Of a stretch of DNA of 64,000 nucleotides, positions 1 to 64,000 are shown piece after piece (within the stretch, counting starts at the first letter, position 1; every line of letters begins with the position of its first letter). Made by a program: the position numbers and the translations under genes. This DNA comes from Neelides folsomi (Eukaryota; Arthropoda; Collembola; Neelipleona; Neelidae): assembly GCA_034687125.1 (NCBI GenBank), contig JAQGBZ010000128.1, positions 62,001 to 126,000 of the forward strand, written 5' to 3'. The notes beneath the pieces are model-generated. The model had not been told where the DNA came from, made no database searches, and saw only the letters and a list, made by a program, of their open reading frames with translations.

Positions 1-465
<465 letters not shown>

Positions 466-471
466 TCACTC

Positions 472-1558
472 CTTAAAATCACCGTTGGTACAAAAACCGA
501 ACTTCGTCAAGCACTACTGGAAAGAAAAAGAATGACCATCAATCCCAAAAATGCACCGAGTCAAAGTCATGAACGATAACATAAGAATAGATAAAGGCTC
601 TTAGATTACACCACACTCTCGGTTCATCAATAAGTATCGATTAATGTTATGTAAGAAGTGGGGTCAAAAATCTCCAATATGTTCTAGGAATTTTATTCCA
701 ACGTTCCAACACGTTAAAATGCATTGAATATGAAAACTCTCCACAATTCAATGCATTAAACTACCACACTAAGTAGCATAAATTAAATAGAGCCGGCCGG
801 CAAAATCAGTGTTCAGCAAGTATGGCGGAAAACGAACCATATGAAAGCCATCTTACTATGCTGACGTAATATATGAAACTATGAGATGAAAGCACTTTAT
901 ATGTAACAATATGCGAGATGAAGTGGATGAATCATAATGGTCCTATAATTGACGCTTGATGTGTCATGCAGAGATGAGACGCGTTGCAGTAGCGGTTGTA
1001 GCGGACCTGCATGATGGACCCAAAGGCACCAAAGGCGAGGTTGAGAAATGGCATGGTGGCGCGATTGGAGGCAATGCATATCGTGGAGCCTCCGAGTGGA
1101 AGCAGCGGAATCAACGAGGGACCTGCATGGCGCATCGTGGCCGGATCAACAGGTTCCGTGGAAACATGGCTGAGCCGCCTCCCAAGGGCAAAAGGTCGCC
1201 TTGAGTATGAGGTCCCCTTGGTCAAGGGACTCTTGGGCAAATGAATGACCTTTGTTTGGACCGCAGAGGGCCGTGGTTCGGGAGGATTCCCGGTTCGGTT
1301 CGCTCAAACTTGGAATGTATATGCATGGTGAGGGGTTGGAGAGATGAGAGGCAGTATGGTGATGGCCGGACGGCGTGCTTCCACCCGGCCGGCTCATTTA
1401 GAACCGGGTTTTACCCGACAAAGAGGTCTGACCTCTTGGAAATTTTTATGCACGGGGTTGGGGGAAAGGTCAAGGAGGATCAATGAGATGACCCGAGTGT
1501 GGGCGAAATGGAAAATTGGGGAAAAATTGGGAAAAAATGAGGAGCGAAGAAAACTTAC
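472..1558 (-). other. Probable EF1A 5' UTR intron
   Basis: Lies between the predicted leader-exon donor (1558) and the acceptor just before the EF1A ATG. The stretch 950-1480 is clearly GC-richer than its surroundings, which opens several overlapping frames on both strands; none has splice signals, family resemblance or a consistent frame, so I read it as intron sequence, possibly with enhancer content. Confidence 0.5.
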
Positions 1559-1604
1559 CAGATGCAGAGCCAAAGGCAGAAGGCAGAAGAATGAGTGAGA
1601 GCCG
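1559..1604 (-). other. EEF1A: Probable non-coding first exon of EF1A (TOP-like 5' UTR)
   Basis: On the minus strand a pyrimidine-rich stretch starting CTCTCACTCATTC (from about 1601) runs to ATCTG followed by a strong donor GTAAGTTTTC at 1558. Genes for translation factors typically start transcription at a 5' terminal oligopyrimidine tract and often have an intron in the 5' UTR, so this is most likely the EF1A leader exon. The exact start is not determined; a TATA-like CTAAATAG lies on the minus strand near 1661-1668. Confidence 0.6.
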
Positions 1605-2013
1605 AGTCGGTCCTTGTCCCTTCCCTTCCTACCTCCACCTACGGGTCGGGCTGCAATTGCTATTTAGTTCAACATCAATTTAAAAATGATATTTAAAGTT
1701 AAAATATTTTAAACTTATATAAAAGCAATTCTAATGACATTTAGGATTGAGTAATGTTATGATTTGAATTTTAAATCGATGATTAAAGTTTAATTTTGTG
1801 AGTTGTTGGAGGTTTTAAAAGGATTTTCAACCTCGTTTTTTTGATAACAAAAACATGTAGGGGAATTTACATTTCGGTTTATTGTGAAATTCCTTCCATG
1901 TTCCGTGAAACCCAACCCGTTCGTTCTATAAACCGGGAATTTGTAAAATTATCATAGCGAGATTTAGGCACTAGCAAATTAGTTTTTCCGATTTCCCATT
2001 TTGGAGAACTAAA
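1605..2013. promoter_or_regulatory. Divergent promoter region between EF1A and uS14m
   Basis: About 400 bp separate the EF1A leader (-) from the uS14m start codon (+). It must contain both promoters. No convincing TATA box at the right spacing was found for either gene; the rest is AT-rich. Confidence 0.5.
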
Positions 2014-2741
2014 ATGTCGATTGTGCTAAATTCGATTAAATTAAAGGTGACTTTGTGCATTTTAATTTATATGAAGAGTTATTAATGGCAGTATTTTGAT
2101 CGGTATATTGAAAATGTTTAATTTTTTTTATTATAGTTGTCAAAAACTCTCCAATTACTTCCTATTCAGCTTTGTGGGATTCAAAATCAACAGAATCGCA
2201 ATGTTTCCTATGACGTTGGGAATCTGGCAGGTCGACTCAAATGGGCTGATTGGAATATGAGACGAGACTATATTAGAAGAAGGGCCATTTCAAAATTTGG
2301 TGATGAAAGAAGAAGACTCGAATCCATTCAAATGGCGATTGAAATTATGCCCCGAGAACTTATTGTAATCATTTAATTTTGAAAAGCAATCATAATGTTT
2401 TTACACATGAATATTGTAAATATTTAAGTAAAAACTAATTTCATATTGTGTCATTAAAGGAAGCTGCAGCGGAAGACGATAAAAAATTCCCCAGAGATTC
2501 AGGCGTTTTGAGGGCATCTCCCCGCTGTGCGATGACATCAAGACGAAGTTGCAAAGGTCCGGGGATGAAATTATGGAGGATAAGCAGAATTATGCTCCGT
2601 GAACTCTCAGATAGAAATAAGATCTCTGGTGTTCAAAGAGCACTTTGGGGCAGATCATTTGGAGTTATTGACCCTTATTCATATGAACCCCCTGAACCTT
2701 TAAGCTTAACCGAAATGGAGCAAATTAAAAAATTAAAATAG
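2014..2741 (+). CDS. MRPS14: Mitochondrial small ribosomal subunit protein uS14m
   Basis: Component of the mitoribosomal small subunit head. Three exons: 2014-2046, 2137-2364, 2460-2741, all joined in phase 0 (donors GTGACT and GTAATC, acceptors TTATAG and TAAAG), giving 180 residues. The short first exon supplies a basic, acid-free N-terminus suited to mitochondrial import. The body shows the uS14 hallmarks: KWADWNMRRDYIRRR, then RCAMTSRR, the WRISRIMLRELSDRNKISGVQRALW C-terminal core (split here: WRISRIMLREL and ISGVQRALW). It lacks the zinc-binding cysteines found in some uS14 forms, as usual for the mitochondrial protein. Human MRPS14 is shorter (128 residues); the extra length is at the N-terminus and in a Pro-rich tail (PYSYEPPEP). 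A poly(A) signal follows at 2779. Confidence 0.93.
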
Positions 2742-2778
2742 CCATTGTATTTATACCAATTTCTAATCATTTAAATTA

Positions 2779-2784
2779 AATAAA
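2779..2784 (+). terminator. Poly(A) signal AATAAA for uS14m
   Basis: Canonical hexamer 38 bp after the stop codon of the uS14m gene. Confidence 0.6.
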
Positions 2785-2915
2785 AGTATGCATTGTTATA
2801 TGGAATTAATTTATGTCACTAAATTAAAAAATCGTATGTTCAATAATAGACTATTTTAGATAAAATATAGATTTTCGCAAATAAAAGAAAAAGTTTAAGA
2901 AAGAACAAACAATTC

Positions 2916-2921
2916 TTTATT
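2916..2921 (-). terminator. Poly(A) signal AATAAA for ribosomal protein P1
   Basis: Minus-strand AATAAA about 45 bp beyond the P1 stop codon; the uS14m and P1 3' ends face each other within about 220 bp. Confidence 0.6.
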
Positions 2922-2964
2922 TAAATCTTTGTGAAGTCCATTGGAATTCTTCAACTTGAAGAAA

Positions 2965-3515
2965 TTAGTCGAAAAGACCTGAAATAAAATTTAGAAAGCA
3001 TAATTAATAATCATTCAAAAGATTCCTTTTATGATTCGTTCCTATTCATTTTATAAAATTAGATAATTTCATATTGCAATGAATTACCGAATCCCATGTC
3101 ATCATCCGATCCTTCGTCCGACTCTTCCTTCTTCTTCTCCTCCTTTGCTGGCTTGGCATCTCCACCAGCAGCAGCAGCGACAGGAGCAGCAGCTGCAGCC
3201 GGGGCGGCGCCAACTCCTGACCCGACGTTGGTGATCAGGTCCTTCACCTTGATACCTTCGAGGGCCTTGGCGAAGAGACCGGGCCAATAAGGCTCAACAT
3301 CGACACCGGCAGCCTTCAAGAGGGTCATGATCTTTTCCCCCTATTTAAAATGAAATGACCGGTTAATCATTAGCCGCTAATGGACAAAGAACATGCCGGT
3401 TATAATTTTATTAAAAATGAGAATTCCAAAACGCTTTTTTTACCGAGATGGTAATGTCGTCATCGGTGAGGATGAGGGCAGCGTAGACACAAGCGAGTTC
3501 AGCAGTATTCGTCAT
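2965..3515 (-). CDS. RPLP1: Large ribosomal subunit stalk protein P1
   Basis: Acidic stalk protein of the cytosolic 60S subunit; with P2 and P0 it recruits elongation factors. Three coding exons: 3515-3444, 3340-3088, 2978-2965, phases 0 and 1, 112 residues. Exon 1 encodes the start of the dimerisation helix domain ([19 protein letters not shown]), exon 2 continues [21 protein letters not shown], followed by the Ala/Gly hinge and the acidic [20 protein letters not shown]. Only 14 nt of the last exon are coding; they complete GFG with LFD and the stop, restoring the invariant C-terminal MGFGLFD that contacts elongation factors. Introns are 103 and 109 bp. The tiny last exon would be missed by simple frame scanning. 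Neighbour EF1A works on the same stalk, but they are separate transcription units. Confidence 0.97.
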
Positions 3516-4412
3516 TTTTTTGTAGTTAAAAAAATTAAATGTGCAAGTCGCCGAAAATGGACCTTAGCTCTTACGAGAACAAGCACAGAATGTGAACATG
3601 CTTCTTTTAGCAATATGGATGGATAAAACAACTCAAAGCGTTGAAGTAGATGGCACACATCCCTAAGAATACATTTTCTCATACTGCCCCAAATCCATCT
3701 GACTCTTAATTGATGATGAAGAACAATGCAAAGATGCAATGCAATGCAATATTTAATGCAATGAAGTGCAGAGGCTGTATTGAATGGATTTTAGCAATGT
3801 AAATTGCAATCATATAAATGGTATATGGTATGAAAATAAATCCTTTATATAAGTTGATTCATTTTATTGTTAAATGAAAATATACAGGTTCACAGTTCGT
3901 TCCAATGCACAGCACGGAAGCGTTTAAAAACGGTTTTTATTTTTTTTGCTAATCAGTTAATTTATCGTAAAAATCATATAATTTTATTTGTAACAAAAGG
4001 TCATGGCTAATGGCTAACAAAATTAACTTTCCAATTCGACTTGTAGTTAATTAGTCATAATAAGCCATTGATTTAAAATACGCTTAAGTCAATGATTAAA
4101 TTCTGTTTAAAATAACATTTCGTCTTATGTTTTGAAGTATTAAATTAACGATATACTATGTATGAATTAGTTAACTACTTTTTATCACTTTTTGTATTTA
4201 GACGTAATAATTATCATTATAAATATTTTTATAATTGATAAATATTTTCTCAGACTTGTGGCAAAAGTTTTTTAAAATCTAATTCTCTGTATGTATATAA
4301 ATTGACGACGATTGAGATTAATATAAATAAAAACACGATGTTTAATTTTACATTTCTTCAGTACCTTATACATATACCCTATACTGTATATAATGAAGTG
4401 ACTTAAATCAAT
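3516..4412. other. Intergenic region between P1 and HMG-CoA lyase
   Basis: Contains the P1 promoter (near 3520-3600) and the 3' flank of HMG-CoA lyase. Around 3725-3770 there is a short run of imperfect TGCAA repeats. Nothing else recognised. Confidence 0.5.
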
Positions 4413-6192
4413 TTAAGATTTCTGTGAGAGAGCGAGGCCGGCTTTGGAGTTAGTCTTTCTGTCTAAAACTTTGCAAATAAAGTCAGCGGCAAGTAAAAGT
4501 TTCTTAAGGTCAACTCCAGTTTCGATTTGCATCCCTTGAAGCATGTAAACAACATCTTCTGTCGCCACGTTTCCACTTGCTCCTTTAGCATAAGGACATC
4601 CTCCCAATCCTGTAAAGCATAATTAGAATTTTCTATCAAAATCGTGTTTTTATTTTATGTATTTATTTACATTGGTACAAGTTAATATTGTACCTTATGT
4701 ATTTGAATAATAAATATTTTATAATTAAGTTATTAAAAATACCAGCAACGGATGAATCAAGCACAGATATTCCCATCTGAAAAATAAAGACTTTTGTAAT
4801 TTTGAGAAAACATAAGCTATAATTAACAACATAAGCTTTTCAGATTTAATAAACGCATATGCTCCTTTATAAACCAAATTCTTTTTAGTGGAGTATTAGT
4901 TAACAGTCGGACCCCATAACCATACCATGTTTAGGAGTAATATAATAGTGTGAAGAAGAAATGAAATATTCCATGTTTAAAGTTACCTCTAAAGCGGTTA
5001 AGATATTAGGTAGAGCCTGTCCGTAAGTATCATGACAATGAACTGCAACGGCCTCAATGGGTAATTGTTTGAGAACTTCTTCCAATACCGCTCTCATTGT
5101 TCCAGGGGTTCCAACTCCGATCGTATCGCCAAGTGAGATCTCGTAACAGCCCATGTCAAACATTTGTCGAGCTACTTTAGCCACGATTGTAGGCGATATA
5201 ACACCTAAAATTATTCAAAATTGTAAATTAAAATTCTGTTTACAATTGGCGAGAAATAAGATAGTATTTAGTTATTTAATATTTTCTAAAGATCTACTTT
5301 AAAATATTATATTCGAACCTTCATATGGGCAGCCACAGACGCATGAAATGTAACCGCGAACTTTAATTCCTTGTTTCTTCGACAAGCTCATCACCTTTAA
5401 TTAATTATAAATTGATATTATACCTAATTACTTTCATATAATGTTACAAAGTTATAATTATAATGTTGAAGTCAAACTTACATCATGAAAGCGATTAAGG
5501 GATTCGGCAATGGAACAATTGATGTTCTTTTGACTAAAGGTTTCAGAAGCAGCTCCAAATATAGCGATTTCTTTAACACCGGCTCCAAGCTTAATGAAAA
5601 ATAAAAATAAAAATCATGTTATAAATAATCGGATAACATACAATTTAATCTATATATTAGAATATTAATAAATGTTTAAATAGGTTTGGTTAGTGGTGAT
5701 TTCGGGAGTAAACTTACAGCAGATTCAAGACCCTTCACATTAGGTACCAAAACAGGATAATCGACACCAGATTTCTTTTCTATTTGGCTAAATACTTTGG
5801 CATGATCACCCATCTGAGGAACCCATTTTGGTGAAACAAAACTGAAATATAAAATATAATAATTATAAAATAAATAATCAAGCTAATTGAAATTTTGGGA
5901 TAAAATTAAAAAAATTAATATACGAGTTAAAATCTTACCTTGTCACTTCAATGGACTGAAGACCTGTCTGAGAAAGTCTGTTGATAAATTCGACCTTATC
6001 TTGGGTCGAAACAAGGTTGGATTCATTCTGGAGGCCGTCTCTTGGGCCAACTTCCACAATCCTCACTCTTTTGGGGAATGCGGGTCTCGAGATCTGTAAT
6101 GTTTCCCATTCATTCCAATTTCCGACCGGCTCAATGAGCGAGTAGATTGACACTTGCGAGTTGTTATTAGATGCGTATCGGGAGCGTGACAT
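4413..6192 (-). CDS. HMGCL: Hydroxymethylglutaryl-CoA lyase, mitochondrial
   Basis: Cleaves HMG-CoA to acetyl-CoA and acetoacetate, the last step of ketogenesis and leucine breakdown, in the mitochondrial matrix. Seven coding exons: 6192-5939, 5841-5718, 5589-5482, 5394-5319, 5204-4987, 4776-4743, 4609-4413; phases all agree and give 336 residues (human 325). Visible active-site elements: [12 protein letters not shown] with R51/D52, HCHDTYGQ with metal ligands H243 and H245, and the family signature [11 protein letters not shown] with catalytic C276, followed by GASGN (N285). Numbering is offset by exactly ten from the human enzyme from R41 onward. No peroxisomal -CKL tail. The ATG at 6192 is the first in-frame one in this exon, but the N-terminus it gives (about 40 residues with several acidic ones) is a poor mitochondrial presequence; see the upstream exon at 7065-7254. 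Confidence 0.96.
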
Positions 6193-6234
6193 TTTAGCAA
6201 AGCTTGTCAAAAGAGTTTCAAGATAAAGAAGAAA

Positions 6235-7064
6235 CTGATAATAAACACACAAAAAGGACAAACATTCAAAATGGCAATTCGTAAAAAGCTTAGTATTCTA
6301 CAAAAAAGTGTAATGATGTAATGAATGAAAGTGAAAGATTAATAAATCAATAACATTGAAAACACTATTTATAAATTAGGTCAGATACGAGCGATAAAAT
6401 CTTGAATATTCTGTCTATGGTTTATCAAATTTTTAAAGTCTGATATTGCAATTATAAGTTTAATGAGATAAAATATTGAAATAAAACGTAGATTCCTGAA
6501 TTTCACAATGACACAATTTTATAAAGACTAGACAAAATATTTATGAAACAATAACTATTTATGAAATATTTTTCTTTGTTTAAATAAAGGATAAATAATC
6601 TTGGTCTAAAGGTCAGTGAAATAACGGAACCAACGAGTCCAATTTTTACATCACAAGAAAGTATAGGTTATTCTTGATATTGTTAAATTTTAAATTATTA
6701 TAAGCTCATTTGCTACCTGAAAAGATTAATAAAATAAAATGTGTGGATGGATTTTATTTTAAACCCAAGCTGAACTTATTTGGAGATCAAAGTCAAACAA
6801 ACATAGAAAACAAAAAACAGGGCTACAAATGGCCAAAACTTAGGTCATGCACAAGAATGTAATTTAACTGTTAAAGTGGATCGAACACAAATTGTTAGTA
6901 GCCCATATGCAATATTGAAGCTTGAACATTTTATAAATTTTTAAATCATTCCTTATTCCAATGCACAGAAAAGTTAAGTTTAAAAAAATAAAATATTTCG
7001 GGTTTTGTAGAAAAGTAATGTAAAAATAAACTTAATTCACATCCACTTAATTAAATTAACTCAC
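6235..7064 (-). other. Probable first intron or 5' flank of HMG-CoA lyase
   Basis: Either the intron joining the candidate presequence exon to the main gene or plain upstream DNA. AT-rich, with no other coding signal seen. Confidence 0.4.
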
Positions 7065-7254
7065 GTAAGTTCCGTAACTTCGACACGCATTTTTAAGGAG
7101 TAAAAGTACATTGACTCTGTACGGGTGCAACATTGATTCTTGTGACTTGTCTGAATTGAAAAAGTTCTTGGTGAATCCCAAAAGTCCTTCTTTTGAGGTT
7201 GATAGCTTTCCACGTAGATAGGCTTCAAGATCCAGAGCTGTTCTTGGTTACAAC
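7065..7254 (-). other. HMGCL: Candidate upstream exon of HMG-CoA lyase encoding a presequence
   Basis: An island bounded on the minus strand by an acceptor (CCTTCAG, exon from 7254) and a consensus donor GTGAGT (exon end 7065). From an ATG at 7133 it stays open for 23 codons (MLHPYRVNVLLLLKNACRSY...), basic and hydrophobic with no acidic residue. The donor is phase 0 and matches an acceptor TTTATTATCAG at 6235, after which 14 open codons (FLLYLETLL...) lead straight into the 6192 ATG. Joining them would give a 373-residue precursor with a credible mitochondrial targeting sequence. A second frame of the exon is also open, so it could instead be 5' UTR or belong to another transcript. Confidence 0.45.
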
Positions 7255-8158
7255 CTGAAGGATTAAATAATAATGACCATTAAACTCAACTTGAAAAGTG
7301 TTGGAATAAAAATTAGTTTGAATATTCATTACATTCATTGGTTTGGGTATGTAACTAAATAATCTACAGTAAAGGAAGATTTGCGATCAGATTGTGTGTA
7401 TTTTGCAACTACGAATGTATAATATTAAACTTAATTACCTATGAGTAATTAAGTCTTTGTATAAATATCATAATAACAATTTTTCATTTGTGAATTCTTA
7501 TGTTCGTGTGAAAGTAGAATATAAAGTTCACTCAATACTTTAGAGCTTCTCTTTCAATTTATTTCAATGCAAGTTCCCCATACATTAACACTCGCACGTG
7601 TCTTATAAACTAAAGCTATCTAATCACAAATAAGAAAATTTCATAATGACTACACTGCATAGCCTACATTATAGGTAACTTTTAATCATAAATTTAATAT
7701 GGTTTATTGTTTTTGAAATACGTCATTATTCCTTACCTATTTTGATTGCAGTTCAGATAATTTTCATTAGAATCAAGGTATTGACGCTGACTAGTTGAGA
7801 TTAACTACAAAATCACAATTTAAAGATGATTACATAATCTTAATTGCCAGTTGAAATAAACGTGACGAAGTGGATTGATGAAGAAATTAATTTGTGATGT
7901 AAAATAAGAAAGTCAGAATGAAAGTGAAAGTATCGCAAGATCTAATCTTGTATCACATTCATTTTATTATTACGCTCCTAATTTTCATAAATGAAAAGCT
8001 CGTCTATTCATTCCGTAAAAGTTTCTATTTATTAGACACGACATTTTGTATATTTTGCGCATTTATAGTATTAGTAGAATATTTTATAAAATATTTAGGC
8101 ATTATTAGTATAAAGACAAAAAATTATATTTGAGATTTACAACTTATCATTGAATGAA
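7255..8158. other. Intergenic region upstream of HMG-CoA lyase
   Basis: Should hold the HMG-CoA lyase promoter and the 3' flank of the IF3mt gene (minus-strand AATAAA near 7961). A short open frame at 7918-8133 has AT-driven composition and no support. Confidence 0.4.
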
Positions 8159-9298
8159 TTAGGAAGAGGATTTATTTTCCTTTTCATTAGATTGATCTAA
8201 CTCGTTGTCTTTCTTTACACTTTTTGCCTTTTTCGGTGGATTCACTTGAAATTTGATTTGTGAATCTTTTACTACTTTTTGAATAATTCGATGTGGAGTA
8301 TCTTTGATGGAGTTTTCAATTATTTTATATACATTTTCCTGTGAGGAATATATAAATTATTCTAAAATAATTGGCATTCAAAATATTACTTACGCTATAA
8401 TAATTATTATTTTATTATGTGAATTATAAAGTGCAAATCAATTATATATTGTATATCTTTATCATTAAACTTACTGGATCTCCTTTTCCGATATTGGAAA
8501 TAAAAACTCGCACATATATTCCCTTTTCAACCCATTTCAATAGACTTTTAATTTTAGCTAATACATCGTTGCTGGAAATGTTTGATTTTAATAACAAGGT
8601 TTTTTCTTCATTTTTGGGCTTCTTCGTGGCTTCTTCTGTAAAGAAATAAATATTTAATATGATTAATTTAATTAGATTAGCACGTTAATTAAAAAAATTA
8701 TAAGAAAAATATAAATATGTTTTTATTCAAGTGTTCATTTGTACCTTCGGTATTCAACAAATCATGTTTGGATGTTAGTTTGTAAACTTTTTTCTCAGTT
8801 TTAAGATTTTCATCTTTGCTGTCAACTAATTTCATTAATGCATTTCTCTTTTTCGCAATACGTTGAGCTTCATCAAGGGTTTGAATTGATATGCTACTAT
8901 CTTCGCTTATGAGTATAACCTTTTGATCAGCTTCAAGTTTTAATGCTTTACTTTTAATTTTTTCTTTCTTGGCCAAATTTTTCTCAATGTCTTTCAAATT
9001 GGCATCGGAAGCAAGTTTCCTGTGAAAATTCCGTATATTAAATATTATTATTAGGTATAATATAAATCATTAATCTTAATCATCTAATTGTAAGGTGTAA
9101 TATCGTAATTCAAAATTATCATATTTTTTCTTACCGTGAAAATATCAAGTTAAACTGTGCTTCCGTTTCGAATTTCATCATAAATGACTTTGGAGTATAA
9201 ATTGAAAAATTTTTCCTGTTTGCATTGATGATACTCTTGAGAGAAAAAGATGAAGAAGAAAGTATCAATGAAGTTAATCTCCTTATTCCAAGATCCAT
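8159..9298 (-). CDS. MTIF3: Mitochondrial translation initiation factor 3
   Basis: Mitochondrial IF3 binds the small mitoribosomal subunit, keeps the subunits apart and helps select the start codon. Four exons: 9298-9135, 9019-8745, 8635-8475, 8338-8159; phases 2, 1 and 0 match and give 259 residues (human 278). Residues 1-50 form a Ser/Arg-rich mitochondrial presequence (MDLGIRRLTSLILSSSS). The IF3 N-domain is recognisable at about 83-137 (KVILISEDSSISIQTLDEAQ, IAKKRNALMKLVD), then a short Lys-rich linker, and the C-domain (LLLKSNISSNDVLAKIKSLL, KWVEKGIYVRVFISN). The tail is a charged Lys/Asn/Ser-rich extension typical of mitochondrial IF3. Identity rests on domain order and motif pattern rather than long identical stretches, since this family diverges quickly. 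Confidence 0.85.
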
Positions 9299-10412
9299 TT
9301 CTAATGTAAATTATTTCTTGTACAATATGATTGAGTAATTATTTTTAATTATGAATAAGTTGAAATTATATATTTAATACAGATGATTATTTTATCAAAA
9401 TTTATATGATATCCGAAATCGAAACGATAACGGAACAAAAACAAAAAGAAAGTAGTAGCTGTAAATGATTTTTGATTCACCGCCTTTATATTCGAGAAAA
9501 TCGTCATATAGCACCACAATACCACATTGAATGTGGAACATTTTATCAACAATCTTTTCAACAAAATATTTCATACGGAGTTTTCGAAATAAACTCATGA
9601 ATTGAATAGGTACACATACATACATTTAATATAAATAAATTAAAGAATAGAGCATGATCGTTTTAATAATTAATATACTTGTGATTGTTATTGTTTGATA
9701 AATTAGAAACGATTTGAAATAAAGATAAAAATAGTTGAATATTATTGATTCGATTTAATTGCATGTGACAAAGATATTATTATTCATAAAAATAAAAATC
9801 ACCACGTACTATACAGTGTACATTTAAAATTCATGTAGGATATTGGATAATGTGATATAGAATCCCAATTATATTTTATTAAATATTAATAATATTAATG
9901 TGTAGTATAGTTAAGTGGTATTGCCAAATAAGATAATAATTTGACATAAGAGTACTTCAGTTATAATATTTATAAGATATAACTACATACAACACGTCAT
10001 TTAAAATCATATCGTTAGATAATCAATATTAATATTATTACTCTGTACATTTTAGATAATGAAATATCTATTAAACTTATACACTTTACAATTGTGACTC
10101 TTTGTACTAAAACTCTGCTTTATACTGCTTTTATAACTTTTGTGAAGTTGTAATTACAAAAAACAAAGTTGATTTATTCTAAAACTATCAGGAATATTCC
10201 AAAAAAAGTTTACTTGGTTCTTATGGCGTTGCACAAAAAACATATAGTTTGTTTTAAATTAAAAATAGATTTATAGAGATTTTTATATAAAATCTATTTT
10301 TAATTTAAAACAAACTATAGGTATTATGTGCAGCGCCATAAGAATCTAGTAAACTTTGTTTGGAACATTCCTAGTAATTTGTATTTAGAATAATTTTAAA
10401 ACGATAATGAAA
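9299..10412. other. Intergenic region with a long foldback repeat
   Basis: Between the IF3mt start and the 3' end of the C2-like gene. Very AT-rich. The only structured element is the hairpin repeat at 10174-10393; small open frames at 9349-9625 are unsupported. Confidence 0.5.
10174..10393. repeat. Long imperfect inverted repeat (MITE-like foldback)
   Basis: The left arm (10174-10272) and right arm (10290-10393) are reverse complements over about 95 bp with a few mismatches and small gaps, e.g. TTATTCTAAA/TTTAGAATAA at the outer ends, TTCTTATGGCG against CGCCATAAGAA, and AATAGATTT/AAATCTATT around an AT-rich loop of about 17 nt. Size (220 bp), near-complete pairing and AT-rich flanks suggest a foldback MITE; a hairpin RNA locus is an alternative. 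No clear target duplication. Confidence 0.8.
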
Positions 10413-11620
10413 TTAAATGTCCCAATTATTATACAATGCTGCTGCATTTCGTCTGGACGGAGGTTTTGAAGCAATGACCTTATTAACTTCTCTTGAAAGT
10501 TCCTCAATCGAAGGAAATATTTCCTTTTCATTTGATTTCTGCTTCGTTTGATCATCTATCCCATTCAATCTTTTTCGATTTTGATTGAAAGCTTTAATGA
10601 TATCGTTGAGATTCCCAATATCACCATCTTTCTCTAAAGCCCTTGTTGTTTGAACCTTCGACTTTTCAGGAATAAATGATTTTTCATCATAAACTACAGG
10701 TTTCAGTCGCCTTTCGTTCGTAGGTTTTAAAGATTTCTCAATAAACTTAATTACATTTGGATACTTTGTTTCTTCCGATTTTGTGAAACGAGTTTGTAAA
10801 GACGTCTCAAATCTCTTTGACTGTTTTTCAAGATCGGCTATTTCGTCTACAAGTTTATCTTCCTCTTTTTTAAATTGTTCGCTAGAATGATTTTTCACCG
10901 GAGATTGAGATGCATGAGATTCGCTAGTAAACGAGTCGGTCTGAACGGCTGAACTTGAGATTCCTCTTTCTTCTGCAGATAAAGATGAAGGTGAATTGTT
11001 AAAATACGAAGACGTCCTGGGAGAAAATAATGTTTTGGGGATGTCTGGTCCTTGGAATCCGTCTGAAATATTTACTTCTATTTTGAAGAGAATCATTCCT
11101 TGCTTTGTATTTTCAATAGGATTCAGAACATTCAGCCACTGTATAAATAAATACAAGATGTTAATAATAAGGTTAAGTTACTGTTAATCATACCATTGTA
11201 TTTAACAAAAAAATTCAATTTATTAAATCAAGTCATAATAATATATTATAGTATGTGTTTGAATATGGAATAAGTATTATTAACACTGATAGATGTATAA
11301 AGTTAACATGCTTGAAGTGATGGACTCAAATTTCTGTCCTTGAACAATGGATCAACAAGATATTTTGTTAATCCAAAAAAGGTTGGTTTTTCATCTTGAT
11401 CTTTGATCCAAAACTCTACAAATATCCAAATTTCTTTGTCATTTCTTGGAAAACATTTGGATATTTGCAATTTAGGAAGTTTGACGAGAACCCGTTCTCT
11501 ATCAGCCTCAACGTCCACTTTGGTCCAATGAGTTCTTATTTTATATGTTAAGCACTTCTCTTTTTGTTTAATTTGAGATTTGAATGTGTTTCCTAATATT
11601 TCAACTAATATGTCTACCAT
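10413..11620 (-). CDS. Short C2-like domain protein with coiled-coil tail, function unknown
   Basis: Two exons, 11620-11312 and 11138-10413, giving about 344 residues. The N-terminal 135 residues have alternating beta-strand pattern with elements such as FVEFWIKDQDE, FFGLTKYLVDPLF and, across the intron, WLNVLNPIENTKQGMILFKI, which resembles the C-terminal strands of C2 domains in centriole/cilium proteins (C2CD3/CEP120 style). After that come a Ser-rich linker, a Glu/Lys-rich predicted coiled coil (EEDKLVDEIADLEKQSKRF, about residues 180-200), and a basic, poorly structured C-terminus. Phase requires the first exon to end at CAA followed by GCATGT, so the intron would be GC-AG; the nearby GT at 11307 breaks the frame. 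I do not recognise a specific orthologue. It lies head-to-head with TTC37, about 300 bp apart. Confidence 0.7.
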
Positions 11621-11924
11621 TTTAATTGAAATTAAACCATATATATTATTAAATTACATTTATTTAAACAAATAAATTCTAAGAAATAATAAAAAAAATA
11701 TAAGCTGTATTAATTAAATGGAAAGGGCTCGCGACTCGCGCCAAGATTATCAAATTGAGCAAGGTTTGGCTTTACAAGAAATATTGGATTTTGAAGAAAA
11801 TGTTAGAAAGAGAAAATTTTCTTTAGTTTAATTTTACTCTTAATTGACATTGATATTTGTGCCTTCATAAGTATTTATGGTTTAATTAAGAATTTAAGAA
11901 TAAGAGGATTAATAGAATAAGAAA
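11621..11924. promoter_or_regulatory. Divergent promoter between the C2-like gene and TTC37
   Basis: Only 304 bp separate the two start codons, so the two genes probably share a promoter. The space also holds a 37-codon open frame (11718-11831). Confidence 0.5.
11718..11831 (+). CDS. Possible 37-residue small ORF upstream of TTC37
   Basis: Runs from ATG to TAA within the TTC37 leader region and reads MERARDSRQDYQIEQGLALQ onward, ending KRKFSLV. It is strongly charged, has no signal or membrane segment, and its first half uses GC-rich codons (GCTCGCGACTCGCGCC) unlike the AT-rich flank. It could be an upstream ORF of the TTC37 mRNA, an independent microprotein, or chance. No family recognised. 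Confidence 0.3.
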   Translation: MERARDSRQDYQIEQGLALQEILDFEENVRKRKFSLV

Positions 11925-14900
11925 ATGGATCCGAAAGACATTAAAGCCAACTTAAAAGAGGCTAAAGATTCAATTCAGAGGAAAGATTATCTGACAACTA
12001 TCAACTGCTGCAAGGTTTGCAACTAATTTTATTTCATATATACGAATGTGATTAAAATTATAAAATTGACATAATTGATTTTCTTAAAATTGATGGATAA
12101 ATTATTTTTTAGAATGTGTTGAAATTGGATCCAAGCAATTACAATGCCTACGTATTCTTAGCGGCTGCTTATACCGAACAGGCAAAATATCAACAGGCAA
12201 TTGAAGCATGCAAGAAAGCAATTGCGATCAATCCGGATGTCATTACAGGATGGGCCGGTCTGGTCAAATCCTACGAGAAAATGGGAACAAAAACACATGC
12301 GGATTTATTCGAAGGATACAAAAAACTTTCAACTTTTTATGAAAAGTTGGTATTTATTCTCAAAACGGATCATTTTAAATAATATGATAAAATAATTTAG
12401 CATTTATTTCTTTTATTGGATTTATATTATGAAAACTAAAAAAAACTTGTACTAGGGATGACACTGCCAAATATGTAGAGAGCACATTGAAATTCGTCGG
12501 GTTGCTCATTTCGCAAAGTGATTTCGAAAAGGCTTTAAAAGTACTTCATCGTTTGGTTAATTCCAAATTTTCCAGTGGAATGTCCCTTCAAGTTGGAAAA
12601 TTGATTGTAGAAGTTATGGGCCAAATCAAAAATCCAAAGATTGACTATACTAACATTGTAATTCTTCACACATTAATTATTTTTACACATTAATTCTTTA
12701 CATCTTTAATTATAAATTCTTAAAGGTAGTTAATTTAATTTATTTTACCAGCATATCATGGCTCTTGAAGCAGTTCTTGATGACACATTGAATGAGAAGA
12801 ATTTAAAGAAACTATTTGAACTCATTTATTCAACCGGAGACAAAGGAAAGTTAATTTCAAAATGCCTTGAATTGAGAAACTCCTTCAATATGTTTTATCC
12901 TCCAATCGAATGGCTCTGTAGAATGTATTTGGAAACGAGAGGAAACGACTTGTCATACGCCTCAGAAATTGATTCATTTGTTGAAAAGCTCCTTAAATTA
13001 TATCCAAGTTCAGCTTATGGATATTTCGCAAAAGGGAAAGCTCAGTTTTACAGCCAAGAATACAAATCGGCAATTTATTGGCTTCTTGCCGCACTTGAAT
13101 CCTCGCAAAATATTTACGCCATTGAAATCCTCATTGAATCACAATTGAAAATGTGGGATTATTCTTCTGCCCTTAATTCAGCTACCAGTGCACTTAAAAA
13201 GATCCCACAAAATGATCTCGTCATGAAGAAAAAGTTCAATGTTTACATCTTTGAAACTAAAGTTGGACTTGCTTTACAAGGGAAATACAACGACTTCGAT
13301 TTGGAAACTGAAGAAAAATTCTGCAAGGATTCCACTGATGATCAAGTGAGGATTGAACTCATTAAGCTCAAGTATTTGACTGGAACGAAAAATTGGGATA
13401 AATTGAAAGAAGTTATTCCATTGAATGAAAAGTCAATGGACATGAACGAAAAGTTGGTTTATAAATTGCTGGCGGATAACTCGGGTAAAGATGTCGGAGA
13501 AAGAATTTTCTCCATGTGTGTGACTGATATAAGGAACTTTCAACTTGTCTTCACTTCAGCTTATCATTTATTCCACCTCGATGATATTCCTGCCTCGCTG
13601 AGTTTACTTAAAAGGGTAACCGGAAATCTATAATTTTTATCAATTGGACTTATTCATCGTGTATTAATATATAATTACTATTTTATGAACAGGCCGAAGC
13701 ATGCCAACCAAAACATCCAATGCCGCTATTCTACCAAGGGATAATTCTTGAACGAGAAGATAAAATCGAAGATGCTGTGCAATATTATGAAAAAGCTTAC
13801 ACCCTTTACAGCTCTGTTCAGATTGGAGAAGTTCTCAGTGATGCGTATTTTAAGATACAGGAATATGTAATAAAATTTATCCTTTAGATATAAAAATATT
13901 CAAGTTTATTTGCGATTGACTTTTACATTATGCCAAAATGAACAGGAATTAAATCGAGAACTTTTGTCAAACTCCACGAAAAGATTGAAGAAATCAGAAT
14001 CAAAATGGGCCTGGTTGAGACTCGGGCTTCTTCATTTGGAATTAGGAGAAGGTGAAGAAGCCGTCGTTGCATTTCAATCTGCAATTCGAACTGAATATTA
14101 CAATGGGTAAAATTAAAAATACAAATACTTGTTTCGTTAATTTTTTTAAAAAAATATTGGTTTTTTATTTAAATTTTTTGTTTTTAGGTATATTTGGCAA
14201 TGCTTGGCAGATGCTTATTTCATGAGGGGTTCGTATAGCTCGGCCCTCAAGGCATTTCAACACGCAATTGAACTCGGAGCTGATCCTGTTTATCCTGAAT
14301 TTAAAATTGGCGTAATTCATCAGGTAATCAATAGGAATCATTATTTTTTTAAAGGTATTGAACGGCTTAATTTATTATAGAATCTCGGCGATTTTGATTC
14401 TGCAATTAATGCTTTGATGAAGCTGAAAGATTCTTATCCTCCTACATTGATTGAGATTGCGAAAACATTCTATGAAATGGCGAGAAAGAATTTAGATGAA
14501 GATTTGGACATTGGAGCTTCGATAGCAATCAACAATGGGATTAAATATGCTGTTTTGTAATTAACATTTTTAAAGATGATTGAGAATTGAGAACAGTTAT
14601 TACAAGAATAAATATTTTTTATTATTTAATCAATTATTAATTATTTGCAGATCCTTGAAAAGTAATCGTGAAGTTCTGGGCTGGAAGTTAATCGGAGATT
14701 TTTCCATTCTAGTCAATGATTTCCCAATTGAAACGACTTTTGAAATCCCTGAAATTTTATCGAATGGTTCAGGTTCCTTTGAGAAGATTGTAAACGTGAA
14801 TCTCAAAACTCTTCTACATTTGGGCATTGAGTAAGTTCCCTTTAAACTCTAATACAACTAATCATTATGTAATTAATTATCCTCTTAACTTTTATTTGAT

Positions 14901-17362
14901 ATTTTTTCTAGATGCTATAAAAACGCCTTGAAAGAAGTGGAAGGAAGTGAAAGATTCAGCAAAGAGCTTAAAAGTACTCTTTACTTTGATTTAGCTAAAT
15001 CGTACTTTTACCAAGCACATCGATTTGAGGATGTTGGAACCGAATTGCTTGCTAAGTCTTTTCTTTGTGCTAAAAAAGCTATTAGTCTTAATAAAGAAAA
15101 TCATGTTTACTGGAACACTCTTGGTGTCATTGCTCAAAGTATTACCAAATAACAATATCGATACTTTTACAAATTCTTAAATTACAAATGATATAATCCT
15201 TAATTATATTCAAATAATTATATTCTGCTGGTAAAACTATATTAATCAATTTAGAGTAATTTTGATTGAAAGTTGAAATGTTAAAAATTGGAAATAATAA
15301 CTTTCACTTACTTTTACAGAAAGGAATGATTATTCATTAGCCCAACATGCATTTTGCAAAAGTATTGAATTAGAAGCAAACAATGTGACAGCTTGGTGCA
15401 ACTTGGGCTTCTTGTACCTGATATTTGAAAAGTATCTCCTTGCTCATAACTGTTTCAAAAAAGCACAAACGATGGAACCCACATATGGTTATGCTTGGAT
15501 TGGACAAGTAATTAAAATGATACATAATTAATAGCTAATAATCGTAATTTTAATTTGAATATTTTAGTAATTGATGCTTTTCTTTTATTACAGGCTGTAA
15601 CAGCTGAAATTCTTCAGCCTGATGAAGCCATGGATTTGTATCGACATGCCGCTCTTCTAGTGAACGCGAATTCAATGTCCACTCTGGCCTATTCAGAGGC
15701 TGTTTGCAATTATATCAAGAATGTTGAGGAGAAAAGTCAAAATTACAAATACAATATTTTGGATCTTGAAGCTCCAATTGTAGCTTTCGATTTGCTTTCA
15801 AAATTTGTTGGTACGTTCAATGACTAATTTTAAAAGATTAAAATAATTAAAATATCAATATATTATTCATTATATTTATATCAATGTAACGAACAGTGTT
15901 GTCTCCTTCTATCCCATCATTTTTAAAAATAAGAATTTTATTTTATTATTAGTGCGAAATTCGAAAAATATCTCGGCTTTAAATTCTCGAGGTTTATTGG
16001 CCACAAAGTTGGGTTTAAATAAAGCTGCCAATAGCTGTTTTGAAGACGCTTTAAAGTTTATTACACCCGGTTCACCAATGGAGGATAAAATCAGATTCAA
16101 CTCCGCAATTGTTAAGATCCAAGGAGGAATGACAGATAAAGCACTTGAAGAACTTCGATTGATTAAAGATCCCAATTTTCAAACACAAGCTGCGACTGCT
16201 CTCGCATACTCAAAACGTATTTTAAATAAACCTTAAGATAAATTATTTAATAAATACATTTAATTATATTTTAAGAGTATTTTTTTAATTAAATAATTCG
16301 CTTTACAGTTAAACAATTTGATGAATCCGAAGTTATTTACAAAAAATTACTCGAGGAAACTTTGAACGAAAAGGAAAAGCCTAACTTACTTATTCCACTG
16401 GCCTTTTTGGAATATTCAAAAAACGATCTCGAAGCTGCGAGAAACTATCTTTTCCAAAGGTTTAATTAACCCTTCAACGATGAAGTTTTTCGAAATTAAA
16501 TTTTTTTAAAATATTTAACAGTTGTCGCGTGGAGAAAAGCTTGGATGGTTTACTAGCTCTTTGTTCTATCGCCCTTTTGACAAATGATTGCAATTTAGCC
16601 CGAGGAGTTGTGGAGCCTCTTAGCGAAATCCAAGACGAAGGAGATAATTTGTCAGATCTTGCCCTCATGAAAGCTTGTTCTTCAATTGTTCAGGTTTTAA
16701 ATTTAAGAAAATGGATTTATATTTAATGCTGAACAATTTAATTAATCGATTATTGATATTATTCAAATGATCGCACTAACATTAAATATACCTAATTGCA
16801 CTTTGTAATTTTCAACAGGGTCAAGGAAAGAAAGCACTATATGAAATAACGAAAGCTGCAAGATTTTATCCTTTCAATTCTACAATCTGGATCACAATGG
16901 CTCATCATCTCCTCAACTTCCACAGAGAAGAGCCCAAGCTTGGGGACTTTATTCAATTATGCGTATCCAACTCGATGAAGCTTGTGGTGGACAAAGTTGG
17001 GAAGCAGAGAAGTCTTTTAGCTTTATCTGCAATTCTTCTTGGGAATTTTGACAAAGGATTGGCTTACGCTCTCAAAGCTACAAGACTTGAACCTGATAAT
17101 GCTAAAAATTGGACCCTTGTTGCAACGACGCTCTTTATCAAGTAATATTTAATATTATAATAATATTTAATAATGAATCTTTATAAATTACTAGAGTTTA
17201 ATTTAATAACGATTTTGCAGATCAATGACTACAAAAAACACTTCGACCATTGGGCAAACCAAAAGATTGCTTAATATAGCTAATCAACGTCGAGAACCTG
17301 GCGATCTCGACCTCGAGGTGTGGATCGATAGATTTACAGTGCATTTAGAATCTTTTCCTTAA
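11925..17362 (+). CDS. SKIC3: Superkiller complex TPR scaffold SKI3 (TTC37)
   Basis: Scaffold of the cytosolic SKI helicase complex (SKI2-SKI3-SKI8), which feeds mRNA into the exosome for 3'-5' decay. Seventeen exons: 11925-12014, 12113-12345, 12456-12657, 12752-13615, 13693-13866, 13946-14106, 14188-14323, 14381-14556, 14651-14830, 14912-15138, 15320-15507, 15594-15810, 15953-16216, 16309-16459, 16522-16693, 16819-17141, 17221-17362. All junction phases agree; product 1299 residues (human 1564). Tetratricopeptide repeats fill the protein, e.g. residues 42-75 (AYVFLAAAYTEQAKYQQAIE), the blocks WAWLRLGLLHLELGEGEEAV and WQCLADAYFMRGSYSSALKA, and AWCNLGFLYLIFEKYLLAHN. Order and N-terminus (MDPKDIKANLKEAKDSIQRK) match TTC37. 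Introns are short, mostly 57-200 bp. Intact; no lesion seen. Confidence 0.93.
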
Positions 17363-17865
17363 ATACCATTGATGAGATTAAATATTAAGCATAAGGATAA
17401 AAATTAATAATTTGGACATTGTGATAAACTCCCTTTACAAAAAACAAATGTCAAAGTTCAGTAACATTAAATTGTCCAAGTCTAAATTGTTTTTTAAACT
17501 AAACTTTATGACTTTATATATTTATATTGTTGTTAACTTTGTTAAATGAATCAAGATGTAAACTCGGTAAGATAAAAAAATGATATACATACATAGTATA
17601 TGCTATGTTATTAAAGATGTTTTTTTAATTAATTCCACTTATCAGATAACTTATTTTAATTACCATTATAATATTACAATATTTATGCATTAGTGAAACA
17701 AGATTATTAATCTAGATAATTAATTAAGATTGGGGCATTTGGCATTTGAGATACTAATTTACACATAAAATCATAAAGGTCTCAAATTAAAAATTCCAAT
17801 TCTGCCAACTTAACTTATGATTAACTCTAAAATACGAAAATACAAATATCAAATTATCCATTATT
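17363..17865. other. 3' intergenic region between TTC37 and DIMT1
   Basis: AT-rich spacer between two convergent 3' ends. Nothing else recognised. Confidence 0.6.
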
Positions 17866-19620
<1,755 letters not shown>

Positions 19621-21916
19621 ATGGGAGATTTGAACGCTCTTTGCGAATTGATTGATAACGACCCGGACTGGTCATCTGATGAAGAAGATCCATTTGCAGT
19701 GTTGGCTCAAGGTCGAGATCATTCATATTTTTCCTCGTCGAGTTCTTCAACTTCTAAGCGCCCTACTTCAGAAAATGAGCCCAAATTCGAAGAAATATTT
19801 GGAACTCCAATTTCGAGAACATCTAGCCAAAAAGGTCCAGGAAGCAGTTCAAATCCTACCAGCCGATTATCGTGCTTTGCTTCTACAAGTGAAAATGGAA
19901 ATAAATCCACTGCAACCAAATTCAATACGAATTCGAATTATAAGGAAGAAAGAAGCCTTGTGATACTCGAACCCTATTCTCGTTTACGACTCTTCAGAAA
20001 GACTCTTTCCACAACCTTAAATCAAGAAGACTATTTGAAGACCAGAAATGACCACACGTTCCTTTCACTTGAAGTCGTCGGTAGTCAGAAACAACTCGAT
20101 AAAAAGAACTTTTGGACATGTGGAGCTCTTGTTAAAAAAGTCCAAGGATCTCGAACAAGCGCAAAAGGGAATTCCTACATCATTTGGGAAATAAACGATT
20201 TGCGTGATTTGAAAAAAAATTGGTCAGTTTTTCTTTTCGGAATTTCTGAATCAGAAATGATTAACATTCCAGTTGGAGGTCTCGTCGACCTTATAAACCC
20301 AATGGTAATGGATGGGAAAGATAAGAAACTCTCTGTGAACAAACTCTCCCAATTGAAATATATAGGGAGTTTAAAAGATTTTGGATTCTGCCAATCAAAA
20401 ACAAAAAATGGGGATGATTGTCCAAATGTTGTGAATCTCATTGACTGTCACGTTTGCATTCATCATGCTCCAAAAGAGCAAAGGAAATTGAGCATGAAAA
20501 CTGCAGCAAAAGCCAAAACTGCTGTAATCAAACTTCCTAAGCAAATGTCTGAACCATCTTTGCAGAGTATAAAAAAGAATGCCCCTGTCACGAAAAATTC
20601 AATTGCGAATGTTCGGATGGAACTTCAAGGAGCTTTTGTGACGACTTGCAAGAGAAACCCTTTAAGTTTTGGAAATCATGAAAGTATTAAATTCAAGCCG
20701 GACACAGGGAGTTCGATTCTCCAACTTCCAAAACCAGAAGAATATAAAAGAGAACCATTGAATTTAAATCCTCAGACCACTCGCCATTTATCTGAGAGTG
20801 ATAGGAAAATTCTTGAAGCCTTGAGAGCCTCTTCGAAAACAAGTGGACCAAATGGACCTGACCTTCCTGAATTAATCGCAGCAACTCCAACAGCCGGATC
20901 GAGAAATTTTCTTCATTTTATGAATAAAAAACAAGAAGCAGAGGCCAATGGGGGTAAAGCAGACGAATCCAAGTTAAAAATGAACAGCAGTCCTAATGTA
21001 TGTGTGATGAATCGAGCAGCATTCCAAAATATGAAAAAGGCTCTAAGCTTTGTAAAAACAGTTGGGCCTATAAAGAAATTGAATCCGAATGAAGTTTCTA
21101 AAACTAAAAGAAAATTGTCCGACGACCCGAAGGAATCTCAGGCCAAAACCTTGAAGCTGGAAAAGAAGAAAAGTAGCGGAATTGAAATAGAGTTTGGATT
21201 TGGGGATGATGTAAAAGCCATCATCAATGCAAAATCCAGGCATGAAGGGTTTGCCGAAGAATTGCAAGAAGCTGACTATTTTGAAAAAATGGAGAAGAAA
21301 GAAAGCGTTGAGAAGAAAATGCTTGAAACTTTTTCTGTTCCTACAAAAGCCGTCGTTTGTCAGATTTGCAATTATGTCGCCACTTCCCAATCTGATTTCT
21401 GTCGAGAGAAGATGCATCCAATTAAATGTGTTAGAGCCATGAAGAGATTCTTTAAATGCAAGCATTGTGGTAATCGTACAATGTCATTGGATCGACTTCC
21501 TAAAAATCGTAAGCTTTATTCCTTTAACTTTTAGCAATTTCATTGTTATCTTTTATGCAAACCTCAATTACTCCTCTTTATTTAGTAAAATTTCGAATAC
21601 CCAATAAGACCCAATTGGTTTATTTTAATACCTATTATATGTACATACATACTTTACAAGCATAATGAAGAATTCAATTAATCATATTTCGTACGGATAT
21701 TATATAGCATTTATCATTTGGTTTGGCATTCCGTTTAATTGATTTTAATGATTTTTAATATTTATTCCAGCCTGCACGAATTGCAAGAATTCCATTTGGG
21801 AAGTGACTTCGATGGGAGTGGAGCGAAAAGGTCCTTTGCTTCCTAACGAAACTCTCGCTATTCGAGGAGACGAAGAAAAATTTATTGGATCGGTAACTGC
21901 TAAACTTGCCCTTTAA
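19621..21916 (+). CDS. MCM10: DNA replication initiation protein MCM10
   Basis: Nuclear replication factor that binds ssDNA, MCM2-7 and polymerase alpha and activates the CMG helicase. Two exons: 19621-21508 and 21771-21916, phase 1, 677 residues. The N-terminal 110 residues are acidic and Ser-rich. The conserved OB-fold begins at about residue 117 (PYSRLRLFRKTLS), followed by FWTCGALVKKVQGSRTSAKG. The internal CCCH zinc finger is at about 255-283 (FCQSKTKNGDDCPN, CHVCIHH). A Lys-rich linker leads to the C-terminal zinc ribbons from about 577: VVCQICNYVATSQSDFC, FKCKHCGNRT, then from exon 2 PCTNCKNSIWE and KGPLLPNETLAIRGDEEKF, the usual MCM10 end. Exon 1 alone would lack the last Cys pair. 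Convergent with the membrane-protein gene; AATAAA at 22181. Confidence 0.96.
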
Positions 21917-22284
21917 ATTATTCAAAGTCTTTAATTAGCCTAACTGGATATCATAATTTATCATAAATATGCATTTTCTATAATATGGACCAAGATGGTC
22001 CTGAATAGCAACAAGGCTAAAGCTTTGTAGTTATATCGATTATTATCTGAAAACTTAAAGGGTAACTTCATATTACATTATATGTAATTATTACCCTAAA
22101 TTAAAGAAATTGATACTGTTTTTATATAAAATTGTCTTTATATTTATCATAGTTTGTAAGTTTATAAACTTTCGGATAATAATAAACAATTTCAATTACT
22201 TTTTGAATAAAGGATATAAATGTAAAACTTTATAACATTGCTAAAAATAATTGTTGAATTAATAAATACTAAACAAAAATAATC
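21917..22284. other. Short 3' spacer with poly(A) signals
   Basis: Contains AATAAA at 22181-22186 (and another near 22206) on the plus strand for MCM10. The opposing gene has its own minus-strand AATAAA at 22290-22285 overlapping the stop codon. The two 3' UTRs may overlap. Confidence 0.55.
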
Positions 22285-22285
22285 T

Positions 22286-23265
22286 TTATTTTTTCTTTTC
22301 TTTTTTTCCCTCGTCATCTGTCATTGTCATTGTACTTGGGGTGTTGTCGACCAACGAAGTTCTGGAATTACTTCTAGCACTCGCATTACTTTTATCACGA
22401 GTATTACTACCCACCCATTCCCGTTTCCTTCTTCTACAACCCTTCTTTTTGAGCTTCAGGAACTTCAGTTTTCCTCCGCTCTCATCCACAACAATTTGAG
22501 AGAAAACGGGCTCTCCTTTAGCAATTGAAACAAGATTGTTTGAAAGATTTCTTTTCATTTTAAGCTTGAGATCTTTTTCCTGTTTCTTCTTGATTATTTT
22601 CTTCTTTCGTTTTTTGAGAAGAGCAGCCTGAGCAGTTTCTGCTGCCTTTTTCGCCGCAAGTGATGCTTTTCTCTCATTGTGAGCTTGTTCGTCACCGAGA
22701 GCATTGTAATCAGTCGCTTCTTGGACTCCCAATTTCCTCAATTTATGTCGTTTCTTCTTTAACATTTTTTTGCTCTTAATGTGTCTTTTGCGAACGTATT
22801 TCATTTTACCTAAAAATAAATATTCAATTATTTACTCCGAAAATCTTCAGCTAATTATTTGTTTACTAACAAGAATAAAAACTTTTACTTGTAAAAATAA
22901 AAATATATTTATTGTCTCACCTCTATCAGATCTTTGCTTGACGAGCTTCACTTGAAGGATCAATAGATGCATGCAAATAAAAACAAAGGTCAAAAATAAG
23001 ATTGCAAGTATGAATCCGATCACAGTGTGAAACACCAACGGGATGTTAGCTAAAATAAAATAAAATAAAAATACATTACAATAAGCATAAGAAGAGGAAA
23101 TTAATATCTTATACTAAAAGGCATCGTATTTAAATTACCGTTAACAATGTAATTTCTTTGTTTAATCTCTTTTGGGTATTCATTTAAATCACCAGGTGCG
23201 ATCAGTAAAGGATTTTCTTCAAAGGAGAAAGATTCGAGAATGATTCTGAAATCCTCGATTTCCAT
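22286..23265 (-). CDS. Small single-pass membrane protein with Lys/Arg-rich cytosolic tail, unknown
   Basis: Three exons: 23265-23139, 23049-22921, 22809-22286; both junctions phase 1; 259 residues. Residues 1-42 (MEIEDFRIILESFSFEENPL...) are acidic and have no cleavable signal. A strong hydrophobic helix follows at about 46-74 (IPLVFHTVIGFILAILFLTF...). The rest is extremely basic: KMKYVRKRHIKSKKMLKKKR around 83-102, an Ala/Lys coiled-coil-like segment (AAKKAAETAQAALLKKRKKK) around 135-155, then a Ser/Thr/Asp-rich C-terminus ending in KKEKKK. The third exon alone contains an in-frame ATG, but the acceptor immediately before it and matching phases make the spliced form more likely. No family recognised. 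A type III orientation (acidic end outside, basic end inside) follows the positive-inside rule; that is inference. Confidence 0.75.
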
Positions 23266-23411
23266 TCAACATTGTTAATCGATAACCGATACATTCAATA
23301 TTTAAGAGCTTGATTGAGTTATATTACGAAATTCACAAAATTGAACTTTAAGCTGTCTTCTACGGCATTTTTAAAGTTTATGACATAATTGGAGCACATT
23401 AAAAAATTAAA

Positions 23412-23417
23412 TTTATT
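23412..23417 (-). terminator. Poly(A) signal AATAAA for the intronless secreted-protein gene
   Basis: Minus-strand hexamer about 50 bp past the stop codon at 23467. Confidence 0.55.
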
Positions 23418-23466
23418 TTAGTCTCTTCATCACAATTTTATTAACATTTTACATCATGTCGATCTG

Positions 23467-24243
23467 TCAATGTCTTGGGCTAAACTGTGAATTACATTGG
23501 CAAATCCAAGTTTTATTCAGTTTTTGAACTAAATTGGGAATTTTTTCACAATTCCCATAGCGGCATCTGATTTCTCTTTCAATGAGATCGTCACAAATCC
23601 ATTTCCATCTTCCTCCCTCCCTCACGACTTTCAAAGTGGGCCTTCCATTCCCATCCACCGAATTTTGAATCACTTTCCCGTCTCCGAAAAACTCAAAAAT
23701 GATTCTCTCCCATAATGGCACATATCTCATCGGGACGGCTGCCGGACTTCGCTTGCACTCCCTCAGTTCGTCTAAATTGTCAGAGAGTCGAACGAGGACG
23801 AGGTGACGAGCTTTGACCGGAATCCCCACCAATGTCTCCATCACATTCTTCCTCATCTTCGCTTCGCCTATAATCCTAAGCTTCTTGCTATCCACAAGGC
23901 TCACAAGATTAAGGCAAACCTCCCCGTATTTTCTTACGTTTTTCTCAAAAGCGTCATCGAGTCTTCGACGCGCTTTGTCCAAGAAAATGCCCTCGATTCC
24001 CTCGTCGGTAACCAAAATAGACGTCGGGGGATGAATTTGTTGGGACAAAATAGACGCAATTACACTTTCGTTCCAAAACTCGTTTCCCTCATTGTAGTAA
24101 ATGAGCGTGGGGCAAAATGTTGGAATTCGGCGTTCTCGGAACGTTTGTTCAATCGCGCCCCATAGGAAAGTTCCAGAGAGTTCATGATGGAGGGAAAAGG
24201 AAAACCCAAGAAATAAAAGCAAAAATCCGAGTATGGATTCCAT
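23467..24243 (-). CDS. Intronless secreted protein of unknown family
   Basis: A single open frame of 258 residues with ATG, stop and a nearby poly(A) signal. Residues 1-18 (MESILGFLLLFLGFSFSL) form a clear signal peptide; there is no later membrane segment. The body mixes basic, acidic and aromatic residues, has N-glycosylation sites (NES, NKT), and ends with four cysteines in a short space (WICDDL, CRYGNCEKI, WICQCNS). Some parts (ILVTDEGIEG, RHLVLVRLSDNLDELRECK) faintly recall the extracellular N-terminal domain of arthropod ionotropic receptors, but the channel part is absent, so this is a guess. It is GC-richer than its neighbours and is the only intronless gene here. Confidence 0.65.
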   Translation of the reverse strand: MESILGFLLLFLGFSFSLHHELSGTFLWGAIEQTFRERRIPTFCPTLIYYNEGNEFWNESVIASILSQQIHPPTSILVTDEGIEGIFLDKARRRLDDAFEKNVRKYGEVCLNLVSLVDSKKLRIIGEAKMRKNVMETLVGIPVKARHLVLVRLSDNLDELRECKRSPAAVPMRYVPLWERIIFEFFGDGKVIQNSVDGNGRPTLKVVREGGRWKWICDDLIEREIRCRYGNCEKIPNLVQKLNKTWICQCNSQFSPRH

Positions 24244-27200
24244 CTAATTTGTCAAATTATTCACAAATTATAACTTTTTAATACATAATGTATTTTATTA
24301 TTCGATATTATTTACAAATAAAACGCTAAATGAAATATTAGCAAAATAACTTTATTAGAAATATATTTTATTGTTAGTGAAATACAGGTAAATTGTTATT
24401 GATTAATAATGGTTAGGTTTTATTAAAAGACGATGGAAGTGGAAGCGGGGTATTGTCAACAGGAAGGGCGGAGAGGGAATGAAGTTGTTGTCTCTGTCAT
24501 TGATCCACTCCATTTAATTAATTCATGCCTTCGTGTCAGGTAAGAGGACGGTTGACTTTAAATGATAAAGAAGACTGATGATAAGAGAACTCGGTCGAGT
24601 GTCTTCTTCTGGTATATTCACTGGTCCGTAAACGGGTTCGCAATAACCGTACGACACGAATCGATTAACTCTGATGGAAATTGTATCGATCAACCCTTCA
24701 TGCTCATTACGAACCATTTCTATACAACTCAATTTACCAAGTTAAATTCTTCAAAGGGACAATGCATTACACATGATCCACCTTGTTTAATATTAAATGA
24801 CATTCTTCTCACTAACCAATACAAATGCCTACTCTATTCTTACAAAATATACGATAATAGCCATTTATCCACTATTACTATTTTACCGTTTTATCTTTAT
24901 TGTGAAGCCTTATCTGAATGCCAATAAATACTAAAGAAAAAGAACCAACCCTAATTTTAAGAAAAGGCTAAAAATTCACATTTGAGAAAAGTGTAAAAAT
25001 ATGGCATTGCATCAAGGATGTGCATTTATCGTACGTCAGCCAAGGCATGTATGAGAAATACAGGTATTTTATCATTTTATCTCATATTATGTATGTATAG
25101 GAAGTGTCCCATTTTGTATAAATATAGTTTTTATTATTTTTATTTTGCTTCAAATGTCTAATTACAATGAAATTGATCAATTTGCTTATTTGCATTGTAT
25201 TATTAAGGTTTGAAAAATCGTAAAGATCCTTAACTCTTATGCATTGGGAAAGTTATTATTTTAGTTTAACGATAAGTTTATAAGTTTTTGTGAGGTCAAA
25301 GCATTCCTTATTTAGTTTAAAACAATAGGAAGTGGCATAGAATCTAAGACAGAACTCCAACACTCAATTCATCAACTTGTCGTCCAAAATGAGTCGTTAA
25401 ATGCCCCAAACAAGAATTACAATGGAAGGAGAGAATTCTTATCAACTCACACTCAGTCAGACAAATGTCATCTTTTACTCAATTTGGAATCACTATGAAA
25501 GAAAAGAAAGAGACTTCAAATTGTCTGTTCTGTATGTACAGAGTGTTGATATAAGTATACTATAATCTGTACATTTAATTATATAGGATACAAGTAGGTA
25601 TTGTATGGTTGACTATTGGTTGATCTGTAGTGCAATTCCTATGTATGTATAATGAAATAATGAACATTTTCATTTCTAATACTTTTTGATCTACTGATCT
25701 TTGATTTTTAAATTATTTTTTTGACGTTTGAGCATTCGGCCGTGTAATTATTTTTATCTCTATACAACTAATAATGACTCACTAACACAATAAATTGTTA
25801 TGTAAAAAAGAAAAGCTGTATCGTTTTTGAATGACTCTTATTATAATGGAATGTCCAATTACACGGATTGTCGCATTGAGGATCAGATGGAATCTGGTTT
25901 AGTGGTTTGATTGGCTTTTAATTCATTATAATAATTGTTAACAAGTCATGAACAAGTTGTCAAGTATTTATTCTTATGCCTGTGGGCCCTACCTTTCAAC
26001 TTGCTCTAAAGGCAGATCATGTTTATTTGGTTTTCCATCCTTCATCCGCTAACTGATTCATCTTATTGTTAGATAAAGGTGTTCCGGAAGGAAATGAGAT
26101 CGCAATCAACCTTGTTGAAATTTGATTCGAAATTAAGAATTCACTTTCCCTCACTTGGTGGCTCCTTTTTTGAGGTAGGTTGGATTGAGGAGGAATGAAA
26201 GTAGAAGCAGGTGGTGGTCCGTCATCTTTTAGGGAAATGCAAATCAAATGTGGGATTGGGAATTCCAACACTTTAATGAAGATTTATCTTCCCAAGTCCT
26301 CCGTTCAAACAACTCACCAACTCCCACAGTCCTTTGGATATGCTTAAAATATTTCTTCAACTCCGTCCTTTCTTCTCGACCCGAAAAGATGGCAAAAGAG
26401 GAGACGAACCCTTTTGGTTCGTGATATCTAAATTAACTCTCCATTGACTCTCCATCACACTTTCCACACGCCATCGAATCCAAAATCCTTTGCTTAGATT
26501 CACATTCTTTCTTTCAAGCCCTCCTAATGAGAAACAAAAATTGTTCGTTGCAAAAATTCCTCGATAAATGTCTTCAAGTGTTTTCTTTATTCTCTAATAT
26601 CGCATGCAATGATGATCGACACCGCACCTTCTCATTTCCAATGCATTCAGCTAATCCAATGCTGAATGAAACTTGTGTACCTACTTATATGTACATTAAT
26701 ATATTAATATTATTGGTACCTATTGTAAGCATGAGTCACAGGATGTGACATGCTGAATCAGATTCTCACGACCCCGTTTTGTCTTGTGACTTATGAGTCA
26801 TCGAAGGAGAATTGAGCTTGGACTTCTCCTCAATACGCCAGTTGGGATCCGGACATCAAGCTCACAGCTTATGCCCAACTCAGAGATTCGATTAATAAAA
26901 GTCTAAATTGAGTGGCCACTCGCAATTAAAGTCTAATAATTCATTGATTGATTAGATATCCGTTTCAGGTGGTTAGTTAGGAGCGAATCCGGGACGCTAT
27001 AATCCCGAGGGAGCTTGGCGGGGGCCGCGGGGTTCCCCGCCTTGCTACACTATGTTGAAAATATACAATTAGAATAATATTGGTACGAGTACTCGTATTT
27101 AAGAAATATGTCGGATGCTCATATTTTATAAATATAAACTGATATAAAATGAAATAAATAGTATTAATACCTACAATAGTCTAACTTGGGATTTGAAGAA

Positions 27201-29516
27201 ATTTAACAGATATTTATATTAAATATTGTACCATCATTTCATTACATAATGTTTATGCTTCATGCTGCCATAAATCGTGATTAGAATGGTTTTGAATGTG
27301 ATACTGAAACATTGCCATAATGTATTTTTAAAAGCTCTTATGTTAATGTAAGTGTCTTTTTATTTAGAATGTTGCGCATGTTGATGAAATAATGACGAAG
27401 CATTTTGCCTATTAGTGTCATTGGGTTTGATTGGATAACATTGGAAAGATGTTTGAAAATCTGTAGCTTATTTGTAAGTGTTGACTCTTTGTTTAAAATT
27501 TTACAATTTTCTATTTGTAAGTAAACCTTTCAATTTTTACAAAAAATTTTTGAATTCTAATGCTAAGATTAATGTCAATGCCTTAACTAAGAGTATTTAA
27601 ATATGACAAATTTTTTCATTAATTTTTGTTTCTTCATAGCTCAATAGAGAAACTGGTTATGAATTATTAAAATAGATAATCGAATAGGAAGACCAAAAGT
27701 CACCAATAAATGTCTAACACACATAAATTATAATTCATTCTTTTAGAGCAATTCGGAAAACAAAGAGAAAATAACTTCATTTAATCATCTGCCCATTTTA
27801 AGGGCAAAGGACAATATATTATAACTTCTTGACTCATAGTTAACTAGTTGACTTTCAATATTAAAAAATGAAAACATTAAAAGATAAAGGGCAGGAATTT
27901 ATCACTTTAATCAAGTTCAACCCAATTGAGGGCCGTTATTCATAAACACTCCCATTCTGAGAAGGAGCAATTTATTCGTGAATCGAAAAAGGATTAAAAG
28001 GATAATTAGACAGAAATATGCGAAGGCGGATGAAACAAGAAAAGAAATGGTCATATTGAACATTATTTAAGGTAAAAGTTCGACCACCTTCCCTTTTCTC
28101 TGTTGGCTGTCAAAGCGAGAGAGTTGAGCTGATGATGAGAATTTTGTCACAAACAGTTTTGAATGTTTATTATTATTATGCCACTCAATATGACTAAAAA
28201 CCTCAATATTTTGAAATGGATATTAAACAAAGAATTGTGCCATATCAAAAATATTCTTATGATGATTCTCATCTGAATCTCTTAAAGTTGAAGAACGTGC
28301 GTGGGTTTGTTCAGCGGTTGGTGGTTAAGAGATTTTGAAAGATATGAATCTATTTGCTCTCTTCTACCTTGTACATTGCCACTCAAGGGAAATGATGGCA
28401 CTTGGCATTCTAAAGAATCATTTCTCGTCACCCAAAATACCCAACGTTGTGAAAATAACAACGTACTTAATTATTCAAACCAGAGGAGTGTGCAAGAGTA
28501 AATACTCTAAATACTATAAAGATTCAAGGATTCTTTAATGAAAAACTTTACGACCTGTAAGAAGGCAAAGGTAAGCTTTAAGACTCCTTGTAATACTCCC
28601 TACATAAAAGATACATAGCTGAATAAAAGAAAAATGTGCCAATTGCCATTTATTTTTTAATGATATTTGGTATATATGTAAAGATATAAAAATTAATGGT
28701 GGTATGTTGAAGATTGTTAGGGAAGATAATCTAGGGCTATTTGATTTTGATTAAATTATAATTTTATGAATTTGAATAAAAGTATCGTTCGTGTGAGAAA
28801 ATCACTTGGGATATCGTCAAGTCTATGAACCATAAGCCATTATAATGATTTATTATTAAAAATATTAATTCAATTAAGAATGATATTTACATAATTTTCT
28901 TCATAGAAGTGTCAAGCATTTTAAAATGGAATGAGCGGATAAAGAGAAATTACTACTAATATGAATCAAGAAGAAACGAAAGTGACAAATGGTGAGAAAC
29001 GGAGATTTCTGAAGAAGTTGGAATAAATCAAGAATGAATTAAAAAATTATCAATGCTTAAATTTTTTTTCGAAGGATAATGAGAATTCAGATTTATTTTG
29101 ATTTATTCAAATTTTAGATTTGCAACTCTTATATAAACCCTATAGTTGTAATTGTTATTTTTTTCATGAATCGAAACATATCTTATGGTTTGAGTGGCTC
29201 TTAATCTCAAAGTCTCGAAATCTCAAGTGAGAATTTACTTTTGGATATATGCAAGGACGCCAATTTAATCATTTAATAACATTTGTAACAAAATGACTGG
29301 AAACATTTAAACATTGATGATTTTACACAATTTTTTCTTTCCTCTCATTCACAAGTGTTTATATGCATTAAAGTACCTCTACATGTAAAGGTCCTCTCTC
29401 TACTAGGCAAAATAAACAATTAAATGATGTCTAATAATGTCAATAATCGGTAAATTTTTCTGTAAGGTATTTGCAAATGAATATTAATACAGATACATAC
29501 AGATATAATATGGAGA
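24244..29516. other. Gene desert, left part
   Basis: No credible coding exon. Frames at 24523-24927 overlap on opposite strands and have neither splice sites nor family resemblance. A GC-rich hairpin sits at 27017-27041. Otherwise AT-rich DNA with scattered GC-richer patches (26000-26900) that could be regulatory. Confidence 0.5.
27017..27041. repeat. GC-rich hairpin in AT-rich DNA
   Basis: GGCGGGG at 27017-27023 pairs with CCCCGCC at 27035-27041; inside it GCGGGG-TT-CCCCGC (27027-27040) is an alternative perfect stem. It ends a conspicuous GC-rich block that starts near 26970. Origin unknown; could be the end of an old SINE-like element. Confidence 0.5.
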
Positions 29517-29518
29517 TA

Positions 29519-30276
29519 CACTGGACCTCGGATAAGATCAACTTCACGGGATACACCAATTTTGGTGATCTTAACCGAGGTTGATATATGTCATATAATT
29601 ACACATGTAGGTATTTATATTATTGAAATTTAAAAAAATTTAATTCACGTATTGTGCAAATTATAGTATACGTATGTACGAATGTTGAATTTTAGTCTAA
29701 TGTCATTGGAAAATAGATTGATCTTAAAGCTTTTGATCATTTTGAGAAATATTTAAATAGATTGACCTATCCTTATCTACCTGTATATTCAATTTGTAGT
29801 ATAAAAAATGAAATTTTTGTATTTTAGGCACTGTCGGCTAGTCGGATAAAATAGAATAATATACAATTTTAATTAAAAGAAAATTAATCCATTTATCATA
29901 TTTGATAAAAAAAATAGGATAATAAAAATCATTGAACAAGACGTAATTTTACCTAAAATAGCGATTTTTCAATTTTGATAGGTATTTTACATGTATTATA
30001 ACTCTAAAATCACACCAATATATATTCTTGGATGAATAATAACTGTTTATCATTTCATTTCAACCTCTAATTTATAAAGTCGAACAAAATATTAAGGCGG
30101 TAGGAGCAAAAAGTTGATCTTATGAGTAGTTGACGTCCCACGGAAACAAAAAATTTGGTGATCTTAACCGAAGTTGACATTAACTGAGGTGACACTATAG
30201 AGCACTTTAAAGCATTACAATTCCTATACCTATGCCGGGAACATAGAAAAAAGGTGATCTTAACCGAGGTCGAGTG
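29519..30276. mobile_element. Non-autonomous pogo/Tigger-like DNA transposon (MITE)
   Basis: 758 bp flanked by TA on both sides (29517-29518 and 30277-30278). The left end reads CACTGGACCTCGGATAAGAT and the right end, reverse-complemented, CACTCGACCTCGGTTAAGAT; the match continues for about 24 bp with three differences. Internal copies of the same motif (GGTGATCTTAACCGAGGTTG at 29564-29583, and GGTGATCTTAACCGAAGTTG near 30159) act as subterminal repeats. No transposase frame remains. TA duplication and CACT ends place it in the Tc1/mariner superfamily; assignment to pogo/Tigger is from the general look of the termini. Confidence 0.85.
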
Positions 30277-30278
30277 TA

Positions 30279-33200
30279 GGTAGATTTATGCTAAATGGTT
30301 TTATAGGTACAATAATCAATTATTATTCATATAAGGGTAAAAAGACTTGTACTATTTGCACACTCGTTAAAGGGTTTTCACAACATTGTAGTTTTTTTTC
30401 GACAAATTCAATTTGCTTAGACTAAAGAAAAAAATGAACAAGAAAAATGAAAAGCAGGTAAATGTATTCAATATGTATAATATGAAATAAAATGGAAATG
30501 ATAATTAGTCAAAGGTGTAATTAGCGATTAGAAAAAGGAGCAGGAAAGAAACGAGAAGTCCACAGGTACTGCATACGGAAGGAAGAGAGTAAAAGTGGAC
30601 AGATGACCATTAAATTGTTAATGAACTTTTCGAGATTTTTGCATTGTGAGGTGAGTTGGTCCTGGGACGAGTCGTTTGATAGGCATTTTTGTGTTGTTGT
30701 GTGGGCACTCCTTCACTTCATCCATTATTCCCCATTCTTGTGAATGAAGTGGAAGGATCTTAATATCCCGTCTACGTGTCTCGCCTTCACAATTGCCACT
30801 TTCTTAATTCATTCCCAGAGATGATGCGGCCTGAATACATGGGAGACGATGGGGACTTTTAATTGAATCTCGCCGATCCCACCATCACTCATCTTGCTAC
30901 CGATCACTCCCCTCACTCCACATAGAGAGCAAACCTATAAACCGTGATTTAAATTTCTGATTCAGCCCCAATTCTCCTAACAAGGTCAATTATTATTCAG
31001 TTTCTTTACTTCCAAAACTCCCTTCCTCACACATGACCGAACTGATAGAGCAATTCTTCCAAAGAAAAAAAATGGAAATTTTTGCTCCTTATTTGGCACT
31101 TGCAGATCTTGCTTATCTTGTGCCCTCAACCCATTTGAATATTTATTTATATGATATTTGCATATAGAGTATAGAGCAAAAGTGTATCTAAGCTTTGTGT
31201 TTATGCAGTATGATCTTTCACCTACATGCGCTCCATTGAATTTCTAAAATGTAATAAATCATTAAGATTTTTTTAATTCTTGAGTAAGATCATTGTTGGC
31301 TTCTCATCTTCTTTCCCCTATCATCGCGAATCACTTCTCATTTCTCATCAACGCGGTGAACATGTTTGGGAGTAAAAAGTTGTCAAACAATTACCGGCTT
31401 TGATTCTAAAGATTTTAAAACTCTGTATTGATCTACACTTACTTGAAAGTGTGGTGTGTAAGTTAATTGTAATTGTGGTTCAAGAGGTGAAGCATTGTTG
31501 AAGAAACAAAATGGATTAAGTGCATTAAAAATTTCTAAACGATTTAAGCAATTTGACCATTTTAATGAAAAATAGATTTCACCTCCCATATTATTATAGA
31601 TTAATTTTGCTTAATGTTATTCCGACATCACATGATTAATCTCGCATTAATTTGTTTCTAATTAAATGAACAATTTTCCATTTGAACGCGTGGGCTAAGA
31701 GCTTTATTTGGGGAATTATGCTGATTAAGAATTATTATTCCTTTGTTGCAGTTTTGGTTCTATAATGACCCGTATGGTCATTTTAATCCTAAAATTCAAA
31801 TCCAATTAACAATGATTATAAAAGCGTGGTGAACGGCGAACATGTAATTAAACTATTATAATCGTTAATTATGCAGTGTGGGCCTACTTAAGTAGAAAAC
31901 TGGAAAAATGAGTCGGCGAGTTTGAGGAAAATACATTTTCTTACAAATTCTTGTATTTTGTATAATCTACTTGTTTATAAGAAATTCCACACATTAATTA
32001 ATGTCGTCGTTAAGAGAAATTTCCGAAGTCCATCTGCTTTAAAGGAACTTTAAAGGAAGAGAAATTATAATTAGTGAGAAGAAGAGGAAGTGACAATTTG
32101 GTCAAGTTAAATTTTAATAATTAATTGCTCTTTAAATGCTATTATGCAGGGAGGAATCTCCAAGATTCCCTCTCATCTTTCCAAAATCACCTGCACATCT
32201 TGGATGAAAAGGGAAGTGATGGATTGTATGGTAGGTAATTGTAATTAGCGTGATTGTTAATTTTTGAATTTAGCAAACATCGTTTAGCTAAATATAAAAA
32301 AACCCAAGGAATGTTACGCGTTAGTGCAATGTATTTGGATAGAAATTGAAAGTGGCAGAATGGGAAGTTCTTGTGTGGCGAAGAGAGTTACTTAATAGAG
32401 AAAAATGGACTTTAAAAAACCGTTGTCATTCCTAAATATTAGTTGTATACCTAAAGTAATTCATCATATTATCATTCCATGTTTGTGCACACGAAGGAAA
32501 AAATCCATTAAATCTCACCTTCTTTTCTAATTACCTTTTAATCCAAATAAATCGCCCCTTTCAAATCTCATTTACTCATTTCTATTGATTCTTCAATCAG
32601 TGGAGCTATTGAAGCAAGTACAGAGAAATTGTTATAAATTAATAATATCATTATACACAATACAATGGGCTCATCAAAAACATCAAAGTATATAGTAGTT
32701 ATAAATTCCTTAATTCTTTATAAATACGCTTAATAATACGAGAAATTAAAAGGCACGCTTTAATATTATTATATTCTAATGAATGGTTAAAGCTATATAC
32801 CTACATTAGGATATTTACCATAAAGATTTGAGGGGCATTTACAGATAGAATGCCTTATTTATCCCACGAGGATATTTACCTTTTTCTTCACCTTCTCATC
32901 TTCCCATGCCTAGAGGGATAAAAAAGTAAAAGTTACTAAATGCCCAATGAGAAATCCTCATTCATAATATAATCAAGTTCTCATCTCCTACACTGGAGCC
33001 AGCAAGTTATATTTATTCCTTAACTCCAAAGACAAAATTATTCAAATCCTCTACATTTAAATTAAAAGCCAATTTGGATGTCTGACAAATCATTACAAGA
33101 GGATAAAAAGCTGTAAAACTAACGAAATTGATAATAAATGACATAAGACTGATAACCTGCTATAATGCATATAGAGGAATCTTACAGTCATTTATTATCG

Positions 33201-36200
33201 CATTCAAATTAAGCCGCATACAAATGATTAAAAGAGAAGATTTATCGAATGTAACATTTCTTTTTCATCTCTTTGTAACATGGAACTTATATGCAAAAAC
33301 AAAAGGAGTTTTTAATAATCCGTTCACAGAGAGAGAGCCTTAGCTTTATTTTTATAATAAATATAAATTAATGCGTTAAATGTTGCTAAATAGTTAGAGA
33401 TCGAGGATTTGTAGTATAGGTATACTGCACAATAGTTTTGCTCTTAATTTGTGGGATTGAAATTATTTGTAGAAATTCGCCCACGCGCTATAGATTAATA
33501 AGAAGTGCAATTTGAAGGCAAAGATGAAAAGCATGCAAAGATGTCCATTTCACAGAAAAGACTTCATCATCAACATGACTCTGATTTTAATTCTTGTCAT
33601 TCAAAGCTAATGAAATATAAAATTGGACTTGACAAACACAAAACATCCCACGCCAACTTGGGTCTTATGCAAATTCTAAATTCATGTTACTAATTATTTA
33701 TTAAACATTATATGAAAGTATTGAATAGATAGCATTAAGCAATTTCGTATCGCGTAACTTCAAAGAACGGATTTATAAAAAAACACATTTGTAAGACATT
33801 CATGAATAGATGCAACTTGTTATTTTTTAGCCATTAATAAATATTAAATATATTGGTTAAGGCAACATTCACCAAACGATAGTCAATTACACACATTTAA
33901 TGATTTCTCATATAAAAAACTCACTTTTTTCAAATTCTCATTATAAAAACATGTAGGAATAATAAGTTGGTTCATTGAGGACTAATATTTAACGGTATGT
34001 GTATTTAGTATTAACAATATAAATTGAGTTATTATTTATACATGCATGCCTATCAATATTGTACTTTGGATCAAATTGGCAGAGGATTGGTTAGTAATTA
34101 GAATAAATTGCATGTTTGATCATCAAACTTTGTCGTGAGGCAAAATTGTAAAAGGCGTAGAAAATCACATATGAAAAATGAGAGTGAATGGAGATGAGCG
34201 ATTGATGTGTGTTTGTTGTGTGGTGGGTGAGTGAGGTGTATTGAATGATTCACTTGTTCAGCTAATCTCATTATGCAGAGATTTGGTGAGATTCAAGCCG
34301 GAAAGTGTGAGAGGGAAAAGAAATTGTTCTTATAGGTATAAAATACAAAAGCTTATATAAAACTACAAAGCTATTCTCATATAAGGACCTCTATTACTTT
34401 GCTTTGTATAGACACATAGCCTTCTAACCTTTCAAATGTGTTTATAATTCCTTTGATGCTTCCTTGCAGAGTCACAGACAGGCACTTGTTACTTTATTCT
34501 TTTTAAACTGGAATTGAGAATATTAAAACTCACGAAGCCTTGTTTGTTCAAAAGGTCTTTGATGAGTTCAATAAGATTTCACACATTTCATTAAGCTGAT
34601 AGGTAAATATTACTAGTGCATCTTACAGTCAATATTATTAATTCAACGTTCATTCAAACTATGTTATAAAGATACAAAGTAATAGCTTCACAGAGACATA
34701 TCATTTCTACCTATAATAAAGAGAATTTAATTAACTGACTCGACTCCTTAAATTCCTATCATATTACATGTATAATCTTGTAACTTTCTCAGCTTGTCTT
34801 CGTGGATCTGAGGAGTATCTCATATGATCTGTGTATCATTTGAAGTCATATTACATCAATTTCCCTTCATTTGATCTCTCATCTCTTCCCCACCCTCGTC
34901 TGAGGGAAAAGATCACTTTTGATTCATTTTTTGTCTCTTTCATCCCTAATGGCTCTTTATGATAAGATGGAGGAGATTAAGGTGTAAATTGAGTCGAATC
35001 GACAAGTCAGCTCAGGTCAAAAGGATAAATTACTACAATTCTATTCACTCATCTTTCATTCTCCATTCCTCTATTTGGTTGCATTATGGTAAGATTTCCA
35101 AATTGCAATTTATGAGAAACTCGAACGGTTTTTTTGCTTGAGGATCCGAGGAGTGGAGGAAGTTTATTGGTTGTTTCAACGAGCTACAAATTGAGACAAG
35201 TATGAAATCGTGGTTATTTTCATTTCCCTTCTCCATTCTTACCTTTTTCGTCTTCTTCCGCTCTCATGTTTTGCTTCAATGGTGAGAGATCTTATGGAAT
35301 TGAAACGAGACGTTCCTTGTTTATCTAATTTGGACTCATTTTTTAATTTTATATTGCTATTAGTATAACAGAGAGTATATACTCAAATAAGGGATATTAT
35401 AAGCATTTTTAACAAAATTAACAATAAATATAACTTATCAAATCAATCCAAAATGAATAATATTTAGACAATAAATTCAAATACAAAATTGGTTAAGAGA
35501 AAAGGTATTTTACGTTCACTTGTCAGAATTTAGTCAAAAATATTAAATAACTCAAAATTAGGGTGAATAAAAACAAATTATTTTATTTTAATTTAGCAAA
35601 TAAGGATCATGCCCCAATACACAATTAATCAAGGATGACGCCTGACCCAGAATTAAAACCAGAGAAATCATGTTTTATATTGTACAATTAAATGGAGCAA
35701 TTGAAATTAAATAAATTTGATGGGAGGATGTAGAGGCCGTTAAAGATGTTGCTCCTTCACGGATCCCTCTCGAGAATAAGTGTAGTGAGGAGAGAAGAAG
35801 TCTCATAATTATCTGTTTAATGCCTTAGATTAGCATACATTATCCTTCCGCCATTTGATATGAGGATCTTTTGAGTCTCGGTGGGTGTATTTGGTCATTC
35901 TCTTCGGCTAAGCCCTCATCTCTCACTTCTCTTCTCCACCTCATGAGGAGTCGTCGGTGAAAGTGATCTTCAAATTTATGAGTGACCCTTCCCATACATA
36001 CTTCCGAGCCTCTATTTCTCACGGAATCACTCAAAACCACCTAAGGATTCATTCACACTCAAAAAGAAACGTTTAATACTTTTTAATGCACTGACTGAGA
36101 TTGTAGTATTTATGAATAAACATTAATGTCGTTAGCATTTTATGTCTTCAAATCATCATGTTGCATACAAATTATTCCATCAAATTACATATTTTTCACA

Positions 36201-39171
36201 AGTATCATCACTATTTGATTCTTGTCTTGAGAAGGATTTGAAATTGGACATAAAGCATGATGTTCAATCTTAAAAAAATTGAAGATGCATAACACATCAC
36301 ACAGTTCTTCAAACACGTACATTTCTACACATTGGACACATAATGCATAGCATTATCTAGTATGTAGATTTTTCATTATATTTTTATAATTGGTATATTT
36401 AAGACATTAGTCTTATTAAAGTTTATTCATAACTGTTTTTTGTTATAAAAATGTCAAAACATTCGTACATGCATCTTTTAAAACATTGCAAAATACTAAA
36501 TGTTATTTATTTGAGTTTAAAATTTATAATGGATTATCTTTGTTAAATGACTCAATATTAAAATTCCAAAGATCGTTATGTAAAACGAATGTCTGAATTA
36601 ATTTTTATGCAAACGTGTATTTTGGAATAATGCAATATTTGGATTTATGAAATAGAGTTCAAAGGAAAACGGGGCAAGTGGTTTAAAAAAAAGAAATCAA
36701 CCAATAATGTCCAAAGGGATTGGAATAATATTTGATGAATGAATATTAGGAAAAGACCACATATGGACATCCCCGGCGGTACAACAATCCATCAATAAGG
36801 GTTTGTGCTAGTGAGAGTCGCCCAATGCATCAAGCCTATTATGCATAAAGGCAGAGTCTGGTTGAGGTTCATCTAATGGCATATGATAAAAAGAAGAAGT
36901 CCCACGAACTCACGTTCATCCTTTAGCTGACCATTAAAAAGGACTTTAACAGATCCTTGATCGAGATACGCCGCCCGTCTGTGGAGAAGTTGACCATAAA
37001 TCTTTGTTCTTCAATACCTTTCAACTCTCGGCGTATTCTTCTTTATGTCGACCACCATCAAACTAAGAAAACTAAAAGGAATCCCGGCGATGCAATTACT
37101 CATAATTATTTTCACTATTATGCATGAATGAAATGAAGAGGATTTCATAAGATATTTGTGTTGAGAGAAAATGAGAAAATATTATACGCATCCATCTTTC
37201 GTGCTCATTTATGAATTCCAATAATTCGAGTTTCTCTTATAACAATGAATCAACCATTAAAAGATTCTAGTACATAAATATAAAAAGTAAAAATTGTATA
37301 AAGAACAATTCCATAATTTAAAGCATAATTATATATAGATTGGTAAAAAAGTTAGTTATTATTAGTTTATAAATAGGAAATGAAAAGGAATTAATGAAAT
37401 GAAAAGTATTTAAATGAAATGTTTGATTTCTATTTAATGAAGCTTCTGGAATTAAAAGTCAATTTGTCATAAATTCCTCTTTTGGTCAAGGCATGATTTT
37501 TCATTCATTCCATTGGTTCATCTTCTCTAATAGATAAAGGGTGCTTCACATCAAATAAAAATATATTACTCAACTTGTAATCACCGGGCTTTTATGTTTC
37601 ACTTTTGAGATGCAAAGCGACCCTTTGACACAGAAGCCCATTTTCGTCTCCCATAAAACTTTCATGTTGCTCAACACCTTTTCAACGTCAATGCAATGAT
37701 TAATTTTAAATTAAGCCAGAGATGAGCATGAATAAAGGTCGGATTTAGAAATTTGGTCTTTGTGTCCATAGTCCATCACTTTCAATTGAATGCTTTAGAC
37801 CTATTTAGGAATCTCATTTACAGATATTGACGACTTGCAGATTGATGCACTGAAGATGATATTTACAAATTCCAACTCTGCCAAAATCCCTTTATTTGTT
37901 TCAGCCCTTGGTTTCATCACCAAGTCCAATTGGAATGTTCTCCAATGCTCATATTTAGCATCAGTCTTATGCAATTCAATTAAATGAGTCTTGAATCTCA
38001 AAATTTAATTAGCGGTTTAAAAAGAAAATACAAAATGAAGACATTACTTTCTTTCATCTCCTTGTTTTACGACCTCAAGTAACGAATGAATAATTTCATG
38101 GTTCACAGGTTCATCTACTTATATTATATACATTTTTGTATACTTGAACGTTTCTTTCAACTTCACAGTTCCTTAAACAAATTAAAAGTAATAGCATAGG
38201 CAATTAGAATTTTCCAATGATGGTTTACATTAAAAGTATCATAAAGAGAATCCATTTCATTAAAAAAAATCCCATTTGTACTTTCAAAAATTGGAGGTTC
38301 CTCCAAATCAGCTTTAATTACTTATCATATTTGTTTATGTGCTTAAATTCATTACAGACAATTATTTGGTTTATAAAGGAGGAGAATCTGTAAAGTATGC
38401 ATAATTGATAGTTTCTCTCCCCACGAATTTGTTCAAAGGTGAAATGAATGAAATGATGATATAAAAAATGAATGACGATGTGACTCTGTCAAACAGCAGA
38501 GACGTAAATTTTGCAGAAAAGACAAAGAAATAATTGTTATGAGGAAAGGAGTAATAATTGGAAATCTTGTTAGTTCGCTAATATGCAAATTCGCCACTCC
38601 TGCATGGAATGCAGAGTAAAATTCCCTTTCTGCTCTCAGTCACCAGAGTGGAGAAACGGCATGAATGAAACACATTCCATTACGACAATATATGAATATT
38701 CCACAGCGGGGAGAAAAGGAGGGATCTTCAAGACTCATGATGAAAAGTGAATAAGGATGGCCAGGTAGGTGGATGGGAGATACACGTAAAATTCTAAAGG
38801 CGGGTTTGGGTGAAGACGTTTCCCCTTTCCACCTTTTTTTGCGCCAGTTCAGTTTCCCTTTCCTTGTACACATTGGCGAAGGAACGGAGGTTGTAGTAGA
38901 ACTTCTACCGTTCTTGGGCTATTTCCCTCTCCCACCTGCTACAATCAAAGCGCATGGGATTCAATCCACACTAACACAGATCATTATTACAAATTGTTAC
39001 ATTCTCCAAAAGGATCTTTAAGAATCAGTCCATCTTGGCCCGCCAACGAACCAATATCTTTTTTTCCTCCTCCTGAACTATATTAAACTCATAATTGATC
39101 TAATAAACAAAGATCATAAATTATTTTTGTGTGAAGTTGAGTTGACTTTTAAAATTATTTTATTATGATTT
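30279..39171. other. Gene desert, right part, upstream of the cuticle gene
   Basis: Almost 9 kb with no supported exon. Several GC-richer, less repetitive patches (30540-30960, 34800-35300, 35690-36050, 36770-37120, 38560-39040) stand out from the AT-rich background and are candidates for distal cis-regulatory elements of the cuticle gene. No tRNA or other RNA gene recognised. Confidence 0.45.
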
Positions 39172-39209
39172 TATATAAATTTCGGTGATTATTTTTTAAT
39201 TACGGACCA
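39172..39209 (+). promoter_or_regulatory. Core promoter of the CPAP1-like gene: TATA box and initiator
   Basis: TATATAAAT at 39172-39180 followed, about 35 bp on, by an initiator-like CCAGTC around 39208-39213. The ATG is at 39252, leaving a leader of about 43 nt. Tissue-specific cuticle genes commonly use TATA promoters. Confidence 0.65.
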
Positions 39210-39251
39210 GTCCTGCTACAATTAATAGAGTAGTGGGCAAGCAGAGCGAAG

Positions 39252-42200
39252 ATGAGGCTCGCGTCTTTTCCCTGCTTCCTTTGGATCTCCTTCCTTCAAT
39301 TAACTTCTGGTCTACCGCAAGGTAAAACATTTCATTGTATAAATTTATCATACGAAACATATCATCCACTCCGCAAAACCGCATTCATTATTTGCTCTAA
39401 CCACAAAAAAGGAAAAACTGGCGATTTTGATGTAAATTGAAAGTGTCGTCGTGTCTCGGCCCGCGTCGTTCTTTCATATAGCTAGCATACAATCAGAGTC
39501 CATTACTCTTCCTTTTTTGTGATTCTGCCTTGTAGATCTTCCGAATGCATTACACTCTGTGTTTAATAGCCAGTCTGTGAATGTCCACCTTTTTATTTAA
39601 TAAATCTTTCGCGAATCTCCGTCCTAATCTGATATGAATCACACTTTAGATGCATCATTATCTCCCTTTAATTGTATGTTGACAACCGTTTTCATTTTAT
39701 CACATTTATATTGTTGCTTATATCTTATTTGCACGCTGACTGCTTGTAATTGAAGAGATGTTTAATGAGAGGAGCTTCCTAATTCCAAGAATAAGTACAC
39801 ACAAGTGATGAAACACATAATTATTAGTTGGGCAATGTAATGAGTTGTAATTTAGGCGATTATTCAATTAAACGCATCGAATGGAACATATTTAGAATTT
39901 ATACTTGGCACATGTATAAGTTTCAAATAGTGTAGGATAAACTAGACAATGTGTCAATCTTGCAAGCTACAAATTAAAATTTAATCTCGTTTATTCAAAT
40001 TATTGCAGTAATCGGCTTTTGTCTTTACAAGGCAAACCTATCCTTGTAATTAATTAATTTAATAAGGTGTAATAAAGTATTATTGTCTAAATTTAAAGTG
40101 TCACTTGCTCATCAACTCTCGAGATAAAATATTTATCCGAAACATTCAAGAAACACTTAACGTTTAAAAAATATTTTTATCAAAATTTCAATGAAGTAAT
40201 ATACTCTAGGATATCTGTTAGATGAGATTTTGATTAAGTGTTTTAAATGAAAGTTTCAATCTTTCAGCACACATTGGGCAAATTTTTTTGACATATCTCA
40301 TATTGTTAATCTAAAAAGAGATTCAACTATGGCTATATAAAGTACATTAAATATTTGTATTATGTATAGTATATTTTATGTATGTAGGATATTCGGGCCA
40401 ATAAGGTAAATAAATGCAACTCTGCAGATACTAAAAAACAATAGCAAATCTTAATGTTATGTAAATGTTAATTAAGTTTGTTCTCTAAGAAAAATGAGTT
40501 GTTGCGATGATATTTTACGAGTTCGCCTCTTTAAAGAGAAAATTCAAATAGGAGTTTGTGATGAGCTGAGTGAGTTTATTAGCCGAGTGGTGAGGAGATT
40601 TATTCTAGCGTAGACGATAAGTAGAAGCTCATTCGCGTTTTATGGATGTTTAAGCAATCCTTAAGTATCTGTTAATCTCACCAAAGAAGGTAAACCATTG
40701 GGAGTGATGACTTTTTTGGGCGAAATGGTCAAATGAAGGGTGCTCTGAGGTAGAGATTTGACTTCACATTAATTGTTTTACAGAAAACAAAGTAAGTTCA
40801 TCATCCCTTCAATTTTCTTTCCTTTGCGTCTGCTACTTTCCAAATTTCAATCCTACAACACGACGTCTTGTTAGTTTCCCTGAAATGTTAATACGTCTAT
40901 CCTTTACAAGATTTCATTATAATTACAATTACTTATGTGTGCCTATATGCAATGATGGAACGATATTTAGTTAGTTGGTGATGAGCTCGGCCCGGATCCA
41001 CTGTATTGCTACTTTTTTTACATTCATTGACCTTTTCTCATATCCACGTCAAATTTACGACTCTGTCTTTAATTCTATACTCAGCTTTTCAATTAATTCT
41101 ATTTCATCCCTTTGAGCAAAATAATCACCCTGTCAAACAATACATTTTATTGGCCTCGTCCATTTCCAATAAGAAAAATCTTGTCATTCAAAGTAAAAAG
41201 TATTTAAATCAATTTCACATCAAAATGTTGGCATTTTATTTTAATAGAAATATATACTACCGGTAATACTACAGGACAAAGTATTTATTATCTGGCAAAA
41301 ATTTTAAAAAATCTCGTAACTGTAATGAAGAACCTCAATTTATGTCTGTATTGGGGTATTACTATTATAAAAGGATAAATATGCAAGAGCGATTATAAAT
41401 TGAACAAAAAGGTCGGTGTGTGCAAAAGTGATTTTTGCGTACGCAAATAGAAATAAGTTTCTATTTATTTCAAAGTTTCTAATTTCTCATTGATAAAATT
41501 AGAAAACTTAGCATTTTTCCGTAAGATTTGTCTGAACTGAGAATAAACCAAGTGTTATCACACCATCCAAGAAGATGAACTTTGCGTTAAAAGAAAGAAC
41601 GGAAGTCCAAGCGAGTAATGAATCTCTTTAGCAATGAACTGAGAGAGAAATGGAGTAACATAATGCCGCACCACTACGTTCACTTGATAAGACGTGTGAG
41701 TTCTCTCACGACTTTTTCATTCATACTTCAATTGATGTGTGTTGTGGACGTTACACCTTCAATTGTCATTGTCACTGAAAATGAAACTTTAATGCTGCAA
41801 AGCACATGCGGATAAAATGTAGAAATTCCTCGTCTCCCTTTCCTGGTCATCTTCAATATGAGAGAACATGTATAATTTTCTAATCTCCTTATCTTTCTCA
41901 AACCCTTAAATCATGAATCCCCAACGGGAGATAATGAAAAGAAATTGACGAGGTTGAATAGTCATATCATAATAAAATACATACTCATGTAGTCCCATCC
42001 TCTGGTGGTGAATTCACAGAGAGCAATAATTTACTAAAGGACCACAAAAGGAAGAGCTGAGCACTCTTCATTAATTCATAATTTGGAATGTGAGGATCCG
42101 GAATAAAGGAATAATGCACTTTTCCATACTCCATCTCTCACAAGTATGAAAAACAGGACAAGAGACTGCAAGCGTAATGACACATGGTTTCAAAAATTAT

Positions 42201-45200
42201 TGTTAATCATTCCTAAATGGTGAAGGAAAGGGGGAGGGTTCACAAGAATAATGAACCTTCATTGTAATTTTAAGTAGGCATAATATAACATGTTCCTATC
42301 TTACAATTACTACAATCTCTACTATCAGACTATCACAATCACAATAAATACAAAGAACAAAACTCGAAGAAGAATTTTATTAAATAAAAAAACAGTAATG
42401 ATTTTTCTATTAACTCCATTCCTATTTTTTTCTATATTACTCCCATCCTTTCATTTTAGCAATATGCAATAATGAAAGAAATTTTATATATGCCGACCTG
42501 GGCTTGCGAAATACTTATAATTGTTTTAATGCGTAAATGACAAATTTGAAGGATTTATTTGACATAGCTCATTGGATGAATAAGTAAATAATGAGTATTT
42601 TAGAAAAAGTTTAGACGTGGGTTTGCTTCATTTGCTTATTTCGCAAGAATGATAAAGAGAAAATAAAAGTAAATAATTCATCTATTGAGTCAATGGGATA
42701 TGCGCATAGTTAATTGTCTGCTGGGAGTCTGTGAGAGTAAAAGTCTTTTGGTTGTCAATGAAGAGGTTCAAGTTCAGAAGGAATCCTTTCCTTCCTTGTC
42801 CACCCACAGTTCCAAAAGGAGTGCGTGGGTTTAGAACAAAGACACCTTTACATACAAATTATGAGCCTTCTAACTGTTCTCTAACTATGCGAATTATTAC
42901 TAAAGAGGATGTCAATGAGGGACTTTTTAAGGAAAGAAGAACGGGGGAGCGGAAGAAAGTGTAAATTATAATCAATCCCTATTTAAGAAGAAGACCATTT
43001 AGAATCAAAGTGGATCAGCTCACCTTTTCTACTCCGTTCATCTTTTCCTCAGCTACAGTGCTTTATAATGCCCAATTGTAAGTATATGAATCTTAATTGT
43101 GAATTTCAAATTGAAGGAAGCTGAGAGTCAGACGTATTATACTCTATTCCATTTGAGAAGATTATTGAGAATTAAATCATGTTACTTGACCGGGCAATCG
43201 AATGTCATGTCACCCTCAAATAATTTCTACAGGAAATAATATCGGTTTATTTGAATTTCTAATGACTTGCCAAGTAACATGATTCAATTCTCAATAATCT
43301 TCTCAAATGGAATAGAGTATAGTAGAGGAGAGAACTTGTATTTAGTTTGCTTTAATTTTCTCGTCAGTCATCAAGAAAATAATTGGCCATTTGAAACGCG
43401 TTAGTCGCGTATTGAAGAAGAAGTGGAGTAAATAATGAAGCCCTTCTGAATAGAACGGACGGTTGGTGAATGAAGATGGGAATAATCATTTACACAATTT
43501 TACATAGAAGGGTCATCGAAAGAAAAAGTGCTGATGAATGAATTCAAAGACATACTTTAAAGTACGTGAAGTTTTACAATTCCGCTCCAAGCTCCAATGC
43601 ACATCATTTTTTAAAGCCGTAATGAATTGTTAAAGTTTACAATATACGGTATACAAATAGGCTGCATTGCATTAACATAAAGTCAAACGATGAGTCGAAT
43701 GGGAGACATCATGCAGATTGGAGACTTGAAGTAAGATACATATAGCTGTATTAGTTATTCAGATAGACAAATAGCACACGCCTATGGTTTTATAAATTCA
43801 AGTGAATCAATTGAACAACTTGTTTTAAATCTGAGTTATCGTTCACAATGAATAATGAGGAATCAAACGAGGAAGAATCCCTTTGAGGATGAAAAGGAAA
43901 GCGAAGTGCATCACCATTAGCTGTTTTTATGCATAAATTGGAATCAGCAATAATAGAAATTGATCGCTTATTCACACAATCTAGAACTCTTGATCTCCTT
44001 ACATACATAACTATCAATACTTTTATGCAGGTATCTAACTATCTAAAACTAATGTATGCAAGTACTTCTTTAACCATTTACTTATGTACACCCATCCTTT
44101 CAACCCTTCAAGAGAAGGGCGGGAGCCGATAATTTAATTGTAGAGGAGTTCCCCAGATCGATACTTTTCACTTTTAAATTAAGCCCATGAACGTTCTTGA
44201 GTCTTGTGATTTTAATAACAAGGGTATCTAAGCCGATTATTATTAGGTAGTTTATATGGAATAGATTAACAGCACTTCGTGTGCGAGCAGGTGATAAATA
44301 CCAAGAATTGGGCAGAATGGTGGAAAAGGAGATATGGAAAGTGAAGGTGAGGCCGGTGGCCGGCGGTGGGAAAGGAAGCGTCTCTGACACACATTGACTT
44401 GTTCCGTTGTTCCTTGTAGTGGGAGTGCCGTTGTGAGAACGTGACTCCCCATGCACCAACTTCCTCTCCATCTTCTTCCTTTCCATCATTCATGAGAGGA
44501 ACATTTAGAATCGATTAGAATTGACTTTCAATTTTTTCAATAAACTCCGCTGACTCCCATGCGTGTAAAAAGGCCCTTTGTGATCATGAGATTATAGAAA
44601 TTCCATTTTCTATACAAAGTAGAATCACGAAGATCACTACTTACACGTTTATGTTATATTAATAATAAAATTACAATATGTACAATTAAATGAGCATCTG
44701 TACAAAAAAGTACAATTTGAATGGAGCATTGACCATAATGCATTTTTACTTATTGATCATTGTCATTCTTCGAATCTCGGAATTAGAAAATTATTTTTTA
44801 TAACTTTTTATATTTGCTACTTTTACTTATTACTATTTCTCTTGTCGGTTATATCTGTGCAATTTTTTTTGCAAATTAGAGGGATTTTACCATCATTTCT
44901 AGTTTAGACAACATTTATCGTGGTTTGGAGTGGCAGAGTCCTTCAAGATTACCATCTTTATTGCCCATTTTAAAAGCTATATTTCCCGTCTGTACAACAA
45001 ACCAAGTTTCAGGAAAACTCAACTCTTCAAATGTCCTGCATTATTTGATTAATATTTATGCACGATAAATTATTGTGAAAATTTATGGCTACCTATTACC
45101 TTTATTTCATTAAATATTAAATTATTTATTAAAAGATTGGAAAATGGAAAGTTGGTTTTCATTCTATCAATACAGAGTTATTATATAAATCAGGGAAATC

Positions 45201-48200
45201 CCAATTTGAGGTACTCGTGCTTGAAAAGAAATGAGTGACTTATGGTTTTACCCATAATAGCTATAAATTTTTAGTCTACCTTGGCTCATACTAAAACTTG
45301 GCATTTTTTGTATAAAAATGAGAATTTGCTTGTTAGGAATGGATTGATGAACAAAAATTAAAATTAATTGAGGAAATAATTGCTCGGTGATTTTGTTCCA
45401 TTGTATTTAGTTTTACATATTAAATATGCTGATGTAAAGAGTAAAAGTTTTGAATTTATGAAGGAATTAAAGAGATTCAGTGGAGCTGAGGATTGTTTGC
45501 AAATTAACAAGTTTCCTGTAAATTATTAAGCGAGAGAGAAGGGCCATTGAATTGGGTTGAACTGCCGATCAAAAAGTAAGGAATTAAGGATTCAACGACT
45601 TTGATAATAAATAGTGGAAGTTGACCCAGAGAGATGATGAGAGGTGAAAGGATGATTATATCCAAAATGCCTTGTGTTCTCTTCCTAACTTGCACTTTTC
45701 ACAAGTTCATGGGTCCGATGAGTTATTGTGTTGAGACACGTAGAGATTATATAGGAGGAGTCTTCCGCCAGTTTTCACTTGTGCATTCTAAATTCCTCTT
45801 TAGTTCTCAAAGCCGGTTTCTCCTTTGCATAAAATATAAAGTGTAGTTGATATACGCGGATTGCACAGAGTGGAAATCAGAGGCAATTAAAGGCGCCCCA
45901 TCCCCCCAGGCTCATCTCTTTCATCCTCTCCTCCTATACCATTCCTATACTCATTTATCCCATGTGGATATAACCAGATATATCCAAAATACATTTAATT
46001 GTAAAGTATTCGGGCTTCAATTTCTTTTTGATCCAACAGAAAGTAATTATGGTTACCGGATCGGAGTGTCTGCAGATGCGGCAGAACCAATGCAATTCCA
46101 CCACCCACATTACTACTACGACTCACTTCAGGAGGAGACAGAAGAAGTGGGCTACAGACTCCCACGTCCCTCAAATGACATCCCGCCTTCGCTGGACATC
46201 GATGACCTCATAAGGGAAGAGGTGGATGCAGCCGTTGGGTATAAATACTCAAGACCAACATCCACAACAGAGGGATACAATTACCCAAAGCCGACGACGA
46301 CCCCTTCGCCCAAAGGATACACATATCCAAGACCTGGCGTCGAGGATCAATTTTCAGTGGATGAAGTCACAACTAATAGAGAATATCCAGTAACAAATCT
46401 TTTCAATTAAATATATGCTTATAATAACCCTTTGAACATTTAAGGTATGTAATTATAATTATACTGTATATGTATATGCACTGTATATTGGAGTTATCGA
46501 GCAATAAGAGAATCAATCAGATCTGATGTATTAAATAATACATAAGCTAATAATATAATCAAATGAAATTTTATTGAATGATTTTAAAACTTGAGTTCAT
46601 TCAGTATGAAAATTTGAAGTTTTAGTTAAGATTTAAATAATTAAATAAAGTAGATTCAAAAAGCATATTGGATTCGGGAGGAAGTATAGTTTAATTCGTT
46701 TATGTGCTTAACTGATAACATACCTGTTTATAAAATACCGCCACTTTTCATCAAAAGATATGCCTAAAGGGTTAAATGGGAAATTATCTTTTCTCAATTT
46801 TCCCTTTTCACTTTCTTTCACCTGGTTTCTGCACACCTGCAGTTTGAGAATTATAAATACTGATCCACCACTTCCAATAAAATCCAATAATTTAAATCCA
46901 ATAAATTGATTATTAACCAAAGTGTGTGTCAATCTATGCAGGATGCTGGAATTCCCGAAGTCGGATTCGAGGACCCTACGACCATTCGAGCTTTAAATTA
47001 TGAAAGCGAGGAGATCCAAGCTGCCGGAGGTCTCGAGCCGGAAGAACCAGTTTTTGAAGCTCCCGTTCAAAAGAGTAAACAAATGATCGTGCAACCTTTG
47101 CAAATTACAATATATTCCTATATTTATGGTCACTATACCCAATTCCCCTCTGTGAGGCTATATCCTCAGTGGTCAATGGGTGATGGGTTGATGGGTGCTT
47201 TTAAAACTACGCAATTTGGAACAATCACATTATGTATTTATTCAGTATATCAACAATGTATGTATTTTTTACAGAGAAAGTGAAGCCTCACTATGATGAA
47301 TCTGACGACGTTTGGCCTGATGGATTCAAGGGAGTAATTCCTGGTGAGGAAGGAATTGACTACCCCGCGTACACCGACATCCCCCAGACCTCTTTTGACT
47401 GCAGTCATCAAGAATACTCAGGCTACTATGCAGACGTAGAAACACGCTGTCAAGCCTTCCATGTTTGTCTCAACAGAGCTCATCGGTCCACAGTGGAAAA
47501 ATGGTCATTCTTATGTCCCAATGGGACAGTTTTCAGCCAACAGGACTTTGTCTGCGTCTGGTGGAATATGGCCCCTCCTTGTGACTCAGACACAACTCAG
47601 AGACTTTACAGTCTCAATCAAGCCCTAGGATGGGACAATGAACCGCCATTAAATATAAATATCAAATCAGTGATGTCCTCATTGGTGGAGCAGCAATTGC
47701 AAAGCATTCCCATCAACCCACAATCGCTTCCAACTGTGTCAAGACGTCCGCGACCACCTCCGTCCCAACCATTTACTAAAGTCCAACCACCGAACACCAA
47801 TGCTAAAATCTCATCTAATGCTATCCCGGCCAGCTTCAATGGTGACCCGAGGACGAAGGCTAAACTTCCTGCTTCTACAATCCGGACTGTTAATCCTCCA
47901 TTTAGCCAACAATTAATTGCATTTGATGTCGATACAAGATTGTCTGAGGAAGCCAGGTCGAAGAGCAAGTCCCAGAGTGCATTGAAGAAATCCAAGTCGG
48001 AGGCATATGAATTGAAAGGATTCCCCCAACAAGGCGCAGCTCCTCTTATTGTGAACAGATTTAGGGCTCCTACAACGGAAGCCTATACCGAGTACGATGA
48101 AGACACGGAGGTTCCTACTGTTGTAATGATGCCAATTCAGCAAAGATTCCCTGATGGAACTCAAGCCCTTGTTGAAATGCCTGTTGTTATGATGCTCCCA

Positions 48201-51200
48201 AGAAGACCAAATTACGATGATTCAACAGAATCCAATGAGGACAATTCGAGTGAGAATTTACCAGATCCCAACTTGGCTTATCTTCCTCCTAAAACAACAA
48301 CAGCGACGACGACCACGACAACTACGGAACCCCCAAGGACGACGTCAACACCTGGCCCGAAATATCTCCCGCCGGAAACGACTACAACTACGCGGAGAAC
48401 AACTACCACTATGGCTCCAACTACCACAATCCAAACAACGGAACTACCAGTGGAAGTGGTAACAGAGGAAGAGAAATCTCCTGAGTATGATGTAGAACCC
48501 GAAACTCCTCCATCTGTAGCTCCAGAAATGGAAACGGAAGTTGTGACGGAAAAACCAAAAAATACTTATTTACCGCCAAAACAAGTAGAAACTGAGAAAC
48601 CATCTGGAACATATCTCCCACCCAAATTAGCAAACCAGGAGGAAAAACCCTCAGGGACTTACCTTCCTCCAAAACTCCAACAAAGACCAAGAATGTCTGC
48701 TAAAATGATCTCCGCTGCATATCTTCCACCCAAAGAAGAAGGAAAAACCTCAGCCAAAATCTCAGCTTTATATCTCCCACCAACCGAAAAGCCTAAATTA
48801 ATGTCAGCTAAAATCTCTTCAGCTTATTTGCCCCCTAAAATGGAAGATAAATCTCGTTTGATGGCTGCCCAATCCCCTATGTATCTACCACCAAAACTTG
48901 GAGCCCAAGTGGAGATGCCCAAGCCGACATATCTTCCACCACAAGACGATCCAATGACCACGGAAATGAAGGCCGAAGAGGAGGAACAAAACAGCGGTTC
49001 TTATCTCCCACCAAAACCTCCACAAAAACCTAAAATGGTTTATGGCCCGCCGACGGGTGAAAAACCTGAAAAGTTGAACTCCATTAAGCAAATGAATATT
49101 GCTAGGATCAAAAATCTTCGTTTGCAAAATGAGCGGGAGTTGATTCGGGAGCTACTTGGGAATTCTGGGATTGAAGAGGATGTTGAGGATGGGAAGGAAT
49201 TCACTTCTTTTAGTACCAAGAGCCGAGGGAACGAGAAGGAGAGTGAAAAGGGCGGTGAAGGGGTCACTGGCGGATATGAGGAAGGGGTCACTGGAGGATA
49301 CGAAGAAGGAGTCACAGGAGGATATAGTGGGAATTCCAATCTTGGGACAAAGAGTCAGTATTACAATGCTAATGTGAGGATTCAACTTGAGAAGAAAAAG
49401 AATTTAGGAGCCAAGTTGGAAGAAATCAAGCCAGAGTATATTGATCTCCCTCAAAGTCCGACAGTCAAATCTACTGGTAATTTATAATTAGTAATATGCT
49501 AGTTATTCTAGTATAGTTAGATTATAATGAAAGTATTTATTTCTAATGTACCATATATCTTTTTAAAACGGAAAATAGACCAAATATATCTGTATAGTTT
49601 TAATTTTAACATCGTGAATTTGAAAATCCTAAAAAATTATATTAAATGGAATTTTATTCATTTTTTTCTTTTTAGGTGTTCCAGGAACAGAAAGTTTACA
49701 AGCATTCCTGAGCACTCAGAAGAATTTGGACAATAAGCAAACATTAGAAATATTCCAATTTGACAAATATGCTATATTTGTTCCAAAGGAAAGCCAAAAA
49801 GAGGGAAAGCCTTCCCAGTCGTATGGACCTCCTCAGAATAATGAAAATCAGACTCAATCAGCAGCTCAAATTCAAATTCCGAATAAACCAAGTGGACTTT
49901 ATGGAACGCCACAAAAGGACTTTTCTCCTCAAATGCCAAATCCACCCCAACAACAACAACAACAGCAGCAGTTAAAACAACAACAGCACCAACAGCAGCA
50001 GCAACAAAAAGTTCAAAGACCAAATGGTAACTTTGCCCTCCCAAGCAAAGAATTTAGCGAAGCTCATCGATTTTCACAACAAAATGGTTACAACACTCAT
50101 CCACAATTCGACCAAATAATCTTTCAAGAACCATTAGCTCAAATTTTCACTCCAGCTCCCATTGTCTCTCAGGTCTATCAAGGGCCTCAGCCATTTTACA
50201 ACAGTCCTCCAATTCATAATCAACAACAAGTTGAACAGCAAGGGTATCCTCAACCACAACCACCAGTTCAGCAGGGATATCCTCAAACTCAACCTCCAGT
50301 TCAGCAAGGATATCCTCAACCCGCACAACCTCCACCGCCTCCAGTTCAGCAAGGATATTCTCAACCTCCACAGCCCCCAGTTCAACAAGGCTATTCCCAA
50401 CCTCCTGTTCAACAGGGATATTCACAACCACCAGCTCAGCAACAAGGCTATGAACAACCTCAACATCAGCAACAACAAGGATATCAACAACAGCAACAAG
50501 CACAACCTGGATATCAAGCTCCTCAACAAACTCCAGAGCCAGGTAGACAAGTTTTGTTCCAAGGAAGAGAACCAAGTTTTACCCAATTTGCAGCTCAACC
50601 ATTTGAGCAACAACAAAATGGCTACAATGGTCCACAAGAACAAAAACAACCAGATCAAAATTACGGATCTCCTCAGCCTACACAAGGATATGGACAACCA
50701 CAAGATCAAAGACCTCCTGGACAATATTTACCACCACAGCAACCAACACCAGTTCCTAGTCAAAATTATGGCCAATCGCAGGCCCAACAGCCAGGACCAA
50801 ACTACGGAGCTCCTCAGTTAACTCCTGGACAAGGCTATGGACCAAGCGGCCCAACCCAACAGCCACAACCAGGTTACAATTCACCTCAACCTCAAAGACC
50901 TCATGATGGGCCAAACTTCATCCAGCCCATTCCAGTTGATCCAAGACCTCAAATAATCCTCCCAATCCCAACAGTTAATTCACAGACGTTTGCTGTCTCT
51001 CAGCCCCAACAAGCTTTCTATGGTCCTCCTCAAATACAAAATGTTCAAACGACCCAGCCAGCAATTTACCATCAACCCGCTCAGATTCAAAATTTTGTTC
51101 CTCATGTTGTAAGACCTCATATTCCACAAATATTCCCAAGCCCTCAACCACAACAGCCAGCGTACCAAGCTCCGAGACAAGTCCCGAAGAATCCTCATTA

Positions 51201-51990
51201 TCAAGGAGCGGTTCAGAATTTTAATAATGTTAACAAGCAACCTCAAGTTCATCAAAATGGCTATCAACCCCCACAGTTCAATATTCAGCCACAAGAATAC
51301 TTTGACATTTCTAATGCCAAACCTTCAAAACCAAGAAATCCCCAACATCAAAATAACATTCCTAAATCTTCTTATAGACCTAAAGGAACTTCGGATGTTC
51401 AGATCATCCAGGCAATTCCGGTTCATCAGTCAACTTCAAGCCATCAACAACAACAGGGTGGGTATCAGAATACAAATAATGGTTATCAACAACCACAACA
51501 GCAAAAACAGCAAAAACCATTTGTCAACAATGGTGGATATCAAAATGAACAATTTGGAAATGGAGGCTATCAGCAAAACGGAATAAGAGCTTATGGACCA
51601 CCACAAAACAATCACAATCAAAATAACAATCATTATAATCGTCCTCAGGCTATTCGACAAATGCAATTTCAACCGATCCAACACCAACAACCTGGGAATA
51701 ATTATGGGCCGCCTAGACCAACGGGAGGATATCAAGGGCCAACCAATGGACCAAATAATCAAATACCATTTAGGCAACCAAACTCTCCCCAGAACCTTGA
51801 ATTGTTCACCAGTGAAGATGCAGTGAGGAATAATCACGGACAAAGACACAAAGAAGCAGTTTCCAATTTTATTAGAGATCAAAATGTCAGAGGAGGAACC
51901 AGAGGAGAATTGGAAATGGGTCATGAAGTTTTCTATCCTGGGAAAGATAATTCTCTGGGAGTTTCCCTCACCTATGATTCAAAGGCATAG
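39252..51990 (+). CDS. Giant CPAP1-like cuticular protein with one chitin-binding domain
   Basis: Five exons: 39252-39321, 46040-46389, 46942-47074, 47275-49476, 49676-51990; phases 1, 0, 1, 1 agree; 1689 residues. Exon 1 is a signal peptide (MRLASFPCFLWISFLQLTSG). Exon 2 has Tyr/Pro motifs GYRLPRP, GYKYSRP, GYNYPKP, GYTYPRP. Exon 4 contains a peritrophin-A/CBM14 domain at residues 222-290 with cysteines 227, 243, 249, 265, 278 and 287 (spacing 15-5-15-12-8), then a Thr-rich mucin-like stretch, eleven YLPP repeats and three EGVTGGYE repeats. Exon 5 (771 codons with stop) is Gln/Pro/Tyr-rich with polyQ and repeated QQGYSQPP/YGPPQ units. One CBM14 domain plus long low-complexity arms is the CPAP1 architecture of arthropod cuticle; the domain should bind chitin and the arms probably cross-link or self-associate in the extracellular matrix. 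Specific orthologue not assigned. Intron 1 is 6.7 kb; intron 2 is 552 bp. Confidence 0.9.
39322..46039 (+). other. First intron of the CPAP1-like gene (6.7 kb)
   Basis: Donor GTAAAA after the signal-peptide exon, acceptor ATCCAACAG before exon 2. It holds the foldback repeat at 43138-43321. A 129-codon antisense frame near 44100-44489 has no supporting features. No further exon found, though an alternative small exon cannot be excluded. Confidence 0.75.
43138..43321. repeat. Inverted-repeat element (MITE-like) inside an intron
   Basis: Arms 43138-43190 and 43269-43321 are reverse complements over 53 bp with about three mismatches; the arm begins TATACTCTATTCCATTTGAG. The 78-bp middle has a smaller inverted pair (TCAAATAA/TTATTTGA). 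Total 184 bp. High arm identity suggests a fairly young foldback element. Its sequence does not resemble the hairpin at 10.2 kb. Confidence 0.85.
49257..49328 (+). repeat. Three tandem 24-bp coding repeats (EGVTGGYE)
   Basis: Within exon 4 of the CPAP1-like gene, three head-to-tail 24-nt units encode EGVTGGYE, EGVTGGYE and EGVTGGYS. Third positions differ between units, so they are not brand-new copies. Confidence 0.9.
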
Positions 51991-54900
51991 AAAACATTAC
52001 CAACAATTTAATTTAATACACATATTATTTTCATTCTAGTTTAATAAAAGGTGAAGAACAATGCACATTACATTATAAGCCCATGAAGCCTATTTTGACA
52101 CAAATATTTTGAGATGGCTCTCCTAAGTTGTATGAATTATTTTTATAAATGATGGAGATCACTTGTTTCATATTGAATATTAAATTAGGATTATTGTATA
52201 AAGTATGTTAAAATAAGGAATCCAGCTATCATATTTTCCATCCACCTATACTTCTGTTATAATTACAAAGAAAAATCTGTGGAAGCTGAATCAAAGTGAA
52301 GAAAACAATGTTTTAAAACAAAACAATTTTTGAATTTTATTTAAACTTTATTTTTAACATAATATTTAAACGTGAATTGTAATATTGTAAAAAGCATATT
52401 TTTTATTATTTGTATTCTTGATCATAACTGAAAAGTAAGAGGCCAAATTCAATTTTAATTCTTGATCTTCCGAATAATTATCTCTTGATATACTAAATTG
52501 TATTTTGTAAAATATAAATTTAATTAATAAGTTTACTGTATGTTTGACTTGTTAGATTTTGTTTAAAATGAAATTAATATTAATTCCTCAAATATTTTTA
52601 TGAATGATATATCCTTGAGAGTCTTTAGTATTATAGCCTATTGTTGTTAAAAACTTTTATTTCAGATACTTTTTATCAAAGTACAGAGTTTTGAAAATGA
52701 ATAAATAAAAAGTTTATAATTACCTAACCATTATTATTGCACTTTAATTTTATTTCAAATGTATTATTGATCAATTAACTGCTCGTCTTAAACGAAAAAG
52801 TTTTATTCGGAATTTAATATTTTATATTTTACATGCACATTATATTTATTTAACATCATTGTCATTATGGCTCTTTCAAAGCATAATTTTAAATTATAGT
52901 ATGTACAATCCACAAATTCTTTGCCATGAACTAATATTTACAAATATATTGAATGTAATTACAATATAATTCGATAATATATGTAGTACAATACATTTCT
53001 GGTAGAATGTGATATTAATCCTTCTTCATTTAACAGTAATTCTTTTTATTACAATTTTACACAAAGTAAATGTTTTAAGCTTTCGCTATTAATTTTGTGG
53101 TTTAAAAATGTGTTTAAGTTTAATTATTCATAGGATATCCGAAAAGACCCGAGCATAACGATTAACGAAATCAATGAAAATAAACATACGCTAACTATAA
53201 ACGTTTATCATGACTGACGCAATTTTTACCCAATAGACATTTTTAGTTTTTAGAATCCATTTTTATGTATTTACCATATATATATAATAATTATTTTATA
53301 TCTACGTTATCATATAATAATATATTTTTATACATTTAAAAATCACTTATTATAATTCACTTAGCTAATCTGAATTCATTTTTCCTATAAATATTTCATA
53401 ATACTTTTCATGTAATCCTGATTCACAACAATAAACTACTTTAACATTTATTAACATTTATTCACATTCTTCAAAATCTAAAGTAATTATTTTGATTTGA
53501 TAAATATTATAGATATATTATATTAATCATAAGATCATTGCAATATTAAATCTAATGATTCACACCTTACTTAAAACAGTCAATAGTGATTTAAATACAA
53601 TATGCTAACATATTCAATTTAATCTCTGACTATTCAATATTTTAATCCAATGTTTCATTTACATTCAGTTTCAAAAAAGAAACTTAAATTGGGCCCTAAT
53701 TATTAAATTGTAATATTATAATGTGCATGAATTCTTCATATATTTCATGAATTTATTCATACATAACAAATATAAACAATATGAATTTATAAGAAATATA
53801 AATATTTATTTAACAATAAAAACAAATTAAATATAATATTACTTAGGTATACTTTAACCTTTAAACAGAAATACTGCCTATACATGATATAATAATTCTC
53901 AATAATTTGTATATATTAGAGCATCCCACATACGTAATATTGACATAGACTAGAAAGTGGATTTAGTAGTTATAGCCTTTATATGTATTTAATTTAATAT
54001 TCTTGATTTTTACAGATCATCCTAATAGGTATTATTATATATTGTGCAATCCTTTACAATATTTAATATTTAACAAAATAATATATTGTGCAGATAATAA
54101 AATTTAATAAGATTCATAAATTCACTAATATGCACATTCAAATATTTGGATCAATCACACAATCTAATTTCATTAGCTATTAATTATATTGAAAAATCTA
54201 TTATTTTAATAATTACAGATATATACAAGGTAAATTTTACATACTTACGCTATATGAAATTATCAATCTTAAAAAATAATATAATTATTACTAATTTTTA
54301 GTAAGATGTTTTTTCCTAAATAAAGTAAAAAATAACCTAAAAAATAATTTAGTAGATAATTTTTTAAAAGCCTAGCAATTTGGTTGAACATTCACAATCA
54401 TACCTTGTATAGCATTATTTCTCGGGTCAATTGGATTTAACTAATATTTATGATGCTAATCTTTAGATCTATATATGTAATATCTACTGTGAATACATTT
54501 AGGGATATTTACACATTAGATTACTAATATTAAGTATACTTATTTTACAATATAAAACAAGTATATTAGAAATTGAAGTAATTGTAAACGTCAACTAATG
54601 AATTTGATTGTTAATAAAATATTAATTATTTTATCATTGTAATTTCCAAAATTAATAAATTGTAGCGTATAATTTTATACACGATACATTAGATTAAATA
54701 GGAAAATGATAGGTTTAATGTGTATTAATTAACTATATTTTCTAAATGTGTGTAGCTTTTTAAGTAAGTGCAGTTTAGATTTAGAATTATATTATTATAT
54801 AATATAACTTAAATGCACAAGTTGAATATGTAACAAATATAGCATGTTTAAAAGATATTTATCATTCCAAAATGTAAATGAAAGAATGATTTGAATAAAA

Positions 54901-55104
54901 TAGGAAAAATAATTAAATCCATTTCCTCATTACTTATTTTTCCATAAGATAATGTATAAAGTATTCATGTAGGTTGGGGACTCTTAGCATGTTATTCTTA
55001 TTCAAATAATGAAATAGCCTCTTACTGTAGATGAGATTCAAAATTAAAAGTATTTGTAAAGTATTTGGTGTATTCCATGAGTTTTTTGGCTGGTTTTCTT
55101 TTCT
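51991..55104. other. Very AT-rich spacer between the convergent cuticle and DH44 genes
   Basis: Starts with the 3' UTR of the cuticle gene (AATAAA at 52043-52048) and should end with the 3' UTR of DH44. The interior is dominated by TAATA/ATTTA low-complexity sequence with no coding frame. Confidence 0.6.
52043..52048 (+). terminator. Poly(A) signal AATAAA for the CPAP1-like gene
   Basis: Canonical hexamer 53 bp after the TAG stop codon. Confidence 0.65.
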
Positions 55105-58100
55105 TTATCTTCGTTTTCCAATATGCTTGAGAATTTCGTCATTTTTCATTATTTGATGATGAGATTGCCGCATTCGTCTTCGAGCAATTTCCATTAAAAG
55201 CCGTTGACGAAGAACATCCAGTGGATTCACGATTGAAAGAGAAGGGCCCGTATTTCTTTTATGACGGCGAAACTACATCCAATTAATAAAAGTTATTGGA
55301 TTTAATATTGAATTATTAGAGTTTTTCTATTAATTTGAGCTATCCTTATAAATCGTAAAATAAAAAGACATCCTGCTAAAAAATTGAGAATTAAAAAATA
55401 AAAAGTTTTGTTTACAATTAGTTTATATTTTATTTAAGACATCGTCATCAACAATCTACATAATTTGTTTGTACAAATGCAAATATCGGTATTTTAATGT
55501 GCATGCATTAATATTATGTAGAGTAGTTATAATTTATTATTACATATATTAAGTATATGTATCTAATACTAGATAGGTACAAAATTTATTTATTTCTTCT
55601 TTACATAAGATTTACATACTAGGTATATTGGCATTAGAATTTATAAATTATTGTATAATCCTCATCCTCACTTTGTATGACAGTGAAAAATAAATTTTTG
55701 GGCATAAAGATATGAGTTCAATCACTTATATTGAAATTAAGGCTAAATTGATTATTAACGGAGGGAATGAATAGACGCTTCGCAATGTCATTATCACACA
55801 ATTTTGAAATATTTCTTAATAATAAAGGTTCTCGGGATGATATGTTTTTTGTATATACTTACCTTAATAACTATTTAATATACATTAGGTAATACATGAA
55901 CTTCAAGGTCTATTGTTGTACATTGATAATGAAAGGCAGGATAGTTATTCTTCAAAATGTTTGATATTAAAATGATTAGTATAGAATAGAAAATGATTGA
56001 TTACAAGTGCTTCATTACTTGGAAAGAATGTTTATTTTGGGATCTTTTCTCTCTTGTTCTGAAGAATATCATCCTAGCGCTACATCTTAACAACGTTGCT
56101 GGTAATACTCCAATTATTTATTATGTAAAGTGTATCGTTTTCTCTTTATTCATCTCATAGAATGCTTTCTTAGCCACAGAGAATCAATATTTTTGCTACA
56201 AAATACTGAAGCTTAATTTATTTTTCTCATTTATTTTGCATATGTGCCGTAATACTTTTATTATGATGATAAATGATAACATACATTATTTAAGTAGGTA
56301 TACATTCTGTACATAAACATATTTAACTTTATTGTTCATATGTTACATATCTCAGAGCCTTTGATAGAATTGTTATAAAAAAACTTTTGTAATTCAATTT
56401 ATAATTCCATAAATTGAGAGTACCTATTGTATTCAATATTTTAATGGATACATAAGGAGAATAATTAGAACATTTGTAATGTTTTGTTAAACAATGAGGA
56501 TAAATTATGTGCAGAAATACCTTACATAATTAAATATTTGAATGTTTCTGACAAATTGTGGCTTTGTGATTGAGTGATGTAAAATGCCGGAGACGGTTTT
56601 AATTAATAGAAATATTAGGCATGTTAAGGACTACAACTATACTTGTATAATATATTGGATATATGAAAGTAATATAGTGTAATGCCAAATATAATAAAAT
56701 GATTGGACATTTGGAAAAGCGGATAATGAATTTTCCCTACCTGTTGCATTCCAGGACTCCTTTTCCATTCTGTATAGACGTAGAGATGGGGATCGATGAC
56801 CGTTTCCCACTCCGTTCCATCCAATTCGTTTTCTCCCTCTTCGTCTGCGTACTTTAATTCAAATAACCGAAATCGATATCAAATATCTGCTATTTAATAT
56901 CATAATAGCTATTTATTTTATTCAAAAGACATCTGACCATAATTAGAATTCTTTCATTGCTTAATTTTAATTAATAATTGGATTTTTTGCATGTAAGATT
57001 TTAATATTACATATTTCTCTATTCCATGAAATATCATGTTAACCTCAAATAACAATTAATGAAACCGAACGCAATATTTTGTAAATTGATTACTTCATAA
57101 AAGGTCATTTGCAAGATTGCAAGCTAAACAAAGAATCATTGTAATATTAATAGTTAATTAATAATGAAAAACAATTTAGGTTAATTTTAGATAGTCTCAA
57201 TTTGGTATTGGATTATCTCTCATTGCATCACAATCCAATAAAATCACACTTTAAAATGCAATGCAATTTGCGAAGAGTGTAATTGGTCGATTTGTGTTAA
57301 TCTGCTTAAATGTCTTTCGTGTTCTTTTTTACACGAGATATCTATCCAATATTATACCACAATACCATTTACTAAAAATGAATGTGAGCAAATATTTACA
57401 GTTCGCAGTTTGACATTTAGGTGTTGGGATCATAGTTTGGATTGGTGAGTGAAGGTTGTTCGGTCTTGCGTCATCAACTAATAATATTTAAACTTATATT
57501 GTTAGCAGAGTCGAATGGCAAAGTGTTCATTGAAGGTTTGATTTCCACAACTTATTTGAGTTTATGATCATAAACAACATTCAATAACAATTATTCTACG
57601 TGATTTCATAGTCTATTGCATAGAATTTTATAAGCTTTTCCTCATATATTCAATAATCGATCTTTATAATCATATCAGCGTCACCATTATAAACTCCTAT
57701 AAATTGGGTTCAAAATCCTTGACCAAATCGAAAACGTCTTATATGATGCGGAGTACGAGGGCTCGTAAATCCTTTCAGGATGAGAAATGGGGTTTATATT
57801 CCAAATCTCTTACAGAGGCGTGGAAAAGGCGCTTTTTGCCTTCTGATTGATTCCGCCAATCCTTTCTGCTTGATACTTCTCACTTCAATTCCCTCAATAG
57901 GGAAACTTTCTCATATGAAATTGTTTTGTGTCGAACTGCGGGGGTGAATGTATGGGCCTGGCAGGATCACTTTTGACAAATAGGATAAGGAGGACCGAAG
58001 AATAGATCAAATTATGGTCTTGGTGGGGAGCATTGAGATTAAAATGGCCGGCCTACCTTTCCAATCTTTCCAGTGTCCAGGGACTCGATGATTGGTTCGA

Positions 58101-58293
58101 GTTGAGTCCGAATGTTGGTGAGTTGTCCAGGTTGTCCGAGATCTGAGGATTGTTGAGGCTCTTGGAGTCGTCCGAAGGGAACCGCCTCCGTTGAGGACAA
58201 AATCAAACCCATGAAGAGGAAAACTCCAATTCGAAATCGATGGGGAGAAGCAAAATTCTTAATAATTTCTTTTTCTTTTCCCATACTTTCCAT
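55105..58293 (-). CDS. DH44: CRF-like diuretic hormone 44 preprohormone
   Basis: Precursor of the CRF-related diuretic hormone, a neurosecretory peptide that raises cAMP in excretory tubules via DH44 receptors. Three coding exons: 58293-58057, 56851-56741, 55272-55105, both junctions phase 0; 171 residues. An N-terminal signal peptide spans about residues 20-37 ([19 protein letters not shown]). Exon 2 encodes an acidic spacer ([17 protein letters not shown]). Exon 3 contains the cleavage site HKR, then a 45-residue hormone beginning [20 protein letters not shown] (its middle [14 protein letters not shown]), ending EILKHI, and then GKRR, i.e. amidation glycine plus dibasic cleavage and stop. 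The core is almost identical to cockroach, locust and termite DH44. Start: ATG at 58293; a second in-frame ATG at 58284 is possible. Two upstream non-coding exons are predicted. Confidence 0.96.
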
Positions 58294-61271
58294 GTTGTGA
58301 TGAGTCGTGAAGAAAGTTGTGATTGCTCAGCCCGGTCTTTTCTATCTGCCAAAGAAAGAGATTTGTTAATCTCATCTTCCCTCTATTTGAAAAGATGAGT
58401 AAGATCGGAATATTTGAAGGATATTATTAGTTAGCATAAAGGATATCCACGAAGGAAAAAAAACTGTCGGACCATTAATGCTAGTCCTGTGAGTTTGGAC
58501 TAACCAGGATAATAAAATGCATAGTTTTTGGACTCATCGCGTTTACCCGATAACTTTTCATCCTTCCTGTGAGTGTGAGTGAAGTGTGAAGTATTCAAAT
58601 GGTTGGGAATTGTTCAAATATCTATTGACTGCAATGACTCTCTTCTCATAAATATCCTTCTGGAAAGGAATGGGAAAACTTGAGGTCTTCCAACGAGAAC
58701 GACACTCAATTATATACTAAACTTAAAATTTATTATGCAGCATAATATTTAGATTTTATGTAATTCATTATTATGTGTTATTTGTAGATATGTGTAGTAT
58801 TATAATATGTGGTAGTATGGTATATTGTGTAATAATACATAATACAGTATAAAGATAATGCATTCATTCTATCTTACGTATACTATTTAGAATTTTAGAG
58901 TAATAACGAGGATAATGTCAATCAAATACTTTTGAGATTGTGTTAAAATTTAATTTAATTAGAACGCGTTCGAAAATTAAAGTTTTATTTTTGAAACGAT
59001 TTTATTTATGCAATTTACCTGTAGTGTATATATTCTGTTATTTTTTATTTCATTCTTAATTATTTTTAATGCATACAAAAAAATTAATTGGTAAAGTCCA
59101 CAATATCAAAATTAATTATGTAAATGTTTGAATTAATGAACTATGAATATTGAATTTATCGCTCGCATATGCATATGCTTAACTACATAATACATTGAAT
59201 CAATGCTTTATTATTATTTGATCAATGATGCTGTAAATCTTAGCCTTACCAGGCTTTGCATGTAAAACTATAAATTATGATTAATTTTTTCTTAATGCGA
59301 TTAAAATATTATTATCTTCAATTGGGAACATCTCTTAAATGTTTGTTAAATTGTAAATAGCTAACATGTAGAGGGTGGCGCCACAGAGTCTCCTCATATT
59401 TTCTTTTGCCCTTTATTTCACTATGATGGTGCAAATCCGCATGATTAAGAAATTAAGATACAACTAGCCATAAATTAAACCCATTAAAGATAAGTTCAAT
59501 TTCATGCTCATTTGATTCCTCTCGATGATCTAATAAAGGAAATAAATAGGATTGTGGACTTTGCCTTTCTAATCTTTCAACTCTAATTGAATCAAATTAG
59601 AACTTTGAACGCAGTGAAGGAAGGGCAAACGAAAGGGTGAAGACAAAAGTCTCTTTTCCAATTGATTCCTTCGAATCTTCAATTTAAGTAGTTATTTATC
59701 AACTGCCTAAATAGCTATGTATTTAATACTGTATATTTTTTATAATAGTTTTTAAGAAAGAGAATCAGAATCAAATACAGAATCTAAAATGAAATCAGAA
59801 TCTAAAAAGAGTTTTATGAAATGATCAACACTTAATTTCATACACGAGCTAAATCTCCAGCTAGCTGATGTAAATCTGATATTTGTATCTCTCCAACGAG
59901 TTTGAATTCTTTAAATTCCTAACATGTATTCTCTATGTACATGTTCAAATATTATTCTGGTTTGGTAAATATTTTATTTACCGATTATTACCAGATATGT
60001 GCGTATAATACATAGGTATTAAGGCATTGACGAGGCCTATTATGTGTTTGTGGGCACAATTCTATGTAATATTAAATTGTATTTTAGTGGTTTTATTGAC
60101 TAACAATAAATGTAAGAATCATAATGAAATAAATAGAATCAACAATATTTAACCAAAATAGATTGATGAAGCGATTCTCTGAAATATCGAACGTGATTAT
60201 AACATTTAACATAGACCGGGTTTGACTTGGTTTATTATTCTAAGAAGATGGTGAATATTTAATTTTGACCATTAATTAAAAGTTTCATAATGCCTCGTAA
60301 ATACTTATATGGTAAGTTCAAATTTAGTTTCATTCCTTCAATGCATGTACCGACGAGAGCAATTGTTCATACAAATATCGCAATCTGTTAACCCTTACAT
60401 TCGTAAGTAAACCTTTGAATTGGGTTATGAATCAAAATTCAGAAGTGAGTTGAAATGGAAAATTGAAGAAGTTAAAACGAGACTATGGGGGTTCCTTTGT
60501 GGGAGAATAACTCCAAAAGTTCTAACTTACCTCAAGTTTCAAAGTGAAAATAAGGAAGATCCCTTTCATTTTCATATTAAATTTAATACCGTATCGTAAT
60601 ACCGTTTCATTTTATCGAACCCACGAAATATAACAAATGTACATATTATAATATTATCTTCCTTCACTTTCAACAAATAGTCTATTAACTTTATTTTTCC
60701 TTCAACTACTCAATTTCAAAACTCAAGATACTCTTACTCTTGAGAATAAAGGACATTTGTGTGGGTGAAGTGGGTGGGTGGTGTCTGCTTCATTAAATTG
60801 TATGCTAACATTATACCTGTATTTATTTGAACTTCAAATTTAACCGTTTTCAAATTGATGCAGAGGAAGACAAGAATGAGTTTATGAAAAGAAAGTCTTA
60901 AATATTCCTTCCTCTGTGTGTTCAGTTTACATATACTACAATAAAGCAACCGCATTTGTTAACTTTCATAAACAAAATATTCTCTCATAAAATGTAATAT
61001 TATCAAAGTATAATTCTTGGGTGTTGGATGACAAAATGTCGGATATCACATTGCACCTTGAAATGGAAATTTAATACATCGCAATTTCACTCGTTTTGAC
61101 ATTTTAAGATCCTCGAAAGCATCTACGTACGAAAGATCCTCGTAAATACATATTTATATTTGGTAGAATGTAAAATGAAATAAGAACTTTTCACTCCAAA
61201 ATCATTCTTTGTATTAAGCATATAAATATTTGTTAAACAGTTCTCTCTGTCGTAAACTTAAATACATGTAC

Positions 61272-61297
61272 ATGGGGTTGAAAACTTTCAACCCCAT
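61272..61297. repeat. Perfect 12-bp inverted repeat
   Basis: ATGGGGTTGAAA and TTTCAACCCCAT separated by only two bases, inside the DH44 5' intron. Nearly a continuous palindrome; possible dimeric factor site or chance hairpin. Confidence 0.6.
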
Positions 61298-61679
61298 TGA
61301 TTGCATGACTAACATCTAAAAAAGCTGAACATGAAGTGTGTCGTGCAAAATTCAAAATTCAATCCGGTATGTAAAGTTCTACATATAAATAAGGTTCCCG
61401 AAAATAAAAAACCTTGCATTTAGATTTAGAAGAAATGTTGCCAACCAAGATTACTTGATAAAAGTTTTCCAAAAAACGTGGCCGTGAATGTCGATTATAA
61501 TTTTATTGGAGTTTATAGTTCCTTCCGTATTAAGACCACAAGGGAAGAATGTCTTGTTTGTAAGCGTTAAAGAAGGATTTGTGGTTTCGCAAATACCCTT
61601 TTTAGTCAGTAAATTAATTTGGAAGTAAATGAAAAACCCCAAAATACCTAGAACCTAAAGTTTGCCGAACTCGAGTTTT

Positions 61680-62520
61680 TCGTATGGCAAATGCTTATAA
61701 TATAAGTACATACTAGTAAATACGTTATACTTTTAAATACTATACTATACAGAAATACAGATCTATTACATGCTCCTAAAATAGCCAATAGAAGTTACTT
61801 TCGCTTTCTACCTACCTAATGTTTTATGTTTTACATACTTACATACTTATTGCAATGTAAAGTACAAAAGTTAATTAGGTGGATATTCAAGTTTATTAAT
61901 ATATTATGATCCATTATGTAGGGATTTCATAATTCCTTTAAAGTAATCTTTTGAGTGATACGGGAAATTGATTAAATTTTCATAAATACTATACAAAGAT
62001 CTAATAATACTATCTTATGTTATCTAACTCTTATAAATACTCACTTACTTAGTTAGGGTTAATATACATACTTAATTTACCCAAATACATACTATAGTAC
62101 CATACAAAAACTAATTTTTTCTTATTTTTAAACTTACCAGTAGCGTTGTATACCTATCATAGGTATCGAATTCATTTTTCCTAAAACTCTGATTTATTCA
62201 TTAAGGAAAAGAATAGGGAAAGAAGAAATAACCTGAGATTTTTATTAAGTTTAAAATGTTCTTTAGATTACGTTTTGATTAAACCTTTTTGATATCAGAT
62301 CTCTACTTTAATGTTAAATAATAGTGATATAGGTATAAATTAAATACATAATACCATACACATTAGTGTACCTTTGTAAAATACTCATATATAGTGTGCA
62401 CTGTACTTACCTATATACCTAATGTATGTACATGATGTGTTACATATCTACTCTATAGTCTATAAACATAATTGTACCCATTATCAGTTCAACATACCTT
62501 AATACTCGTTATAACTGGAA
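61680..62520. repeat. Low-complexity tract rich in ATAC/TACCTA units
   Basis: The segment is dominated by short variations on ATACATAC, ACTTAC and TATACCTA without a fixed period. It looks like a decayed simple-sequence region rather than a tandem satellite. Confidence 0.45.
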
Positions 62521-63070
62521 GGATGGATAAATATTTGGTAATTAATTTTCATTTTCATAAAATTTCCTTTCATCGTTTAAAATAGCCCTTGTTGAGTCAG
62601 TGATGCTGGTGCCACTTGAAGCTGCTTAAATGAAAGTTTGGCAGACGTACAGATTTGTTATATGAACATATGAATATTATTTAGTACTATGCATATGTGA
62701 ATACCTAGGCTTATAAGTATAATACCTAATAGAAAGAAACTGTCTGAAAGTAGAGGACCTTAATTTGAAACCACTTTAGTTTTGATTAAAAGTAAAACCA
62801 ATTAAAAATCTACTTCAGTCAGAAAATTTACAGTCTTTTGGTCTAGCTTTATTTACACTGCTTTCTACATAGAGTTGAATTTTATTTTGTATATGATCGT
62901 GTACGTAGACATTGTATTCTTAAGAGTAATTACATGCCAAATAGAACTTTTTGTCGAGGGGGTAAATTGTAAAAAAGAGAAAAGAAGCTGATTGGAAAAC
63001 CTCCCACACTCTTAAAGTTCAATTGATCATAGTGGTGAAAGCAAATAGAGAGAAGAAAGGAAACTCTTAC

Positions 63071-63174
63071 CGTTTCTAATAAGCTTAATCTCACTCTGCC
63101 AGAGCTTTTTTGTGTTTAATTTCCACTTTGCTTCTTTAGATCTTTTTTTATTATCCCATTCACTCGGTCTGTGT
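63071..63174 (-). other. DH44: Predicted non-coding exon 2 of DH44
   Basis: Bounded on the minus strand by a strong acceptor (ATTTTATTTCAG) and a strong donor (AAACG before GTAAGAGT). It contains stops in all useful frames (an ATG followed at once by GGA TAA), so it is leader sequence. The next acceptor downstream, CTTTGGCAG at 58346, starts the exon with the DH44 ATG, where an in-frame TAG precedes that ATG. Confidence 0.6.
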
Positions 63175-63530
63175 CTGAAATAAAATGTATAACATTTTAA
63201 ACACCTTCAAAAATTGTTCTCTTTATGAAATAAACTTCCATTTAAAGGTCATTTGAAAATACATACAATTACTGGTACAACTACCAGTAAATAACCAATA
63301 AGATGCCTTGTTGATCAAATTATTTTTCCATTTAATGAGATGTATCCTGTTAAAGCTCATTAAAGTAAATTGAAATCTATTAGAATAACTGGCCCTTATT
63401 TAAATCAGAATTATGCATTAATACGCTATGTTTTGCTTATTAGTTTCCTTCCTCCTAAGCAGAATTGAACAAAGGGGGTTTGAGAATGAAAGAGCCTTTT
63501 ATAATTAAGTGAAAGGAGTTTGAAATTTAC

Positions 63531-63690
63531 TTGGTTTGGGGAATGCTGATGGAAGTCAGACGTTGTTGGGAGTAAAATGAGAAACGGGAGTTGAACCAGA
63601 AATGAGGGCGAGAAGCTTGGTGAAAATTCGGTGTCGTTGACAAGGAGAGAAAGCTTCTTTCCGGCGGAGTTGGAGCTTCGGAATGAAACC
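63531..63690 (-). other. DH44: Predicted first exon (5' UTR) of DH44
   Basis: Lies 25-30 bp downstream of a TATA box on the minus strand and ends CCAAACCAA before donor GTAAATTT. No ATG occurs in it. An initiator-like TCATTC is at about 63680-63686. Joining to the exon at 63174 is inferred from orientation and splice sites only. Confidence 0.5.
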
Positions 63691-63711
63691 GCCTCTCTGT
63701 CCCTTCCTCAT

Positions 63712-63719
63712 TTTATATA
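63712..63719 (-). promoter_or_regulatory. TATA box, probable DH44 promoter
   Basis: Minus-strand TATATAAA at a spacing of about 30 bp from the predicted start of the first non-coding exon. Confidence 0.6.
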
Positions 63720-63757
63720 AAGTATAAACATTTTGGGGAGCCGCCCTGGCCACCCCC

Positions 63758-63784
63758 GAAACTCCGTTAGTCTAACGGAGTTTC
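63758..63784. promoter_or_regulatory. Perfect palindrome upstream of the DH44 TATA box
   Basis: GAAACTCCGTTA and TAACGGAGTTTC, each 12 bp, separated by GTC, about 40-65 bp upstream of the TATA box on the minus strand. The symmetry and promoter-proximal position suggest a binding site for a dimeric transcription factor; a cruciform or transposon remnant are alternatives. Confidence 0.5.
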
Positions 63785-64000
63785 TTCGCTTGTCCACATA
63801 CTCAAAAAATTCAATATGAGAATATTTGATAAACATTACCTAGATTAAATTATAAACTTTAATGATTTAATTTTTTAGAAAATTAATATTGAAAATTAGT
63901 GCCTGAAATTAATACAAATATGTACATAATATTTTTTATAATATTTACTCTTTTTAATTTTCCAGCTTTATTGGAAAATATAATTTCTAACAATTTATAT

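Follow-up and report, generated by a model that had tools for sequence, protein, structure and literature searches.

The window, a stretch of 64,000 nucleotides, carries a gene of three coding exons that we assign, with little doubt, to the diuretic hormone DH44, a CRF-like peptide. The animal is a small pancrustacean and in all likelihood a springtail. Genes for DH44, an arthropod neurohormone related to the human stress hormone CRF, occur throughout the arthropods, and the intact gene described here adds an insect-like case, together with its exon structure, from a compact genome. The more novel part of the analysis is a separate second CRF-type gene on another contig (C230) of the same assembly, and the same genome encodes candidate receptors for hormones of this family.

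Gene structure and precursor

The features of both genes and of the neighbouring loci are listed in Table 1. The preliminary description had placed a complete DH44 precursor in three small exons, and its coordinates and junctions proved exact: both introns are of the GT...AG type, the phase is 0 throughout, and the joined exons encode a precursor of 171 residues that ends at TAA with no internal stop. The hydrophobic maximum of exon 1 was 2.85, with the core at residues 22-32, as judged by hydropathy. Basic pairs, counted in the sequence, are located at residues 109, 118, 121, 147, 148, 169 and 170 of the precursor, and those at 147-148 form an RRR within the hormone itself, which would have to remain uncut. 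A single copy of the hormone is present, with HKR before it and GKRR after it. The earlier figure of 45 residues is obtained by counting between these two sites, and the predicted cleavage sites and amidation signal likewise stand. A Gly donor follows the hormone and a PHM-like exon is found elsewhere in the genome, and the C-terminal amide is predicted on this basis.

Table 1. Location of the DH44 gene, the second CRF-type gene and the neighbouring loci. Positions refer to the window unless a contig is named.
Feature	Position	Strand	Description
DH44 exon 1	58057..58293	-	237 nt, 79 codons, phase 0, ATG at 58293, donor GTAGGC
DH44 exon 1 content	58057..58293	-	putative signal peptide (hydrophobic core of 11 residues, 22-32) and start of the propeptide
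DH44 intron 1	56852..58056	-	1205 nt, GC 0.32, GTAGGC...AAAG
DH44 exon 2	56741..56851	-	111 nt, 37 codons, phase 0 on both sides, donor GTAGGG
DH44 exon 2 content	56741..56851	-	acidic spacer peptide (opening 12 and closing 10 residues noted); skippable in frame
DH44 intron 2	55273..56740	-	1468 nt, GC 0.25, GTAGGG...TGTAG
DH44 exon 3	55105..55272	-	168 nt, 55 codons and TAA, phase 0, preceded by TGTAG
DH44 exon 3 content	55105..55272	-	FRRHKR (6 codons, 55272-55255), hormone (45 codons), GKRR (55119-55108), TAA (55107-55105)
Mature DH44 peptide (predicted)	55120..55254	-	45 residues (N...I), predicted C-terminal amide, codons counted from exon 3
Second CRF-type gene	contig C230 9748-10236 (L002 1495-1983)	-	two exons, leader peptide, Gly-stop end
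Second CRF-type gene, junction	contig C230, exon end 10081, next start 9915	-	GTAAGT donor, ...TTGTAG acceptor
Neighbouring locus	97-465	-	GTP_EFTU (EF-1-alpha by eye)
Neighbouring locus	5935-6297	-	HMGL-like domain
Neighbouring locus	17866-19026	-	rRNA adenine dimethylase domain
Neighbouring locus	19600-21534	+	MCM10 domain

The length of exon 2 and its phase 0 on both sides mean that skipping would keep both the frame and the hormone. The gene might accordingly yield two transcripts, one of them lacking exon 2, that differ in the spacer but share the hormone; alternatively, the 111-nt segment might not be an exon at all. Exon 1 can indeed be joined directly to exon 3 without a frameshift, the acceptor ahead of exon 2 is purine-rich, the second CRF gene has two coding exons as read, and two exons are described for beetles outside Cucujiformia in the available part of PMC6585902. 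What argues against these possibilities is the GC content of exon 2, 0.49 versus 0.25-0.32 in the introns, and its codon score, which was trained on six frames of the window and reached 23.8 in frame, higher than all the 135 stop-free 111-nt windows of the introns (maximum 14.2). The codon score, however, misses the true frames of the other two exons, since exon 3 scored 6.2 in its true frame and 19.4 in another, and exon 1 scored 33.0 in its true frame while a reverse frame interrupted by 5 stops reached 40.1; it therefore reflects mostly composition and is weak evidence. Use of exon 2 is suggested by composition and codon score only, and we consider the alternatives to the three-exon gene unlikely, though not negligible.

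Family assignment

CRF (PF00473) was the sole Pfam family matched by the precursor at E ≤ 0.001 (E = 4e-14, 52.8 bits, cut-off 22.1), with positions 1-38 of the 38 in the profile covered, and exon 3 alone gave E = 2.9e-15 over residues 10-51, in agreement with the family identity proposed earlier. When the CRF profile was run over the assembly (75,104,828 bases, 840 contigs), three candidates were scored and two of them matched at E ≤ 0.001; the window exon was the better match (E = 5.8e-13, 55.5 bits), and the other, on C230, scored 27.7 bits.

The presence of this second CRF gene leaves room for the view that the window copy is a degenerate, unexpressed pseudogene and that the C230 gene is the working hormone. 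This is very improbable, because the window copy is intact, with no stop or frameshift, retains its processing sites and is far more conserved by the two profile scores given above. Mere chance similarity of a short ORF can be dismissed as refuted: although such frames are common, with 130 stop-to-stop frames of at least 25 aa overlapping positions 54000-60000 in the window ORF listing, so that the 55-codon exon that holds the entire hormone is, as had been remarked, not distinguishable by length, the Pfam E value of exon 3 and the occurrence of just two CRF matches at E ≤ 0.001 per 75.1 Mb speak against it.

Scanning the window for Rfam families and for tRNAs gave 0 matches in each case, the exon 3 peptide had no sequence match in the PDB at E ≤ 10, and a search of the literature for the peptide strings returned 0 papers. 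An AlphaFold model of exon 3, built from a two-row alignment, consists of a flexible N-terminus and one helix at residues 16-52 of 54 (mean pLDDT 81.8, pTM 0.46). A flexible N-terminus with a single helix is the usual shape of the CRF/DH44 family. The hydrophobic moment was not significant for the window peptide, for which the observed value was reached by 672 of 2000 shuffles, nor was it for the core of the C230 peptide (1725 of 2000) or for Macrobrachium DH45 (1080 of 2000).

Comparison with known hormones

The window peptide had been described as close to cockroach and locust DH44, and this likeness agrees with the insect peptides: 35/44 aligned residues are identical to Periplaneta DH44, 29/43 to Locusta DH44 and 28/42 to Drosophila DH44. 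A core of 17 residues followed by (L/M)EIARR is common to the window peptide and to insect DH44, and a single hormone copy, basic cleavage sites and a C-terminal amide, the last of these predicted here, are further points of likeness with insect DH44. In contrast, the final third of the window peptide, a segment of 16 residues, differs from insect DH44. Macrobrachium DH45, a 45-residue amidated peptide of the same family according to the accessible part of PMC4449106, is identical at 18/45 residues, and krill CRFLDH56, also of the same family and partial in the accessible part of PMC3749230, at 17/41. By these comparisons of primary structure, the window hormone resembles insect DH44 and not the decapod peptides.

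In beetles, the hormones DH37 and DH47 are two CRF-type hormones from one gene, produced by alternative splicing of the hormone exons, as given in the available parts of PMC6585902 and PMC8040626. The present animal resembles this case in that two CRF-type hormones are encoded in one animal, and differs from it in that the second hormone is located on another contig and has its own leader exon. No further hormone exon of the beetle style was found in the window gene, the CRF matches being two genome-wide, and when the C230 peptide was searched against the genome at E ≤ 10, all three matches fell within the same two CRF genes. Derst et al. (PMC4770511) surveyed wingless hexapods, Collembola among them, and the available part of their survey counts CRF-DH among the single-copy peptides and does not include it in the list of genes found duplicated.

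A second CRF-type gene

Exon A of the C230 gene (MEKL...EHDY) contains a hydrophobic leader, exon B encodes 55 residues that end with Gly and then a stop, and the frame over the two exons is intact. The exon scored 29.8 bits against Pfam CRF and the joined precursor of 107 residues 27.5 bits, at a cut-off of 22.1. A phase-0 intron ahead of the hormone exon is common to the C230 and window genes. When the two hormones were aligned, 17 of the 45 columns were identical and 4 of the columns were gaps; SLSIV-PLDVLR is common to both, and little else. The C230 hormone has no basic site directly before it, the nearest upstream being RRK at residues 36-38, and a cut after the RR would give a product of 69 residues. 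We therefore filed this gene as CRF-like, not as DH44.

The GC content around the C230 gene was 0.313, similar to the 0.325 of the window. A segmental duplication linking the two loci was considered and rejected, since blastn with 9,001 bases round the C230 gene as the query found nothing in the window at 1e-3. A limited search of the open-access literature turned up no springtail described as having a second, separate CRF gene.

Candidate receptors and processing enzymes

The class B receptor family gave 25 exon matches at E ≤ 0.001 in the assembly, two of which are located on contig C315 and three on contig C775. We read C315 and C775 as two genes, and their frames differ at many positions. 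Four class B loci (C315, C775, C24 and C125) were typed, the first two with exons picked by eye, so that the two of CRF type are a minimum. Against the PDB, the C315 exons matched CRF receptor 2 best (143.5 bits, versus 87.8 for the best non-CRF receptor), and the C775 exons matched CRF receptor 1 best (144.7 bits, versus 98.2). The two exons used as controls point elsewhere, the one on C24 to adhesion receptors and the one on C125 to the calcitonin receptor. The front extracellular piece of the C315 query lies outside the matched stretch (27-241), and the corresponding piece of the C775 receptor was not found. By these similarities, at least two CRF-type receptor genes, candidate DH44 receptors, are encoded in the same genome.

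At the family level, convertase P-domains gave five matches on four contigs. An exon on contig C158 is PHM-like, with 97.8 bits to peptidylglycine alpha-amidating monooxygenase. The presence of both makes the processing route plausible. The copper type II monooxygenase C-domain as a whole gave 45 exon matches on 20 contigs, of which the exon on C158 was typed as PHM-like and one on C56 as dopamine beta-hydroxylase-like; the other matches, left untyped, suggest that the family has expanded.

Assembly and neighbouring loci

The mitochondrial contig (C742) is 15,157 bp long with a GC content of 30.9 percent, and cox1 was identified on it by Pfam. The order cox1, trnL(UUR), cox2, in which trnL(UUR) and cox2 were named by eye, is accompanied by I-Q-M and W-C-Y blocks, a gene order that we take to be the pancrustacean ground plan. 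ARAGORN named 21 tRNAs on this contig and left one unassigned; trnN was not named. COX1 had one match in the assembly, so that nothing hints at DNA from another animal. A mite, which the small genome had first suggested, was rejected: the genome yielded no intradiol dioxygenase, which speaks against spider mites, and the position of trnL(UUR) between cox1 and cox2 speaks against chelicerates in general.

The assembly, at 75.1 Mb, is small beside springtail genomes of 157-393 Mb, which counts against Collembola; it may represent a very compact springtail, be incomplete or belong to another taxon. The springtail values, taken from partial texts of the sources, are estimates of 157 and 196 Mb and sizes of 273.69, 362.37 and 392.8 Mb.

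A CCAP gene was also observed, on contig C2 (from 595059; L039 around 1560-1660), where GGKSKR-TFCNAFTGC-GRKR predicts TFCNAFTGCa. The mature peptide appears to be interrupted inside a Gly codon by a 53-nt GT-AG intron that was chosen by eye. The pattern used for CCAP is unspecific, with two matches versus three in the backwards control, and its second match, located on C4, does not represent a CCAP; the identification of the C2 gene depends on the flanking KSKR and, after the by-eye splice, GC-GRKR. The pattern PFCNAF(S/P/T/A)GC had 0 matches in the genome and would miss an intron-split gene such as this one. In the available part of PMC4770511, TFCNAFTGCa serves to illustrate the distinct substitutions of the collembolan peptide, and together with the mitochondrial gene order it makes a springtail with a small genome the best reading. 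A tadpole shrimp (Notostraca) was considered as well: the length and GC content of the mitochondrial contig fit this group (PMC6537178), as does the genome size, and the gene order is compatible with it, but the collembolan form of CCAP speaks against it, and a branchiopod is therefore less probable.

In the window, the exons with GTP_EFTU, HMGL-like, rRNA adenine dimethylase and MCM10 domains are housekeeping neighbours of the DH44 gene. A region on the forward strand (45847-51990) includes a CBM_14 chitin-binding domain in the frame at 47205-49487, downstream of which long open frames contain YLPPK repeats and stretches rich in Gln and Pro, and our guess is that the whole region is one cuticle or gut-lining gene. 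The 123-residue frame at 932-1303 on the reverse strand, which is of odd composition, had no Pfam match at E ≤ 0.001 and no Rfam match.

Discussion

In the route that we propose for the window hormone, signal peptidase would take off the leader, a prohormone convertase would cleave after HKR and at KRR, with the basic residues trimmed afterwards, and PHM/PAL would convert the C-terminal Gly to an amide on Ile45. Neurosecretory cells would then release DH44 and class B1 receptors of CRF type would be activated; activation of such receptors raises cAMP, and in transporting epithelia this would shift the secretion of fluid and salt. To our knowledge, springtails lack Malpighian tubules, and the target of DH44 in a springtail would therefore be another organ, such as the labial nephridia, the ventral tube or the gut. 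Expression of DH44 and a function in fluid balance in this animal would be expected by analogy with insects. In insects, DH44 is known to act on fluid balance by way of such receptors, as stated in the available parts of PMC3961327 and PMC8040626.

Taken together with the receptors, the two ligand genes can be read, tentatively and at somewhat less than even chances, as a two-ligand, two-receptor CRF system, in which a conserved DH44 and a strongly diverged, N-terminally extended CRF-like hormone of at most 69 residues, encoded by the separate C230 gene, would be split between the C315 and C775 receptors. With the C230 gene, a ligand duplicated through the copying of a gene, as opposed to the exon copy in beetles, could be put to the test beside at least two receptors. 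If the two-ligand system is true and the animal is a springtail, the ligand pair would show the role of the hormone without its classical target organ, whether original or acquired. A comparison of both hormones in an animal without the usual renal tubules of insects could show which role is older, the control of fluid or that of stress and feeding.
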